Shown: piece by piece, positions 1 through 64,000 of the stretch
Position numbering within the stretch: the first letter of the stretch is position 1
How the letters are laid out: every line of letters begins with the position of its first letter
Assembly (NCBI RefSeq): GCF_000429945.1
Contig: NZ_AUCV01000005.1
Coordinates: 124,001 to 188,000, forward strand
Length of the DNA: 64,000 bases
From: Desulfogranum japonicum DSM 18378
Lineage (GTDB): Bacteria; Desulfobacterota; Desulfobulbia; Desulfobulbales; Desulfobulbaceae
Direction: 5' to 3'
Notes under the pieces: model-generated
Databases searched by the model: none
What the model saw: only the letters and a program-made list of their open reading frames with translations
Told to the model about the DNA's origin: nothing
Made by a program: the position numbers and the translations under genes

Positions 1-1361
1 ATCTTGAGCAACGCGGGGTACCCTCTGAATTTATAAAGCGATATCGGCTGGGTTTTGCGCCTTCTCCACAGGCAGTTGGATGGGCCTTTCAAACCCAGGC
101 TTTACAAAAGAAATCCATTGCAACAGACATACTGGAGCAGGCTGGGCTGTCTGTCAAGAAAGAGCGGGGAGGTTATTATGACAGGTTCCGCTCGAGAATC
201 ATGTTTCCAATTTTTGACATGACAGGCCAGGTGGTAGCATTTGGTGGAAGGATACTGGGGGATGGAAAACCCAAGTATATGAATTCGCCGGAGAGTCCTG
301 TTTTTGAAAAAAGCAGACTGCTGTTTGGCCTGTATCAGCATCGTGAAGCGATACGGCAAAAGCGAACAGCTATAGTTGTGGAGGGGAACTTCGACCTTCT
401 GATGCTGGCTGTCCATGGTGTCGATAATGTGGTGGCACCGTTAGGAACATCGTTGACCCCCCATCATGTTCGGCAGATGCGCAGCTATTGTGATCAGGCG
501 GTTTTGTTGTTTGACGCCGACACGGCTGGACTGAAGGCTGCGATGCGAAGTGTTCCCTACTTTTTAGCGGAAAGTCTGGAGTGCAGGATTGCACTTCTGC
601 CCGAAGGACACGATCCCGATAGTTTTGTCAGGGAAGCAGGCCCAGCAGGTATTCAACAGCGAGTTGAGCAGGCAAGACCCTTGGCAGAGTTCGTTTTTGA
701 TACCTTGGTAAAGGAATATGGATTGACCTTGTCAGGCAAGGCGAAAATCGTGGAGGACTTAAAACCCTTATTGCGAGATGCAAAGGATTCCACACAGCGC
801 AGCCTGATGAAAGCTCATTTCAGTGAAAAATTAGGAACGGATCTGTCTTTGTTTGAAGACGGTGGAAAAACACTGCCGGCAACAGTACCCATTCCTGAAC
901 CGAGAGTAATCCCTAACAACCTCCAGAAAAAAGAACGGCAACTCTTCGAGTTTTTGTTGTTACATCCAGAATGTTATCAAGATCTGGCTGAGGCGGGACT
1001 GACAGCTGTAATAGAAGGGGGGGTGGCTGTTCAACTTCTTGAAATACTTGAGAAATTTTGTTTGGAGGACGCCCCTGATCCTGAGCGCATCTTTGAGTTA
1101 ACCACTGACGAATCCGTACGTAGCAGCATAGCTGACTTGCTGACTTCTGTATCTGTATATGCTGATCCGGAAGATGGGGATTCTGTAAAAGCATCCATGC
1201 TCAAAGAGTTGTTGCATTGGATAGAAGAAGTCAATTATCAAAAAAACGGAAATGTCTTGCAGCAGCAGATCAATGAAGCAGAGAGAACTGGCGATCTTTC
1301 TCTGTTGATGGAACTTTTAAACAAAAAGATGCTGTTGGGCAAAAAAAGAAAGGGTTATTAA
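1..1361 (+). CDS. dnaG: DNA primase DnaG, 5' end outside window
   Basis: C-terminal part of the replicative primase, which makes RNA primers for DNA replication. The frame is already open at base 3 and ends at TAA 1359-1361, so the zinc-binding domain and early catalytic core lie outside the window. Visible are the core motif YYDRFRSRIMFPI, AFGGRILGDGKPKY, the Toprim segment VVEGNFDLLML and the metal-binding LLFDADTAG (about 504-530), followed by a poorly conserved helicase-binding tail. ATG codons inside this stretch, for example at 201, fall in conserved primase sequence and are not starts. rpoD follows, the familiar dnaG-rpoD arrangement. Confidence 0.96.
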   Translation, partial: LEQRGVPSEFIKRYRLGFAPSPQAVGWAFQTQALQKKSIATDILEQAGLSVKKERGGYYDRFRSRIMFPIFDMTGQVVAFGGRILGDGKPKYMNSPESPVFEKSRLLFGLYQHREAIRQKRTAIVVEGNFDLLMLAVHGVDNVVAPLGTSLTPHHVRQMRSYCDQAVLLFDADTAGLKAAMRSVPYFLAESLECRIALLPEGHDPDSFVREAGPAGIQQRVEQARPLAEFVFDTLVKEYGLTLSGKAKIVEDLKPLLRDAKDSTQRSLMKAHFSEKLGTDLSLFEDGGKTLPATVPIPEPRVIPNNLQKKERQLFEFLLLHPECYQDLAEAGLTAVIEGGVAVQLLEILEKFCLEDAPDPERIFELTTDESVRSSIADLLTSVSVYADPEDGDSVKASMLKELLHWIEEVNYQKNGNVLQQQINEAERTGDLSLLMELLNKKMLLGKKRKGY

Positions 1362-1591
1362 GATAACCTATTGAAAAAATGTACAATGCTGGTACTCTTC
1401 GGATGGAGTGAGACCCTAGAGAAGGTGTCAAGGGGGGAGGGCTGGAGAAAAAAGTGTGTGATTTTATGCTGTTAGGAGAGTGTCACAGGCGATTTGTTCG
1501 CAGCTGTTTTTTCCCACATTTCTTGTTTTGTGTCGGGAAAAGGCGACGGTAGCTTTTTTTATGAGTGGAGCTGTTATCCTGGGGAGCGAGA

Positions 1592-3223
1592 ATGCACAAA
1601 ACAGAGCATCAGTTTGATGAAGATTTGAGGTTGGATACTTTGATCGACAACGAGGGTGTAAAAAAAGCCAAGCCTACAAAAGACAATGAGAGAAGTTCGT
1701 TAACAAAGAAAAAAGACACCGTTGAAACGGTCAGCCATGATGGCAAAGATCGCCGTACCCGTATAGACAGACGTTCGGGTAAAGATCGCCGGCGAACTGA
1801 CAGGCGCGGGATGGGGACAACCTTGGACCCAATGAATATTTACTTGCGCGAAATGGGCAACCAGAAGCTGCTGAGTCATGAAGAAGAGATTGAGCTGGCA
1901 AAAATGGTTGAGGATGGTGAATCGCGAATTCAGTATGCTGTACTGCGATTGACCCTTGGTATTACAGCACTGAATGATCTGGCTGAAAATATTCTACGCG
2001 GGAGTACACGTATAAACACTGTGGTCCGTGGTGTTTCCGATAACGATGACAAAGCGTTGAATAAGGTCCGGGATTCTTTGCTGGACAACGTGGAAGAGGC
2101 CAATGAGCTGGATGCAAAACGCCGGGAATTGTTTCTGGAACTGAAGAAGAATGCCGGTGATGGGGAAATGGAACAGCGACTTGTCGAGGAAATTCTTGCG
2201 GTCGGTTGGGAGATTTCCAATTTGTTTAAACAGCATCGCCTCTGTTCCAAAGGCATTCTTTCAGTGGCTGACGCTGTGAAAGAGCTGAGTATGAAGTTCA
2301 ATAAGGTCAGAGTTGTGGCCCAGCAGAGGGAGTTGCTGGCAGCCCGGCGTGAAAAATCATCCAATGGAAAAGAGGATGAGGTCAGCCCGGCCGAAATTGA
2401 ACGGCATATCTCTCTGGAACTCGCTGAAACCATAGGCGTAAGCTGGACTGCATTCATGGAAATTCAGCAGGAAATTGAGTTGGGACGGGAAATGGCCAAG
2501 CAGGCAAAGGAAGCTTTGGTACGGGCTAACCTGCGACTCGTAATTTCCGTCGCTAAAAAATTCCTCAATCGAGGCATGCAATTACCTGACCTGATCCAGG
2601 AAGGCAATATCGGTCTCATGAAGGCAGTGGAAAAATATGATTATCAGCGTGGCTACAAATTTTCAACCTATGCCACCTGGTGGATCAGGCAGGCGGTGAC
2701 CAGAGGTATCGCCGATCAGGGGAGAACTATACGTCTGCCCGTTCATATGATTGAAACCATAAACAGGTTGTTACGTTTCTCTAAAGATTTCCAGAGGTTG
2801 GAGAGTAGGGAGCCTACCCCTGAAGAGATGGCAGAGCAGCTCGGAACTGATGTGGAAAAGGTGAATATCGCCTTGAAAACCGCTAAAGATGCAATCTCTC
2901 TCGATGCTCCTGTTAGTGAGGAAGAGGATGCCATGCTCAGCGATTTTATCGAAGATCATGCTCATCCTGATCCACAGGAGAATTCCATCACAGAAAGCCT
3001 AAAACGTTGCTTGTGTAAAGTTATGGGATCCCTAACGCCCAGAGAAGAAAAAGTGTTACGTATGCGGTATGGCATTGAGATCGGCTGCGATCACACGCTG
3101 GAAGAGGTCGGGCAATGCTTTTCTGTGACCAGGGAGCGTATCCGGCAGATAGAAGCCCAGGCTATTAAAAAGCTCAGGCACCCATCTCGCAGTTCTGATC
3201 TGGAAGCATTTATTATTGATTGA
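1592..3223 (+). CDS. rpoD: RNA polymerase primary sigma factor RpoD
   Basis: Housekeeping sigma-70 that directs RNA polymerase to most promoters. The 543-residue protein shows region 1.2 ([11 protein letters not shown]), a long non-conserved insert, region 2 ([48 protein letters not shown]), region 3 and region 4 with the helix-turn-helix [23 protein letters not shown] 1592 is chosen because GGGGAG lies just upstream; a GTG at 1565 in the same frame lacks such a site. The N-terminal 80 residues do not look like a normal acidic region 1.1: they contain a basic DRR-repeat tract ([20 protein letters not shown]). The C terminus (DLEAFIID) is also atypical. Confidence 0.96.
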
Positions 3224-3340
3224 CAGCCTGTTCGTCATTTTAAGGGCGACTCATTTTTTTCAATGCATGTAGGTGGAATCTTGAGATTGAGAAAAGTGTT
3301 AGCTGAGAGAGTCCTGTGTTGATTATTCGTAAGGCGCATT

Positions 3341-4465
3341 GTGCATATCTGTTCCCATGCCATTGAATGGCTTACCTTGTTATTTCTGGATGGCTTGGGA
3401 ACTTCTGCACGTAACCGGCTGGTTCAACATTGTAAATCACCCGGGGAGCTTTTAGAAGAAAGCTGGCTGGAAACGGCTGGATTGGCTCCCCGTGTTCTCA
3501 ACGCCTTTAAAGACAGATCAAATAAAGAACGTGCATTGGAACGTGCAAAACATGAGTTGGAAGCGCTTTCACGAAATCATTGCTCTCTCATCGGCCAATG
3601 TTGTTCCTTGTATCCTGAGGAATTGAAAAATATTGCAGACCCTCCATTGTTACTCTATGCCGTGGGGGATCTGCAGTCTTTTCGCCTTCCACGTGTTGCC
3701 ATAGTGGGTTCCAGGAGTGCAACTTCCTATGGCAAAAGAATCAGTGCAACCCTGGCAAAGGATCTTTCCCTTCAAGGCATTTGTGTAGTTTCTGGAGGGG
3801 CTTACGGTGTAGACGCTCAGGCTCACCGAGGTGCTCTTGCAGCTGGAGGGCGCACCATCTGCGTATTCGGCTGCGGTGTGAATGTCACGTATCCCCAAGA
3901 ACACAGGGATTTGTATGCACAAATAAAGGAAAAGGGAGTATTGCTTTCTGAATTTCCACTTGGCAGCAAACCCAGCAGGTTCCATTTTCCAATGCGTAAC
4001 AGAATTATCAGCGGCATTTCAAAAGGGATAGTTGTCGTGGAGGCAACCGAAAAATCTGGCTCTCTCATCACTGCCCGGCTCGCTCTGGATCAGGGGAGAG
4101 ACGTGTTTGCAGTTCCAGGGAGAATTGATTCAGCTAAAAGTCGAGGGTGCCACCGTCTCATTCAAACAGGAGCGTTTCTTGCGCAGAATGCAGGTGAAAT
4201 TGTCACTGAACTTCAGTTGTTTGATCTTCACGAGACTGAGTTGTGCAGAAGACAGGAGGCAAGTGGTGACCATGGACAGGCTTTGAGTCCTGGTGCACAG
4301 AAACTGCTCGAAAAAATGGAACCATATCCGCTCTCCATTGATGTCCTGGGAAGAAGCAGTGGCTATTCTGCCATCGATTTGCCTGGATTGCTATTGGAAC
4401 TGGAACTGGCTGGCGTGATACGCCAACTTCCTGGCCAGCTTTATGAACTTGTCAGTTTGTCATAG
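3341..4465 (+). CDS. dprA: DNA-processing protein DprA (Smf)
   Basis: Protein of 374 residues that in transformable bacteria binds incoming single-stranded DNA and loads RecA; the family is also common in bacteria not known to be competent. Seen: an N-terminal helical region, the Rossmann-like DprA core (IVGSRSATSYGKRIS, VSGGAYGVDAQAHRGAL, FPLGSKPSRFHFPMRNRII, EKSGSLITARLALDQGRDVFAVPG) and a C-terminal winged-helix region from about residue 310. The start is GTG, with AAGGCGC about 7 bases upstream. It stands alone between rpoD and rpe, same strand as both. Confidence 0.94.
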   Translation: MHICSHAIEWLTLLFLDGLGTSARNRLVQHCKSPGELLEESWLETAGLAPRVLNAFKDRSNKERALERAKHELEALSRNHCSLIGQCCSLYPEELKNIADPPLLLYAVGDLQSFRLPRVAIVGSRSATSYGKRISATLAKDLSLQGICVVSGGAYGVDAQAHRGALAAGGRTICVFGCGVNVTYPQEHRDLYAQIKEKGVLLSEFPLGSKPSRFHFPMRNRIISGISKGIVVVEATEKSGSLITARLALDQGRDVFAVPGRIDSAKSRGCHRLIQTGAFLAQNAGEIVTELQLFDLHETELCRRQEASGDHGQALSPGAQKLLEKMEPYPLSIDVLGRSSGYSAIDLPGLLLELELAGVIRQLPGQLYELVSLS

Positions 4466-4892
4466 ATTTTAAGGCCGCGATCCTGGCGTGTCGTTTCGAG
4501 TCAGGCATTCTACCTTCTTCTCTTGGGATGGAGACTCTTCTTGTCAGTTTTGCTTCTCATTTGATGTCTGATACGGTACCCTTTACCTGTTTTTGCAGGT
4601 TGGCAGCACATGATGTTTTGGGCACCGGGTGAGACCATCATCAATTTGACATCCCTGAGTCCGTATGTTGCCACTGCAAAATATACACTGAGAAATGTTG
4701 GCCACCAGGAGTTTGTCGGAGAAAATTCTTTTCCCTCATGTTTTGTTTTTTCAGGAAAATCAATGTTCACAATTCAACTATATGGCTGTGCTTGATTTCC
4801 TGAAAATGCCTTAATCTGAGAAAAAATAGCAATTCTCCGGCAGACTCCTTGTCAAAACTATTTATTTATACAAATAACCATAGGTGACGAAT
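4466..4892. other. gene-free spacer dprA-rpe
   Basis: About 430 bases with no convincing gene. A GTG-started reading frame on the minus strand (4510-4770, 86 residues, ending in KRRR) and a short plus-strand frame (4610-4795) cross it, but neither resembles a known family or has a strong ribosome binding site. It may contain the rpe promoter; none was assigned. Confidence 0.5.
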
Positions 4893-5555
4893 ATGAAGTC
4901 GCTTCAAATTGCTCCGTCTATTCTTTCTGCTGATTTTTCAAGATTGGCGGAGGAAGTACGCGCAGTGGAGAAGGCAGGGGCAGATGTCATCCACGTGGAT
5001 GTCATGGACGGCCATTTTGTGCCCAATATTACCATGGGCCCACTGGTTGTGAAAGCAGTCCGTAAGATCACTGATCTACCGCTGGACGTACATCTCATGA
5101 TTTCTGATCCGGATAAATATATTGAATCATTTGCCCATGCCGGAGCTGATTGGATAACCGTACATGTAGAAGCCTGTACCCATTTGCATCGGACCCTGTC
5201 CGCCATCCGTGGGTTGGGAAAAAAAGCCGGTGCAGTGCTGAATCCGGCAACCTCACTTACAACCCTTGATTATGTGTTGGAAGAAGTGGATCTGGTAATG
5301 CTGATGAGTGTCAATCCAGGGTTTGGAGGACAGAGTTTTATCCGTTCCACATTGGATAAAATTAGAGACCTGCGAGAAAAGCTTGATCAATGCAATCCAG
5401 AAGCCGGTATCGAGATTGACGGCGGCATCGGGCCGGAGACCATAGGAGAGGTCGCGGCAGCTGGCGCTAATATTTTTGTCGCAGGCTCAGCAATATACGG
5501 AAAAAGTGATTATGCCGAAGTGATAGCTGTATTGAAAGAGCGTGCCACACGCTGA
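4893..5555 (+). CDS. rpe: ribulose-phosphate 3-epimerase
   Basis: Interconverts ribulose 5-phosphate and xylulose 5-phosphate in the pentose phosphate pathway. The 220-residue TIM barrel shows the full signature: [13 protein letters not shown] at the start, [17 protein letters not shown] with metal-binding His and Asp, [23 protein letters not shown] and EIDGGI near the end. ATG 4893 is preceded by AGGTGA six bases away; the upstream GTG at 4884 lies within that site and is not preferred. pgi follows 27 bases downstream on the same strand, suggesting a small sugar-phosphate operon. Confidence 0.96.
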
Positions 5556-5582
5556 TGAGGAATTCCACAACCGGGAGGTCCC

Positions 5583-7193
5583 ATGCAGTTTATTGATTTT
5601 GATACGTTGCCAAGCAAAAATGCATTGGCCAATCTTGCGCAAACCCCCTTTGATCTTACTTCAGATGACGCCCTCTCTGAAGAACGACTTGAAACATATG
5701 TTTGTTCGTCAGCGGGGTTTGACCTGCTCTATGCCACCCAGAGAATAGATGACAACGTGCTTGATTCGCTCCAGCAGATGGTCGATGAAGCAGGATTAAT
5801 AGAAAAATTTGCAGCTATGAAAAGGGGTGCCATCCTTAATTTCATTGAGGGGTTTGAGAGTGAACAACGGCAGGTTCTGCATACGGCCTGCCGTGATCTT
5901 TTTTCTGAGGCTCCTCTGTGCCCTGAGGCCACAGAAGCTGCAAGGGAGGAGTTGGATAAACTCAAACTTTTTCTTGATAAACTGGCGAACCGCGAATTGG
6001 TAAACAGTCAGGGGCAACCTTTCAACACCATTATTCAGGTGGGGATTGGAGGGTCGGATTTGGGACCCCGGGCATTGGCCCTTGCTCTCAAACCATTTGC
6101 TTTGGACGGGCGGAGTGCTCGTTTTATCGCAAATGTCGATCCCGATGATGCTGCAGAGGTATTGAGGGAGGTCGATCTTTCACGAACACTGATCAATGTT
6201 GTTTCCAAGAGCGGCACAACCCTGGAAACTCTCACGAACGAAATTCTGGTGCGCAGGGCCCTTGAAGATAAAGGTCTGAATCCGTCACATCATATGATTG
6301 CCGTGACAGGAAAAGGCAGTCCCATGGATGATCCGTCACGTTATCTTGCATCCTTCTACATGTATGATTACATAGGAGGCCGATATTCCGCCACATCAAT
6401 GGTCGGTGGTGTAACGCTTGGTTTTTTGCTGGGATTTGATGGTTTTATGGAAATCCTCAAAGGGGCGAATGAAGTTGATATTGCCTCAGAGAACCCCAGT
6501 ATACGGAGAAATATATCCCTGCTCATGGCCATGCTTGGCATCTGGAATCATAATCTGCTGGGATATGCCACGTGTGCGGTGCTCCCCTATAGCCAGGCTC
6601 TGTCGCGTTTCCCCGCACATTTGCAGCAGTGTGACATGGAAAGTAATGGGAAATCCGTCACCCGTTCTGGTACGGCGGTAAGGTATAAGACGGGACCGGT
6701 TTTGTGGGGGGAGCCAGGAACGAATGGTCAGCATGCTTTCTATCAGTTGCTCCACCAGGGAACTGAAGTTGTCCCTGCAGAGTTTATCGGCTTCCGAAAA
6801 AATCAGTATGAACAGGACGTTGAAGTTGAAGGAACCACCTCTCAACAGAAGCTACTGGCCAATTTACTGGCCCAGAGCATAGCTCTGGCAACAGGCAGGC
6901 AAAGCGATAATCCGGTTCGTTCGTTTGCAGGTAACCGTCCCAACAGTATCCTGCTTGCTGAGCAACTGACACCAAGAACCCTGGGGGCTCTTTTGGCTAT
7001 TTACGAGAATCGTATTGCATTTCAGGGATTTTGCTGGAATATAAATTCTTTTGACCAGGAAGGTGTGCAACTGGGTAAGGTTTTAGCTGGAAAAATCCTC
7101 GCTCACATGGTTGCGGATTCTAAAAAAACAGCACAGAAAAAGGAGGGTAGTAGCACCGAAGAAGTGTTGTTAAAAGTCGCGAAGATCATCTGA
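5583..7193 (+). CDS. pgi: glucose-6-phosphate isomerase
   Basis: Interconverts glucose 6-phosphate and fructose 6-phosphate in glycolysis/gluconeogenesis. At 536 residues it has the usual family length and shows two SIS-fold halves with VGIGGSDLGPRALALAL, VVSKSGTTLETLTNE, GGRYSATSMVGG, MESNGKSV and GEPGTNGQHAFYQLLHQG. The signature around QGVQLGKVLAGKI is present as EGVQLGKVLAGKI near the C terminus. ATG 5583 follows GGGAGG with good spacing. It is probably co-transcribed with rpe. A small dyad (TTGTTG/CAACAA near 7219-7233) lies between it and the dsrA promoter. Confidence 0.96.
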   Translation: MQFIDFDTLPSKNALANLAQTPFDLTSDDALSEERLETYVCSSAGFDLLYATQRIDDNVLDSLQQMVDEAGLIEKFAAMKRGAILNFIEGFESEQRQVLHTACRDLFSEAPLCPEATEAAREELDKLKLFLDKLANRELVNSQGQPFNTIIQVGIGGSDLGPRALALALKPFALDGRSARFIANVDPDDAAEVLREVDLSRTLINVVSKSGTTLETLTNEILVRRALEDKGLNPSHHMIAVTGKGSPMDDPSRYLASFYMYDYIGGRYSATSMVGGVTLGFLLGFDGFMEILKGANEVDIASENPSIRRNISLLMAMLGIWNHNLLGYATCAVLPYSQALSRFPAHLQQCDMESNGKSVTRSGTAVRYKTGPVLWGEPGTNGQHAFYQLLHQGTEVVPAEFIGFRKNQYEQDVEVEGTTSQQKLLANLLAQSIALATGRQSDNPVRSFAGNRPNSILLAEQLTPRTLGALLAIYENRIAFQGFCWNINSFDQEGVQLGKVLAGKILAHMVADSKKTAQKKEGSSTEEVLLKVAKII

Positions 7194-7250
7194 TTTCCAG
7201 TTGACGAGAGGCGATGTTTTGTTGGTGCAACAATGGGTTACGCTTTTTTG

Positions 7251-7279
7251 TTGACAAAGACGTTGCGTCCGTTTATCTT
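7251..7279 (+). promoter_or_regulatory. sigma-70 promoter of dsrABD
   Basis: TTGACA at 7251-7256 and TATCTT at 7274-7279 are separated by exactly 17 bases, a perfect -35 box and a fair -10 box. Initiation would be near 7286, giving a 5' leader of about 120 bases before the dsrA ATG at 7407. This predicts that the dsr genes are transcribed independently of pgi. Confidence 0.6.
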
Positions 7280-7406
7280 CGCTTTCTGAATGAGCATTCA
7301 ATGTAGTATTGTCCGCTCTCGTTCTTATCAACGCGACTATGTTGATTACGAAATTTTTTATTTACCGGTTATTTTTCAACCACATAATCTTCTAGGAGGA
7401 ACACTG

Positions 7407-8693
7407 ATGGCAAAGCATGAAACGCCTCTATTGGACGAACTGGAAAAAGGTCCATGGCCGAGTTTCGTCACCGACCTCAAGCGGCAGGCTGAAACAAAGC
7501 CTGAGTGCTGGGACATCCTTGGTCAGCTTGAGCTTTCATACAAAGACAGGATTACCCACTGGAAACACGGTGGTATCGTAGGTGTTTTTGGTTACGGTGG
7601 TGGTATCGTTGGTCGTTACTCTGACGTTCCTGCGCAGTTTCCAGGGGTAGAGCATTTCCATACAGTACGTATTGCGCAGCCATCAGGCCTCTACTACACC
7701 ACAGAGAACCTTCGTGCTCTCATGGATCTGTGGGAAAAATATGGTTCCGGTGTAACAAATATGCATGGTTCCACAGGTGACATGATCTTCCTGGGTACCC
7801 GCACCGAGAATCTTGAGCCCCTGTTCTGGGATCTGACCCATGACCTCGGTCAGGACCTTGGTGGTTCCGGATCCAACCTGCGTACACCAGCCTGTTGTCT
7901 TGGTGAGTCCCGCTGTGAGTGGGCTTGTTACGATTCTCAGGAAATCTGTAATCATCTGACCCAGCATTATCAGGATGAGATTCATCGTCCTGCGTTCCCT
8001 TATAAATTTAAATTTAAATTTTCCGCATGCCCCAATGACTGTGTTGCAGCCATTGCACGTTCCGACTTCTCCGTTATCGGAACATGGAAAGACAATATTC
8101 GCATTGATCAGGCAGCTGTTAAAGAGTACATGGCAGATAATGCTGAGTACCCATCCAACGGTGGTGCGCATAAAGGCGGCGACTGGGGGCCATTCGACAT
8201 TCAGAAAGAAGTTATCGACCTGTGCCCGACACAATGCATGTGGATGGAAGGCGATGAACTGAAAATAGATGATGCAGAATGTACCCGTTGTATGCATTGC
8301 ATTAACGTAATGCCTCGTGCTCTTCGTCCTGGTGCTGAGAAAGGTGCTTCCATTCTGATCGGTGCAAAAGCTCCTATCCTTGACGGTGCACAGTTCTCTA
8401 CACTTGTTATTCCATTTATCGAAGTAAATAAAGAAAGTGACTTTGAAGAAGTCATTGATGTGATCGAAAAAGTTTGGGATTGGTGGATGGAAGTTGGTAA
8501 AAACCGTGAGCGCGTGGGTGAGACCATGCAGCGTGTTGGCCTGCCTACCTTCTTGAGCGTAATGGAAGTTGAGCCTCTGCCACAGCATGTTAAAGAACCT
8601 CGCTCCAACCCATATGTCTTCTGGAAGGAAGAGGAAGTTCCCGGCGGTTGGGATCGTGATGTTAAAGAGTTCAGAAAACGTCACGCCGCGTAA
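7407..8693 (+). CDS. dsrA: dissimilatory sulfite reductase alpha subunit
   Basis: Alpha subunit of the cytoplasmic siroheme enzyme that reduces sulfite in the last stage of sulfate respiration. The 428-residue protein shows GSTGDMIFLGTR, the siroheme-cluster cysteines C164 and C170 (CCLGESRC) and C208 and C212 (SACPNDC), and an inserted ferredoxin domain with CPTQC and CTRCMHC near residues 270-300. ATG 7407 is preceded by AGGAGG; the frame is open further upstream (to a GTG-like codon at 7290) but that part overlaps the promoter and has no dsrA similarity. dsrB follows 56 bases on. Confidence 0.98.
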   Translation: MAKHETPLLDELEKGPWPSFVTDLKRQAETKPECWDILGQLELSYKDRITHWKHGGIVGVFGYGGGIVGRYSDVPAQFPGVEHFHTVRIAQPSGLYYTTENLRALMDLWEKYGSGVTNMHGSTGDMIFLGTRTENLEPLFWDLTHDLGQDLGGSGSNLRTPACCLGESRCEWACYDSQEICNHLTQHYQDEIHRPAFPYKFKFKFSACPNDCVAAIARSDFSVIGTWKDNIRIDQAAVKEYMADNAEYPSNGGAHKGGDWGPFDIQKEVIDLCPTQCMWMEGDELKIDDAECTRCMHCINVMPRALRPGAEKGASILIGAKAPILDGAQFSTLVIPFIEVNKESDFEEVIDVIEKVWDWWMEVGKNRERVGETMQRVGLPTFLSVMEVEPLPQHVKEPRSNPYVFWKEEEVPGGWDRDVKEFRKRHAA

Positions 8694-8749
8694 GAGAACT
8701 TTGAAGAACTGAATAACGAACGTAGAAGTTTATTATAAGGAGACTTATT

Positions 8750-9889
8750 ATGGGTTACGATCCGAAAAATCCTATGGAAGGTCGAATCACCGACTTAGGA
8801 CCGAAATACTATGGTGATATGTTGCCCCCTGTGATCAAGGAGAACAAGGGCAAATGGCTTTATCACGAAATCCTTGAGCCAGGCGTACTCGTACACGTTT
8901 CAGAGACTGGCGCAAAAGTTTTTACCGTACGCTGTGGTTCCCCTCGTCTTGTAACCGTTAGTTATGTACGCGACGTTTGTGATGTTGCTGATAAACATTG
9001 CGACGGCCATGTACGTTGGACTACCCGTAACAACATCGAGTTCATGGTTGACGCAGAGGAAAAAGTTGGACCTCTGAAAGAAACTCTCAAAGGTTATGGC
9101 AACTCCTTCCCAATTGGTGGTACTGGTGCTTCTGTATCCAATATCGTTCATACTCAGGGTTGGGTTCACTGTCATACTCCTGCAACAGATGCTTCCGGTC
9201 CTGTAAAAGCTGTAATGGATGATCTGTTTGAGTACTTCACCTCCATGAAGTTGCCTGCACAGGTACGTATTGCTCTGGCATGTTGTCTGAACATGTGTGG
9301 CGCGGTACATGCATCTGATATCGCTATTCTCGGTATCCACCGTACACCACCTATGATTGACCATGAGCGTATCACAGGTGTTTGTGAGATTCCGCTGGCG
9401 ATTGCTGCTTGTCCTCTCGGAGCTATCAAACCTGCGAAAGCAGAGGTTAATGGTGAAGAGATTAAAACCGTAAAAGTTAACAACGAACGTTGTATGTTCT
9501 GCGGTAACTGCTACACCATGTGTCCTGCAATGCCTTTGGCAGATCCTGAAGGTGACGGTATTGCCATTCTGGTTGGTGGTAAGGTTTCAAACGCTAAATC
9601 AGCACCTAAGTTCTCCAAGCTGGTTGTGCCATTCCTGCCAAATACTACCCCACGCTGGCCTGAGACTGTTGAGGTTATCCGCAACATTCTTGAAGCATAT
9701 GCCAAGGGTGCGAAAAAATATGAGCGCGTTGGCGAGTGGGCTGAGCGTATTGGTTGGGAGAAATTCTTCGAGGAAACCAAAATTCCATTTACCGATAAAT
9801 CAATCGATGACTATCGTTTGGCTTACGATACATGGCGAACCACCGCTCAATTCAAGTTCACAAGCCATACCGCTGCTTATACCAAGTAA
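8750..9889 (+). CDS. dsrB: dissimilatory sulfite reductase beta subunit
   Basis: Beta subunit forming the alpha2-beta2 sulfite reductase with DsrA; it carries the catalytically active siroheme in characterised enzymes. The 379-residue protein contains the cluster-binding cysteines C141 (GWVHCHTP), C178, C179 and C183 (CCLNMC), a ferredoxin domain ([11 protein letters not shown]) and the conserved ending [13 protein letters not shown] cysteine that follows these in Desulfovibrio-type proteins (VHCSD) is alanine here, but it is not a cluster ligand there. A strong ribosome site (AAGGAG) precedes the ATG. Together with dsrD this indicates a reductive-type enzyme. Confidence 0.98.
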
Positions 9890-9902
9890 GGCTATGTAGT
9901 AT

Positions 9903-9930
9903 GATCGACCCTGACTGTTCAGGGTCGATC
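9903..9930 (+). other. perfect hairpin between dsrB and dsrD
   Basis: A 12-base perfect stem (GATCGACCCTGA / TCAGGGTCGATC) with a 4-base loop, 13 bases after the dsrB stop and 36 before dsrD. It is not followed by a run of T, so it is more likely an mRNA-stability or processing element than a full terminator. Confidence 0.7.
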
Positions 9931-9965
9931 TGCCTTTATCATCATTTCATCTCAAGGAGCTGATT

Positions 9966-10196
9966 ATGGCACTGAGTGTAGAAGAAATAGAAGCAGCAAT
10001 GATTGCAAAAGCAGAAAAATCTCCTAAACCACAGCTGTATATAAAAGATTTTTATGCTTGTGCCCCAGATATGAAACCTCGCGAAGTTAAAAAAATTGCG
10101 AATGCGTTGGTTACCAAAGGCAAACTTATGTTTTGGTCTTCTGGATCAACAACAATGTATGCTGTTCCTTCCCGCATTAAAGACGAGGAGAAATAA
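9966..10196 (+). CDS. dsrD: DsrD, sulfite reductase activator
   Basis: Small 76-residue winged-helix-like protein found next to dsrAB in sulfate reducers and reported to stimulate DsrAB activity. Recognised by IKDFYACAPDMKPREVKKIANALVTKGKL and the C-terminal FWSSGSTTMYAVPSR, and by its place after dsrB. AAGGAG lies ahead of the ATG. Its presence supports reductive operation of Dsr, although some disproportionating relatives also carry it. It is the last gene before a strong terminator. Confidence 0.95.
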   Translation: MALSVEEIEAAMIAKAEKSPKPQLYIKDFYACAPDMKPREVKKIANALVTKGKLMFWSSGSTTMYAVPSRIKDEEK

Positions 10197-10231
10197 TTGC
10201 ACTGACATGTGCTGTTATTTCCAGCTGGTAA

Positions 10232-10263
10232 AAAGCGGAGCCCATGGGCTCTGCTTTTTTTTT
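10232..10263 (+). terminator. terminator after dsrD
   Basis: AAAGCGGAGCCC pairs with GGGCTCTGCTTT (one G-T pair), followed by a run of T to 10263. It ends the dsrABD transcript 36 bases after the dsrD stop and 25 bases before birA. Confidence 0.85.
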
Positions 10264-10287
10264 CTGTTTTTTCTAAAAGGTGTAAAG

Positions 10288-11019
10288 ATGGAAATCCTTC
10301 ACTGGGCAGATATTGATTCGACAAATACTATGGCTAAACAGCTTGTCTGTGAAGGACGTACTACTGCCGCACTCTTAGTCGCGGAATCGCAAAGTTCAGG
10401 AAGAGGGCAGCAAAACAGATGTTTTAATTCTCCTAACGGTGGCTTATATTTCACAATTCTTGATCGTTCCCGTGTTCCTGACAGGTTGTTGCCCTGTGTT
10501 ACCTTAGCTGTTGGTGTCGCCTGTGCTGAAGTGATCGAAAGCGTAAGTCTGTTGGATGTCTCATTGAAATGGCCCAATGATTTGTATGTGGACGGCAAGA
10601 AGCTCGGAGGTATTTTGTGCGAGTCAATAAGACAAAAGAGTGATTCCGTATGGGTGATGCTTGGCGTGGGAATCAACATCAATACCAAAATATCCCACCT
10701 CCCTGAAGATATCCGCGCATCATTAACCACTCTGCACGAACAAACAGGGAAGAATTTCGATTTGCAGGCAATCCTTGCCGCATTGGTCGAGAATATAGCA
10801 AATAAAATTGAATTGTTACGTGAAGATGTGGAATTATTGATTGCACAATGGCAAAAGCGTGACTACCTCTATGGCTGTCAAGTTCAGTATTACAATGGTA
10901 AAGATTACCGTACTGCTCTTGGTAAGGGAATGGTCAATGGCGGCAGATATTTGATCGAATATCCTGATAAAACCCTGGAAGAGGTTTTTTCTGGACGACT
11001 GCAACTCCTCTATAGGTAG
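10288..11019 (+). CDS. birA: biotin--[acetyl-CoA-carboxylase] ligase
   Basis: Attaches biotin to carboxylase carrier proteins via biotinyl-AMP. The 243-residue protein lacks the N-terminal DNA-binding helix-turn-helix, so it is a class I, non-repressor ligase. Seen: ADIDSTNTMAK at the start, the biotin loop SGRGQQNR, the conserved KWPNDLYVDGKKLGGILCE and a small C-terminal beta domain (YRTALGKGMVNGGRYLIEY). ATG 10288 is chosen because homology starts there; upstream in-frame sequence runs through the dsrD terminator. Transcription probably needs its own promoter or read-through. Confidence 0.93.
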   Translation: MEILHWADIDSTNTMAKQLVCEGRTTAALLVAESQSSGRGQQNRCFNSPNGGLYFTILDRSRVPDRLLPCVTLAVGVACAEVIESVSLLDVSLKWPNDLYVDGKKLGGILCESIRQKSDSVWVMLGVGININTKISHLPEDIRASLTTLHEQTGKNFDLQAILAALVENIANKIELLREDVELLIAQWQKRDYLYGCQVQYYNGKDYRTALGKGMVNGGRYLIEYPDKTLEEVFSGRLQLLYR

Positions 11020-11075
11020 TTGTAGTATCATGTCCCCTAAACTCCCACGTGATCCATCTGAATATTCACATACCA

Positions 11076-11498
11076 ATGAAGATAGAAATTAAAACAGAAA
11101 TAGAGAACATTGACTGGCAGCTGATATCTGACACCCTAAAATCAGTTGGAATGGCCTATTATAGCCCGGAGAAACACCAAACTGCATTTGAATCAAGTTA
11201 TTGTAAAATATTTCTATACGATCATAACAAATTGGTAGGTTTTGGAAGGGCAATATCGGACGGCGCATATCAAGCTGCAATTTATGATTGTGCAGTTCTT
11301 GAAGAATATCAAGGAAAAGGATTAGGGAAACTTCTTGTTCAAGAAATCCTCAAAAGACTACAAAATTTGAATGTTATTCTATATGCAGCTCCGGGCAAAG
11401 AAAGTTTCTATGCAAAACAAGGTTTTAAAAAGATGAAAACAGGTATGGCATTTTTTGTAAACCAAGACTCCATGTCAGCTAGAGGATTTACTGAATAA
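11076..11498 (+). CDS. GNAT family N-acetyltransferase
   Basis: Predicted acetyl-CoA-dependent acetyltransferase of about 140 residues; the substrate is unknown. The acetyl-CoA binding motif is clear (AVLEEYQGKGLGKLLVQEIL), followed by the strand LNVILYAAPG and FYAKQGFKKM typical of the fold's last strands. No ribosome binding site is evident; ATG 11076 or the in-frame GTG 11049 could be used. The gene is visibly more AT-rich than birA and the following genes, and its 3' side holds non-coding sequence, which suggests recent acquisition. Confidence 0.8.
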   Translation: MKIEIKTEIENIDWQLISDTLKSVGMAYYSPEKHQTAFESSYCKIFLYDHNKLVGFGRAISDGAYQAAIYDCAVLEEYQGKGLGKLLVQEILKRLQNLNVILYAAPGKESFYAKQGFKKMKTGMAFFVNQDSMSARGFTE

Positions 11499-11753
11499 TA
11501 CAGATATATTGTATAACCAGCCGTTTAATACGGAATGCCTGAGGTCCACTGTGTTTCAGCGTATCGACTTCGATAAATTTACCCTGCATCACCGATTATC
11601 GCTATCAAGTCGGTAGCCGGTTAACTTACCGTTTTCATATTTCTCCAGAGATCATTTTTTTCCGAGAGACACCTCATATCATATAACAAACCATGTTTAT
11701 GTATACCAGGTTTGCTATAGATTGTAACTGCTATATAAAATAGGGAGATAGGT

Positions 11754-12761
11754 ATGATCAATCCGTCTTTTTATGCGTTCGTAGTTCGTGAAACGCCACA
11801 ACAGACATTTACCAGATCTATAGAGAAACGATTCCTGGACGATTTGCCTGCTGGTGAGGTTCTTATTCGTGTAATCTACTCCTCCTTGAATTATAAAGAT
11901 GCTTTGTCAGCATCAGGGAATAAAGGTGTTACCCGTTCTTATCCGCACACTCCAGGAATAGACGCAGCCGGGATCGTTGTTCAATCGGAGGTTTCTGAGT
12001 ATTCCCCTGGACAGAAAGTAATTTGTACCGGATATGATCTTGGGATGAATACTGATGGCGGGTATGGCCAATTTATTCGTGTTCCTGCAAGTTGGGTTTT
12101 ACCTCTGCCTCAAGATCTCTCTCTTCAGGAAAGTATGGTTATAGGTACTGCAGGGTTTACAGCGGCACAGTGTGTTTACGCTTTAACTACCCAGGGCGTT
12201 ACGCCAGATATGGGGCCTGTTATTGTTTCTGGTGCCACAGGGGGTGTTGGTACCTTTTCAGTGCAACTTTTATCCCAGCTTGGGTATGAAGTACATGCTC
12301 TGTCTGGAAAACAAGGCTACGCAGATACGCTTCGTTCCCTTGGTGCATGCCAAATTCACTCCAGGGAGACCGGGCTTGAAGGAAAAGATAAGCTTTTGCT
12401 GAAAGAACGTTGGGCTGGTGCGGTTGATACTGTGGGCGGTGATATCTTGGCAAATATAATTAAGGCCTGCAGATATGATGGTGTTGTAACTGCCTGCGGT
12501 AATGCTTTTTCTGGAGATTTACCGTTAAATGTATATCCTTTTATCCTACGAGGTGTACATCTCATTGGCATTTACTCTGCTAACTGTCCCATGAAAAAGA
12601 GAAAAATGATTTGGGAAAAACTTTCTTCTGAATGGAGATTGGATAATCTCGAAATAATAACTTCGAAAATAGAGATAGATAAATTAGATTCCACAATTGA
12701 TCAAATGCTTGCTGGTCAAACGTTTGGCAGAACTGTGGTGCAGATACAGGAGGAACAGTGA
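11754..12761 (+). CDS. YhdH/YhfP-type zinc-free MDR oxidoreductase (acrylyl-CoA reductase-like)
   Basis: Medium-chain reductase of 335 residues in the YhdH/AcuI group, whose characterised members reduce acrylyl-CoA or quinones with NADPH. Seen: SLNYKDALSASG, TPGIDAAGIV, the dinucleotide motif VSGATGGVGTFSVQLLSQLG, and AVDTVGGDILANI; the structural-zinc cysteine cluster of classical alcohol dehydrogenases is absent. A ribosome site (AGGGAG) precedes ATG 11754. The last codons overlap the start of the next gene (GTGA), so the two are translationally coupled. The actual substrate is not deducible. Confidence 0.88.
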   Translation: MINPSFYAFVVRETPQQTFTRSIEKRFLDDLPAGEVLIRVIYSSLNYKDALSASGNKGVTRSYPHTPGIDAAGIVVQSEVSEYSPGQKVICTGYDLGMNTDGGYGQFIRVPASWVLPLPQDLSLQESMVIGTAGFTAAQCVYALTTQGVTPDMGPVIVSGATGGVGTFSVQLLSQLGYEVHALSGKQGYADTLRSLGACQIHSRETGLEGKDKLLLKERWAGAVDTVGGDILANIIKACRYDGVVTACGNAFSGDLPLNVYPFILRGVHLIGIYSANCPMKKRKMIWEKLSSEWRLDNLEIITSKIEIDKLDSTIDQMLAGQTFGRTVVQIQEEQ

Positions 12762-13729
12762 TCCTGCAACAAGCAAAAGAAGTTCTTACCCTGGAAAGCG
12801 AAGGCATTCTTGCTGTACGTGATACCCTTGGTGAAGAATTTGAACAGGCAATAGAGATATTATATGCATGCCCCAGCCGAGTAGTTATTACCGGTATAGG
12901 CAAATCAGGTATTATTGGGCAAAAGATATCTGCCACTCTCAATTCAACAGGTACGCCTAGTTTTTTTCTTCATCCCGTGGAAGCTATGCATGGGGATCTA
13001 GGCATGGTCGCCCTCACCGACGTTGTTCTGGCTATATCCTATTCTGGCGAAACCAGTGAATTGCATCACCTCTTGACCAGTTTGAAGGAACGTGGTGTCC
13101 CAATCATTGCCATGACCAGTAACCCCACTTCCACCCTGAGCAGTTACGCAGCTGTTACCTTGAATATCGCTGTGCCAGGCGAAGCCTGTCCCCTGGGACT
13201 TGCTCCGACAACCTCAACTACGGCAACCCTTGCACTTGGTGATGCACTGGCAGTTGTCTTGCTAAGGAAAAAACAGTTCAGGGAAGAAGATTTCCGGAAA
13301 AATCATCCGGGGGGCAGTCTTGGAGAGCGCCTGAAAGTCGCGGTAAGAGAAGTAATGCTTACCAGGGATGAGGTTCCTTCGGTCAATGAGAATGTCAGCT
13401 TGCTTGATGCTGTAGTTGAACTCGATAAAAAGAGTATTGGTGCCGTAGTCGTGACTAATAATGAAGGCTACTTACAAGGTATTTTAACCGATGGTGATGT
13501 CCGGAGGCTTGTAAGCGCTGGAAGTCAATTCGGTGAAGTTGCTGTACATGATATTATGACCCGTGCCCCCATAACAATATCTGCAGATCTTCTCGCTGCT
13601 GACGCATTGAGTTTGATGCAAAGCAAAGAAATAACTATTTTAGCCGTTGTTGATATTAACAATAGATTACAGGGTATTTTACATCTCCATGACCTGCTGG
13701 GAAAAGGGGAGTTTCGTTTTCTTATTTAA
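12758..13729 (+). CDS. kdsD: arabinose-5-phosphate isomerase (KdsD/KpsF)
   Basis: Converts ribulose 5-phosphate to arabinose 5-phosphate, the first committed step to Kdo in lipopolysaccharide. The 323-residue protein has an N-terminal SIS sugar-isomerase domain (ITGIGKSGIIGQKISATLNSTGTPS, HPVEAMHGDLGM, SYSGETSE) followed by two CBS domains from about residue 200. The start is GTG 12758 inside the stop of the preceding reductase gene, with AGGAGG just upstream. Other Kdo genes are not in this window. Confidence 0.93.
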   Translation: MILQQAKEVLTLESEGILAVRDTLGEEFEQAIEILYACPSRVVITGIGKSGIIGQKISATLNSTGTPSFFLHPVEAMHGDLGMVALTDVVLAISYSGETSELHHLLTSLKERGVPIIAMTSNPTSTLSSYAAVTLNIAVPGEACPLGLAPTTSTTATLALGDALAVVLLRKKQFREEDFRKNHPGGSLGERLKVAVREVMLTRDEVPSVNENVSLLDAVVELDKKSIGAVVVTNNEGYLQGILTDGDVRRLVSAGSQFGEVAVHDIMTRAPITISADLLAADALSLMQSKEITILAVVDINNRLQGILHLHDLLGKGEFRFLI

Positions 13730-13769
13730 GTGACCCTCTTATATAATATAGCAGTTAGGGAGAAGTGTA

Positions 13770-14000
13770 ATGGATTTGGATTTTATATATGTTTCGGTTA
13801 TCAATCTTGGTATTAATCTCATTTATACGATCGTGGCTCTTTTTGTAAGCATTCTTTCGCTGGTAATCGTAGATAAAAAACTGTTGCCTGGTATTTCAAT
13901 CGAGGAAGAAATGAAAAAAGGCAATATTGCCGTAGCTATTTTTGCTTCAACCATTTTGATTTTTGTAGCTGTGATTGTCACATTTGGATTTAAAGGATGA
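13770..14000 (+). CDS. DUF350 family two-helix membrane protein
   Basis: Small membrane protein of 76 residues with two predicted transmembrane helices (about 8-30 and 50-73) separated by GISIEEEMKKGNIAVAIFAS, the hallmark of DUF350 proteins. Function is unknown. AGGGAG lies ahead of ATG 13770. Its stop overlaps the next start by four bases (ATGA), so it is coupled to the transglutaminase-like protein, suggesting they act together at the membrane. Confidence 0.88.
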   Translation: MDLDFIYVSVINLGINLIYTIVALFVSILSLVIVDKKLLPGISIEEEMKKGNIAVAIFASTILIFVAVIVTFGFKG

Positions 14001-14794
14001 AAAAATGGCTTTGTAAATCAGTGGTACTTGGAGGGCTTCTTATGACAGCCTTCCTTGTTGCAGTAACTCCTCGTTCAGATAAAGAGATTATTGCAGAAAA
14101 TGAAGTGGAAATAGGTGGCTCCTCCCAGACTGTCCCCGGAAATCTTCAGAGGGCTATCTACATTTATCAACTGAAACAGTGGTTAAGTACCGAAGCTGTT
14201 CAAGGGATGTTACAGGCATCTGCAAACAGCTCTGGGACTGTGTTCTACTCCATGGATACCGTCAAAGAGTTTACTGCGTCAGCTCCAGGCATTGACCTGC
14301 GGCATCACATAGTGAGTAGTTATCTTGTCGGATATGTGCCTTTTGAAACAAAGAATATATGGGTACCCTGGCTAACACTCAGCCGGCGCAAAATGTATCA
14401 GACGGATAAGATCACCTACAAGGGAAGAAAGGATGTCTGGCAAAACAGTAAGCAGGCATATACGTTACCGAGAGGTGATTGTGAGGATCATGCCTTGTCA
14501 CTTGCAGACTGGCTTATAAGCATGGGACAGGATGCAAGAGTAGTTCTTGGCACATATAAAGGTACAGGACACGCATGGGTAATACTCTTCCGGGAAGGAA
14601 AAGAATATCTGCTTGAAGCCACCCAGAAAACGGGTTTCAACCAGATGAAATCTCTCCCTTTGGCTTCTTATTATCCCGATTACAGGCCAATGTATATGTT
14701 TAACAGGAAATGTTTTTGGAAAAATTACGGGTCTTCTCTGACAACCCGCTATAATTCTTCCGATTGGAAAAAGAAAAGCATTTATTCATTATGA
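13997..14794 (+). CDS. exported transglutaminase-like cysteine protein
   Basis: Protein of 265 residues with an N-terminal signal or anchor helix (about 5-26) and a transglutaminase-like papain-fold core. The presumed catalytic triad is visible: Cys in GDCEDHALSLADWL, His in GTGHAWVILF and the acidic residue in YLLEAT. Such proteins act as peptidases or crosslinkers; the substrate is unknown. It overlaps the DUF350 gene by four bases and converges on the E2-like membrane protein gene with only 8 bases between stops. A periplasmic location is inferred from the N-terminal helix. Confidence 0.85.
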   Translation: MKKWLCKSVVLGGLLMTAFLVAVTPRSDKEIIAENEVEIGGSSQTVPGNLQRAIYIYQLKQWLSTEAVQGMLQASANSSGTVFYSMDTVKEFTASAPGIDLRHHIVSSYLVGYVPFETKNIWVPWLTLSRRKMYQTDKITYKGRKDVWQNSKQAYTLPRGDCEDHALSLADWLISMGQDARVVLGTYKGTGHAWVILFREGKEYLLEATQKTGFNQMKSLPLASYYPDYRPMYMFNRKCFWKNYGSSLTTRYNSSDWKKKSIYSL

Positions 14795-14802
14795 GCCAGT
14801 CT

Positions 14803-17187
14803 TTACCCATTATACACTGACCAGGTTTTGGTTTTTTCATCATACATGTAATTCAGTTCCAGGCGTGAGGAGCTTCCCTGACTACGCTCAATGCACGAAA
14901 TGGAAAAAATATGCTTCTCACCACTTTTTCGTAAAAATGTAACTTTGGGAGAGTGTAGCTTGGACCCCTGGAATGTAGGATAGTTGGCGCGAAAAATCTC
15001 AACAAAGTTCTGTTTCAGATAGTCGATTTTTTTGTTGAGTTCAATTTCCTTTCTACGCGCTTCAATTTGCTCATTTACAGTGTCTGTAATGCTTTTGATG
15101 TCATCATCATATTGCAGGGGACTCGACCCGATAAGTCGCAGTATGTCCTTTGAATAGTTGATAACAGCATTCAGATCCTTTTGACTCTCAGCCAGTAACA
15201 CTTTTTCCTGAAGTTGAGCAATTTTAACTTTGAGTAGTGTCTTTTGAATCTTACGAATGGAGTCGTCCAGCAATCCTTCAAAATTTGCTGATTCGGAAGC
15301 CAGCAAGTCGAGGGCTTTCTGGTATTGGGCTATTGTTTCAAACCAATCTTTTTCGTGGTAAGCTTCACGGGCAGCAGACAGGATTTTATAGAGTGTGGAG
15401 TTGACCAGTAAGCGATGAAGATCCTGTCGTTCTCGAGTGGAGACAATGCCTGGATTTTCGTTAATCATTTTTTGAGCTTGCTCAAGGGTATCAACTGTTT
15501 CCTGCCATTCTGACTGGGTGAAGGATTTTTTGGACTTATCGAGTTGAAGCCGAAAAGATGCTGCTGTTAATTTATGGGTGATTTCATTGGCCGTTTCTGG
15601 ATCAGAAAGGCTTCGGGAGAGTTCCAATGCCTGCCGGTAGGTTTCGGCTGCCTGTTTCCAATCCTGTCCCATCTCAGCCTGTTCAGCGTGGGAAAGCGCG
15701 AGCTGCAACTCCAATGCTTTTATGATGCTTTCCAGTTCAGGGATTTTGTGGTTTATATCGTTTTTCTGCGCATACGCCAGTGCCTGTTGATAAAGAGTCA
15801 ATGCACTACGGGGTTGGCTTTGTTCAACCAGGGCTTTGGCCTGCTCGACTAAAACCGTGAATTCGCGTAGAGAATTTGCAACGGAAACAGGCATATATTC
15901 GCCCTGGTAGAGAACATTTCCCATGAGCCCTTCTCGCATTTCCTTAGATTTCAGAAGGGTAACTATTTCATTCTCCAGTTTGGATTTACGAAATCTAAGG
16001 ATGGATAGGCCTGAAAGCGCTTCCCGTGCAGACTCAAGAGTGGTTCTGGCATCATCAAACTGCATTTTATCAATGAGCAGCTGGCTCCTGAGAATGTTAG
16101 CCTGAGTACGGCTTACAATATTTTGGTCTTTAAAGTAAAGGCTGATTCCTCCAAGGCAGATTGCGAGGAGAAGGGCTGTTACCAGAATCAGTCTGAATGG
16201 AATTGCAAAATTCAGCTTTGGTAAGGATTTTTTTATCCGAATTTTAGGCAGTGGCGGAGGTGATATTTTTGTATCTTTGGAAGAGCTCTCCAAGGTATCC
16301 TGCGTACGCTCTTCACCGGAAGACGTGGTGATCGTAAAACTATACGCCTGCTCAACCCTTTCACGTAATTCGTCAACTCCAGGAGCATCAGTGGCTATTT
16401 CATATATATTTTCTACGACCTCCAATGCTTCATCAAATTTACCCACTTCTTCCAGTTGATCTACAAGTGAGTAGAGCTGGTCGACTTTTCGGATATTTTT
16501 ACCAATAGACTGCTGCAGAGACTCACGATCAGGCATGTCTGCAGACGGAGAAAGCTCGGCAAGGCGTTTATTTGCAGTGTAAATCTGTTTTGATTCAACA
16601 AGCTCCCTGATATAGGCAATGTCAGCTTCGCTGTGTTCTTTCGCCGGTTGAAGAAATTCATCTGTTTCCAGACCAAGAGAGGCGAATGTGTCGTCGACCA
16701 GGGAATCAATATCCTGAAAGGACTCTTCTATATCTGCAATATTTAAGGTGTCCAGAGGAAGACTGGCCTGATGCGCAAGATACCAGTCAGCGGCTTCCTG
16801 ATTAAAAGGATCTTCAAGATTGTATTCATTGCCGCTGATCATCTCCCCTATATATACGATAAGATCAGCCAAGGAAGGATTTTCCTGCCATTTATCCGCA
16901 ATGCGGATGGCAGCAGGGTCGACATCGGGATGAAATATATTTGTAACCGGCTTAACAGTAGGCGCAAAGTGTGGATATCCAAAAGGAAGGCTGATACGTA
17001 CCCTATGGGTGTGTTCAATGATTATACTGCTATCATGAGCTTTTACATACCCCTGCAATGCGTATTCAATCTCATAGTTGTCCGGTGGCTGTCCTTCGGT
17101 ACGTATGATACTGATTTTGGGGTAGAGCTCGAGAGTGCTTTGGAGTTGTTCGTAATCGTCGGCTAGTTGTTGAGAACCCGATGCCAT
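14803..17187 (-). CDS. membrane protein with cysteine-less E2/UEV-like domain and helical repeats
   Basis: A 794-residue protein without a clear named family. Residues 8-140 look like the ubiquitin-conjugating (UBC/RWD) fold: LPFGYPHFAPTVKP, then TNIFHPDVDP (HPN-like, 86-88), IADKW, PSLADLIVYIGEMI and PFNQEAADWY in the right order. The catalytic cysteine is missing: R95 sits at its place, and no cysteine occurs before the membrane helix. A basic stretch (314-324) and one transmembrane helix (about 331-352) follow, predicting a cytoplasmic N terminus. The rest is tetratricopeptide-like helical repeats and a C-terminal beta-rich end, predicted periplasmic. No E1, JAB protease or ubiquitin-like gene is nearby. 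Function unknown. Confidence 0.8.
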   Translation of the reverse strand: MASGSQQLADDYEQLQSTLELYPKISIIRTEGQPPDNYEIEYALQGYVKAHDSSIIIEHTHRVRISLPFGYPHFAPTVKPVTNIFHPDVDPAAIRIADKWQENPSLADLIVYIGEMISGNEYNLEDPFNQEAADWYLAHQASLPLDTLNIADIEESFQDIDSLVDDTFASLGLETDEFLQPAKEHSEADIAYIRELVESKQIYTANKRLAELSPSADMPDRESLQQSIGKNIRKVDQLYSLVDQLEEVGKFDEALEVVENIYEIATDAPGVDELRERVEQAYSFTITTSSGEERTQDTLESSSKDTKISPPPLPKIRIKKSLPKLNFAIPFRLILVTALLLAICLGGISLYFKDQNIVSRTQANILRSQLLIDKMQFDDARTTLESAREALSGLSILRFRKSKLENEIVTLLKSKEMREGLMGNVLYQGEYMPVSVANSLREFTVLVEQAKALVEQSQPRSALTLYQQALAYAQKNDINHKIPELESIIKALELQLALSHAEQAEMGQDWKQAAETYRQALELSRSLSDPETANEITHKLTAASFRLQLDKSKKSFTQSEWQETVDTLEQAQKMINENPGIVSTRERQDLHRLLVNSTLYKILSAAREAYHEKDWFETIAQYQKALDLLASESANFEGLLDDSIRKIQKTLLKVKIAQLQEKVLLAESQKDLNAVINYSKDILRLIGSSPLQYDDDIKSITDTVNEQIEARRKEIELNKKIDYLKQNFVEIFRANYPTFQGSKLHSPKVTFLRKSGEKHIFSISCIERSQGSSSRLELNYMYDEKTKTWSVYNG

Positions 17188-17399
17188 ATATTGCCCTGTA
17201 TGTGAAAAAGACTGCTATGAGTGTAATAGTAAAATTCAACCTTATCGTCACATATTGTATAGTATTTTTATCAGTGAAACAAGGCGCATTCCAGTGGTTG
17301 TGTAAAAATGACGACGGTTTGAAAAGCGAACTTTTCTTTGAGTGAATTCTAGATGTTGTGTACAATGACACTAAGTATAACCATGATCCTCAGGAATAT

Positions 17400-18029
17400 A
17401 TGGCTCCGTTTAGTCTAACTTTTCAGATAACAGAAGAGCGTCGTTGTCCTTTTTATAACCTTGAAGAGGGCATACAGCTCAATGATCAAAGCGTAAAACT
17501 CCCCCTGGGGAAACCCGTCTGCCTGATTTTAATCAGGGAACTAACAGGTTTACTGTTCTCTCTTTTACCGCTTGATACCAGCGAATTGGAACAGAAAAAA
17601 AAGGAGATATTCACCTGCGGGGGGTGCACCGGCCTGATTAAGTTCAAGATAACTGATAAAATTTTGTTTCCTACCGATTTTTCACCCGAAGCATCTGAGG
17701 GCGATGGAGCAGTTATAACAGGACAGGTAGATGCCATCCTTCCTGCCGAGTTACTGCAGGTTTTTCATATGCATCAGAAGACAGGACGCTTGATTATGGA
17801 AGTTACCGGAGGGGCTGCCAGAATTACTTTTCGAGAGGGGGGCCTTCTTGCGGCACGGTTTGAAGAGTTGGATAATCAGGAGGCCATTTATGCACTTTTG
17901 TCGGAAAAAAAAGGGACTTTTCGTTTTATTCCAGGACTACCTGATTCTCTTATGCAGGCCAGGGAGATCGGGGATTTTATGATGATTCTTATGGAAGGGC
18001 TGAAGCGTCTGGATGAAGATGAGCGATGA
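17400..18029 (+). CDS. DUF4388 (PATAN-like) domain protein
   Basis: Cytoplasmic protein of 209 residues. The second half carries a DUF4388 domain: GQVDAILPAELLQVFHMHQ, TGRLIMEV, ARITFREGGLLAARFE and EAIYALLSEKKGTFRF, a module common in Deltaproteobacteria signalling and gliding proteins. The N-terminal half has an unrecognised beta-rich region with FTCGGCTG. ATG 17400 has AGGA upstream; a GTG at 17358 is an alternative. It is divergent from the E2-like membrane protein gene. Role unknown, perhaps regulatory. Confidence 0.8.
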   Translation: MAPFSLTFQITEERRCPFYNLEEGIQLNDQSVKLPLGKPVCLILIRELTGLLFSLLPLDTSELEQKKKEIFTCGGCTGLIKFKITDKILFPTDFSPEASEGDGAVITGQVDAILPAELLQVFHMHQKTGRLIMEVTGGAARITFREGGLLAARFEELDNQEAIYALLSEKKGTFRFIPGLPDSLMQAREIGDFMMILMEGLKRLDEDER

Positions 18030-18053
18030 ATAGGTGTTCTCGTTGAAGTCGAT

Positions 18054-18103
18054 ACCTACCTGAAGCCGTGACGATTAAACGCTTTTCTCCAGGCAGGTGT
18101 TTT
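18054..18103 (+). terminator. possible terminator after the DUF4388 gene
   Basis: ACCTACCTG (18054-18062) can pair with CAGGCAGGT (18090-18098) with one mismatch, followed by GTTTTTC. The loop is long (27 bases), so the call is weak. Confidence 0.35.
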
Positions 18104-18163
18104 TCTTATTTACATTGATTGCGAAAGAAGCACGTTATTTTGACGGATTCAGGACTTATTTGA

Positions 18164-18784
18164 TTATTTGAGTGGAGGAAGTTCAAGGATATCCAGAAAA
18201 TTGTTAACGTGGTATTTGGCATCCAGATCTTTATTTTTAAAAGCAATCAGATCCACGCCGGCACTTTTACAGTGTAGCTCATCCACAGTTGTATCTCCGA
18301 TGTATAGAGTCTCTTCGGCGGTCACTTTTAATGTGTCAAAAATGGTGAGCAAGGCATCCGGTGCAGGTTTAGGATGTGGAACATCAGAGGCTGTGACAAC
18401 CATGTCAAACCAGGGACGGAGTTCAAAGGTATCCAGCACCATATCCATGGTGTTTGTCCGGTTGGTTGATATGGCGGTATGATAGCTCTGCTTTATTTGC
18501 TTGAGAAAGTCTGGCAAATCAGGCTCCATTTGCATGTGTTTGAGAAATGGTGCATAATCAAGCTGCAATCTGTAATGATCGATCGCTTGTTTGTCTAACT
18601 GGTTATGATGACGAAATATGTAATCCACAGAGTCGGTCACATTATGTGCGTGAACATATTCCAGTTCTGCAGTATCCATGGGAGGGCAGTTAAAGTGAGC
18701 CAGCAGATGATTATAATAGACTCTGTTTGCTTCCAGTGAACTGAACATTACGCCATCACAGTCAAAAACAATAAGTTTAAGCAT
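18164..18784 (-). CDS. HAD-superfamily phosphatase
   Basis: Haloacid dehalogenase-type hydrolase of 206 residues, similar to phosphoglycolate phosphatases. Motif I is FDCDGVMFSS near the N terminus, motif II TNRTN, motif III lysine in PHPKPAPDALL and motif IV GDTTVDELHCKSAGV. The start at 18784 (MLKLIVFDCDGV) is chosen because homology begins there and GAAGAG lies upstream; the frame extends 5' into the HD gene without similarity. Seven bases separate it from the HD-domain gene, so it is the last gene of the secDF operon. Substrate unknown. Confidence 0.88.
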   Translation of the reverse strand: MLKLIVFDCDGVMFSSLEANRVYYNHLLAHFNCPPMDTAELEYVHAHNVTDSVDYIFRHHNQLDKQAIDHYRLQLDYAPFLKHMQMEPDLPDFLKQIKQSYHTAISTNRTNTMDMVLDTFELRPWFDMVVTASDVPHPKPAPDALLTIFDTLKVTAEETLYIGDTTVDELHCKSAGVDLIAFKNKDLDAKYHVNNFLDILELPPLK

Positions 18785-18791
18785 TTTCTCT

Positions 18792-19490
18792 TCATCCAAG
18801 TTGATTGATACGATGCTCAATTCCATAGATTTCACGATGAAGCTGGGCAAAGTAGGTTTCCATAAAGTGATGGCGCTCCGTGGCCAGTTTTTGACCAAGC
18901 ACCGTAAGCATTTGTTCTTTCACTCGAGACATTTTTACTTGGAATTCGCGGTAGGCTGTATCTTCCGTAGAGTAGGCTTCACTCTCTTCGGGTGACATTT
19001 CCGGGTTATGTAATTTCGCACCCATCTGGCCTGCAAACAGGAAGGCTCTTCCTATTCCAATCGCACCTATTGAATCCAGTTTATCCGCATCAAACAGAAT
19101 TTGGGCTTCCAATGTTGACGGGGGATCACCTTTCCGATACCTATGGCTGCGAATACAGTGGCAAACCTTCTCGATTTCTGTTTTGTGAAAATTCAAAGCA
19201 GGTAAAAGTTCACGAGCTATCTCTGCTCCTTTTTGCGCATGACAGATTCTGCCTTTGCTCAGGCTTTCTTCTTTTCTGCCTACGTCATGGAGTAAAGCTG
19301 CTGTTCCAAGGACAAGCAGGTCTGCTCCAAGTTGTTTGCCCATGGCCAGCGCAACTGTGAACACGCGTTCTGTGTGGTCAGGTCCGTGCGAGCCTCCTTC
19401 TGCGATACAATAGCTTTGACTGATAGCCCGAACCTGTGAAAGACGTGACTGCAGCGATTCAGGATCGCTGCAGTCGTTTAAAGCATCCAT
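18792..19490 (-). CDS. HD-domain phosphohydrolase
   Basis: Metal-dependent phosphohydrolase of 232 residues resembling the YedJ-like HD proteins. The HD signature is complete: His in SHGPDHTERV, His-Asp in AALLHDVGR, further His in RICHAQKGAEIA, and Asp in LFDADKLDSIGAIGIGR. Substrates of this subgroup are not established. It lies three bases after the YkgJ-family gene and seven before the HAD gene, in one minus-strand operon with secDF. Confidence 0.88.
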   Translation of the reverse strand: MDALNDCSDPESLQSRLSQVRAISQSYCIAEGGSHGPDHTERVFTVALAMGKQLGADLLVLGTAALLHDVGRKEESLSKGRICHAQKGAEIARELLPALNFHKTEIEKVCHCIRSHRYRKGDPPSTLEAQILFDADKLDSIGAIGIGRAFLFAGQMGAKLHNPEMSPEESEAYSTEDTAYREFQVKMSRVKEQMLTVLGQKLATERHHFMETYFAQLHREIYGIEHRINQLG

Positions 19491-19493
19491 AGC

Positions 19494-20237
19494 TCAATCG
19501 AGTTCGTCGAAAAATTCCTGCTTCAGCCAGCGAATTCCAAGCAGGAGCAATTGTTCATCATCTCCTGCAAGGGCTTGTAGTTCAAGGGCGTTAAATGGTC
19601 GGCGCAAACTAATACGTCCATCAGCCATTTCCTGGCGAAAGGAGTCAAGATTGTATAGAGCCAGTATGTACTGGTCGAGTTGTTCTCTGGTAGGGCGGAA
19701 TCCGTTTTTTATCCTGGGGTGTTGAACCAGACCCAGGAGGGCGTCGTTGAAGCGGTTGTATATATCCAAACCCTGATCTGTGGAGTAAGACGCTGGTGTG
19801 TATTGCTGCTGTTCAGCAAAACCTTGACAGTGCGGCTCCTTCAGGAGGACATAGCTTTCTTCATGGGAGCCGTCTTCCCGCTTGATTACCCCCCGGCCGA
19901 CAGGGTATGCCCGGCAGCTTGACGGTCTATCAGGGTAAACACTGCATCCTTTGCCGCTGACAAATACGCAACTGGCTTTGCCGTCGTCAACCATGGTCAG
20001 GTAACAGACAGGAAAGAGTTGGCTTGGATCCCACTCGATAATAACATACTTTTCCAGAAAGCCTCCTGAGTGCATGTCCAGGTTGTTTTTCAGACGCAGT
20101 GCATCATAGGGCGTCAGCGCAAGATCCAGTTCCCTGCAACACTCGGTGAAGCAGGGAACATCAGGGTGGCAGTTGAAGGAAAATTTCTCTTCCGCCTCCA
20201 TGGGTTTAAAAAAAGGTGGTAATTTTTCAGTATCCAT
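19494..20237 (-). CDS. YkgJ-family cysteine-cluster protein
   Basis: Protein of 247 residues with the conserved cysteine cluster of the UPF0153/YkgJ family, thought to bind zinc or an iron-sulfur centre. Visible cysteines are in NCHPDVPCFTECC near residue 23-35 and in GKGCSVYPDRPSSCRAYP near residue 100-115. The biochemical role of the family is not established. The start lies 4 bases after the secDF stop with AAGG ahead, so translation is likely coupled to secDF. Confidence 0.88.
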   Translation of the reverse strand: MDTEKLPPFFKPMEAEEKFSFNCHPDVPCFTECCRELDLALTPYDALRLKNNLDMHSGGFLEKYVIIEWDPSQLFPVCYLTMVDDGKASCVFVSGKGCSVYPDRPSSCRAYPVGRGVIKREDGSHEESYVLLKEPHCQGFAEQQQYTPASYSTDQGLDIYNRFNDALLGLVQHPRIKNGFRPTREQLDQYILALYNLDSFRQEMADGRISLRRPFNALELQALAGDDEQLLLLGIRWLKQEFFDELD

Positions 20238-20241
20238 TGCC

Positions 20242-22803
20242 TTATCGTGATTTGAGGGTAAGCAGCGGGCTGGCGATAAAAATGGAAGAGTAGGTTCCCA
20301 CTATGATACCGATGAGTAAAGCTGCGGAAAAGTTGTGGATGGTCGTACCACCAAACAGAAAAAGAGAGAGCAGAACCAGTGCTGTGGTCAATGAGGTGAC
20401 CACAGAACGGCCAAGTACCTGATTTATACTGGTATTGATGGTATCAAGTAAATTTCCTTCTTCTTCTTCCTTACTCATGTTTTCACGGATACGGTCGAAG
20501 ACGACCACAGAGTCGTTAAGAGAGTATCCTGCCAGAGTCAGAAGTGCGGTAACGATCAACAGGGTAATTTCCATATTCGTCAGCCAGCATATTCCAAGTA
20601 CCGCGAGAACATCATGTAAAGTGGCTGCGGCTGCAGCGAGGCCAAAGGAAAAATCAAACCGCAGGGCCAGGTAGCAAAGTACTCCGAAAAGCGAGATCGC
20701 AATGGCTTGAACAGCTTTATTACGGAGGACTTCGGAAATGGAAGAACCTATTTCTGATTGGCTCTCAAGTGTGAATGCATTATCGGGGAAATCTTTCACC
20801 AGGATATTTGTCAGTGCATCACCGAGGTGTCCCACATGCTCTTCCTGTTTTTTCATTTTTACAATCAGACGGTGTTCCCCTGTAACCTCCTGAAGGTCGA
20901 TGTTGGGATAGCCGTTTTCTTTAAGAGAGTTACGGATATCGGCAAGGGCAAAAGGCAGCTCGGATTTGTATTGCAGTAAAGAACCTCCGGTAAAGTCGAC
21001 ACCGAGATTAGCATGACCTCTGAGAATCTGTACAAAAGCTATCGTGCCAAGAAGGACCAGGACCGTTGAAAAGGTGAACGCTATTTTACGGGCTTTCATA
21101 AAGTCGAAGGACGCATTTTTCACCAGATGCATAAAGTTCAGTTTTTTCATTCTGGCAGTGGCAAAGAGACTGTCGAAGATCAGACGGCTGCAGAAAAGAA
21201 CTGCGAAAAGGTTAAAAATAATACCCAGGGAAAGGGTAACCGCAAAGCCTTTGATAGGACCGGTACCAAACAGGAACAGAGCCATGGCTGTGATAAGCGT
21301 CGTTACCTGTGAGTCGACAATACTCCAGAAAGCTTTGCTGAAACCGGCGTCAATGCCTGATTTGACGGATTTGCCAAGACTGAATTCTTCGCGCATACGT
21401 TCAAAGATCAGAACATTGGCATCCACAGCCATACCAATGGAGAGAATGATACCTGCTATACCAGGCAGGGTAAGGGTGGCACTGAGCATGGCCAGGCCAA
21501 CAAAAAGAAAAAGGATATTCAGCGCTAAAGAAATGTTGGCAACAACACCGGACAGGCGGTAGTAGATCACCATGAAGCCAAGAACCATCAGCGCTCCATA
21601 GAGTCCGGAAAGCAAACCTTTTTTGATTGAGTCTGCACCAAGACTGGCGCCGACGGTCAGTTTCTGTAATGTTTTGACATCGGTCGGAAGAGCGCCGGCA
21701 CGCAGGACGATGGAGAGGTCTGTGGCTTCTTCATGGGTGAATCGACCGGTGATCTGTGCGCTACCGCCATAAATGGCCTCATTGATTCTCGGTGCTGAAC
21801 GGACGACATCATCCAGCACAATGGCCAGTCTGCGTCCTACATTCTTTTCTGTAACATCAGCGAATTTTTTGCCGCCCCTTCCTGTCAGGTCCAGGCTCAC
21901 GTAAGGCTGGTTGAATGTACCGCCGACTCTGACCTGCGCGTCCTTGACCATTTCTCCCGTCATCAGGATCTGCTCTTCAAGCAGCATGGGGATGTTTGTC
22001 ACCTGCTGGGTCTGGGGATCAATTTCCCGTTCAAAGTATATGGCTGTTCCTTTGGGCAGACGGCTCTGAAGGGCATGATTAAGTTTACTGAGGCTTTCTT
22101 TTGTATTCCACTGTTTGGCCTGAATAGCGTCGTTCACTATCTGGCCAAGGTTGAGCCCCTGGCTGTCCGCAACGAGTTTAAACGACAGCTGGGCGGTCTG
22201 ACCGATGAGCTTTTCCGCCCGTTCAGGATCCTTTTCTCCCGGGAGCTGGACTACTATCTCGTTTTCGCCCTGGCGTACAATAACAGGTTCGCCAACACCA
22301 AACTGATCTACTCGATTTCGTATGATTTCCAGAGATTGGCTGACGGCATTCTTTTTAATATGACTGATCTGCTCATCTGTGAGTTTCAGGGTAACCCTTG
22401 GAAAGGTGCCGGGCTCTGCCTGAATTTCAGAGGACAGGTTAGGGAAATCCGAGTCCAGTACCTGTTTCACAGTCTCCACAGCACTGGTACTGGGTAGGGT
22501 AAATATAACCCTGTCCTTGTGGTCTGATTTCAGCTGGACAGCGGTGATTTTTTTCTCTGCGAGTCCTTCTTTAAGATCCTGTGCTGCCAGATTCAATGAA
22601 TTTTCAACCGCTTTTTCCAGATCTACCTGCAGCACCAGATGAAGGCCGCCCTGAAGATCAAGACCGAGCTTTAACCCTTGGGGGGCAAGGTAGGTTTTCC
22701 ACCAGCTGGGAGCTTCCTTGTCAAAGGAAGGAACAAGTGTGACAACCGAAAACAGGACCAGCATAACAAGCATGCCTATTTTCAATTTTAAAGTAGTATT
22801 CAT
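20242..22803 (-). CDS. secDF: protein translocase subunit SecDF (fused)
   Basis: Single 853-residue fusion of SecD and SecF, which uses the proton-motive force to help pull proteins through SecYEG. SecD part: N-terminal helix, LDLQGGLHLVLQVD, a large periplasmic P1 region, and the membrane motif GMAVDANVLIFERMREE around residue 460-480. The SecF part starts near residue 560 with a new helix, DFTGGSLLQYKSE, and SLNDSVVVFDRIREN. Many relatives have separate secD and secF and an upstream yajC; no yajC is visible here. It heads the operon secDF-ykgJ-HD-HAD. Confidence 0.96.
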   Translation of the reverse strand: MNTTLKLKIGMLVMLVLFSVVTLVPSFDKEAPSWWKTYLAPQGLKLGLDLQGGLHLVLQVDLEKAVENSLNLAAQDLKEGLAEKKITAVQLKSDHKDRVIFTLPSTSAVETVKQVLDSDFPNLSSEIQAEPGTFPRVTLKLTDEQISHIKKNAVSQSLEIIRNRVDQFGVGEPVIVRQGENEIVVQLPGEKDPERAEKLIGQTAQLSFKLVADSQGLNLGQIVNDAIQAKQWNTKESLSKLNHALQSRLPKGTAIYFEREIDPQTQQVTNIPMLLEEQILMTGEMVKDAQVRVGGTFNQPYVSLDLTGRGGKKFADVTEKNVGRRLAIVLDDVVRSAPRINEAIYGGSAQITGRFTHEEATDLSIVLRAGALPTDVKTLQKLTVGASLGADSIKKGLLSGLYGALMVLGFMVIYYRLSGVVANISLALNILFLFVGLAMLSATLTLPGIAGIILSIGMAVDANVLIFERMREEFSLGKSVKSGIDAGFSKAFWSIVDSQVTTLITAMALFLFGTGPIKGFAVTLSLGIIFNLFAVLFCSRLIFDSLFATARMKKLNFMHLVKNASFDFMKARKIAFTFSTVLVLLGTIAFVQILRGHANLGVDFTGGSLLQYKSELPFALADIRNSLKENGYPNIDLQEVTGEHRLIVKMKKQEEHVGHLGDALTNILVKDFPDNAFTLESQSEIGSSISEVLRNKAVQAIAISLFGVLCYLALRFDFSFGLAAAAATLHDVLAVLGICWLTNMEITLLIVTALLTLAGYSLNDSVVVFDRIRENMSKEEEEGNLLDTINTSINQVLGRSVVTSLTTALVLLSLFLFGGTTIHNFSAALLIGIIVGTYSSIFIASPLLTLKSR

Positions 22804-23009
22804 TGGAAATAGCCTTGGTTACTCTTTAATAGATATTTTAAATAGGTAATTGGATAAGCGATAAACTCGTCGATTATACGACGATACTTAGTATCATGCA
22901 ATGGGCAGAGTGTATTTTTCCGGAAAAAGGCAGCCGGTATAGATAGCTGCATACAGATAACTCTGCAGCAGGAGGAGCGATACCATCAACTGCCAATGAT
23001 GTTTACCGT

Positions 23010-23768
23010 TCATGAACGTATACGGTTGATGGCTGCAGCCATGCATGCCGCACCAAAACCGTTATCAATATTGACCACAGCAAGTCCTGGCGAGCAGCTG
23101 TTTAGCATACCGAGCAGGGCAGAAAATCCTCCGGCTCCAGTTCCATACCCAACGCTTGTCGGAACACCGATTACTGGCGCATCGGTAAGGCCGGCAACCA
23201 CCGATGGCAGTGCTCCCTCCATACCAGCAATGACAATGATTGCGGCTGCCTGTTGCAAGGTTTTGGTTTGGCCAAGTATTCGGTGAATCCCTGCAACGCC
23301 TGAATCGTAAATCTGTTTTGTCGGATGTCCGAAAAGTTCCAGAGTGAGACGGGCTTCTTCTGCTATGGGAAGGTCCGAGGAACCGGCGGTTACCAGTACA
23401 ATCTCTCCCTGGACTTCAATTGTCGGCGCATATTCCTGGTTCCCGATGAGCAAGCGTGCTATAGGGTCATAGTGGAGATAAGGGAGCGCTTTGCAGATTT
23501 TTTCTGCCTTATCATTATCAACTCTGGTGGCAAGTATAACACTGCGTCTAGCGTGCATACGTTCTATGATTGCCTGAATTTGGTCAGCCGTTTTGGATTG
23601 ACCGAAAATAATTTCGGGAATTCCTGTGCGCAGGCACCTGTGATGGTCCAGCTGTGCTTCCGTAAATGATTCCACGGGCAGTCGACGAAGCTGGTCAACG
23701 ACTTCCCCCTGGCTGATTTGACCTGCGCAGAGTCGAGTGAGCAGGTCATTGAGTTGATCGTGATTCAT
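23010..23768 (-). CDS. larB: nickel-pincer cofactor biosynthesis protein LarB
   Basis: LarB family protein (252 residues), a PurE-related carboxylase that acts on nicotinic acid adenine dinucleotide to start the nickel-pincer cofactor of lactate racemase. Seen: a family-specific N-terminal helical region, then the PurE-like core with VTAGSSDLPIAEEARLTLE, DSGVAGIHRI, IVIAGMEGALPSVVAGL and GVPTSVGYG. No larA, larC or larE is in the window. It precedes secDF on the same strand, with a 206-base gap. Confidence 0.93.
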   Translation of the reverse strand: MNHDQLNDLLTRLCAGQISQGEVVDQLRRLPVESFTEAQLDHHRCLRTGIPEIIFGQSKTADQIQAIIERMHARRSVILATRVDNDKAEKICKALPYLHYDPIARLLIGNQEYAPTIEVQGEIVLVTAGSSDLPIAEEARLTLELFGHPTKQIYDSGVAGIHRILGQTKTLQQAAAIIVIAGMEGALPSVVAGLTDAPVIGVPTSVGYGTGAGGFSALLGMLNSCSPGLAVVNIDNGFGAACMAAAINRIRS

Positions 23769-24148
23769 CTGGCTGGTAACGGCTTTGTTTGTAGAAAAAG
23801 AGGAGGTGCTGTAACTTGTTTCTCTTTATATATGCTCATCACTCAACCAGATCCGAAATATGAAAATAGCTTGGTTGAATGTGCATGTACCGTAAGTATA
23901 TTTTTTGAAATATCCACCTATAAATTTACAGAAAGGCTGCTTGCTGTTTTTCTCCTAATGGATGGTGAACATCGCCGCTACTCTGAAGAAAAACCCGGAC
24001 AACGGGAATGCTTTTCCAGCAGGAGTAACATCGTCCTGTTCATATGGGGTTGAAAGTATGTTATACAAATTCAGAATGTTATTTTTTTGCAGGCAAACCA
24101 TCTGTGTTCAGGTCACTGACTGCTATATATCGCATTAAAAGGAGATAC
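23769..24148. other. gene-free divergent spacer larB / phosphotransferase
   Basis: About 380 bases between divergently read genes. Short frames cross it without similarity or ribosome sites. It presumably holds the promoters of both flanking genes; no specific site or repeat was assigned. Confidence 0.5.
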
Positions 24149-25156
24149 ATGAATACATTGCCGGAGTTTATCGCATCATTGTCAAGGCCGGAGTCTTACC
24201 CGCATCCTGTTGAACATGTCCAGCTGATTCAAACGCATATCAGTTATGTGCTTGTCGCAGGCGATTTTGTATACAAATTTAAGAAGCCTGTTGATTTTGG
24301 TTTTTTGGATTTTTCCACTCTGGAGAAACGAAAAGCCTGCTGTGAGAGGGAACTGCTCCTTAACAAACGGTTATGTCCCGACATCTATCTGAATCTGGTT
24401 GGTGTGCAAAAGCAGGCAACAACGTATTCATTGATCGAGGGCGACAGTGATATCGAGTATGGGATACAGATGCGTCGTATGCCCGAAAATATGATGATGG
24501 GAAACGTGATTGCGCGAAAAGAACTTGATCGCACCCATATAGACAGGATTGTCGAAGTACTGGCTCCATTTTACAGAGGCGCCGAGAGCAATGAAGAGAT
24601 CGACTCATTTGGCACTGCCCAGAGCGTAGGGGTTAACGTCTTGGAGAATTTTGACCAGACTGCCTCCTTTGTTGACCAGGGTGCTCTGGATGGCAAGCAA
24701 TTTCAGGATATCAAGGCGTATGCACAAGCCGTATTACTGGATGAAAAGCTATTTGAAGATCGTATCAAGGCTGGCCGTATCCGTGACTGCCATGGAGATT
24801 TGTATTCAGCCAATATCTGCCTTGCTGATAAGGTATACATTTACGATTGCATAGAGTTCAATGACCGTTTCCGTTACAATGATGTAACCTGTGACATCGC
24901 GTTTCTGGCCATGGATCTCGACTATCATGGACTTGAGGATCTCTCCAATTACTGTATAGACAGATTTGTTGCACATACCGAAGATCCGGGGGTATATGAC
25001 CTGCTGGATTTTTATAAGTGTTACCGGGCGTATGTTCGTGGGAAGATAGGGTTGTTTACTGCTGCTGATCCGCAGGTTACTGAAGAAGTTCGCCAGTCAT
25101 CCCTTGAAAGTGCTTCCCGATACTTTGACTTGGCACATCGCTACACTAAAAAGTAA
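24149..25156 (+). CDS. aminoglycoside-phosphotransferase-like kinase (N-terminal half of a usually fused protein)
   Basis: Protein-kinase-fold small-molecule phosphotransferase of 335 residues. Seen: FVYKFKKPVDFGFLDFSTLEKR, the catalytic loop RDCHGDLYSANICL and the metal-binding YIYDCIEFND. In many bacteria this domain is fused to a P-loop kinase in one bifunctional polypeptide of unknown substrate; here the P-loop part is a separate gene starting 2 bases after the stop, in another frame. ATG 24149 is set by AAAAGGAG; upstream sequence in frame is not conserved. Confidence 0.85.
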   Translation: MNTLPEFIASLSRPESYPHPVEHVQLIQTHISYVLVAGDFVYKFKKPVDFGFLDFSTLEKRKACCERELLLNKRLCPDIYLNLVGVQKQATTYSLIEGDSDIEYGIQMRRMPENMMMGNVIARKELDRTHIDRIVEVLAPFYRGAESNEEIDSFGTAQSVGVNVLENFDQTASFVDQGALDGKQFQDIKAYAQAVLLDEKLFEDRIKAGRIRDCHGDLYSANICLADKVYIYDCIEFNDRFRYNDVTCDIAFLAMDLDYHGLEDLSNYCIDRFVAHTEDPGVYDLLDFYKCYRAYVRGKIGLFTAADPQVTEEVRQSSLESASRYFDLAHRYTKK

Positions 25157-25158
25157 GT

Positions 25159-25761
25159 ATGGCTTCGCAATTACTTCATTTTGAGGGAGAAAGGATCCTG
25201 CTGGTGTTCATGGGGTTGACAGCAGGGGGAAAATCAACCCTCGCACAGCAATATGCCATGCAAACTGGCGGCATCCATATCAATACAGATACGGAACGTA
25301 AAAAGCTGGCAGGCCTGAGTCCTACCCAGAAACGACCTGACGGTGTTGAACAGGGAATTTATTCACCCGAGTTGACAGCAACAACATATGAACATCTTCT
25401 GGACCTGGCTGAGGAAGCATTTGCTCGTGGGGAACACCTGGTGTTACTTGATGGATCTTATTCCAGGCATACCTATCGAGAGGCAGTGCGTGGCAGAGCT
25501 GAAGAAATGGGAGCCAGACTGCTCTTTATCTTTTGTTTCTGCTCTGAACAGGAAACCAGAAAACGGTTGGACTTTCGTTCCCGCGATGTCAGTGCTGTTT
25601 CCGATGGAAGATGGGAAATTTATCTGTATCAAAAAAAGAGCTTCGAATTTCCGGATAAGGAAAAAGATTGCCTTTTCTTTGATACTACTGGAGATCCAGC
25701 CACGTTGACGAAAAAATTGGCCTCGGGGATACTGAAGGAACTGCAGGCCGGCACTCTGTGA
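25159..25761 (+). CDS. P-loop kinase (C-terminal half of a usually fused phosphotransferase/kinase)
   Basis: AAA/zeta-toxin-like P-loop kinase of 200 residues. The Walker A motif GLTAGGKSTLA lies near residues 18-28, with INTDTERKKL after it and LVLLDGSYSRHTYREA as the Walker B/lid region. It starts 2 bases after the preceding phosphotransferase gene with no clear ribosome site of its own, so translation is probably coupled. Substrate unknown. It converges on bamD. Confidence 0.85.
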   Translation: MASQLLHFEGERILLVFMGLTAGGKSTLAQQYAMQTGGIHINTDTERKKLAGLSPTQKRPDGVEQGIYSPELTATTYEHLLDLAEEAFARGEHLVLLDGSYSRHTYREAVRGRAEEMGARLLFIFCFCSEQETRKRLDFRSRDVSAVSDGRWEIYLYQKKSFEFPDKEKDCLFFDTTGDPATLTKKLASGILKELQAGTL

Positions 25762-25803
25762 TTTTACTGTGTGTCGGCCTGGTTAGGGGTGAGGCAAAAG
25801 AGG

Positions 25804-26625
25804 TTAAAGATCCCTGCTTTTTTCAGAAACCGGATTGTCCGTATCCTCAGCCTCACCACTCGATATCCACTGTGGCATTGTCAGACTCGGAAGCCATTTT
25901 TGAATTCCCCAACGGGGAGGATTATTTTCTTCAAGCCTTTTGAGAAGAGCAGATGCTTTAGGTGCGATGGTTGAATTGGGGTACATGGCTAAAATATATT
26001 TAAGTCGGTGTTGTGCCTGTTCGTATTCCTTGGTACGCACATAAAAAACAGCAACAAAATATTCATGGTTAACAAGGAAATTTTTGGCAGCGGCAATTCT
26101 GGCTCTTGCTTCCTTGGTGTATGGTGAATCTGGGAACGAGCGGAGCAGACGAGAAAACGATTTTATAGCATCCTGTGCACCTGTAACATCTCGGTCAATA
26201 CGGTCCGTTCGTTGGAAATCGCACATGCCGATCTGGAAAATCACATAGGGGACTGCCTCGTTGGTAGGGTGACGCTCTTCAAATTGCTGATATAGAAGTT
26301 TTGCCTCCAGGTAGGAATGATTGTAGTAGTGTGCATCAGCAGATTTGAGTTCTGCGAGCATCGCCTGCTGGCTGAAAGGATGTTCATCGAGAATCTTTTC
26401 AAAAGCCCGTATTGCAGTGCTGTAGTCGCCCACGCTGTATGCGTCCATGCCCTGGGTGATCAGAGCTTCGGGGGTGTCTCCGACTATTTCCTGTTCTTCA
26501 CCAATGGTGACTTTATCGAACATGCCCTGAAAAACAGAACAGCTGGAGAGAAGCCCAGCGCATAGGAGGGCAAGGGTAAAGGTGGTGATGGCCTGTGTTA
26601 TGTTTTTTCGGTCAGGATGATGCAT
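25804..26625 (-). CDS. bamD: outer membrane assembly lipoprotein BamD
   Basis: Lipoprotein of the BAM complex that inserts beta-barrel proteins into the outer membrane. The 273-residue product has a signal peptide ending in the lipobox LLSSC (about residues 23-27), then tetratricopeptide repeats (GMDAYSVGDYSTAIRAFEKIL, QFEERHPTNEAVPYV, LRSFPDSPYTKEARARI, LKYILAMYPNSTIAPKA). Start 26625 is preceded by AGAAGGAG; a start 8 codons earlier is in frame but less likely. It supports a Gram-negative envelope. Confidence 0.93.
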   Translation of the reverse strand: MHHPDRKNITQAITTFTLALLCAGLLSSCSVFQGMFDKVTIGEEQEIVGDTPEALITQGMDAYSVGDYSTAIRAFEKILDEHPFSQQAMLAELKSADAHYYNHSYLEAKLLYQQFEERHPTNEAVPYVIFQIGMCDFQRTDRIDRDVTGAQDAIKSFSRLLRSFPDSPYTKEARARIAAAKNFLVNHEYFVAVFYVRTKEYEQAQHRLKYILAMYPNSTIAPKASALLKRLEENNPPRWGIQKWLPSLTMPQWISSGEAEDTDNPVSEKSRDL

Positions 26626-27382
26626 GGGATCTCCTTCTCTTGAGTACACTATGGTTGAGCAGCTGCCACGTGAGTGTTTTTTTGTCAGGTGAGCCGCATT
26701 TCTGCAGTATTAGCCCTGATTCTTTACCAGTATTTGCGGTCGGGAAAAACTAAAAAAAGACAGAAAGTATGTGTTACGGCCGAATCAAGCATAAAATAGC
26801 AGGGAGTTTTTCACATGGGCTCACTGTGTATAACGGAATAAACCCTCTGGCTATGCTCATCAAAAAATGGGTCTCTTTTCATAATCCTTATTCACGAAGG
26901 TGGTTTTGGGCCTGTTCTCCACACATTATTTTGCGAGGCTGAAGGAACAGAACGTGAGTTGAAAGACCAGCAAGAATAGATACGTTGTTTTTTGCGCCCT
27001 CAGGTATCCTCCTGTTCGCACTGAAAGGCTTTTTTCTGATTTCAGGAGTCTTGCGCATATGGGAATGTCACTAGCCGTGGGAAGGAGGCGGGGAAGTAGA
27101 GCGAAAAAGGGACTGTTACTCCCTCTCTGGTAGAGTGTGGCTCGGATCTCAAAATGTTTGATGGTTGGGTTCCCCGACCATAAAGCCCCCTAATACGGTC
27201 ACTATGGTCGGGAATAGTTTGCAGATCTCCTCAATTGACTGTGGAAAGGCAGCCCTGGCGAGGAGAAGAATTTGCCATGAGGGTATCAAAAAATACCCTG
27301 AATAATACATGAAAAGCATCAATCAGCATATCGAGGGAATACTTGCCTCTCCAGATACGCTCAAACACGTTACAACTGGCAA
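26626..27382. other. long gene-free region bamD-trxA
   Basis: About 757 bases without a supported gene on either strand. It holds a perfect 10-base inverted repeat (CCCGACCATA 27173-27182 and TATGGTCGGG 27203-27212, 20-base loop) and smaller dyads such as AGGGA/TCCCT near 27103. It could encode a structured small RNA. No match to 6S, RNase P, SRP or tmRNA core motifs was recognised by eye. Confidence 0.45.
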
Positions 27383-27712
27383 TTAAAGGGCTTTATTCAT
27401 GAGATCCTGGAGTTGGGTTTTACCAACCGCACCTGTGATCTGATCTACAACTTCGCCGCCTTTGAACAGGATAAGGGTAGGGATGGCACGAATACCGAAT
27501 TTGCCAGGTGTGGCAGGGTTATCGTCCACATTCATCTTGGCAATACTTACTTTGCCATCAAATTCTTCTGCAAGCTCATCGATTACAGGCCCGATAGCTT
27601 TACATGGCCCACACCATGGAGCCCAGAAGTCTACCAGGCAGGGAAGATCATTCTCCAGAATTTTTGAATCAAATTCGCTATCTGAGACATGTAATACCTT
27701 ATCACTTGCCAT
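27383..27712 (-). CDS. trxA: thioredoxin
   Basis: Cytoplasmic dithiol oxidoreductase of 109 residues. The active site FWAPWCGPCKAIGP places the redox pair at C34 and C37; the cis-proline segment IRAIPTLILFKGG and C-terminal GAVGKTQL are typical. A strong AAGGAG precedes ATG 27712. No thioredoxin reductase gene is nearby. It has its own promoter on the minus strand about 95-120 bases upstream. Confidence 0.97.
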   Translation of the reverse strand: MASDKVLHVSDSEFDSKILENDLPCLVDFWAPWCGPCKAIGPVIDELAEEFDGKVSIAKMNVDDNPATPGKFGIRAIPTLILFKGGEVVDQITGAVGKTQLQDLMNKAL

Positions 27713-28176
27713 CTTGAGTTCTCCTTGTTATTCCCCGTTGGGACGTTAATGGTGAAAAAATGAACCTTTCCCAACAGTTATAGAGGGTTAGCTAATTAAG
27801 TAGTCATTCTACCTTGCGTGTGTCTCGGTGACAAGAGAAAATTGCCATCTTTGGCTTCATGTCAAGGGATATGGTCTGTTTTGTTGGTTTTTGCTTTTGA
27901 CAGAGTTGAAGACAGGCTGTTATACTGGGAAATTGAGCTTGAGTTCATTTGGCTGGGTGAACTCAACATATGGTATTGTGATCAGGATCCTTTCAGGGAA
28001 ATCACGCCTATTTTTGCCCATACATATCCGCGGTCATGTTTTATGAGATTCGTATCCCTGTGCTCACCTGTGCCATGCACATTTTCCTGAAGGCACGAGG
28101 GCACAGGGCTGATGCGGAATAATAACAGCCGGAATTTTCAGCTAACTCTTTTTTATAGCCATAAAAGGTGAAAGTC
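27713..28176. other. divergent spacer trxA / hemL
   Basis: About 460 bases holding the trxA promoter, an 8-base perfect dyad (TTGAGTTC 27939-27946 and GAACTCAA 27959-27966) and a second dyad (CCTGTGCC 28067-28074 and GGCACAGG 28100-28107) in the presumed hemL leader. No gene was supported; a 90-residue plus-strand frame (27818-28090) has no recognisable features. Confidence 0.5.
27806..27834 (-). promoter_or_regulatory. sigma-70 promoter of trxA
   Basis: Read on the minus strand, TTGTCA (27834-27829) and TAGAAT (27811-27806) are 17 bases apart. Both boxes match the consensus in five of six positions. They lie about 95 bases upstream of the trxA start. Confidence 0.55.
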
Positions 28177-29466
28177 ATGCATACAACTCAATCCAAAACT
28201 CTGTTTGAGCAAGCCCAGAAAACTATTCCAGGAGGGGTGAATTCACCGGTTCGTGCCTGTCGGTCTGTGGGCTGTGACCCGTTATTTGTCCAGCAGGCCA
28301 GCGGCTGCGAGATCGTCGATGTCGACGGTAACAGGTTCATTGATTTTGTATGTTCCTGGGGGCCGATGATTGCCGGACATGCCCATCCAAATGTGGTGGA
28401 AGCTATACAGAGGACTGCAGCTAACGGTGCCAGTTTTGGTGCTCCATGCGCTTTGGAGGTTGAGTTGGCCGAGCTTGTCTGCGACAGTATCCCTTCAATG
28501 GATAAGGTCAGATTTGTGAATTCAGGAACAGAAGCTACCATGAGTGCTGTGCGCCTGGCCAGGGGATATACCGGCAAAAGCGTTGTTGTTAAATTTGATG
28601 GTTGTTACCATGGACACTCTGATTCTTTCCTTGTAAAGGCCGGTTCAGGCCTGATTACTCTTGGTATTCCTGGAAGCCCAGGTGTGCCCGAAGATATTGT
28701 GAAAAATACCCTTTCCATACCCTACAATGACACCGTAATTCTTGAAAAGACCCTTCGGGATCCGGAACTGGATATCGCCTGTGTCATCGTTGAGCCTGTT
28801 GCCGGTAATATGGGGGTGGTAGTTCCCGATGAAGGATTTCACACAACATTGCGTGCCCTGACTCAAGAACTTGGCATTGTCCTGATTTTTGATGAGGTTA
28901 TCACCGGGTTCCGTCTTGGACTTGGCGGCGCACAGGAACGATTCGGAATTACTCCTGACTTGACTTGCCTCGGTAAAATCATTGGCGGAGGACTCCCTGT
29001 AGGCGCATATGGCGGAAAAAAAGAGATTATGGACCAGGTTGCACCGGATGGACCTGTGTATCAGGCCGGAACGTTATCCGGAAATCCTCTGGCAATGGCA
29101 GCAGGCCTGGCAACGCTTAAACTGGTCAGACAGGAGGGCTTTTATGAGAAACTTGAAGAAAAAAGTGATTGGTTTGCTCAACGGTTGGCTGATATCGCTT
29201 CTGGAATTTCGTTGCCAACCACACTCAATCGCATTGGTTCCATGATGACCTGTTTTTTTGCACAAGGACCAATCAGGGACTATGAATCAGCCATGAAGGC
29301 TGACACCGAACTGTATGCACAACATTACAGAAATATGCTCACAGGAGGGGTCTGGCTTGCTCCTTCGCAGTTCGAAGCTGCCTTCATTGCTGCTTCCCAC
29401 CAGGAAGAACATCTGGAAAAAGCTTTGGCTGTGACTGAATCATCATTCAAAAAATTGATGAATTAG
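28177..29466 (+). CDS. hemL: glutamate-1-semialdehyde 2,1-aminomutase
   Basis: PLP-dependent enzyme making 5-aminolevulinate, the precursor of heme and of the siroheme needed by DsrAB. The 429-residue protein shows IPGGVNSPVRACRSVG, SWGPMIAGHAHPNV, NSGTEATMSAVRLARGYT, DEVITGFRL and the PLP lysine K267 in LGKIIGGGLPVGAYGG. ATG 28177 has AAGGTG seven bases upstream; a GTG at 28168 is part of that site. It is followed after about 80 bases by the ATP synthase genes on the same strand. Confidence 0.96.
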   Translation: MHTTQSKTLFEQAQKTIPGGVNSPVRACRSVGCDPLFVQQASGCEIVDVDGNRFIDFVCSWGPMIAGHAHPNVVEAIQRTAANGASFGAPCALEVELAELVCDSIPSMDKVRFVNSGTEATMSAVRLARGYTGKSVVVKFDGCYHGHSDSFLVKAGSGLITLGIPGSPGVPEDIVKNTLSIPYNDTVILEKTLRDPELDIACVIVEPVAGNMGVVVPDEGFHTTLRALTQELGIVLIFDEVITGFRLGLGGAQERFGITPDLTCLGKIIGGGLPVGAYGGKKEIMDQVAPDGPVYQAGTLSGNPLAMAAGLATLKLVRQEGFYEKLEEKSDWFAQRLADIASGISLPTTLNRIGSMMTCFFAQGPIRDYESAMKADTELYAQHYRNMLTGGVWLAPSQFEAAFIAASHQEEHLEKALAVTESSFKKLMN

Positions 29467-29548
29467 ATAAAAAAATATTGCGTTTGATCAATTCGCATGA
29501 TACCTGTAGCCTCAATTAAAAAACCTCACTGGGTCTTGGAGGGAATAC

Positions 29549-29779
29549 ATGTCTGACGAAAGACGTGAGATGTTCAGACAACTTGCAGAATATAGCCAAG
29601 TTGGTATGACTTTTGTCTTTTCAATCCTAGTTGGTTTTGGTATTGGATGGTTTCTGGATAACAAGGTTTTTCACGGAAAAATCACTCCTTACCTGACTTT
29701 CATATTTTTAGGGGTAGGCATTGTTGCAGGGTTTAGAACCCTGTGGGAATTAACCCGGAAAATCTCAGACGGAAAGTAG
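29549..29779 (+). CDS. atpZ: AtpZ/AtpI family protein
   Basis: Small membrane protein of 76 residues with two predicted helices (about 18-36 and 46-65) and the family motif GIGWFLDNK. Members precede F0 genes and are proposed to help assembly or magnesium/calcium uptake for the ATP synthase. TTGGAGGG is upstream of ATG 29549. First gene of the F0 operon; its 3' end overlaps the next gene. Confidence 0.9.
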   Translation: MSDERREMFRQLAEYSQVGMTFVFSILVGFGIGWFLDNKVFHGKITPYLTFIFLGVGIVAGFRTLWELTRKISDGK

Positions 29780-30216
29780 AACGGTTCGTAGTGAAAGAAG
29801 ACCAGACCCTTATACAGGCAGTTATTTTAACCAGTTGGCTTATAGTCATTGTTTTTATTTTGGCTGGCTGGTATGTGCAGGGAGAGCAATTTGCACTCTC
29901 CACCCTGATCGGTGGCATTCTGGTTAATGGAAGCTTTCTGCTGTTGAAAAAGGATATTGAGCAGTTACTCAACAAAGTGAGTATGGCCGGTATCAGCCCT
30001 GATTCAGTATCAAGGGCTGAAAAAATTCGTTTTTTCATCAAGTTTCATGCTCGCCTTGTTGTTTTTGGTTTATTATTGATTGCGCTGGTTGCAAAATGCC
30101 CCGTCAATCTCGTCGGATTGGCATTGGGGATGGCAACAGTGGTCTTGAGCGTAGTCGTTGTTGTGTTAAGCAAGGGGAAAAAACTCTATTCCAAGTTACG
30201 TTTGAGGAGCGTGTAG
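29743..30216 (+). CDS. atpI: ATP synthase subunit I (AtpI)
   Basis: Membrane protein with four predicted helices that helps assemble the c-ring of F-type ATP synthase. Length is 157 residues from GTG 29743, overlapping atpZ by 37 bases; a GTG at 29791 would give 141 residues. The upstream start is slightly preferred because LRRKVERF resembles the short helix seen before the first membrane segment in relatives. Sequence similarity is loose, as is normal for this family, so the call leans on position between atpZ and atpB. Confidence 0.8.
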   Translation: MGINPENLRRKVERFVVKEDQTLIQAVILTSWLIVIVFILAGWYVQGEQFALSTLIGGILVNGSFLLLKKDIEQLLNKVSMAGISPDSVSRAEKIRFFIKFHARLVVFGLLLIALVAKCPVNLVGLALGMATVVLSVVVVVLSKGKKLYSKLRLRSV

Positions 30217-30219
30217 GTT

Positions 30220-30942
30220 ATGGAACATCCGATATTATTTATTTCAATCATACTAGAAAAGCTGGGGCTACCGGTGCCGCATACTGTTACCGGCAGCAAC
30301 CTGATTGAACAGCTTTGCACGCCATACATGACGTATACCTGGTTGGTTATGGCTTTCCTGATCATTATCCCTAAGTTGACCATGTCCAAATTGGAGATGG
30401 TACCTGGAAGCGGACAGAACTTCTGGGAAGTTATGATTGGTGGACTCATGGATTTTTTCACTGAAAATCTTGGTGAGTCCGGAGCCAAAATGCTCTTTCC
30501 GATGATGGCCACCTTCTTTTTCTATATCGTGTTGGCCAATATGATTGGACTGATTCCAGGTTTTATGTCTCCCACCTCCAACCTGAATATTACCCTCGGG
30601 ATGACTATCATTGTGTGGTTTACTCATCATTTTCTGGGCTTTAAGCATCATGGGTTGCATTACTACAAACATTTTATGGGACCCAGTAAAGCCATGGCAC
30701 CGTTTATGTTCGTGCTTGAAATCATCAGTAACTTGGCACGTCTGATTTCACTGTCCATGCGTCTTTTCGGAAATATCTTTGCAAAAGAGGTGCTGCTGGC
30801 AGTCCTCTTCATGCTGGCAGGCGCTTACTTCGCGCCTCTGCCTATCCTCTGCCTTGGTGTTCTGGTAAGTATTATCCAGGCGGTTGTTTTTGTATTACTT
30901 GCAGTTCTTTACTGCGCCGGTGCCATGGAAGAGGCACACTGA
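30220..30942 (+). CDS. atpB: ATP synthase F0 subunit a
   Basis: Stator subunit of 240 residues that forms the ion half-channels. The essential arginine is R181 in ISLSMRLFGNIFAKE; other conserved segments are ANMIGLIPG and the C-terminal helix SIIQAVVFVLLAVLYCAGAM. It starts 3 bases after atpI and precedes atpE by about 70 bases. Confidence 0.95.
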   Translation: MEHPILFISIILEKLGLPVPHTVTGSNLIEQLCTPYMTYTWLVMAFLIIIPKLTMSKLEMVPGSGQNFWEVMIGGLMDFFTENLGESGAKMLFPMMATFFFYIVLANMIGLIPGFMSPTSNLNITLGMTIIVWFTHHFLGFKHHGLHYYKHFMGPSKAMAPFMFVLEIISNLARLISLSMRLFGNIFAKEVLLAVLFMLAGAYFAPLPILCLGVLVSIIQAVVFVLLAVLYCAGAMEEAH

Positions 30943-31015
30943 TAACGTTATTACAGTTTCTGTTCAACAGAGAAGAAGGCCAATATATACTTAATTATTA
31001 CGGAGGATTTGTACA

Positions 31016-31258
31016 ATGGAAATCGGAACCGCTTTAGTTTGTGTAGGTGCAGCTTTGAGTATCGGACTTGCTGGTCTTGGTGCTGGTATTGGTATGGGTA
31101 ATGGTCTGCGTGGCGCTTGTGATGGTGTTGCACGTAACCCAGAAGCTAAAGGACCAATCACAACCACCATGATTCTTGGTATGGCTCTTTGTGAGTCCAT
31201 CGCCATTTACGGTCTGGTTATCGCATTCATCATGCTGTACGCCAACCCACTGAAGTAG
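31016..31258 (+). CDS. atpE: ATP synthase F0 subunit c
   Basis: Ring subunit of 80 residues with two membrane helices and the loop ARNPEAKG. The ion-binding acid is E60 ([10 protein letters not shown]). Compared with sodium-binding c subunits, the helix-1 glutamine position is M27 and the threonine after ES is I62, though S61 and Y65 are kept; proton coupling is therefore more likely. CGGAGG precedes the ATG. F1 genes and b subunits are not in the window; a strong terminator follows. Confidence 0.96.
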
Positions 31259-31286
31259 TCTAAAAAGGGTACACCTTTTGTTTTAT

Positions 31287-31321
31287 AAGCTGCGGCTTTT
31301 TGAGCCGCAGCTTTTTTTTTA
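31287..31321 (+). terminator. terminator after atpE
   Basis: Perfect 11-base stem AAGCTGCGGCT / AGCCGCAGCTT with a 5-base loop and a run of T (31312-31321). It closes the atpZ-atpI-atpB-atpE transcript. Confidence 0.95.
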
Positions 31322-31325
31322 TTCC

Positions 31326-32054
31326 ATGAACGATTGTCTGATTTATCCTACGAAATCGAAGTCCGATCCAATTCTGCCAGGCACAGGCATTTTAGCTGTA
31401 AACCCTACAGATGCGGCTACATTGCCTTCCCTTGCCAAAATATACAATTTGTCCAAATCTTTCCTGTTCCATTCATCCCTTTTCACAGATGAACATTTTT
31501 TCATTGCCGGCCCAGCTGTTGGCGCCCCCATGGCAGTGATGACCGCAGAAAAATTAATAGCACTGGGCGCAAAACGAATTATCTTGTATGGGTGGTGCGG
31601 CTCTTTGTCCCCAAGGATTCCTGCCGGAACCCTTTGTATTCCCACCGGAGCTATTTCAGAAGAAGGTACCAGCGCTCATTATATAGGGGATGCGTCATAT
31701 CTCGCAGATAGAAATCTATCTGCAACTTTAATGGATATGGCTGTGAGTAGTATGCCCATATTTGTACAGCATGCCAATGCCTGGACCACTGATGCTCCAT
31801 ATAGGGAAACCAAGGAAAAGGTCCTCCGCTATAATGAGCAGGGAATTGGAGTTGTTGACATGGAAACCTCGGCCCTGTTCGCGCTGGCTGTCTATCGCAA
31901 TATTGATTGTGCAGCTGTGCTCTATGTGTCTGATGAGTTATTTCATGAAACCTGGGTGCCCAAATTTACCCACAAGCAGTTTCGCAAAACAAGCCGTTCG
32001 ATACTAGAGCAACTTTGCTCCTATCTTTCCAAAACATCTGGAGTATGTGGATGA
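31326..32054 (+). CDS. nucleoside phosphorylase family protein
   Basis: PNP/UDP-phosphorylase family enzyme of 242 residues that cleaves a nucleoside N-glycosidic bond. Seen: GPAVGAPMAVMTAEKL, IILYGWCGSLSPRIPAG and the substrate-ribose motif VVDMETSALFALAVYR, with SDELFHETW near the C terminus. It looks closest to uridine-phosphorylase-like members; purine or futalosine substrates are not excluded. ATG 31326 falls only five bases after the atpE terminator and lacks a clear ribosome site, so expression may depend on read-through or an unusual start. Its stop overlaps the rimO start (ATGA). Confidence 0.82.
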   Translation: MNDCLIYPTKSKSDPILPGTGILAVNPTDAATLPSLAKIYNLSKSFLFHSSLFTDEHFFIAGPAVGAPMAVMTAEKLIALGAKRIILYGWCGSLSPRIPAGTLCIPTGAISEEGTSAHYIGDASYLADRNLSATLMDMAVSSMPIFVQHANAWTTDAPYRETKEKVLRYNEQGIGVVDMETSALFALAVYRNIDCAAVLYVSDELFHETWVPKFTHKQFRKTSRSILEQLCSYLSKTSGVCG

Positions 32055-33391
32055 GGTCTTTACATTTTATCAGCCTTGGCTGTCCCAAAAATCTGGTTGA
32101 TGCGGAAGTCATGTTGGCTGACCTGGAAAAACACGGATACGGAATAGAAGAAAATCCTGCAAATGCCGAAATTCTTCTGGTGAATACCTGCGGATTTATA
32201 CAATCAGCGGTTGAAGAAGCTGTTGATGAAATTCTGGCTATGGCAGCCTTTAAGGAAGCACGTCAGGAAGTATTGCTGATAGTCTGTGGCTGTATGGTTC
32301 AGCGGTATGGTGATAAACTTCGAGAGGCACTGCCGGAAGTTGATCTTTTTCTGGCCATAGATGATTTTCCACACATAGGGTCAATACTGAATCAGTATAT
32401 TGCAGGCACACAGAGAGAGTTGGTTGTTCGTTCTTCTACCTATATCATGGACGCAACAGTTCCCAGAAAATTATCTACCCCTCATCACCGTTCATATTTG
32501 AAAATCACCGAGGGATGCGATAATCACTGTTCCTATTGTATGATCCCTTCTATTCGCGGAGATTTACGAAGTCGTTCAATCTCTGATCTTGTTACAGAGG
32601 CTCAACATCTGGAAGAAATGGGCGTGCAGGAGTTAACCCTGATAGCTCAGGATCTTACAGCTTATGGTAGTGATCGAAAGGATGGTGCTACTCTTGTAAA
32701 ACTTCTGGAGTCATTGCTGGTCAACTCCACTATCCCATGGTTTCGGTTACTTTACCTGTATCCCACCGGTGTAAGTGATGAACTGCTCCAGTTGATGGCT
32801 AGGCAGTCGCGTATTGTTCCTTACCTTGATATTCCCTTTCAGCATGTCAGCGATTCCGTTCTCCATGCCATGAACCGTCCCTATGGTACTCAACTGTTGG
32901 ATGAACTGGTTACTCGCATACGGGAAACAGTGCCTGATTGTGCGCTCCGTACCACATTGATGGTCGGCTTTCCTGGAGAAACAGAAGAAGATGTAGAGTT
33001 GATGATTGCCATGCTCAAGAAATGGCAACTCGATCATGTCGGTACCTTTTGTTTTCAGGCAGAAGAAGGGACTCCTGCAGCCGATTATGAACCCATTGTC
33101 CCGGAAGAAGTGCAACAGCAACGCTATGATTTGGTCATGGAGACACAACGAAGCATCTCGCAGACCCACCTACAGAAATATGTAGGACGGGTTGAACCCG
33201 TCCTAATAGAAGGACTAAGTCGGGAAAGTGACCTGCTACTGGAGGGGCGAACGCGTTTTCAGGCCCCTGAGATTGACGGCACGGTCTTAATTACCAGCGG
33301 TCAGGTAGCCCAGGGGGAAATTGTACCTGTGCGTATCACCGATGCCCACACCTATGATCTGGTCGGGGAAGTCGTGGACGATGCGACATGA
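32051..33391 (+). CDS. rimO: ribosomal protein S12 methylthiotransferase RimO
   Basis: Radical-SAM enzyme that adds a methylthio group to an aspartate of ribosomal protein S12. The 446-residue protein has the N-terminal cluster cysteines (ISLGCPKN, NTCGF, VCGCM), the radical SAM motif CDNHCSYC at C156, C160 and C163, and a C-terminal TRAM domain. Start ATG 32051 overlaps the phosphorylase stop and follows GGAG. It converges on the HU gene with a 19-base gap. Confidence 0.95.
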   Translation: MRSLHFISLGCPKNLVDAEVMLADLEKHGYGIEENPANAEILLVNTCGFIQSAVEEAVDEILAMAAFKEARQEVLLIVCGCMVQRYGDKLREALPEVDLFLAIDDFPHIGSILNQYIAGTQRELVVRSSTYIMDATVPRKLSTPHHRSYLKITEGCDNHCSYCMIPSIRGDLRSRSISDLVTEAQHLEEMGVQELTLIAQDLTAYGSDRKDGATLVKLLESLLVNSTIPWFRLLYLYPTGVSDELLQLMARQSRIVPYLDIPFQHVSDSVLHAMNRPYGTQLLDELVTRIRETVPDCALRTTLMVGFPGETEEDVELMIAMLKKWQLDHVGTFCFQAEEGTPAADYEPIVPEEVQQQRYDLVMETQRSISQTHLQKYVGRVEPVLIEGLSRESDLLLEGRTRFQAPEIDGTVLITSGQVAQGEIVPVRITDAHTYDLVGEVVDDAT

Positions 33392-33410
33392 GTCTGCCAC
33401 CAGTGGCTGA

Positions 33411-33692
33411 TTATTTCTCTTTGTTTACTTGTTCCCTCAGGTCTTTACCTACCTTAAAAAAAGGAAGCTTTTTAGGGGCCACCTTAATTTTTTCACCGGT
33501 TTTGGGATTTCTTCCTGTATATGCGCCATATTCTTTGACCACAAAACTACCAAATCCACGGATTTCAATAGATTCACCCTTGGCCAATGCATCGCTCATG
33601 GTATCAATGATGGTATTGGTGATAGAGGCTGCCTCCCGAATGGGAATGTTCATCTCTTCGGCTAAGGCTTCAATTAATTCAGATTTGTTCAT
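33411..33692 (-). CDS. HU/IHF family DNA-binding protein
   Basis: Nucleoid protein of 93 residues that bends DNA as a dimer. The arm motif GRNPKTGEKIKV and the strand IEIRGFGSFVVKEY are clear, and KLPFFKVGKDLRE follows. It cannot be assigned to HU rather than an IHF subunit from sequence alone. Upstream (33737-33763) is a perfect 9-base hairpin, probably in its 5' leader. Confidence 0.95.
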   Translation of the reverse strand: MNKSELIEALAEEMNIPIREAASITNTIIDTMSDALAKGESIEIRGFGSFVVKEYGAYTGRNPKTGEKIKVAPKKLPFFKVGKDLREQVNKEK

Positions 33693-33736
33693 ATGTTATG
33701 TCTCCCCTCACTTTTGGGTCAGTTATCCTCAATGGT

Positions 33737-33763
33737 TATGGGTGTATTCCCCGGACACCCATA
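33737..33763 (-). promoter_or_regulatory. hairpin in leader of the HU gene
   Basis: TATGGGTGT and ACACCCATA form a perfect 9-base stem with a 9-base loop, 45 bases upstream of the HU start. It has no following T run and may be an mRNA-stability or autoregulatory element. Confidence 0.45.
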
Positions 33764-33810
33764 TACTAAAAAGTATGCAATAGTAACAACTTCTATTAAG
33801 CTATAAAAAT

Positions 33811-34578
33811 TTAAGCAGGTATGTTTTTGATTGTAAAGGGAATTTTACCAGAAAAAATTTTTTTTAAATCTCGAAGAGATAGGGTCCTGTATTCTCCTGG
33901 TGCTAGCGCTCCAAGCGTCAATTGGCCATACGCTGTGCGTTTTAAATGTGCGACCGGATGCCCAATTGCCTGAAACATTTTACGAACCTGTCTTTTTTTG
34001 CCCTCATGGATAATGATTTCTATCCTTGTTTTTCCCTTAAGCTGCTTGAGAATACGAAGTCTGGCTGGTGCAGTTTTTCGTCCTTCCAATAGGATTCCAG
34101 AGGAAAGGTTTTGCAAACTGCTTCCACTTGGTTTACCTGTCACGGTAGCCACGTAGGTTTTTTTTACCTCATATTTGGGATGAAGAATGTAATTGCCTAA
34201 TTCTCCATCATTGGTCATCAGTAAAGCGCCTTCCGTATCAAGATCCAGCCGACCAACGGGAAAAAGACGGGCATCTATGTCCTTTATCAAGTCTGATACG
34301 ATGGGGCGACCCTGAGGGTCTGACAAGGTTGTTACATATCCGCGTGGTTTATTTAGCAGAATGTAAATTTTCTGTTCTTCCTTTACAGGGTTGCCATCCA
34401 CGGTGATCGTATCGCAGAGAGGATCGACTTTGTATCCCATTTGGATCACTGTCTGTCCATTGACCTGAACTCTTCCCTCTGCTATCAATGATTCAGCCTC
34501 TCGTCTGGAGCAGACTCCTGAACTGGCTATTATTTTCTGTAGGCGGTATAAACTGCCGGTCTGTTTTTGTGCACTCAT
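33811..34578 (-). CDS. rluB: 23S rRNA pseudouridine synthase (RluB-like)
   Basis: RsuA/RluB-type pseudouridine synthase of 255 residues. An S4 RNA-binding domain covers residues 10-55 (LQKIIASSGVCSRREAESLI), then LLNKPRGYVTTLSDPQGR and the catalytic aspartate D112 in VGRLDLDTEGALL, and GKKRQVRKM near residue 205. RluB versus RsuA specificity is inferred from overall similarity. It lies 10 bases after ubiD in a long minus-strand run. Confidence 0.9.
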   Translation of the reverse strand: MSAQKQTGSLYRLQKIIASSGVCSRREAESLIAEGRVQVNGQTVIQMGYKVDPLCDTITVDGNPVKEEQKIYILLNKPRGYVTTLSDPQGRPIVSDLIKDIDARLFPVGRLDLDTEGALLMTNDGELGNYILHPKYEVKKTYVATVTGKPSGSSLQNLSSGILLEGRKTAPARLRILKQLKGKTRIEIIIHEGKKRQVRKMFQAIGHPVAHLKRTAYGQLTLGALAPGEYRTLSLRDLKKIFSGKIPFTIKNIPA

Positions 34579-34588
34579 TCCCTGATAT

Positions 34589-36361
34589 TCAACGCAAGGA
34601 TGCCGGCAGGATAGCGTGTATTTTTCCGTCTACCAGCTTTTTGGTGGCTTCATCCACTTCGAGGACATCTGTGTACCATGGTTTCATCCGACAGTCAAAA
34701 ACAATGGGTGGTTCGAGGCCAACATGATAGCGTTGAACAACCTGGGATGCTCCGTGAATGTCATTGGCCGGTTCGAACCGGGTGAAAAACGTCCAGAGAA
34801 ATTCTTGAAGGTTCAAGGTTGCTTCTCTGGTGGAGTCAACCAGGAGAATCACTGGCCATGTTTTTACACCTGGATGTCTTGCAAGTCGTTGGCCAAGGTC
34901 AGGTGTGCTTTCATAGGACGGTCCTTGAACCACCAGGGTACCTGGCAGGTAAACATGGGGTTCATTGCATTCTTCGGGAAGACTTCCATTGAATTCACGA
35001 GGGAGATCGCGTATTTTTTCCCTGCCAAGGCCAAGCATCATTGCTTTGGAGCCCTTGTTCACAGAGGGACCTGTATAATCAAGAGTATCCTGGGACACGT
35101 TGGCAAAGATAAACAGGTCGCGATCCCATTGAATCCTTTCCAGAATATGGGGCCACAGTACCGGGAAATCACTGACATCAATGGCGCCATCGGTAGCCAG
35201 GAGAAACTTGGTCAGGCTAAGTTGACCTTCACCCAGGATACGCAAGCCTGCGGCAAAGGCCTCCCTTGGGTAGCGATCGGTCACTCTGGCTGCAGCTAAA
35301 CAATGAAATCCTGTTTCTCCGAATGTTTTCAGTTGCTGCACTCCTTTCATAACCAGTGGAAAAAGCGGACTGAGGAGTTCCTGCAGGAAATCGCCGATAA
35401 AAAAGTCTTCCTGACGGGGTCTTCCCACTATGGTCGCCGGATAAATTGCATCCGTGCGGTGATACATGTGCGTGGTCTGGAAAACAGGGTAGTCGTGCTG
35501 TAGAGAATTATAGCCGTAATGATCACCAAACGGGCCTTCAGGGCGTCTGATTTTTGGAGGAACCATCCCTTTTATGGCAAATTCCGCTTCACTGACAAGG
35601 TCATATCCTCCCCTTGGGTCGTGTACCATATCGAGTTTTTTTCCCTGCAATAGAGAAGCCAGGACCAGTTCCGGAATATTTTCAGGCAATGGCGCGATAG
35701 CAGCGAGCATCAAGGCTGGAGGCCCACCAATGTAAAGGGTCATGGGAAGAGCCTGATTCAGACGTTCAGCTTCAAAATAATGGAATCCTCCACCTTTATG
35801 GATCTGCCAGTGGATGCCTGTGGTTGTATCATCAAAGCGCTGTATACGATACATCCCTAGATTGTGTCCATGGTTTTCAGGGTGCTCTGTATACACAAGG
35901 GGCAGGGTTACAAATGGGCCGCCATCGGAATGCCATGATGTCAGCATGGGAAGCTCGGTAAGTCGGGATGGGGCCATGCAATTTTCTAATATGGGGCCTT
36001 TTTTCCGTGTTTTCATGCCCAGCTTCACCCCTTTCGTAAAAAGAGACCGGGCGTCCCAGAGAGTGGAAAGCTTTGGCGGCATGGAGCTCTCAACCAGGTT
36101 AACCATTTGCTGGACAAATTGTACAGGTTCCTTGCCAAAAGCAAGTTCCAGTCTCTGGTTAGTACCAAACAGATTGGTTACAACCGGAAACCTGGAGCCT
36201 TTGACATTGGTAAAGAGGAGGGCGGGACCGCCTTGGGAAATGACCCGACGATGGATTTCTGCGATTTCCAGGTAGGGGTCAACCTCTGCATCAATGGTGA
36301 GAAGCTGGTTGTTTTGTTTTAGCAGATCAATATAGGAACGTAGATTGTACAATGGTGGCAT
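34589..36361 (-). CDS. UbiD-family decarboxylase
   Basis: Prenylated-FMN-dependent decarboxylase of 590 residues, near the length of menaquinone-pathway UbiD homologues. Conserved parts include SWHSDGGPFVTLPLVYT, LGMYRIQRFDDTTTGIHWQ, the PPEIRRPEGPFGDH-like PPKIRRPEGPFGDHYGYN and EDFFIGDFLQELLSPLFP. A UbiX flavin prenyltransferase, needed to make the cofactor, is not in the window. A role in menaquinone synthesis is likely for a respiring anaerobe but is inference. Confidence 0.88.
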   Translation of the reverse strand: MPPLYNLRSYIDLLKQNNQLLTIDAEVDPYLEIAEIHRRVISQGGPALLFTNVKGSRFPVVTNLFGTNQRLELAFGKEPVQFVQQMVNLVESSMPPKLSTLWDARSLFTKGVKLGMKTRKKGPILENCMAPSRLTELPMLTSWHSDGGPFVTLPLVYTEHPENHGHNLGMYRIQRFDDTTTGIHWQIHKGGGFHYFEAERLNQALPMTLYIGGPPALMLAAIAPLPENIPELVLASLLQGKKLDMVHDPRGGYDLVSEAEFAIKGMVPPKIRRPEGPFGDHYGYNSLQHDYPVFQTTHMYHRTDAIYPATIVGRPRQEDFFIGDFLQELLSPLFPLVMKGVQQLKTFGETGFHCLAAARVTDRYPREAFAAGLRILGEGQLSLTKFLLATDGAIDVSDFPVLWPHILERIQWDRDLFIFANVSQDTLDYTGPSVNKGSKAMMLGLGREKIRDLPREFNGSLPEECNEPHVYLPGTLVVQGPSYESTPDLGQRLARHPGVKTWPVILLVDSTREATLNLQEFLWTFFTRFEPANDIHGASQVVQRYHVGLEPPIVFDCRMKPWYTDVLEVDEATKKLVDGKIHAILPASLR

Positions 36362-36387
36362 GGCAATTATGTAAAAAATCTGGGAGG

Positions 36388-36603
36388 TTAATGGTGGTGA
36401 TCTGGATCGTCTAAAAACAGGGCGTGATATTCCTGTTCGCTGAAATGAGCACGCATAACCGCCATGAGGGTGTCGACAATGGCGTTAATTTCCTCGTCGG
36501 TCATACGGGGGATAAGTTGTGTTAGAAGTTCTTCTTTACTGAACTGCTGTAGGAATTCACGTAGTGAATTTTCATCTGTTTCTCTGTCAAAACCAAATAT
36601 CAT
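36388..36603 (-). CDS. small conserved cytoplasmic protein
   Basis: A 71-residue acidic, mostly helical protein (MIFGFDRETDENSLREFL, then LIPRMTDEEINAIVDTLM) ending in a histidine-rich DPDHHH. Similar short proteins seem to occur in related sulfate reducers, but no function is known. No membrane helix or signal. It fits tightly between yjbQ and ubiD (26 bases before ubiD), which supports it as a real gene despite a weak ribosome site. Confidence 0.65.
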   Translation of the reverse strand: MIFGFDRETDENSLREFLQQFSKEELLTQLIPRMTDEEINAIVDTLMAVMRAHFSEQEYHALFLDDPDHHH

Positions 36604-36703
36604 GTCAGGCTGTTTTCTTGTAGGTCAGAATATCGTGTGTCGGCACAGGTCAGCGAATGGATACCGTTACAGACCTGCGTAGATAGATTCCCGTTGGCGG
36701 TAT

Positions 36704-37105
36704 TTATGCTGTCAGGATCTGCCACCAGAGTTTTCTGCTCCGGGGGCCATCGTATTCGCAGAAGAATATCCTCTGCCAGGTACCAAGTTTCAGGCTTCCG
36801 TTTTCAATACATACATTTACAGAACTACCGGTCAAGGTTGCCATCATATGGGAGGGTGAGTTGCCCTCTCTGTGTCTGTATGGATAATCCCGAGGAACCA
36901 TTTGTTGAAAGACCCCGACGAGGTCTTTCTGTACATCGGGGTCAGCGCCTTCATTTATGGTAATACCTGCAGTGGTGTGCGGATTAAAGACCGTACAGAG
37001 CCCGGAGTGAATCCGGTTATGCTGCACAATGGCTGCAATCTCTGCGGTAACATCGATCATTTCCATATGTGATCGAGTAGTTACCGACAATTCCCCACTC
37101 AGCAT
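36704..37105 (-). CDS. yjbQ: YjbQ family protein (UPF0047)
   Basis: Protein of 133 residues of the YjbQ/UPF0047 family, reported to have weak thiamine-phosphate synthase activity. Conserved: GLCTVFNPHTTAGITINEGADPDV split across residues 36-58, YRHREGNSPSHMMATLTGSS, and GTWQRIFFCEYDGPRSR. The true cellular role is not settled. It lies 18 bases after the glycine-zipper lipoprotein gene. Confidence 0.93.
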   Translation of the reverse strand: MLSGELSVTTRSHMEMIDVTAEIAAIVQHNRIHSGLCTVFNPHTTAGITINEGADPDVQKDLVGVFQQMVPRDYPYRHREGNSPSHMMATLTGSSVNVCIENGSLKLGTWQRIFFCEYDGPRSRKLWWQILTA

Positions 37106-37123
37106 TATAAACCTCCAGAAGTG

Positions 37124-37564
37124 TTATTGCAGTTGCCACTGGCCATATTGGTCTCTGCATGCAGTGGTGTTGGTTATTTCACGTTTACCGTCAATGATGG
37201 CTTCGATTTGAGCCTTACGGCATGGGGAACCACCAGCATTTTGATAAGCAGGCTGTGGCGTGACCATGTACTGGCTGCCTGTATCGGGATTCACCCAGGA
37301 TGACGGCTGGTTGGACATTCCACGCTCATATACGTGGTTTAATTGTTCTTTATCGTATTTGTCCATCTCGTTGCCCACAATATAGCCCAGCATAGTGCCC
37401 ACGGCGGCACCTATGAGCGTGGCTTCCGTATTGTGGCCGATAGCCTGTCCAATAAGAGCACCGCCGGCAGCACCCCCAAGTGCACCGGTCTGGCCTTTGT
37501 TCATATTCGCACATGAAGTCAGGAGGCATAATCCGACCAAGGTTAGCGCTGTGTACAGTTTCAT
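37124..37564 (-). CDS. glycine-zipper surface lipoprotein
   Basis: Lipoprotein of 146 residues. Signal peptide with lipobox LLTSC near residues 15-19, then a glycine-zipper region (GALGGAAGGALIGQAIG, GAAVGTMLGYIVGNEMD) typical of outer-membrane 17-kDa-antigen/SlyB-like proteins, and a C-terminal domain ending ACRDQYGQW. ATG 37564 has AAGGAG upstream. Likely anchored in the outer membrane; function unknown. Confidence 0.88.
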   Translation of the reverse strand: MKLYTALTLVGLCLLTSCANMNKGQTGALGGAAGGALIGQAIGHNTEATLIGAAVGTMLGYIVGNEMDKYDKEQLNHVYERGMSNQPSSWVNPDTGSQYMVTPQPAYQNAGGSPCRKAQIEAIIDGKREITNTTACRDQYGQWQLQ

Positions 37565-37574
37565 GGTTTTCTCC

Positions 37575-38942
37575 TTATGATAGAGTATGATTAATTTCCT
37601 GAAGAACATCATCCAGCTTACGGTTAGTCTGCACACCCAGTTCCCGGAGTTGCTCTGTACGGGATATCAGGTTCCCCTGACCAGTGCTTATCCTTTTGTG
37701 AGCAGTCTGCCAGGCCTGCTGAGTTTGGTTGAGGCGCTGGCCGATTTCTTCAAATGATTCCACAAAACCTACGAACTTATCATATAAACTGCCTGCCTGT
37801 TTGGCAATGATTAAGCCGTTGCGATTCTGCTTATCAAGTCGCCACAGATAATGAACTGTTCGCAGGATCGCCAGAAGTGTTGAAGGGCTGCAGAGGATAA
37901 TATTTTTACGCATGGCTGTATGCAAAAGAGTACTGCCGTGCTCTACAACCATATGGAATGCTCCCTCAACAGGAATAAATAATAAGACAAAGTCCAACGT
38001 CTGTATTCCTTCCAGTTGGTGGTAATTTTTTTTTGCCAGGCCCACCACATGCCTTCTTACAGAGTCCAGGTGAGCTGTTATATGCTGTTTTCTTTTCTCT
38101 GTATCTGTTTCAGCATATGCTCTGGTAAATGCCTTGAGCGATACTTTGGAATCAATGACCACATCCCGTTTTCCAGGAAGATGAACGATAATATCCGGTT
38201 GACGTCTTGCTCCAAGCTCGTTCTGCAGATTGACCTGTGTCTCAAATTCCACGCCTTTTCTCAGCCCGCATTGCTCCAATAAGGATTCCAGGAGTACTTC
38301 CCCCCATTGCCCCTGAAGTTTCGTTTTGCCTTTCAGAGCCTGGGTTAGGTTGATGGCATCCGTACTGATTCGCTGGTTAAGGCTTTTTAGATGTTCTATT
38401 TCTTTCAGCAGTCCCTGTCTGTCTTTGCTTTCCTTGTCATAAATATCGTCAACCCGATGCTTGAAAGTAACCAGTTGTTCACTGAATGGTTGCAGCATGA
38501 GTTTGAGCGTGGATTCATGATTATGGTTAATCAGATTGCTTTTTTCAGTCAGAATTTCACTGGCCAGGAGTTCAAACCGTTGTTCGATCTGGTTTTTATT
38601 CGCTTCCAGCAAATAATCACGTTCAGAAACAATGGCCTCCATCCCCTGCAGTTTTGCTTCAAGTGCCGCATTTTCGCGACTGAGTTGCTGGTTTTCCCTG
38701 GTAAGCCGTTGTTCATCCCGCTTGATTTGTTCGAATGCCTGTTCACAGGACCGTGTCGTAGCTTCAGCCTGTTGCAGCCGCAGTTCGTTAACCAGCAGTT
38801 CCCTTTTGCTCTTGCCCAAGACTATAATGAGCAGAATAAGGACCAGCAGCGCTCCAACACAAAAGCCTGTAAGGGCGGATATAGAGTCTATATGCTGGAA
38901 ATACTGGTTAAAGGTCTGCACGAAATGGTTTGTCGTCGCCAC
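37575..38942 (-). CDS. rmuC: DNA recombination protein RmuC
   Basis: Membrane-anchored nuclease-fold protein of 455 residues that limits DNA inversions in E. coli. An N-terminal helix (about 21-43, GFCVGALLVLILLIIVLG) is followed by a long coiled coil (50-200) and the RmuC core: LKGKTKLQGQWGEVLLE, GARRQPDIIVHLPGKRDVVIDSKV and VEGAFHMV. It starts directly after the cbpM stop. Confidence 0.93.
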   Translation of the reverse strand: MATTNHFVQTFNQYFQHIDSISALTGFCVGALLVLILLIIVLGKSKRELLVNELRLQQAEATTRSCEQAFEQIKRDEQRLTRENQQLSRENAALEAKLQGMEAIVSERDYLLEANKNQIEQRFELLASEILTEKSNLINHNHESTLKLMLQPFSEQLVTFKHRVDDIYDKESKDRQGLLKEIEHLKSLNQRISTDAINLTQALKGKTKLQGQWGEVLLESLLEQCGLRKGVEFETQVNLQNELGARRQPDIIVHLPGKRDVVIDSKVSLKAFTRAYAETDTEKRKQHITAHLDSVRRHVVGLAKKNYHQLEGIQTLDFVLLFIPVEGAFHMVVEHGSTLLHTAMRKNIILCSPSTLLAILRTVHYLWRLDKQNRNGLIIAKQAGSLYDKFVGFVESFEEIGQRLNQTQQAWQTAHKRISTGQGNLISRTEQLRELGVQTNRKLDDVLQEINHTLS

Positions 38943-39245
38943 TTATCTCCGACGCCTGCGCTGTTTCAGGTCCTCCAATTCATCTAGCAAATCTAATGCC
39001 AGAGCACATCCTGGCAGGTTAACACGCAGGTCATGATGTAATCTCAGGGCAGTCTGGACACGTTTTATTTCCACAGCAGTAAAACGCCACTCCATGGGGG
39101 CAGGTTCAATGGGGTGGATAACACCCTCTTCAATCATTTCGTGCAGCAGTTCCGCTGTGACTCCGCAGAGACGGCACATATCCACAAGGCTGCAACGCAG
39201 ATCCTCGTCTAGAACGGTCCCTTCCAGGTAATGAATTTTTCCCAT
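38943..39245 (-). CDS. cbpM: chaperone modulator CbpM
   Basis: Small MerR-like helical protein of 100 residues that inhibits CbpA in E. coli. The order CbpA-CbpM and the sequence (SLVDMCRLCGVTAELLHEMI, then ALDLLDELEDL) support the call. It ends in an arginine run (KQRRRRR). It begins 1 base after the cbpA stop, so the two are coupled. Confidence 0.88.
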   Translation of the reverse strand: MGKIHYLEGTVLDEDLRCSLVDMCRLCGVTAELLHEMIEEGVIHPIEPAPMEWRFTAVEIKRVQTALRLHHDLRVNLPGCALALDLLDELEDLKQRRRRR

Positions 39246-39246
39246 G

Positions 39247-40197
39247 CTATACTCCTAACTCGTTACGAGGATTAACGGGCATTAACTGCGCCATCTTTCG
39301 ATACAGTGCTTTTTGCTCTTCTGTCACGGCTGCCGGGACAACCACCCGCAGGGTGACGATTTGATCTCCCGTTTTATTCTGACTGCATAATCCCTTATCC
39401 TTCAGGCGAAGCTTCTTGCCTCCCTGGGAGCCGGCAGGTATCTTCATCTGCACGTTTCCTCCCAGAGTGGGAATAGTTACAGTAGCTCCGAGAGCGGCCT
39501 CCCACGGGGTAACCGGTAAAGAAAGATGAATGTCTCGTTTTTCTGCATGAAAAAAGGGATCCTCGCGGAAGGCTATTTCCAGATAAAGGTCTCCGGCAGG
39601 ACCTCCGCCAATGCCCGGAGTGCCCTGGCCCTCGAGACGAATACGCTGTCCCTCTATAATGCCTTTTGGGATGGCAACATGGAGTGTGTGTGGTACGGTA
39701 ACTACCCGGCCGTCGGCATGCATTTCAGCTCTGGACAGAGTAATCGTCTGTTTGGAGCCATGGAAGGCATCACGTAAATCAAGCAGTATTTTCGCGTGAC
39801 TGTCCTCTCCTTTCATGCGATAGGATGTGTAGTGGCGCCGTGTTCCCCCAAACTGCGATTGACCAAAAAGGGCTTCGAAAAAATCGCTGAAGCCGGATGC
39901 GTCGCTTCCGGTATAATCAGCTCCACTGAATTCAAAACCCGCATCCCAGTTAGGAGGAGGTGTGAAATCCTGGCCATTTTTCCAGTTACTGCCAAATTTA
40001 TCATAGGCAGTACGTTTTTCCGGGTCTTTCAATACCTCGTATGCTTCACCGATTTCCTTGAATTTGGTTTCTGCACCAGCTTCTTTATTGATATCAGGGT
40101 GGTATTTTCTTGCCAGCTTACGATAGGCCTGTTTAATTTTGTCCTGAGTCGCATCCCGTTCAACACCCAGAATCTGGTAGTAATCTTTGTATTCCAT
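39247..40197 (-). CDS. cbpA: DnaJ-like chaperone CbpA (curved DNA-binding protein)
   Basis: Hsp40 co-chaperone of 316 residues. J domain at 3-70 with the HPD motif ([13 protein letters not shown]), a glycine/phenylalanine-rich linker, and two C-terminal beta domains ([37 protein letters not shown]). It lacks the CxxCxGxG zinc region of DnaJ. First gene of a minus-strand run cbpA-cbpM-rmuC-lipoprotein-yjbQ-small protein-ubiD-rluB-hup. Confidence 0.93.
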
Positions 40198-40334
40198 AGG
40201 CTATCATGTCTGAATTGTAAGGAGTTTAGTAGGTGTTAATACCTTAAGGTCAGCATCATGAAAAGAAAAGAACAAAAAAGAGGTTACTTTCTGCTTGCTG
40301 ATCGTGTCTGCTATCTTTTATTGTTAATACAATC

Positions 40335-40886
40335 ATGAATATTTCAACAGAACACCCATATCACAACCTGTTGCTAACAGGATTCAGGGCAACTGGAAAA
40401 TCTTTGATTGGTTCGCTTCTAGCCCGGGAACTTCAATATACTTTTGTCGATAGCGATGTTGTCCTCTGTGAGCGACAGGGGATGACAGTCCAGGAAATTG
40501 TATCCGAGTATGGATGGGCTGCGTTTCGAGCCCTTGAATCAGCAGTGCTCCAGGATGTATTAACGGCCAGACATACTGTGCTTGCCGTTGGTGGAGGCGC
40601 CATTGAGCATACAGCGATTTGGCCTCAGTTGATGGAGCAGTATTACGTTGTCTGGCTCCGTGCCAGCAGGGACACCATCTGCTCTCGGATGGGACTGGAT
40701 GGCAAAAGCAGTCATCAACGTCCTTCTCTTCTCGGAAAATGTGCCAAACAGGAGGTAGAGGAACTTCTTGAAAAACGGATACCTCTTTATGATGCAGGAT
40801 CACATTTTGCCATTGATACTGATACACTTGGACCTGAAGAAGTGGCTGGAGCCATTCTTCGTCATGTTTCCGGATTGATGCAATGA
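40335..40886 (+). CDS. aroK: shikimate kinase
   Basis: Phosphorylates shikimate in aromatic amino acid synthesis. The 183-residue protein has the P-loop GFRATGKS (16-23), FVDSDVVLCERQG, the GGGA motif (AVGGGAIE) and a lid with RPSLLG. ATG 40335. Its stop overlaps the start of the glycogen synthase gene by four bases (ATGA), an unusual pairing of pathways. Confidence 0.92.
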   Translation: MNISTEHPYHNLLLTGFRATGKSLIGSLLARELQYTFVDSDVVLCERQGMTVQEIVSEYGWAAFRALESAVLQDVLTARHTVLAVGGGAIEHTAIWPQLMEQYYVVWLRASRDTICSRMGLDGKSSHQRPSLLGKCAKQEVEELLEKRIPLYDAGSHFAIDTDTLGPEEVAGAILRHVSGLMQ

Positions 40887-42559
40887 CTGACCTATTTGAA
40901 CAACATGAGACAATGAGAACGGATGGCTCCCAGATACAGGCGAAGTCAATCTTACTGGTATCCAGGGAGTATGACACTATTGCTGGTGCCGGCGGAGTAA
41001 AGGATGTTTGCAGGCAACTGGCAGAAGAGCTGGCAAACAACGGATACCCTGTACAGGTTATTTTACCCAGGTATGGTTTTTTTGATGCCAAAAGAGCTGG
41101 GTTTACCCCTTTGCCGATTGCCTGTTGCCCTTCCGGCAAGGTGAATGGATATGCTTTTCCCAGCGTATTCAGTGTGGATATGAATTATGCGGAAGAGGAA
41201 AGGCGTGAACAGGTCGGGATATGGCACAACGAGTTAAATGGTGTGCATATTTATCTGATCGAGGCAGAGCGTTTCGGTGAAAAACTCGGAGTGTATACCT
41301 ATACCAGGCAGGAAGAGTTGTTGAATGGCAATCACAGGCAGGGTGACGGCCATTTTGATTATTTTGCCATGAACATCCTTCTGCAGAAAACGGCTTTGGA
41401 TGTCTTAATACTCACGCAGAAGGTTCCCTGGATCATTCATTGCCAGGACGGACATGCAGCAACATTGCCTGCGCTCATGAGAGAGAACAGCGGTTACCGT
41501 CACTATTTCAGATCCTGTGGTGCTGTGGTTACGATTCACAACGCTGGAATCGGGTATCACCAGGATGTGGCAGACCTCGATTTTGCACATGCCATAACAG
41601 GGTTACCCAAATGGTGCGTGATGAACCACCTCCTGGGCATGAGTTTTGACCCTTTTATAGTATCTTCTTCCTATGCTGTTCTGAACACGGTCAGTGAAAA
41701 TTACGGCAGGGAGTTGCAGGAAACCCGAGAAGATGCGCGAACCGGATGGCTGGGGCATGCCCTGAAGGAGCGTAATGTACAGATACAGGGGGTTACCAAC
41801 GGCATCAATCCGAAAGCCTTTTCTCCCGATAACCCTGAAGTATTAGGATTGGCCAATGGTTTTGATGTGCTGCATGGGAACCTGGATGGCAAGGCAGACT
41901 GCAAGAAATATATTTTGCAACAGACGGGTATGGTCAGGCAATGGGAAAAGGTTGAACAGTTCGGTACCTTGTGGAATGCTCCTGAACAACCATTATTTAC
42001 CTTTATCGGCCGATTAACCGGGCAGAAGGGGGTTGATCTTCTCCTGGATTGCCTGGATACGTTTTTTACAGAGCATGACAACTGCCGGTTTCTCATACTC
42101 GGTTCAGGCAATGCTCAGATAGAAAAACAGTTTCAGCAATGGGCTGAGGAGTCGGTATTGCTGGGAAGGTTTTGCTTTTTAAAAGGGTTTGATACCCAAC
42201 TGGCCAATCAGGTTTATGCTGCTGGCGATTTTTTCCTCATTCCCTCCCAATATGAACCGTGCGGGCTCACTGATTACATGGCACAGTTACTGGGTAACCT
42301 CCCTATCGTTCACCATGTGGGAGGACTGGTAAAAGTGGTGGATGGTGAAACAGGCATCGCTTTTCACAAACATTCTTCCGACGCGTTGGGTGAAGCCATG
42401 GAACGCGCATTGTCCATGTATGCAGATACCCCGCGTATGCGCAATATGCAGAGGGCGGCTGTAGAGAAAATTCAACAGCAGCACACGTGGCAACGTGTCA
42501 TGCAACAGTATCTGGCATTGTATCACCAGGCCTCGGCAATGGCCTGTCTGGAAAGGTAA
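40883..42559 (+). CDS. glgA: glycogen/starch synthase (GT5)
   Basis: ADP-glucose-type glucan synthase of 558 residues, longer than typical GlgA (about 480). Starch-synthase N-terminal domain: SILLVSREYDTIAGAGGVKDV, where the usual KTGGLGDV appears as AGAGGVKDV; VTIHNAGIGY follows. Family 4/5 glycosyltransferase half: FIGRLTGQKGVDLLLDCL, SQYEPCGLTDYMAQLLGNLPIVHHVGGL. The altered nucleotide-binding loop makes substrate specificity less certain. The downstream gene of unknown function begins 6 bases later. Confidence 0.87.
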   Translation: MTDLFEQHETMRTDGSQIQAKSILLVSREYDTIAGAGGVKDVCRQLAEELANNGYPVQVILPRYGFFDAKRAGFTPLPIACCPSGKVNGYAFPSVFSVDMNYAEEERREQVGIWHNELNGVHIYLIEAERFGEKLGVYTYTRQEELLNGNHRQGDGHFDYFAMNILLQKTALDVLILTQKVPWIIHCQDGHAATLPALMRENSGYRHYFRSCGAVVTIHNAGIGYHQDVADLDFAHAITGLPKWCVMNHLLGMSFDPFIVSSSYAVLNTVSENYGRELQETREDARTGWLGHALKERNVQIQGVTNGINPKAFSPDNPEVLGLANGFDVLHGNLDGKADCKKYILQQTGMVRQWEKVEQFGTLWNAPEQPLFTFIGRLTGQKGVDLLLDCLDTFFTEHDNCRFLILGSGNAQIEKQFQQWAEESVLLGRFCFLKGFDTQLANQVYAAGDFFLIPSQYEPCGLTDYMAQLLGNLPIVHHVGGLVKVVDGETGIAFHKHSSDALGEAMERALSMYADTPRMRNMQRAAVEKIQQQHTWQRVMQQYLALYHQASAMACLER

Positions 42560-42565
42560 TTTCAT

Positions 42566-43468
42566 ATGAGTATACATCATCAAGCGTTATCCCTGTCGGC
42601 ATCTCAAATAGATACTCCCTGGTTTGAGCAAAGAAGGGATCATTTTGTCCGGCAGGCTGTGGATGATTTCTTCGATTTGCTTAAAAAGTATCACCATCTG
42701 TACGGGCAATACAGGAGAGTGTTTAAAGGTGAATGTACGGCACGTGCCCTCCTGACAAATCCGCAGGCCAGGAAATTGTGCGAGATATTGTTTGCAGGCC
42801 TGTCAGATATGTTAGGCTCTGAAAACAGTAGAGGCACACTCTGGCGTTTGAAGGATTTGTGTCATAGTATCTGGCCAAAGCAGGCTCGTGGTGAAAGTAT
42901 GCACGGGTCACTGATTGACTGGCTGGTTGGGTCTATTTTTCACGAGGCCATGAAGCTCAAGGAGAACCTCTACCTGTTACAAAATTATGGCCAGGCGGTA
43001 TTCAACCTTGAGCAGGATGATACTAGAAGTTTTCGGCCGGCCCAGGGGCTGGAGGTTTTTTCCCAGGTTGTTGATGCCAAGGGGTTGTTCCAACGGATTG
43101 CAGATGATGTCCTTGTTCAAATAGAACAGATAGGATTACTCCTGGGGCAGACAAGTTATCTTTTGCGTCGGCTGATGCCTGAACTGGCGAGAAATGCGCT
43201 GGTGGTTCGTCTTTTAGTAGAGCATGAAGAAACGGTCCTTGCTTTGTGGGGTGAGAGCCTGACAAATGTATTCAACGATATGTTTATGGGAAACGCTGCC
43301 TCTGGTTTTTGTGCTGCAGGAAGAAATTATCTGGCCGGACAATGGTATAAACAGAGTTTGGAGGTCTATGAGAGGGCCCTGAGCCTGGATCCATCTCATG
43401 AAGAAGCTATAACAAAGACCATTCAACTGCAGGCGATACTCAAGGATGATTGCTGCATCCCGAAATAA
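42566..43468 (+). CDS. uncharacterised protein with C-terminal TPR-like repeat
   Basis: A 300-residue protein that was not recognised. It is mostly helical, without signal peptide or membrane helix. The last 50 residues (AGQWYKQSLEVYERALSLDP, HEEAITKTIQLQAIL) look like one tetratricopeptide repeat. AAAGGTAA precedes the ATG. It follows glgA at once on the same strand, so a link to glucan or carbohydrate metabolism is possible but not shown. A copy of the dispersed repeat follows its stop. Confidence 0.72.
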   Translation: MSIHHQALSLSASQIDTPWFEQRRDHFVRQAVDDFFDLLKKYHHLYGQYRRVFKGECTARALLTNPQARKLCEILFAGLSDMLGSENSRGTLWRLKDLCHSIWPKQARGESMHGSLIDWLVGSIFHEAMKLKENLYLLQNYGQAVFNLEQDDTRSFRPAQGLEVFSQVVDAKGLFQRIADDVLVQIEQIGLLLGQTSYLLRRLMPELARNALVVRLLVEHEETVLALWGESLTNVFNDMFMGNAASGFCAAGRNYLAGQWYKQSLEVYERALSLDPSHEEAITKTIQLQAILKDDCCIPK

Positions 43469-43542
43469 TAATCAGTGCTGGTGTGAGCCCAGGGTAGACA
43501 TATCCGATCATCTGAAGTGAAATGTGGTATGATAAGGGATAC

Positions 43543-43701
43543 GTAACTGCTCACAGCGCACCTGATCTTTCCGCGATCAGTCTGGTTTACGTATAAGCAA
43601 ATACGCGTCACCAGCCTGCTTGCAAAAATGTCAGGCTCCCTGTAACCAGTTATAAAGGCGGAAGACTTTCAAATTTGACCGTCGCACCTGTGACCAGTTA
43701 C
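43543..43701 (+). repeat. 159-bp dispersed repeat, copy A
   Basis: Begins GTAACTGCTC and ends CAGTTAC, 159 bases. Internal hairpins: CTGG..GTAT/ATAC..CCAG and the GTAACC-type central palindrome (here CTGTAACCAGTTAT). Lies between the unknown gene after glgA and gapA. A second GTGATCAGTTAC occurs 50 bases beyond its end (43739-43750), as if the right end were partly duplicated. The remaining bases to gapA (43702-43794) probably hold the gapA promoter. Confidence 0.85.
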
Positions 43702-43794
43702 GACTCAAAACTAATTGAAATATCAGTGTTGTTAACCCCGTGATCAGTTACTATCTGCTGAATCGAATCACCTTTTCAAGAAAGGAGAATTGCT

Positions 43795-44799
43795 ATGGGC
43801 ATTAGAGTCGGAATTAATGGGTTTGGCCGAATAGGCAGAAATATTTTTCGAGCCATGAGTAAAGATGAGGCATTTGCTGACATTGAAGTGGTTGGGATTA
43901 ATGACCTGACCGATGTGAATACCATTGCCCATCTGTTGAAATATGATTCCATCATGGGCACCTTTGCAAGGGATGTCCAGGCTGCGGAGAATGGAATACA
44001 ATTGGATGGCACATTTATACCAGTGACCGGTCATCGTAATCCGGCCGAGATACCCTGGGGTGAATTTGGAGCTGATTATGTTCTTGAGTGCACAGGACTT
44101 TTCAGGGATATGGAAAGTGCTAAACCGCATATTGATGCTGGATGTAAAAAGGTAATTATTTCTGCACCGGCAAAGGGGGAGGTAAAGACCATTGTTATGG
44201 GGGTCAATGAGGATGAATACGACCCAACCGAACACCATGTTGTTTCAAATGCATCCTGCACCACTAATTGTCTTGCGCCTGTTGCCCAGGTCATTCTGGA
44301 TAATTTCGGTATCATGCGCGGCCTGATGACCACTGTCCACGCCTACACCGGAGATCAGCGGTTGTTAGATTTTCCCCATTCTGATCTGCGACGTGCCAGG
44401 GCTGCAGGGCTTTCCATGGTTCCAACAAAAACAGGGGCTGCCGCTGCTGTGGCCTTGGTCATTCCGGAGTTGAAAAACAAATTCGATGGTCTTGCCGTCC
44501 GTGTACCAACGCCAGATGTTTCGTTGGTCGACGTAGTGATTGAAGTGGAAAAGGAAACCTCAGCAGCCGATGTCAATAAAGCTTTGCAGACCGCGGCGAA
44601 CAGATACCTGCGCTATACGGAAGAACCTCTGGTATCCATTGATTTTCAAGGCGATCCTCACTCATCCATTGTTGATGGACTCTGCACCAGGGTCATGGGT
44701 ACCACGGTTAAGATCATGAGCTGGTACGACAATGAGTGGGGATATTCCAACAGGATGCTGGATCTGGTTTTGCACATGGACCGGGCCAGTGTACTCTGA
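43795..44799 (+). CDS. gapA: type I glyceraldehyde-3-phosphate dehydrogenase
   Basis: Glycolytic/gluconeogenic NAD-dependent dehydrogenase of 334 residues. Rossmann motif INGFGRIGRNIFRA, catalytic cysteine C155 in SNASCTTNCLAPVAQ, TVHAYTGDQ, and the C-terminal SWYDNEWGYSNRM. AAAGGAG precedes the ATG. The position-36 aspartate after INDL suggests NAD rather than NADP use. A two-part hairpin region closes it against the convergent small gene. Confidence 0.96.
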   Translation: MGIRVGINGFGRIGRNIFRAMSKDEAFADIEVVGINDLTDVNTIAHLLKYDSIMGTFARDVQAAENGIQLDGTFIPVTGHRNPAEIPWGEFGADYVLECTGLFRDMESAKPHIDAGCKKVIISAPAKGEVKTIVMGVNEDEYDPTEHHVVSNASCTTNCLAPVAQVILDNFGIMRGLMTTVHAYTGDQRLLDFPHSDLRRARAAGLSMVPTKTGAAAAVALVIPELKNKFDGLAVRVPTPDVSLVDVVIEVEKETSAADVNKALQTAANRYLRYTEEPLVSIDFQGDPHSSIVDGLCTRVMGTTVKIMSWYDNEWGYSNRMLDLVLHMDRASVL

Positions 44800-44869
44800 T
44801 ACTGAACGGGAGGAGGACTTTCTCCAAATCGTTTTGGACCGCAGGTGACAGTTGTATTTTTGATAAAAA

Positions 44870-44913
44870 AAAACCGGAATCCCAGGTGAAATCTACCTGC
44901 AGAATCCGGTTTT
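44870..44913. terminator. bidirectional terminator gapA / small zinc-ribbon gene
   Basis: Outer stem AAAACCGGA (44870-44878) with TCCGGTTTT (44905-44913) and inner stem CAGGT/ACCTG (44883-44887, 44895-44899). A-tract on the left and T-tract on the right allow it to stop transcription in both directions. Confidence 0.75.
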
Positions 44914-44916
44914 GTG

Positions 44917-44949
44917 TTTCAGGGCACCACTCCTTAAAGTGCCCTGAAA
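44917..44949. terminator. second hairpin between convergent genes
   Basis: TTTCAGGGCAC and GTGCCCTGAAA make a perfect 11-base stem with an 11-base loop, immediately beside the first terminator and 20 bases from the stop of the minus-strand small gene. Confidence 0.6.
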
Positions 44950-44969
44950 GACCTGCTATAGTCTGGATA

Positions 44970-45143
44970 TCATTCGTCGATATATCCCTTGCCCTTGCAG
45001 GTCGGACATTCCTGGTCAGGGGTACAAACCTGACCGTCATCTGCTTTTGACCCCTGCCACTCGCTGCTGGTCTCGCAAACGCCTTCGATTACTTTTTTTC
45101 CCTGGCAGGTTGGACAAACTGTTTTCTTTTCTTCCTGTGACAT
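44970..45143 (-). CDS. 57-residue double CxxCxGKG protein
   Basis: Small gene below the usual size cut-off. AAAGGAGG sits just before ATG 45143. The protein has two zinc-ribbon-like motifs at its ends, CPTCQGKK (10-17) and CPTCKGKGY (46-54), with two more cysteines between (C23, C40). The repeats look like the zinc motifs of DnaJ. Function unknown; it could be a zinc-binding helper or anti-sigma-like protein. A second small gene lies 74 bases upstream on the same strand. Confidence 0.75.
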   Translation of the reverse strand: MSQEEKKTVCPTCQGKKVIEGVCETSSEWQGSKADDGQVCTPDQECPTCKGKGYIDE

Positions 45144-45217
45144 TACTACCTCCTTTGATGATTGGAAAACTGACTGCTTCTATGAGATAACTATAAACGA
45201 ATATTTAGGAAAAGCAA

Positions 45218-45358
45218 TCATTTCAATTCTCCCTGCACGAGATCAATTCTGTGTTGACCATCTCTGCACCGGATAGCCTTGTAGCTCCATTTCCCCCATT
45301 TGGATAAGGTGTCGGCAGCGAGTGATACGGCTTTTTCTGTTTCATAAGAAATGCTCAT
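45218..45358 (-). CDS. 46-residue uncharacterised protein
   Basis: Small frame MSISYETEKAVSLAADTLSK... of 46 residues with GAGAG about ten bases before ATG 45358, so a moderate ribosome site. Contains KWGKWSYKAIR and ends in VQGELK; no motif recognised. Same strand as the double CxxCxGKG gene, so the two may share a transcript. Coding status is a judgement from start site and amino acid composition. Confidence 0.5.
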   Translation of the reverse strand: MSISYETEKAVSLAADTLSKWGKWSYKAIRCRDGQHRIDLVQGELK

Positions 45359-45558
45359 ACGAACTCTCTTTCCTGAATGCGAGGAGCACGGATGAAAAAA
45401 GTGTTATCTTTGTGAATCGATTAAAAATAAGAAGACATTTTCCGGATCATTCTTATCATTACAGAGGGTTGTGTGAACGTCTCGTAAGCGAGAAAATTTG
45501 AGTTTTTTTCTTACGGAAGTTCGCTCATATTTTTTATTTTTGAATAGGAGGTATTACA

Positions 45559-46326
45559 ATGCGAAAAAAAATTGCTGCTGTATTTTTAGTCGTCAGCCTT
45601 TGCACTGGCAGTCAGGTTTTGGCCCAAGAACATGAGCAAGAGCATGAACATGGACACGTTCACTGGGGCTATACAGGGCATGAGGGGCCAGAGCATTGGG
45701 GAGGTCTTGCAGAACCATTTTCTGCCTGCAAGGATGGAAGAAATCAAAGTCCCATTGACATCGTGCCAAACCTTGACGCAGATCTCTCTCCATTGACAAT
45801 TACCTACATTCCCGGGGGAAGCGAGATCATCAATAATGGCCACAGTATCCAGGTCAATTATACTGCAGGCAGTACGTTGACTCTTGATGGGCAGGTATTT
45901 GAACTGAAACAGTTTCATTTTCATACCCCTAGCGAGAACACCATTAACGGTGAATCCTTTCCCATGGAAGCTCATTTTGTTCATGCAGATAAAGATGGTA
46001 ATCTTGCAGTATTGGCACTGATGTTCAAGGAAGGAACTGCAAATAAGGAACTGGCTAAAGCCTGGGCACAAATGCCTCAGGCTGTTGGTGGTCAGGAGAG
46101 CCTGCACCAGACCGTTGATGCAGCAGCATTGCTGCCCGCGAATCAGGGATATTACCGTTTTAACGGTTCATTGACGACCCCACCTTGTTCAGAAGGTGTA
46201 CACTGGATTGTGCTCAAAGAGTCTGCCCAGGCTTCTAAAGAACAAATCGCTCAATTTTCGAAGGTGATAGGGGTACCTAATAACAGACCGGTGCAACCTG
46301 TTAATGCCCGTATTGTTGTAGAGTAA
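45559..46326 (+). CDS. periplasmic alpha-type carbonic anhydrase
   Basis: Zinc enzyme converting carbon dioxide and bicarbonate; 255 residues with a signal peptide (cleavage near VLA-Q, residue 22-23) and a His/Glu-rich mature N terminus (HEQEHEHGHVH). Zinc histidines H120, H122 (KQFHFHTPSE) and H139 (MEAHFVH) are present, as are NQSPIDIV and FNGSLTTPPCSEGVHW. Relatives usually have His after PSE; here it is Asn. AGGAGG precedes the ATG. A short hairpin (TCTCG/CGAGA near 45479) lies in its leader. Confidence 0.95.
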   Translation: MRKKIAAVFLVVSLCTGSQVLAQEHEQEHEHGHVHWGYTGHEGPEHWGGLAEPFSACKDGRNQSPIDIVPNLDADLSPLTITYIPGGSEIINNGHSIQVNYTAGSTLTLDGQVFELKQFHFHTPSENTINGESFPMEAHFVHADKDGNLAVLALMFKEGTANKELAKAWAQMPQAVGGQESLHQTVDAAALLPANQGYYRFNGSLTTPPCSEGVHWIVLKESAQASKEQIAQFSKVIGVPNNRPVQPVNARIVVE

Positions 46327-46342
46327 AATCACTGTAGCGCGT

Positions 46343-46490
46343 TGGCAACACTGTGCTCTTTCCGCGATCAGCCTGGCTTAGGTATGATCCAATATGCTGC
46401 GCCAGCATGATTGCGAAAATCTCAGGCCCTGTAAGCCGTTACAAAAACAGGGGAGTTTCAAGTTTATTTGTTTCCCTGACGAGTAGTTAC
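46343..46490 (+). repeat. 159-bp dispersed repeat, copy B (left end degraded)
   Basis: Matches the family from CTCTTTCCGCGATCAGCCTG on and ends GTAGTTAC at 46490, but the left end is shortened to about 148 bases. The hairpin CTGGC..GTAT/ATAT..GCCAG is kept with a G-U-type change. It lies between the convergent carbonic anhydrase and yheT genes. Confidence 0.8.
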
Positions 46491-46498
46491 CTTTCATC

Positions 46499-46537
46499 AC
46501 CGGCTGCCGGCTGGTTTATAACCAGTCAGCAGCCGGT
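46499..46537. other. long imperfect hairpin between carbonic anhydrase and yheT
   Basis: ACCGGCTGC (46499-46507) pairs with GCAGCCGGT (46529-46537) and CTGGTT (46511-46516) with AACCAG (46520-46525). No T run follows on either strand. It probably acts as a transcript-end structure for the convergent genes. Confidence 0.6.
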
Positions 46538-46597
46538 CAGTAGTTCCTTGCGTTATATTCCTTCCTGATAAGAACTCCTAAATTGTTCACAACAGCA

Positions 46598-47557
46598 TTA
46601 TTGTATGTGTTTTAAATGCATTTTTTCAAAATAATCAGGAATATATTCATCCAGCAAGTACCTTATCCGCCAGGGCCAGGTGCCGGCTATGAACCCTACG
46701 TGGCCACCGTGTGCACACATTTCCAGCCTGACATGGGGAGGGATTTCATAGTCTTCTTGCTGTAAGGGATACATGAAGGGATCATCTTTGGCCAGGAGGA
46801 TATATGTGGGTACCGTAATGTCCTTCAGGAAATTTGCCGCACTACAGGTTGAGTAGTACGTTTTAGCATTGCTGAAGCCGTTTATCGGTGCGGTGATGTG
46901 GTCGTCATATTGCTCAAGGGTTCTCAGCGAATTCACATGTATATCAGGAAGTTCCTGATGTTGTCGTTTTTTTTGAATCCAGGTGCGGCGTAGTTTGTTG
47001 AGAAGATAACGCTGGTATATTCTGGATGCGCCCTTGGTCAGCCGCTTTGCCGCCATTTCCAGGTGCAAGGGAACTGAAATGGCCATGGCAGCGGTGAGCA
47101 GGGATTTGTTCCCCTGTTCGCCAAGATATTTCAATAATATATTGCCACCCAGGGAAAATCCTACGGCTCCCTGTATTGGAGTTCCTTTGACGTACAAGTG
47201 ATTCAGAACTTCATGCAGGTCGTCACTGGAGCCGGAATGATAGGAACGGGCAAGCCGATTGGTTTCTTCGCTGCAGCCGCGCAGATACATAAAAACAGGT
47301 CTGAAGCCTCGCTGCTCAAGAACTTCTACCAAAGGTCCTGCGTAATGGGAGTCCATGGAGCCTTCCAGGCCGTGAAGGATAAGAATTCTCGGGCCCTGAC
47401 AACGGAGGCTGTGGTCCAGGTCTATGAAATCGCCATCCTGCAGTTCTACTCGTTCCCGGCGCAGGTTCAGTTTGGGAGTATGGCGAAGTATTTTGGGTAA
47501 CAGGGTCTGTACGTGGCCATTGCGGAGCCAGAGTGGGGTGAGGTTAGAACTGGGCAT
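46598..47557 (-). CDS. yheT: YheT-family alpha/beta hydrolase
   Basis: Predicted hydrolase of 319 residues of the YheT/embryogenesis-associated EMB8 group. Family signs: LWLRNGHVQTLLPKIL at the N terminus, LILHGLEGSMDSHY (oxyanion region), and the nucleophile elbow GFSLGGN. Catalytic His is probably in HGGHVGFI near the end. Substrate unknown. Expressed with the SLC13 gene 21 bases upstream. Confidence 0.9.
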   Translation of the reverse strand: MPSSNLTPLWLRNGHVQTLLPKILRHTPKLNLRRERVELQDGDFIDLDHSLRCQGPRILILHGLEGSMDSHYAGPLVEVLEQRGFRPVFMYLRGCSEETNRLARSYHSGSSDDLHEVLNHLYVKGTPIQGAVGFSLGGNILLKYLGEQGNKSLLTAAMAISVPLHLEMAAKRLTKGASRIYQRYLLNKLRRTWIQKKRQHQELPDIHVNSLRTLEQYDDHITAPINGFSNAKTYYSTCSAANFLKDITVPTYILLAKDDPFMYPLQQEDYEIPPHVRLEMCAHGGHVGFIAGTWPWRIRYLLDEYIPDYFEKMHLKHIQ

Positions 47558-47578
47558 ATCTATCAGGTGTGTAAGAGT

Positions 47579-49354
47579 TTAAAAAGGCCAGAATATCGGG
47601 ATCAATATCGTTGCTGCTGCTACAACGAAAATATTAAGTGGAATACCAAGTTTGAGGTAATCTTGAAAACTGTAGCCACCTGGTCCAAAAACCAGAAGGT
47701 TGGTCTGGTATCCCACGGGGGTGGCAAAACAGGCACTGGCTCCAAAGCATATGCCGATGATAAACGGTTTTGGGTCCACACCTATACCTGCGGCTGTTGA
47801 TATGGCAATGGGGAGCAGCAGGACGGCAGTCGCATTATTGCTGAGAATCTGGGTACTGATGCTGGTGAGGGCAATCATGGCCCCCAGGATAATACCGGGA
47901 GAAAACTCGCTGAACAGGTTGAGGAAGGTTTCTGCATAGAGCTGACTGGTCCCTGTTTTCTGCATGGCTGTTCCCAGGGCAATGGTCCCGGCGATCAGCA
48001 GCAGCACATCACCCTGGAGTGAGCGATAGGCATCGCGCATCTGCAGGCAGCCTGTTATAATCATAAGAAATGCAGCTGTAAGTGCGCAGGTCATGATATC
48101 TGCCAGACCAAGGGTTGCTGTAATGATCATTGCAATGAAGTTGAGTATTGACCACCAGGCTTTCTTTTTGTTGACGATTTCTTCATAAACATCTTCAACA
48201 ATAAGGTAGTCACTGTTGCCCCGGAGGGTTTCGAGTTTGGAGCTGTCACACCATATCAGCAGAATGTCTCCAACTTTCAGCCGCACATCCTGAATTTGAC
48301 GTTCACTCATGTGCAGGTTGGACCGTTTAACAGCAATGATGTTGATGGCAGAATCTGTGGCCAGATCACTGTCTGAAAGCCGTTGACCACGCAGGGAAGA
48401 CTGGGGTGAAATGATGAGTTCCACCACCATTGAAGCATCTTTTGTTGCTCCCAGGGAGAGGCCTCGCTCGGATGGAGGAAGATCGACATTTTCGGAATTT
48501 AAAAGTTCTACAAGGTCGTTAAGCGATCCTTTTACAAAGAGAATATCACCTGGCATGATATTCTTTTTTTCCCTTTCCGGATGAAATATGTGCGAATTGG
48601 AAACCAGTTCAAGAACATCCAGACGGGGATATTTTTCTTTAAAGAGTATGCAAGGACGCTGGCCTATGAAAGGACTTGTCGCTGGGATGTGGAGTTCAGC
48701 AAGATATTTCTGGTGATCCTGATCCTGCAGTTGGCAGATTGGATTGGCAAGGGCAGGAAGTATCTTTGGTGCGATAAACAGGAGAATGGTAATACCGGTC
48801 AGGGCAATTGGCACACCTATGATGGCGAGTTCAAACATATCAAGACCGGGAAGACCAGATGCAACACTTAAATCGCTGATGATGATGTTGGTGGAAGTGC
48901 CTATAAGCGTACATGTTCCGGCAAGGATGGATGCATACGAAACGGGGATTAGAAATTTAGAGGGACTCAGGCCAAATTCACAGCACATGGTCATGACAAC
49001 CGGTATAAACAACATAACAACCGGTGTGTTGTTTATAAAGGCTGAAGCCAGGGCTACGCTTAGAAGAATGATAGCCAGGGCAACGTGAAAGCTGCCTTTG
49101 GATAGAGAAATGACTTTTCGCCCGAGAAATTCCACCCCGCCGGTTTTCATCATGCCTTTGGAGACGATAAACATAGCTGCCACGGTGACAACCGCAGGAT
49201 TGGAAAAGCCGGCAACAGCCTCTTTTGGTGACAGAATTCCTGTTACCACCAACAGAACCATTATGCCTATGGCTGTTAGATCAACTCGGATTTTTTCGCT
49301 GATGAGAAAATAGAGCGTTAATACAAGGATGATTGTGGTAAGCCAGATTTCCAT
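47579..49354 (-). CDS. SLC13-family permease with two RCK_C domains
   Basis: Inner-membrane anion transporter of 591 residues. Membrane helices at about 1-200 and 400-590 (AGTCTLIGTSTNIIISDL and STQILSNNATAVLLLPIAI carry the family's SNT/NNA-type ion-site motifs), separated by two RCK_C/TrkA-C domains at about 215-390. This architecture occurs in sulfate, citrate and dicarboxylate carriers; sulfate is attractive in a sulfate reducer but unproven. First gene of a two-gene operon with yheT. Confidence 0.9.
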   Translation of the reverse strand: MEIWLTTIILVLTLYFLISEKIRVDLTAIGIMVLLVVTGILSPKEAVAGFSNPAVVTVAAMFIVSKGMMKTGGVEFLGRKVISLSKGSFHVALAIILLSVALASAFINNTPVVMLFIPVVMTMCCEFGLSPSKFLIPVSYASILAGTCTLIGTSTNIIISDLSVASGLPGLDMFELAIIGVPIALTGITILLFIAPKILPALANPICQLQDQDHQKYLAELHIPATSPFIGQRPCILFKEKYPRLDVLELVSNSHIFHPEREKKNIMPGDILFVKGSLNDLVELLNSENVDLPPSERGLSLGATKDASMVVELIISPQSSLRGQRLSDSDLATDSAINIIAVKRSNLHMSERQIQDVRLKVGDILLIWCDSSKLETLRGNSDYLIVEDVYEEIVNKKKAWWSILNFIAMIITATLGLADIMTCALTAAFLMIITGCLQMRDAYRSLQGDVLLLIAGTIALGTAMQKTGTSQLYAETFLNLFSEFSPGIILGAMIALTSISTQILSNNATAVLLLPIAISTAAGIGVDPKPFIIGICFGASACFATPVGYQTNLLVFGPGGYSFQDYLKLGIPLNIFVVAAATILIPIFWPF

Positions 49355-50092
49355 GATGCAGTGGTTTCCGGTCCATTATTCCAGGACTATGATGGTAACA
49401 GAGAACTGATTACTAACGAATGTCTGTCCGTAAATCGTATTTTTCGGAGTCTCATTGCTCGCTTACCTGCCCAATGTTGCGTTATGCTCAAAATTTTATC
49501 CTCGAAGGCAGGCGAAGACTCCCATATCGACTATATGTCTGTGGTAAAATGTATGGCACGACCTCAACTTGTATAAATATCCGCAGTTATGAACAGGCAT
49601 TAACCATCCGAAAAGTATTCAGGCTATCGGCTTATTCCAATAACTGTTTTTAATGGTTCCATGACGGTCGTACTTGACCCATTGAAACAATCATGGGAAT
49701 GAGTTGAAAGATCTACAAGATTGAATAATGTATTTTTATCCGTGGGCCTCATGCAGAGAGATAAGTATCCAGGCGCAGTTGGGCAAGGAAAAAACGCGGG
49801 TAATGTGTGGAGATCAAACAGCTAATGTTGTATTATAACCAAATTTTGGCTCTATCCGTGGTGTATCCAAACATGTTTTAATGCTCTGAATTTGTGCGAT
49901 ATGCTCTTTTGCTCCATGCGTCGCAAAAAAAAAGCATTCTTGCCTCGTGAAACCATACCTTTTTACGGAAGACGTTTAACACGTTCCATGGGCAGCCCCT
50001 TGCAGATATGTGACTTCGATTTCTCCAACACTTTGCGGTTGGTTGACTTCCCGTGAAAAGCAGAACTTTTTATTCTATATTATTTTGATACA
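49355..50092. other. long gene-free spacer SLC13 / cation transporter
   Basis: About 740 bases between divergent genes. Small plus-strand frames (49361-49576, 49420-49653) lack similarity and ribosome sites. No copy of the dispersed repeat or clear terminator was found. It may contain decayed coding sequence or regulatory DNA. Confidence 0.45.
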
Positions 50093-51022
50093 ATGGACCA
50101 TTCGCAAAAAAAAATTCGGGCAGCCAGGGTTTCTATAGTCACTGCCGTTTTTTTGGCAGTAATGAAATTCGCTGTGGGAATATTTTCCGGCTCCATGGCA
50201 GTGCTGTCATCAGCCATTGATTCAATGCTGGACATTGTTATGTCTGGAGTAAATTATCTTGCTATCAGCCATGCGGAGCAGCCCGCGGATGCCAATCATC
50301 CCTACGGACATGGTAAGTTCGAGACCCTGGCAACGGTAATACAATCAGTAGTCATAGGTGGCTCGGGCGTATGGATAATCATAGAGTCTGTTCAGCGACT
50401 GATGTCCGGGCATGCACCAGGAAGACTGACCGGAGGCATTATTGCCCTGCTCATAAGCGTGGGGGTATCTTTTGTGCTGAGTCGCTATTTGAAGCAAGTC
50501 GCCAGGCAGACCGACTCTTCTGCCCTGGCAGCCGATTCACTTCATTTTTCCATGGATATTTACACCAATCTGGCTTTGTTGGTCGGTTTGGTGGTAATGT
50601 CCTTTTTTCACCTGGCCTGGATCGACAACCTGCTCTCCATTGTGGTGGCATGTTATATTATTTTCGAAGCAGGCAAGCTGGTTCGTCTGGCCTTACGTGA
50701 TGTATTGGATGAGCAGCTTCCTGAAGATTTGCGGCGGCAAATAATAGAAATAATAGTAAAAAACAGAAGTAATGTTTTCTCTTTTCATAACCTGCGTACA
50801 CGTCGAGCGGGCTCCCAGAAGCTGATTGATTTTCATATGACAGTCTGTAAGCATCTTTCTGTGGATGAAGCCCACAGATTGACTGAAGACATTGAACAGG
50901 ATATCAGACAGCTGGTTGCAGGAGCAGATATCATGATCCATGTGGAGCCATGCGAACAGGCTGGCTGCAATGGTCCGGAGGACTGTACTCAACTGGTGGA
51001 CAAAGAAAGAGAAACGAAGTGA
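50093..51022 (+). CDS. cation diffusion facilitator (FieF-like)
   Basis: Proton-coupled efflux transporter for divalent metals such as zinc or iron; 309 residues with six predicted helices and a cytoplasmic C-terminal domain. The transport site is D43 and D47 (AIDSMLDIV) with H151 and D155 (LHFSMD), matching the DxxxD/HxxxD pattern. The C-terminal tail is cysteine-rich (CEQAGCNGPEDC), an extra possible metal site. Metal specificity is not determined. Confidence 0.93.
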   Translation: MDHSQKKIRAARVSIVTAVFLAVMKFAVGIFSGSMAVLSSAIDSMLDIVMSGVNYLAISHAEQPADANHPYGHGKFETLATVIQSVVIGGSGVWIIIESVQRLMSGHAPGRLTGGIIALLISVGVSFVLSRYLKQVARQTDSSALAADSLHFSMDIYTNLALLVGLVVMSFFHLAWIDNLLSIVVACYIIFEAGKLVRLALRDVLDEQLPEDLRRQIIEIIVKNRSNVFSFHNLRTRRAGSQKLIDFHMTVCKHLSVDEAHRLTEDIEQDIRQLVAGADIMIHVEPCEQAGCNGPEDCTQLVDKERETK

Positions 51023-51130
51023 TTGCTTGTGTAATTCTCAAGTCTTGTAGTATCTTCAGTTTTGGGGGAACACTCGTTTTTGCATCAATATTTGGAGAAG
51101 CTCAGTTACTCGCTTAAAGGGAGAAAAAAC

Positions 51131-51481
51131 ATGGCGAATTTTCTGTTTGTACTTCGTGAAAATGATAACGAAAAGGCAACTCGTTGTTTCCAGTTTGCTA
51201 AAATAGCCCATTCAAAAGGACATACTGTCAATTTGTTTTTCATTGATAGTGCCGTTGACTGGGCGGTAAAAGATAAAGACGGAAGCATGAAAACCGTTAC
51301 CGGTGACTGCCCTGATGACTATCTCCCCTACCTGGTGGAGAATGAAGTTCCTGTGGGTGTTTGCACGCCGTGTGCCAATAATCGTCAGCTTGACGAGGCC
51401 GCCTTTCATCCGAATATGGCCCTTGATGGAGGTCCTCACCTGATTGACATGGCAGCCGAAGCAAAGGTGTTTAATTTTTGA
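51131..51481 (+). CDS. DsrE-family sulfur-relay-like protein
   Basis: Cytoplasmic protein of 116 residues with the DsrE/TusD-like fold: FLFVLRENDNEKATRCFQFA, HTVNLFFIDSAVDWAV and a cysteine pair VCTPCANN at about 80-85 where sulfur carriers have the persulfide cysteine. ATG 51131 is set by AAAGGGAG. No dsrF, dsrH or tus partners are adjacent, so a sulfur-transfer role is plausible but unproven. Confidence 0.85.
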   Translation: MANFLFVLRENDNEKATRCFQFAKIAHSKGHTVNLFFIDSAVDWAVKDKDGSMKTVTGDCPDDYLPYLVENEVPVGVCTPCANNRQLDEAAFHPNMALDGGPHLIDMAAEAKVFNF

Positions 51482-51604
51482 TAACCGGTGGTCAGTATAT
51501 TGTGCCAAACTGGTAATCGTTAGAAATAATATATCCTATCTGCGTGAACTGCTCACAGGGAGATTCTACTGATTTTTTTTGTGAGCACTTGCCTCTTTTC
51601 TTGC

Positions 51605-51715
51605 TGAATCCGTGATGATCCAAACTCGAATCTGGTAGCGTTTACTGGTGTGAGAGCACTTGCTGCCGGGGAATAGTATGGATTGATATGCTGCTTCTGG
51701 GCGATCACGGATTCA
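51605..51715. repeat. 111-base region bounded by a perfect 12-base inverted repeat
   Basis: TGAATCCGTGAT (51605-51616) and ATCACGGATTCA (51704-51715) are exact inverted copies 87 bases apart. AGCACTTGC occurs in the left flank and again inside. A 12-base match to the left end of the 159-bp repeat (AACTGCTCACAG, 51547-51558) is nearby. Nature unknown; it sits between the DsrE gene and the convergent hydrolase gene. Confidence 0.55.
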
Positions 51716-51752
51716 TGCCCGTAGTCTGAATGAATTCTCTGGCAAAAGGTGA

Positions 51753-52640
51753 TCAAGGATCAGACTGACTTTTCAGCTGCTGGTTGTGAATAAATGCAGC
51801 TACCAGCCTGGACAATGGATCTGCTTTCTCTACAAAGCCTTCAATGGTGGAAAAGTGATGTTTTCCCTGTTGTATATGCAGATTTGCCTGTAAGTTTTTA
51901 GCATGCCATGCCCGCAGATATGTCTGGGCTTGCCGATGAAACTCTGCAGATTCTTCCGAACCAAGGGAAACGAGCAAGGGAGGCCCCTGTTGAGGAACGA
52001 TATTCAATGGGCTTTGATGGTAAATAATCTCATGGGAAAGCGTAACGTTTTGATATTGGGAAGAGTAGCGCAAGGGGCGAAGATCATAGATCCCGGATAT
52101 TGGAATACATCCCTTTATGAGATTATCCGGCAGGCCATAGTCTTTTTGCCATGGGGTGGAAGCCATCATGGCGGCCTGCTGTCCTCCTGCCGAGTGCCCG
52201 GCAACGAACAAACTGTTACGGCAGCCGTGGAATGTATCGGCATGCCCATGAAGCCAGGCAAGCAGTGCTCTGTTCTGTCTGGTGATTTCGGAAAGAGGTA
52301 CACCGGGGCATAAACTGTAGTTGGCTACCACAACTGTGATCCCATTGGGAACAAGCCCACGGGCAATAAATGAAAAATCCCGGCTGTTTCCAAATCGCCA
52401 GGAGCCGCCGTGGATGAAGACCAGCACCGGGGCACCGCTGGATTGAGCCGGGAAGATATCCGCATATTCATCAAGAGTCGGGCCATACCTGCACCCTAAG
52501 GTGCAGGTCAACTCAACTCTGGCCTGTTTACTTTCCTTTCGATACCACTCTATCCAATTCCTGCCATCATGGATGGACAGGCCAGGATTATACTGGCGTT
52601 CAATCTCTTTGCTGCAGGAAAAGTCTCGGTACAACTGCAC
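51753..52640 (-). CDS. alpha/beta hydrolase (esterase/formamidase-like)
   Basis: Hydrolase of 295 residues in the HGGxW carboxylesterase group that includes kynurenine formamidase-like enzymes. Seen: LVFIHGGSWRFGNSRDF, the nucleophile motif VAGHSAGGQQAAMM and a late catalytic His in GKHHFSTIEGF. No signal peptide. Four bases after the alcohol dehydrogenase gene, so probably co-expressed. Substrate unknown. Confidence 0.87.
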   Translation of the reverse strand: MQLYRDFSCSKEIERQYNPGLSIHDGRNWIEWYRKESKQARVELTCTLGCRYGPTLDEYADIFPAQSSGAPVLVFIHGGSWRFGNSRDFSFIARGLVPNGITVVVANYSLCPGVPLSEITRQNRALLAWLHGHADTFHGCRNSLFVAGHSAGGQQAAMMASTPWQKDYGLPDNLIKGCIPISGIYDLRPLRYSSQYQNVTLSHEIIYHQSPLNIVPQQGPPLLVSLGSEESAEFHRQAQTYLRAWHAKNLQANLHIQQGKHHFSTIEGFVEKADPLSRLVAAFIHNQQLKSQSDP

Positions 52641-52644
52641 GGTG

Positions 52645-53957
<1,313 letters not shown>

Positions 53958-54845
53958 ATGAGAGAATTCGAAGAACTCACCTATACATTATTTGCCGATA
54001 GACCGCGGGGAGTACTCTATCATTACACGACCCTAACCGGCCTGCTGGGTATTGTGAACAGCCGGACATTATGGGCAAGTGATATCCGTTACATGAATGA
54101 TTCCGCTGAATTAAAGCATGCAGGAGATCTGATTCGTCAAGAGGTGCAGGAGCGCATAACCAATGGCAGCCATCATCCGCATCTGTTGGGTGCATTCGTT
54201 GATTGGGTCACCCATCGCATCACGAACGGGCATTTATTGTTTGCCGCCTCTTTCCGTTCCCATGGCAATTTGTTGAGTCAGTGGCGCGGATACAGCTCCC
54301 ACGGCAAAGGTGTCAGCCTTGGTTTTTCATCGGATTATATACTGGCATGCGCCCATCGGCAGGAGTTTCAGATCGGAAAGTGTATTTATGAACCTAAAAA
54401 GCAAATACGTTTGATAGGCCAGGTCATAGATGTCATTGAGCACGAAGTGGAGGGGCTTCTGTCCGGAAACGAGGATCGTCAGCAACTTACCGATATATAC
54501 ATGTCAGTTTTTGAAAGGGTAGAGGTAGACCTGCTGCGTATTGCAGCAATTCTTAAACACCCTTCCTTTCGTGAAGAGCGTGAGTGGAGGGTTGTTTCTC
54601 CGGTATGGACGGAGAAGAGGCCGTATGCGTTGCAATTCAGGGAAGCGAACGCCATGTTGGTGCCGTATATTGAGTTTGACCTGGTGCTCAATCCGGAATC
54701 TCCCATATTGTTGGACCATCTTTACCTGGGCCCCACGTCCAACATCAATATTTCGATGAATTCCATGCGGCTGTTTTTGGGCCAAAATAATATTGAGCCC
54801 AAGCTGGGTATAGAATATTGCCAGATTCCTTATCGGCAACGTTAA
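53958..54845 (+). CDS. DUF2971 domain protein
   Basis: Protein of 295 residues with the DUF2971 pattern LYHYTTLTGLLGIVNSRTLW, IRYMNDSAEL near residues 28-58, SFRSHGNLLSQWRGYSSHG and REEREWRVV. The domain is of unknown function and is often found in mobile or accessory regions, where some members sit near defence genes; no other defence gene is adjacent here. No clear ribosome site is seen ahead of ATG 53958. Confidence 0.85.
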   Translation: MREFEELTYTLFADRPRGVLYHYTTLTGLLGIVNSRTLWASDIRYMNDSAELKHAGDLIRQEVQERITNGSHHPHLLGAFVDWVTHRITNGHLLFAASFRSHGNLLSQWRGYSSHGKGVSLGFSSDYILACAHRQEFQIGKCIYEPKKQIRLIGQVIDVIEHEVEGLLSGNEDRQQLTDIYMSVFERVEVDLLRIAAILKHPSFREEREWRVVSPVWTEKRPYALQFREANAMLVPYIEFDLVLNPESPILLDHLYLGPTSNINISMNSMRLFLGQNNIEPKLGIEYCQIPYRQR

Positions 54846-54906
54846 TCCGGAGTACCGCGTTATCTGTCAGAGAAGGGAGGAGAGATGCATTCCACTCTTT
54901 GAGAGA

Positions 54907-55776
54907 TCAGGCAAATTTTTCCTGTTCTATCCAGCTCCTGGTACCCAACGCTGTGCATGAGAGGCTGGCGACTTCAGCCGCTCTGGCCAGGCTGGTGAAG
55001 AAATCATGTTCCAGGATATAGTGACAGAAAGCACCATGGAGAATATCACCTGCGCCCAGTGTGTCCATGGCTTTGACCTGCATAATCGGTATTTCCTTGA
55101 GTGTACCGTTATCCCATGCCACAGTAGGACGTTCACCTCTGGTAACCGCTATATGCTTGATACCATACTGACGCAATGAGGCTATGAGCTCTGTTGCATT
55201 CTGACAGTCGGGAGGCATAAAGTCCTCAGAACATACAGCATAGTCTATATATGGAAGCAACTGCTCTTCTTCGTTCTTCCAGCTGCCTCCGTCAAGAACC
55301 ACAGGGATGCCATACAGCTTGGCTGCTTTGGCTATGGCAACGGCCTCGGTTATGTAATGCCCATCAACCAGCAGAACATCGGCCAGTTCCAGGAATGGTT
55401 CATAGGAGGTTTCTTTTTTCAGGCGTCGGTGGTCAGAATTCGCATAGACAATGGTTCGTTGACCATTGGTGAGGTCAACGATAATGGATGACAGAACCGG
55501 TGGACGATCTGGTTGGTCAGACCAGTCGATGACAGAAATATTGTATTGATTGAGGTCCTGCTTGATCAATGCAGTGAGAGGATGGTGGCCAAGCCCGCTG
55601 ATGAGTGTGCACTCATTTTCAAAAGCGGCAAAGGCTACCGCAGCATTGGCTGCAGGCCCTCCGGTTAAGCTCAACTGTCGTTCGGCTTTGAGTTTTTCGT
55701 TGAGAATGGGGTACCTGGGGACGTAGTTGATGATATCAACTGTTGTGAGACCGAAAAATATGCCTTTGAAAGCCAT
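54907..55776 (-). CDS. PfkB-family sugar kinase
   Basis: Ribokinase-like kinase of 289 residues. N-terminal FKGIFFGLTTVDIINYVP, the substrate-site glycines TGGPAANAAVAFAAF, and the catalytic DTLGAGDILHGAF near residue 245. Start ATG 55776 is set by homology; the frame is open further upstream (to 55959) but that part lacks similarity. No strong ribosome site. Substrate unknown. Confidence 0.88.
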   Translation of the reverse strand: MAFKGIFFGLTTVDIINYVPRYPILNEKLKAERQLSLTGGPAANAAVAFAAFENECTLISGLGHHPLTALIKQDLNQYNISVIDWSDQPDRPPVLSSIIVDLTNGQRTIVYANSDHRRLKKETSYEPFLELADVLLVDGHYITEAVAIAKAAKLYGIPVVLDGGSWKNEEEQLLPYIDYAVCSEDFMPPDCQNATELIASLRQYGIKHIAVTRGERPTVAWDNGTLKEIPIMQVKAMDTLGAGDILHGAFCHYILEHDFFTSLARAAEVASLSCTALGTRSWIEQEKFA

Positions 55777-56198
55777 AGATGTGCATCTGTAGGTTAATGG
55801 TGAGTAAGATAAGGCTATTTTGTAAAAGTCTATGCCATTAAAATAGCAGAAAATTGGTGACTGTTCCAGCAAGAATTTATTTAAAACCGTCAGGTGCTGT
55901 CCATTTAGCCTACTTTGTATTACCTGTTTTTCTGTACAAGGGTGACAGCGGGCAGGCAATGTGGTGAAAAGGACACTGGAAAGCCCAGCATAAATGCTTA
56001 TGATAGGTTGTATGTTTGTACCAGCTTATCATGGTACAAAGGGTAACTTGTTGCAAACAGACACGCTGCGCACGCCTGCTTGCAAAAAACTCAGGCCCCC
56101 TTGTAAGCAGCTACAAAGAAAGGAGAGTTGCCAGATTTAGTCACTTACCCTATGAGTAGTTACCACAAAAACCTATTGTCTTTCATGAGGAGAAATCC
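55777..56198. other. divergent spacer PfkB / redoxin with repeat copy C
   Basis: About 420 bases. Holds a perfect 9-base hairpin TTTGTACCA/TGGTACAAA (56015-56040) abutting dispersed repeat copy C (56043-56163), then the ribosome site of the redoxin gene. No gene seen. Confidence 0.7.
56043..56163 (+). repeat. 159-bp dispersed repeat, copy C (internal deletion)
   Basis: Begins GTAACTTG and ends GTAGTTAC, 121 bases. Lacks most of the left hairpin but keeps CCTGCTTGCAAAAAACTCAG and the right half. ACAAA flanks it on both sides (56036-56040 and 56165-56169), a possible short target duplication. With the inverted copy D it brackets the redoxin gene. Confidence 0.8.
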
Positions 56199-56774
56199 AT
56201 GTCCCTAACTCCCTCAACCATGCTAGAACTTGGAACAGAAGCACCTGTATTTTCACTGCCTGATACCGAAGGCAAGATGGTGAGCCTGAATGATTTTGCC
56301 GATGCAAAAGGCTTTCTGGTGGTGTTTATGTGTAACCACTGTCCATATGTCATTCATGTTCGGGAACAACTTGCAGCTATCGGCAATGAATACCAGGCTA
56401 AAGGTATCGCAATGGTCGGCATCAATGCCAATGATTCTTCAACTCATCCTTTGGACAGTTATGAAAAAATGAAGGAGGAAGTGAAGAATACCGGGTACAC
56501 TTTTCCCTATCTGCATGATGAAGCCCAGGAGGTGGCAAAAAAGTATAAGGCCGCCTGTACCCCTGATATTTTTCTTTTTGATCATGAAAAGAAATTAGTC
56601 TACCGAGGACAACTCGACGATGCCCGTCCAGGAAACAATGTCACAGTAACCGGCAATGACCTCAGAACTGCTCTGGATGCCGTGCTGAGTGGACAATCCA
56701 TCCCGCCGGAGCAAAAGCCGAGTATGGGCTGTAACATTAAATGGAAAGCAGGTAATGAACCTTCCTATTTCTAA
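56199..56774 (+). CDS. thioredoxin-fold redoxin (AhpC/TSA-like)
   Basis: Protein of 191 residues with a thioredoxin-like peroxiredoxin fold: APVFSLPDTEGKMVSLNDF, the cysteine site FMCNHCPYVIHVREQL, FPYLHDEAQEVAKKYKAACTPDIFL and GNDLRTALDAVL. This group is common in anaerobes and is usually annotated as thioredoxin family protein; a reductase or peroxidase role is likely. AGGAG precedes ATG 56199. No signal peptide. Flanked by repeat copies C and D in opposite orientations. Confidence 0.88.
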   Translation: MSLTPSTMLELGTEAPVFSLPDTEGKMVSLNDFADAKGFLVVFMCNHCPYVIHVREQLAAIGNEYQAKGIAMVGINANDSSTHPLDSYEKMKEEVKNTGYTFPYLHDEAQEVAKKYKAACTPDIFLFDHEKKLVYRGQLDDARPGNNVTVTGNDLRTALDAVLSGQSIPPEQKPSMGCNIKWKAGNEPSYF

Positions 56775-56785
56775 TGGGTACGATT

Positions 56786-56828
56786 GGGGAGGAGGGGGCT
56801 GGACACCTCTCTCTCCCCTCTTTTTTAG
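56786..56828 (+). terminator. possible terminator after the redoxin gene
   Basis: GGGGAG and GAGG pair with CCTC and CTCCCC across a bulged stem, followed by TCTTTTTT. Confidence 0.5.
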
Positions 56829-57579
56829 CGTCACTATTTTGCGTTGCTGAGCCAATATTCTGTAAAACCTTGTCATAAATGATAGGGAGTCTTCAATTCT
56901 TTTGCCTTGGGGTGATCAGGGGCAGCCTCTGCTAAAGCTAACTGCTGGTTCCAGGTTTTTCGCATTTTTTCCGCTCCGGAAAATAGTTAATCTCATATTT
57001 TAAGCTGGTTACTTAATCAACTGTTTCAAAAATCGTAAAAAGATACCCTTAAAAGGTGATGTTTTATGTTAGATCAAAATGATGCTTCCTTGTGGATAGG
57101 CACCACTCAAATCAAGATACAGTTTGATCTCAGTAAAAATCACTCCCACTGTTTCCTCCGCGCATTTGAATTGCACCTTCTCTCCCTGCTCCTCCAGAAA
57201 TAGGGCGTTTTCGCCTGGTGAAAGCCAGGCAGTAATCAGTCCGTTCCTTTACAGTCCCTGAATCCGTAGCATCCTGTATATAAATGATACAGGATGAGTA
57301 ACTACACATAGGGTAAGTGACTCAATCTGCACCCCTCCTGTATTGGTAACTGGTTACAGGGGGCCTGAGTTTTTTGCAAGCAGGCTGGCGCAGCGTATGG
57401 ACCGATACGTAAGCCAGGCTGATCGCGGAAAGATGGGGTGCACTGTGAGCAGTTGCCAATCTGAAAGGCAATTGTAAATTAGAAAGGTGCCTTTTTATAT
57501 TGACAGTCTGGCGGAAAGATGTATTGTTGGTTTAAACGAAAGGTACCTTCTTAATAAAACACCTCATAAGGAGAAAAGT
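56829..57579. other. long gene-free spacer with repeat copy D
   Basis: About 750 bases between the redoxin and the RG-rich protein. Holds a perfect 10-base hairpin (CATCCTGTAT 57270-57279, ATACAGGATG 57287-57296) touching copy D (57298-57456). The left 440 bases show no gene or clear structure. Confidence 0.7.
57298..57456 (-). repeat. 159-bp dispersed repeat, copy D (inverted)
   Basis: Exactly 159 bases, read on the minus strand; the only copy in this orientation. Conserved CTGGC..GTAT/ATAC..GCCAG hairpin and CTGTAACCAGTTAC. Its GTAGTTAC end touches a 10-base perfect hairpin. Confidence 0.88.
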
Positions 57580-57936
57580 ATGATAAAAGGAAAAAACAAA
57601 TTACAACATAAAGGGCGTAGAAAATTTCAAGGACATGGATTCCCGGAAGTGGAAAGCTTGCAATGTGGTGGTGGGGCCAGGTCGTGTCGGGGAAGAGGAA
57701 GGGGAGGATATGGCAGACGTACTCCATCAGCTTCGGATTACATTTTAGCAGCTCCAAACTCAACTGATAGAACGGGAGTGAGTAATGCCGCATCATCAAG
57801 TGATGTGTATTCAGGGCATACAGGTATGACTGAATTCTGCCCTTTATGCAAAAATCATTGTTCACTTTCAGATCCCGGGTGCCGTAAAGGAGAGGCATAT
57901 GCCGTATCAATGTCCTCCAGTCAGAGCGAGGTTTGA
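57580..57936 (+). CDS. small RG-rich protein with C-terminal cysteine cluster
   Basis: Protein of 118 residues, not recognised by name. The middle is arginine/glycine-rich (GARSCRGRGRGGYGRR) and the C-terminal part has CPLCKNHCSLSDPGC, a C-x2-C-x3-C-x6-C metal-binding pattern. AAGGAG precedes ATG 57580. The 3' end overlaps the MarR gene by 38 bases. The MarR protein also ends in an RG tract, so the two may work as a redox- or metal-sensing pair. A function is not claimed. Confidence 0.72.
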   Translation: MIKGKNKLQHKGRRKFQGHGFPEVESLQCGGGARSCRGRGRGGYGRRTPSASDYILAAPNSTDRTGVSNAASSSDVYSGHTGMTEFCPLCKNHCSLSDPGCRKGEAYAVSMSSSQSEV

Positions 57937-58507
57937 GAAGATGGGAGAACAGGTATACCCGGATAGCTCAACCAATGATAATCTTGTTACTCTTTTTCAC
58001 AGGGCATCACGCATGATGGCAAGAGCATTTCATCGTCATGCCCAACCCCATCATGCCCAGGCAAGGGTATTATCCATTATCCAAGAGCATGGCTCCATCA
58101 GTCAGCGAGAACTGTTGGGAATTCTTGATGTGCGCTCTGCCTCTCTAAGTGAAGTGCTGGCAAAGCTGGAGAGAAACGGGATGATAGTTCGAGAGCGCAA
58201 CCCGGAAGATAAACGTGGTTTTATAATCTCAGCGCTGGAAAAGAAGGAAAATACGCCGTTTCAGCGCGAACAGGGATTGGAGCATCCGGATACTGACCTG
58301 TTTTTCGGTTCACTGGAGACGGAAGAAAAAGAGCAACTGGCCTATTTGCTTCAAAAAATAATTCGTACTGCTGAACAGGATGGTTCCTTGTACGCATCAG
58401 GAAGACACCATGACATATGTTCAACCAGGGCAACAGGGAGAGGCCGTGGGCATGGGAAGAAATTTTCCGGAGGAAGGGGGGCGAGAAAGCGCTCCAGGCA
58501 TAGCTGA
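57899..58507 (+). CDS. MarR-family regulator with RG-rich tail
   Basis: Winged-helix transcription factor of 202 residues. Core: HAQARVLSIIQEHGSISQREL, SASLSEVLAKLERNGMIVRE and the wing NPEDKRGFIISAL. The tail GRGRGHGKKFSGGRGARKR is unusual and mirrors the RG tract of the overlapping upstream protein. AAAGGAG precedes ATG 57899, inside the upstream gene. It probably regulates its own operon; ligand unknown. Confidence 0.85.
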   Translation: MPYQCPPVRARFEKMGEQVYPDSSTNDNLVTLFHRASRMMARAFHRHAQPHHAQARVLSIIQEHGSISQRELLGILDVRSASLSEVLAKLERNGMIVRERNPEDKRGFIISALEKKENTPFQREQGLEHPDTDLFFGSLETEEKEQLAYLLQKIIRTAEQDGSLYASGRHHDICSTRATGRGRGHGKKFSGGRGARKRSRHS

Positions 58508-58826
58508 AAAAAGCCTGTTTTCTGACGACCTCCTGGCAACCTTTCAGGAACGTTGGGGATTAGTACATCTGCTTGGGTGGTAAAATGGTGTAGATCACCA
58601 GTAACTGCTCTCAGTGCACCTGCTCTTTCTGGGATCAGCCTGGCTCAGGTATGCTCCAATACGCTGCGCCAGCCTGATTGCGAAAATCTCAGACACTCTG
58701 TAACCGGTTACAAATACAGGTGAGTTTCACGTTTATCCGTTTCCCCTACGAGTGGTTACGATCACAATAATAACGGCCTGAGCCCACGCCTTGCACCGCA
58801 CCACTCCCGTACGCTGAGATACCCGG
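58508..58826. other. convergent spacer with repeat copy E
   Basis: About 320 bases between the MarR gene and the 3' end of the broken chemotaxis receptor. It holds dispersed repeat copy E; no gene supported. Confidence 0.7.
58601..58759 (+). repeat. 159-bp dispersed repeat, copy E
   Basis: Exactly 159 bases, from GTAACTGCTC to GTGGTTAC. Central palindrome CTGTAACCGGTTACA; hairpin CTGGC..GTAT/ATAC..GCCAG, the latter interrupted as CTGGCTCAGGTAT. GATCAC occurs on both sides (58593-58598 and 58760-58765), a possible 6-base target duplication. Confidence 0.88.
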
Positions 58827-61069
58827 TTATACCTTGAACCTTGATACAAGGCTGGAGAGACTTTCCGCAAGATGTGACAGTTCATCTGCAGCAGTTCTAA
58901 CATGTTCACTGCTCTGTTTGACATCCACAGCTCCTGTTGAAACCTCTTCAACCCCGCTTGAAACTTCAGCAGTTTTTTGACTGCTGCTCGCAATATTTTC
59001 ATTTACCTCCATGACACCCGCAGAGGCCTGATTGACATTCTCCACAATTTCATTGGTGGTGATAGATTGTTCCTCCACAGCAGTGACAATTGCCTGTACA
59101 ATGTCATTCACATCTGAAATGATTCTGGCTATTCCTCCCATATCCTCTATGGTGGTATTGGTTTGTGACTGAATTTCGCTAATGGCGTCGCGAATGCTGC
59201 CCGTTGCCTGGGCGGTTTCCCTTGCAAGTTCCTTGATCTCGTTTGCAACAACGGCGAAGCCTTTCCCTGCTTCACCGGCTCGTGCGGCTTCGATGGTGGC
59301 ATTCAGTGCCAGCAGGTTGGTCTGCTCTGAGATTTCGGTTATGGTTTCGGTGATTTTTCCTATGGAGTTTGCCGCCTTACCAAGAGATTCTACTGCCTGC
59401 TGAGATTTTTGTGTTGTTTTAACAGCTTCGCTGGTGGTAGAACTGGCCCGAGCGCTGTTTTCCGCAATTTCTCTGATGGTATTTCCCATTTCCTCTGTGG
59501 CTGCAGCGATCATGCTGAGGTTGGTGGCCGATTCCTCTGAGGCTGCTGCAACAGAGTCCATGTTGGCTGATACTTCAGTTGCGTGACGGGTTGATTGCTG
59601 AGCTACTGCTGTCGTGCGATCCGCATTGGTGACAAGTTGTTCTGATATGGCGGCAAGTTCTGTGGCAGCCGATGCCAGAGACGATGACGACGTGTTGATT
59701 TCATTGAGAACAGCATTGGAGCTGGCAACCATATCATTAAGAGAGCTGGCAAGCTCACCCAACGCGTCTTTGGAGTGAACAGCAAAAGTGACTCTGTAAT
59801 CGCCTTGGCCAACTTTTTTTGCGGTCTGTGCTATTGATTGTACTCTACCGTTTACAATTCTTATCAGCATGATGTTGAATAACACACCTACGCCCATGGT
59901 AATCAGTCCGATAATGATTGCCTCAATGAGAAGTTTTGTGTCCAGCCCTGCGATAATATCAGCATGGTTCATACCTATGCCGATCCAGAACCCCCATTCG
60001 TCATATTGGTCAATATAAGAAATTTTACTGACACCTTCCCAGGTATATTTATAAAAGCCACCCTTGTGATCTTTTAGCCCGGGAAGAAGATCAAATATAC
60101 TTGTGTCTGCACCATATTTGGGGTGAATAAGAAATTCGCCTTTCTGGCCATAGACAAAAAAATAGCCAGGCCCCATTTTGGTGGAATTGATCAGTTCACG
60201 AACCTGTTTATTCAGCATGAGTTCGCCAACAAAGAGGGCGCCGATAATTTTTTTATCCTTATCGTAGAGAGGAGAGTATGCTGTAAGGTACCAGTCATCT
60301 ACAACATAGGCTTTGCCGAGATATGTTTCTCCTCGCATAATAGCCTGATAGACCGGGCTGGAGGAATCAAGAAAAGTCCCCACGGCTCTGGCTCCGTCAT
60401 CTTTAACCACAGAGGTGGATATACGGAGGAGTTTGTTGTCGGTCAACTGAAAAATAGTTGCTTTGGCTCCGCTTCTCCTGGAAAGTTCATCCACGTATTT
60501 CTTATCAAGAGTCAGGGGGTGCAGCCGGTCTATATTAAAAAACCACTTTTCTATCTGGCTATAATTGCGAAATTTTGAAAAAAGGCATTTTCAACAATTT
60601 GTCAAAAATGGCGATTTTTGGCATTAAAACACAATTATTGACAAATCATGGAAAAATGATGTTGTGTATCATGCTAATTTTCCTTATTTTCTTTTCTCCC
60701 TGTTTTTTTAGGAAGACCGGCTACACCCAGAGTCAGGGGATGTTTTCCCTTAATCATGACTGGAACCTGGAAATTGCCTACGAGTTTTTTCGATATATCG
60801 AACTGAACAGGTTCGCCACTCATGATATCGTTTTCAAAACTGGAAAGACTATTTTTAAGTTTAGCCTGAATTTCATAATTCAATGCCTTGAATGAGTGCA
60901 TCATTGATTGATGTACTGTGAGTAAGCCTTCCTCTCCTAAATGATAAAGGCCATTTTTAGATGACTTGATTGAAAAAAAGGATAAAGAAGAAATCGTCAA
61001 TAATGAAATAAAGAGAATAGCAATAAACATTAATGTTGTATATCTGACATTTTGAATTTTTTCTGTCAT
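58827..61069 (-). pseudogene. methyl-accepting chemotaxis protein, interrupted by a 212-bp element
   Basis: Receptor gene broken in two. The 5' part (61069 to about 60738) starts MTEKIQNVRYTTLMFIAIL after a strong GGAGGAGG site and encodes the first membrane helix and start of a Cache-type sensor domain, ending IKGKHPLTL. An insertion adds a stop and a frameshift. The rest (60507-58827) resumes [20 protein letters not shown] and encodes the Cache remainder, second helix, HAMP and the signalling hairpin with [21 protein letters not shown] split over 59270-59330. Removing the element plus one target copy rejoins [15 protein letters not shown] in frame. The 3' part alone starts inside the sensor domain and is unlikely to work. 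Confidence 0.88.
60517..60728. mobile_element. 212-bp MITE-like element with 15-bp inverted ends
   Basis: Left end GGGTGCAGCCGGTCT (60517-60531) and right end AGACCGGCTACACCC (60714-60728) are inverted repeats with one mismatch. Exact 9-base direct repeats AGAGTCAGG flank it (60508-60516 and 60729-60737), a target-site duplication. The interior is AT-rich and has no transposase frame, so it is non-autonomous and would need a full-length relative elsewhere. Family not assigned. It is the cause of the receptor disruption. Confidence 0.92.
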
Positions 61070-61530
61070 GTTAGTGCCTCCTCCAACTGCTGTCCTGTGC
61101 AGAGGGATATTTGTTACGAATACTTACCTTTTCTTACACTTATTGTAGCATTACATATCTGTTAAAAAAAACAGTTTTAGGGATGTTTACCATATATTTA
61201 CCTCAGTGGATTTGTCGGGTAATTTTCTGTATTTATTTTGTGTTTTGTTCGTCGTCCTTGAGAAAGGGGGCGTTGGACAAAATGATACAGGACAGTGGTT
61301 ATGGCAATTTGTGGTTTTGTGTAGCAGATATTCTTGTATATACTACTTGGAAGCAGGAAGAGAATGATAACTGATCACAGATACTCTACTGAGTTTCCCG
61401 CTTGTCGCTTACCTGTTCAAAATCGAGCTTGTCAAAATATGAAGCACCTGTGGTTGGTTACAGGGAATGAAGTGAGAAGTGGCGGGACCGATCCATTATC
61501 GGGAAAAAGCCTGTTGGATGAGATATCTGA
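61070..61530. other. divergent spacer, partly decayed coding sequence
   Basis: About 460 bases. The left half looks non-coding. The right half contains a short frame (61334-61576) that runs into the GGDEF gene in another frame and may be the decayed sensor part of that protein. No promoter assigned. Confidence 0.45.
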
Positions 61531-62139
61531 TTGTCCCATTTCAATGCTGTGGCTGAGCATTCCAGGCTGGCAATAGCCAGTCTGCGCCTTAAGGAAAATC
61601 TGCGTCGACAAGCCCTGAAAGATTCGCTCACCGGACTCTATAATCGCCGTTTTCTTATGGAAACCATTGAACATAGCGTAAGCAGAGCAAAGAGACATTC
61701 TTCCGGGTTAGGTGTTTTCATGTTGGATATTGATCATTTCAAAGTTTTTAATGATCAATATGGACATGGAATTGGTGATTTTGTTTTGACAGAATTCAGT
61801 TCCCTCTTGCAGTCAGTATTGCGTAAAGAGGATATCGCCTGTCGCTATGGTGGTGAAGAATTTACCGTACTGCTGGTTGATACGAAAAGAGAGTTGATAG
61901 CCGGTATTGCACACAAGCTTTGTGAATTCGTGAGAAACCATAGCTTCCATATTAATAGAACAGAATACGGCCCTGTTACGGTTTCCATAGGAGTTGCAAC
62001 GTTTCCAGAAAACGGCAGTGTTTTTGAACAGTTACTGGATTCGGCAGATAAGGCGCTGTATGAGGCTAAAAATGCTGGAAGGGATCGAGTAGTTCTGGCG
62101 GCTTTTGAGGGAGAGGGTATTGGTCCGTATGTCCCATGA
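61531..62139 (+). pseudogene. diguanylate cyclase domain, N-terminally truncated
   Basis: Intact GGDEF domain: DSLTGLYNRRF, MLDIDHFKVFNDQYGHGIGD, active site RYGGEEF and VSIGVATFPENG, ending with AKNAGRDRVV. The segment before it (AEHSRLAIASLRLKENLRRQ) is what usually follows a GAF sensor domain, but the upstream sensor is missing or frameshifted and the only in-frame start is TTG 61531 with no clear ribosome site. A shortened enzyme could still make cyclic di-GMP; more likely it is a remnant. Confidence 0.65.
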
Positions 62140-62454
62140 ATTCAAAAGCTTAAAGGAACGCTCTCTGGGAATGCCTCTTTTCAGAGAGAAAATGATCGCA
62201 ATACATAGTGCTTGGCTGTGTTTGTTTTCTGAAAATATTTGATCTTGAAAAAAAAAACTCTTTGCAGGCAACCTCTTTGCGGATAGACACGGAGAAATAT
62301 TTCCATTTTTATTTTCTGTTCGCTATTATGTAGATAAGAAAAGTCAAAAATACAGGGTGATGTTGCGTTTATGGCTCTCAGGTTTAGAGTCGAAACGCAG
62401 ATGGCTGTTGGCATAATGTCTTTGCAATTTTTCTCCAAAAGGCGCAGGCATTCC
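62140..62454. other. spacer before the sensor kinase
   Basis: About 315 bases. Contains a dyad CTCTCTG/CAGAGAG (62161-62188) just after the GGDEF stop. Upstream in-frame ATG codons for the kinase at 62371, 62401 and 62416 fall here. Confidence 0.45.
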
Positions 62455-64000
62455 ATGAAACTCGTGCACGGCTCCATCAGAAAAAAAATTACCATTCTTG
62501 TTCTTCTCGCAACCATGCCGGTCTTTCTCGCTTTGCTGGCCACGGGATTGTTGAGCAGGCGTCAAGCCGTTGACAGGGCTTGCGAAAATAGCATGCTGAT
62601 CCTCCACGGCTTTGCCGAAGTTCAGCGAAGAGTGACTGAGTTTACTGGGAATTTACTGCATAGTGTTGCAGGCATACCGGATATTATTGAGTTGCATCCC
62701 CAACGTTCCGGCATCATTCTAGAGAATCTGCTTGCATCTCATTCCATATATCAAAATATTATTTTACTGAATGCTCAAGGCACATTGGTCGCTGCAGGAA
62801 AACATTCGGAACAACTGGAAAAAATTTCTTTTTCTCAACATAGCAGTTTCCTTCAATCGTTGAACTTCGATGGTGCTATTCCTGGGGAATTCATTTTCGG
62901 GTCAATCTGCGAAAAGCCAGTTGTGCCATGTGCTAAAGCTGTAAGAGATGGAGATGGTGAACTGCGTGGAGTTCTTGTCATAGCCATTGATCTCGGTCAC
63001 TTGCGAAGAGTCCTTGAGCAAAGCAATTTTCCGGATGGTGCCTTTGTCGGATTGTGTGACCGGGAGGGTGTACGATTGTTTCGTTATCCTGCGCTGGAAG
63101 ATACTCCGCAGGGAGCGCCTGTTGTGCATAAGGTTTTCCAAGCCGCCACCAGTACTACTGAACCTGATTCCCTGATTGTCAGAGCTTCTGATGGAAAGAA
63201 GCGAATCGTATCCTTCGAGCCACTGATCCTGCCGGGCCACTCTCAACCGTACATGTATATGTTCATGGGAAGGGACTATGAACTGGTCATGCGAGATGCC
63301 CACAACTTCTTTTTTCGTGTTATGGGTACAGCGTTGTTTTCCCTGGTTTTGACTCTTACCATTGGTTGGCTTGTGGGAAATCATGCCATCGGAAGTCATC
63401 TGGTGCGTCTGACCCGGCTGACCAAGACAGTGGGACAGAACAAATTTTCCGTTGTCAGCGGGTTGGACTATACCGATGGTGAGATTGGCTCTCTGGCTAT
63501 GTCTTTTGATTCCATGGTGAGTCAGCTAGCGCGGAGAGAAATGGAACGAATAGAGGCTGACAACAAGTTACGGGCAAGCGAAGAGCGTTTTCGAAAACTC
63601 TTGGAAGATGTCTCGCTTATTTCCATTCAGGGATATGATGAACAACGCAGGGTGATTTTTTGGAATGATGCCAGTGAGAAACTGTATGGTTACAGTAAAG
63701 AGGAAGCCATCGGGCGCAGGGTGGAAGAACTTGTGATCCCAGAATCTATGCGTGATGAAGTTATACGCTTGCATTCCAGGTGGTTGGATTATGGAGAAAA
63801 AATACCTGCTGGCGAATTAATTTTGGTTGATAAATCCGGAAAAGATGTGCCCGTCTACTCGTCACATGTCATGGACCACAATATCTTTGGTAAGGAAATG
63901 TATTGTGTTGACATTGACCTGAGGCCATTGAGACGTTCAGAAGCAGACAGGCAGGAACTGGAAGCCCGTCTGCGTCAAGCCCAGAAAATGGAAGCCATAG
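62455..64000 (+). CDS. sensor histidine kinase with Cache and PAS domains, 3' end outside window
   Basis: Membrane sensor, open at the window end (at least 515 residues). First helix at about 10-32 (KKITILVLLATMPVFLALLA), an extracellular Cache-like domain (35-285, with FVGLCDREGVRLFRYPALED), second helix about 285-308, HAMP, a PAS domain from about 372 (ERFRKLLEDV, FWNDASEKLYGYSKEEAIG), and LEARLRQAQKMEAI, which is how a histidine-kinase phosphoacceptor helix commonly begins. Start uncertain: ATG 62455 is preferred, 62371, 62401 and 62416 are in frame. Ligand unknown. Confidence 0.85.
   Translation, partial: MKLVHGSIRKKITILVLLATMPVFLALLATGLLSRRQAVDRACENSMLILHGFAEVQRRVTEFTGNLLHSVAGIPDIIELHPQRSGIILENLLASHSIYQNIILLNAQGTLVAAGKHSEQLEKISFSQHSSFLQSLNFDGAIPGEFIFGSICEKPVVPCAKAVRDGDGELRGVLVIAIDLGHLRRVLEQSNFPDGAFVGLCDREGVRLFRYPALEDTPQGAPVVHKVFQAATSTTEPDSLIVRASDGKKRIVSFEPLILPGHSQPYMYMFMGRDYELVMRDAHNFFFRVMGTALFSLVLTLTIGWLVGNHAIGSHLVRLTRLTKTVGQNKFSVVSGLDYTDGEIGSLAMSFDSMVSQLARREMERIEADNKLRASEERFRKLLEDVSLISIQGYDEQRRVIFWNDASEKLYGYSKEEAIGRRVEELVIPESMRDEVIRLHSRWLDYGEKIPAGELILVDKSGKDVPVYSSHVMDHNIFGKEMYCVDIDLRPLRRSEADRQELEARLRQAQKMEAI

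What the first reader, a model, noticed from the sequence alone, without database searches (positions are those of the whole stretch)
14803..17187. Membrane-anchored, cysteine-free ubiquitin-conjugating-enzyme-like protein in a sulfate reducer
Residues 8-140 carry the order of motifs of the E2 fold (YPHFAP, FHPDVD, IADKW, DPFNQEAADW). The position of the catalytic cysteine is arginine 95, and no cysteine exists before the membrane helix at 331-352, so it resembles eukaryotic UEV proteins, which bind but do not conjugate. Here the domain is joined to a membrane helix and a large predicted periplasmic array of helical repeats. No E1, JAB or ubiquitin-like gene is near, which separates it from known bacterial Ub-like operons. 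It may be an envelope scaffold that borrowed the fold.
Basis: partly seen in the sequence, partly recalled or inferred. Interest (0 to 1): 0.75.

Follow-up and report, generated by a model that had tools for sequence, protein, structure and literature searches.

The report
Membrane protein with inactive E2 head
A sulfate-reducing bacterium carries a membrane protein whose inner end has the shape of a ubiquitin-conjugating enzyme but lacks the reactive cysteine; many relatives keep that cysteine, so it looks like a bacterial enzyme turned into a binding module, much as eukaryotes made their own dead E2 variants.

Summary
The gene is on the minus strand (14803-17187, 794 aa). Residues 1-158 match Pfam UQ_con above cut-off and model confidently as the E2 fold. 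Arg95 aligns with the catalytic Cys. The first cysteine is 344, in the membrane helix. Beyond the helix lies a TPR solenoid, probably periplasmic.

Two things change the reading. (1) It is an apparently vertical, nearly always single-copy family: 114 of 193 sampled genomes of its order, Desulfobulbales. (2) The family is not cysteine-free: of 120 distinct in-order domains, 70 have Arg, 36 Cys and 7 Lys at position 95. By genome, family f1 has Arg in 41 of 44, f12 Cys in 26 of 28; f3 is split. Rooting favours ancestral Cys. None of the 120 has the HPN asparagine.

The closest relative found outside the order has HPN and Cys and sits in an E1/JAB/RING-like/FHA gene set. Most sampled Desulfobulbales have no JAB or RING hit over cut-off.

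A divergent four-cysteine/DUF4388 gene is a close companion: all 86 hits above 98 bits are adjacent.

Most likely: a pseudo-E2 adaptor coupling this cytosolic partner to the envelope. Function is inferred.

The parts
14803..17187 (-). whole gene, 794 aa: E2-like head, TPR-bearing linker, one membrane helix, TPR ectodomain, terminal beta domain
   Evidence: homologous E2 domain in 114 of 193 genomes of the order
16714..17187 (-). E2 (UBC)-fold head, residues 1-158
   Evidence: Pfam UQ_con; PDB profile; AF2 pLDDT 94.5; fold searches
16903..16905 (-). codon of Arg95, opposite the catalytic cysteine of E2 enzymes; Cys in 36 of 120 distinct in-order homologous domains
16210..16713 (-). linker on the cytosolic side (inferred), residues 159-326, with a TPR match at 237-270; variable length among homologues
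16141..16209 (-). membrane helix, about residues 327-349; more Lys/Arg on its N-terminal side (6 against 2 in 20 residues)
   Evidence: hydropathy and charge count
14806..16131 (-). ectodomain, residues 353-794: TPR solenoid; the stretch after the helix is 433-456 aa in 66 of 74 homologous ORFs with a helix
14806..14961 (-). C-terminal four-stranded beta domain, residues 743-794, with a nearly invariant Cys (765) and an invariant Trp
17188..17357 (.). 170-base intergenic region between two divergent genes, possible shared promoter region
   Evidence: gene geometry; promoter not tested
17358..18029 (+). divergent partner: N-terminal four-cysteine domain (17406-17657) plus DUF4388 domain

Best explanation
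A single-pass inner-membrane adaptor. Its cytosolic head descends from a cysteine-bearing bacterial E2 and lost the cysteine (now Arg95) in the Desulfobulbaceae, so here it cannot form an E2~Ubl thioester at that site. The head probably works as a binding module, as UEV proteins do in eukaryotes. Its most likely cytosolic partner is the divergently encoded four-cysteine/DUF4388 (PATAN) protein, which in other families of the order also carries a cyclic-nucleotide-binding domain. The periplasmic TPR arm and terminal beta domain would hold an envelope client, so that the pair couples a cytosolic signal to an envelope structure. Shown: fold, Cys/Arg distribution, one predicted membrane helix, TPR, gene linkage. 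Inferred: which side each part lies on, head-partner contact, signal coupling.
For: E2 fold. R95 opposite the catalytic Cys; of 84 in-order domains without Cys95, 70 have Arg, 7 Lys, 1 His (related sequences, not independent events). H86 and P87 are kept in 122 of 122 domains and W100 in 121 of 122, so the site is still constrained. Nearly always single copy, 114 of 193 genomes. 74 of 77 ORFs have a membrane helix, 61 of 74 with more Lys/Arg on the N-terminal side; 433-456 aa after the helix in 66 of 74. Partner: all 86 hits above 98 bits lie divergently beside the E2 gene and none is in a genome without it; it is adjacent in 9 of the 10 family-f3 loci (one of them a 67-aa piece), where the other usual neighbours are mostly replaced. 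Prok-JAB over cut-off in 8 of 42 genomes and Prok-RING_1 in 1 of 42 (G521); no Prok-JAB match in the window's genome.
Against: No interaction, localisation or expression data. The partner profile was built from adjacent copies, which favours them. 13 of 74 ORFs do not show the positive-inside bias. Cys95 in 36 of 120 domains could mean that catalysis still exists in other families. Weak Prok-JAB matches at E<=0.001, mostly under cut-off, occur in 29 of 42 genomes.
Confidence: 0.5

Rival explanations
2. The head binds a Ub-like protein non-covalently, as Tsg101 or MMS2 do, and so recruits a modified client to the membrane.
For: E2 fold without the cysteine; inactive E2-like domains thought to bind Ub-like moieties are described beside bacterial polyUbl genes (PMC1779556, passages read).
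Against: Ubiquitin-family hits in the genome are all under cut-off (best E 0.013), no Prok-JAB match, no Prok-RING_1 match.
Confidence: 0.1
3. A purely structural envelope scaffold: the E2 fold is a folding unit that anchors the TPR arm, with no specific cytosolic partner.
For: Conserved length of the arm after the helix, while 26-28 of 114 E2 genomes lack the high-scoring partner.
Against: H86, P87, D90 and W100 stay invariant or nearly so, more than a passive plug should need; strict adjacency of the high-scoring DUF4388 gene.
Confidence: 0.15

Closest known systems
Pfam UQ_con (PF00179) E2 enzymes, e.g. UBE2C, UBE2N, UBE2S
   Same: fold; YPxxxP, HP and downstream Trp landmarks; over the Pfam cut-off
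   Different: Arg for Cys, Asp for the HPN Asn, membrane helix and TPR arm, no E1 or JAB hit nearby
Eukaryotic UEV proteins (MMS2/UBE2V, Tsg101, AKTIP/FTS)
   Same: E2 fold without the catalytic cysteine, used for binding (recalled); the Fts-Hook3-FHIP1B structure is at Z 12.0, 133 residues, 4.4 A
   Different: bacterial, membrane-anchored, with a TPR ectodomain; Arg at the site; other families of the order keep Cys
Inactive E2/RWD-like domains of bacterial polyUbl operons (PMC1779556, row 6e, passages read)
   Same: bacterial E2-fold domain lacking the cysteine
   Different: those sit with polyUbl, E1 and JAB genes; no such gene was found beside this one
E2 of the E1-JAB-FHA-RING-like gene set in genome G521 (L190)
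   Same: closest E2 outside the order by the family profile among 395 phylum genomes (E 6.6e-39)
   Different: 361 aa without a membrane helix, with HPN and Cys, inside a conjugation-type gene set; zinc-ribbon hits are weak and under cut-off
E2-TPR-membrane helix protein of genome G217 (L191, 1054 aa)
   Same: Cys-less E2 head over the UQ_con cut-off, weak TPR matches, one membrane helix
   Different: Asp at the Cys position but HPN kept; other family of the phylum; long coiled C-terminal part (by eye)

Membership tests
E2 ubiquitin-conjugating enzyme | UBC fold | tested here: met
   pLDDT 94.5; Foldseek and VIA-align rows shown are E2-fold chains; UQ_con over cut-off
E2 ubiquitin-conjugating enzyme | catalytic cysteine | tested here: not met
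   Arg95 in the window protein; Cys in 36 of 120 distinct in-order domains
E2 ubiquitin-conjugating enzyme | HPN asparagine | tested here: not met
   HPD here; no Asn in any of 120 in-order domains
E2 ubiquitin-conjugating enzyme | thioester transfer with an E1 and a Ubl | not testable with these tools
   no biochemistry; no Prok-JAB match and no ubiquitin hit over cut-off in the genome
UEV (E2 variant) | E2 fold without the catalytic cysteine | tested here: met
UEV (E2 variant) | non-covalent binding of ubiquitin or of an E2 partner | not testable with these tools
   no Ubl candidate identified
Bacterial Ub-like conjugation operon component | E1 and JAB encoded beside it | tested here: not met
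   no ThiF or Prok-JAB hit in the window; conserved neighbours are SIS-CBS, HAD, HD, SecDF-like and DUF4388 genes
Anti-phage defence system | match to PADLOC defence models; mobile distribution | tested here: not met
   only a weak E2 model hit, E 0.011; no relative confirmed in viral contigs or plasmids; nearly always single copy across the order
TPR protein | TPR helical repeats | tested here: met

The most novel reading that the evidence does not exclude
Bacteria made their own UEV: an ancestral membrane-tethered E2 of the Desulfobulbales, possibly still active in the Cys95 members, lost its cysteine more than once (to Arg in Desulfobulbaceae, to Lys and to Arg in lineages of family f3) and became a transmembrane receptor head paired with a PATAN/cyclic-nucleotide partner. 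The Cys95 members would then be E2s working at a bacterial inner membrane without a JAB/RING operon.
Probability: 0.15. Interest if true: 0.85.

Novelty: new variant of a known kind. Interest (0 to 1): 0.58.

Why it matters
A 2024 survey reports only single instances of human-like E2 catalytic domains in bacteria, in four phyla that do not include this one (PMC11354881, passages read). Here an E2-fold protein that passes Pfam's UQ_con cut-off is found, with its kin, in 114 of 193 sampled genomes of one order, and the catalytic cysteine is present in some families and replaced in others. That gives a natural series in which the change from enzyme-like to binding E2 can be tested; some host species are in culture (strain records).

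Tried and rejected
Defence-system reading: rejected. A Ub-like system elsewhere in the genome: the ThiF hits on contig C48 of G000 lie in what I read by eye as a YcaO-type peptide-modification cluster (no model match run); the other ThiF hits of G000 were not examined one by one. A weak UQ_con hit on C14 (E 0.04) lies in another long protein and was set aside. The transglutaminase-like gene at 13997-14794 as partner: it joined no cluster with genes of the other 56 loci.

Co-variation of Cys95 with a cNMP domain in the partner: 49 of 52 loci agree (27 Cys with cNMP, 22 non-Cys without; exceptions L085, L079, L216). Two short partner ORFs (L076, L061) were dropped. The tree allows only 2-3 independent pairs and the sign test gives p 1, so this is unproven.

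Beyond the phylum only one genome-contig scan was possible; it kept 80 of 154 confirmed loci, titled mostly as Desulfobulbales, two as Desulfobacteraceae and the rest as unplaced bacteria. It uses short peptide patterns of this family, so distant E2s would be missed.

The linkage count used rows picked: 86 rows above 98 bits plus two truncated rows (G180, G166; 82.5 and 75 bits) chosen because they lie at the locus. Lower-scoring paralogues elsewhere were left out, and the listing was itself cut. The tree kept column 95 in; the one left the head out.

Full report
What is there. The reading frame is on the minus strand, 14803-17187, 794 aa. Its genome has one copy.

Head. Residues 44-139 match Pfam UQ_con at E 8.7e-8, 32.3 bits over a cut-off of 27; 49 of 50 aligned homologues match on their own at E<=0.01, though several score under Pfam's cut-off: of the 12 phylum genomes that match, 7 are over it. 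The AlphaFold2 model of residues 1-158 (50 rows) has pLDDT 94.5. The 50 Foldseek rows shown are E2s or E2 fusions, with moderate TM-scores; VIA-align's best is UBE2S, Z 13.2 over 128 residues at 2.6 A. The profile alignment with UBE2C (E 4.9e-9) sets R95 against its catalytic cysteine. The protein's two cysteines are 344, in the helix, and 765.

Membrane and arm. A hydropathy count found a helix after residue 150 in 74 of 77 E2-bearing ORFs; 61 of 74 have more Lys/Arg on the N-terminal side, which by the positive-inside rule puts the head in the cytosol; the part after the helix is 433-456 aa in 66 of 74. The 77 include out-of-order rows (L190, L191), a broken copy (L214) and a cut-off ORF (L217). 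The arm is TPR by profile and by model (pLDDT 94.1), ending in a small beta domain.

Distribution. The head profile finds 114 of 193 genomes of the order, 50 of the 51 same-family genomes listed; G155 has only a broken copy and G061 has two copies. In a phylum sample, 13 of 395 genomes match the profile and 12 of 395 match UQ_con; outside the order these are G521, G217 and, by the profile only, G267. No relatives were confirmed in viral contigs or plasmids.

The cysteine. Among 70 distinct ORFs, position 95 is R 37, C 25, K 4, A 2, P 1, H 1. Among 122 distinct domains of at least 110 aa (from 208 aligned pieces; duplicates and short pieces dropped) it is R 70, C 37, K 7, P 3, A 2, H 1, S 1, D 1. 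Leaving out the G521 row (Cys) and the G217 row (Asp) gives 120 in-order domains with 36 Cys. The HPN position is Asp in 114, Glu 3, Ala 3, Asn 2, the two Asn being G521 and G217. By genome: f1 R 41, A 2, S 1 of 44; f12 C 26 (one with a second, Pro-bearing copy), H 1, R 1 of 28; f3 C 7, K 7, R 2 of 16; f6 C 1 of 1. On the 70-row tree the Cys label needs 3 changes. On the tree with outside rows the Desulfobulbaceae rows, two with Ala95 and with one Pro95 copy of another family (L074) among them, are one group (98) nested among lineages that include Cys-bearing ones, with 80-90 support at the deep forks; long outgroup branches are flagged. So ancestral Cys is favoured, not proven.

Origin. G521's E2 (HPN, Cys) follows, in one direction, ThiF-E1, JAB, FHA and Prok-RING_1 genes and is followed by DnaJ-like, AAA-like and subtilase-like genes (the last three by eye). 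G217 has a Cys-less E2 head with weak TPR matches and one membrane helix. G267 has a more distant Cys-bearing E2 beside an E1-like gene (E1 by eye). Among 40 sampled Desulfobulbales plus G521 and G217, Prok-JAB is over cut-off in 8 of 42 and matches at E<=0.001 in 29 of 42; Prok-RING_1 is over cut-off in 1 of 42 (G521) and matches weakly in 3 more; ThiF is over cut-off in 42 of 42. Most of these genomes thus show no dedicated cascade of the G521 kind. ThiF alone is uninformative, since cofactor pathways need it (established knowledge).

Partner. Upstream and divergent lies a protein with an 84-residue domain of four invariant cysteines and DUF4388. In three of the four partners scanned, those from other families (L052, L054, L073), a cNMP-binding domain lies between; a sequence search finds it in 29 of 52 partners. 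DUF4388 corresponds to PATAN (recalled), a domain found near MglA/MglB genes (PMC4316618, passages) and in Myxococcus proteins mentioned in work on type IV pili (PMC11580455, passages). All 86 hits above 98 bits lie divergently beside the E2 gene and none in a genome without it; 28 of 114 E2 genomes lack such a hit, 26 if two truncated adjacent copies are counted. In the 10 family-f3 loci the SIS-CBS/HAD/SecDF neighbours are mostly replaced while the partner stays in 9, one as a 67-aa piece, which argues for a functional tie beyond general synteny. In the 57-locus comparison the partner cluster appears in 42 stretches, the SIS-CBS cluster in 44, the SecDF-like one in 36.

Mechanism. See Best explanation. 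The step from linkage to physical binding, and the nature of the periplasmic client, are inference. Literature: among the papers listed none is on this protein family (listings and abstract starts seen); inactive E2-like domains in bacterial polyUbl operons were described in 2006 (PMC1779556, passages). The listings are short parts of the hits and the library lacks most subscription papers, so prior description cannot be excluded.

Noticed in passing
window 17358-18029 (+): DUF4388 protein with an unnamed N-terminal domain of four invariant cysteines (CPxY, C, CxGC); lower-scoring paralogues elsewhere in the order, some in genomes without the E2 gene.
   Followed up: partly
window 13997-14794 (+): Transglutaminase/CEP76-peptidase-like protein with an N-terminal hydrophobic stretch, beside the E2 gene only in this genome among the loci compared.
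   Followed up: no
G000 contig C48, 11000-29000 (L201), outside the window: Two YcaO-like proteins, a ThiF-like protein, a radical-SAM-like protein and a Cys-rich precursor-like peptide: probable peptide-modification cluster, by my reading of the ORFs.
   Followed up: no
L074 7325-8923 (G061), also L147 and L153: Relatives with Pro at position 95; in G061 it is a second, shorter copy (532 aa) with its membrane helix near residue 167, besides the syntenic one.
   Followed up: no
L192 5468-15577 (G267): Gene set with E1-like, Cys-bearing E2, JAB-like and AAA-like proteins and two that look like Pup-ligase/deamidase relatives (all by eye except the E2).
   Followed up: no
L214 (G155): Broken E2 copy with two TAG stops in one same-family genome.
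   Followed up: no
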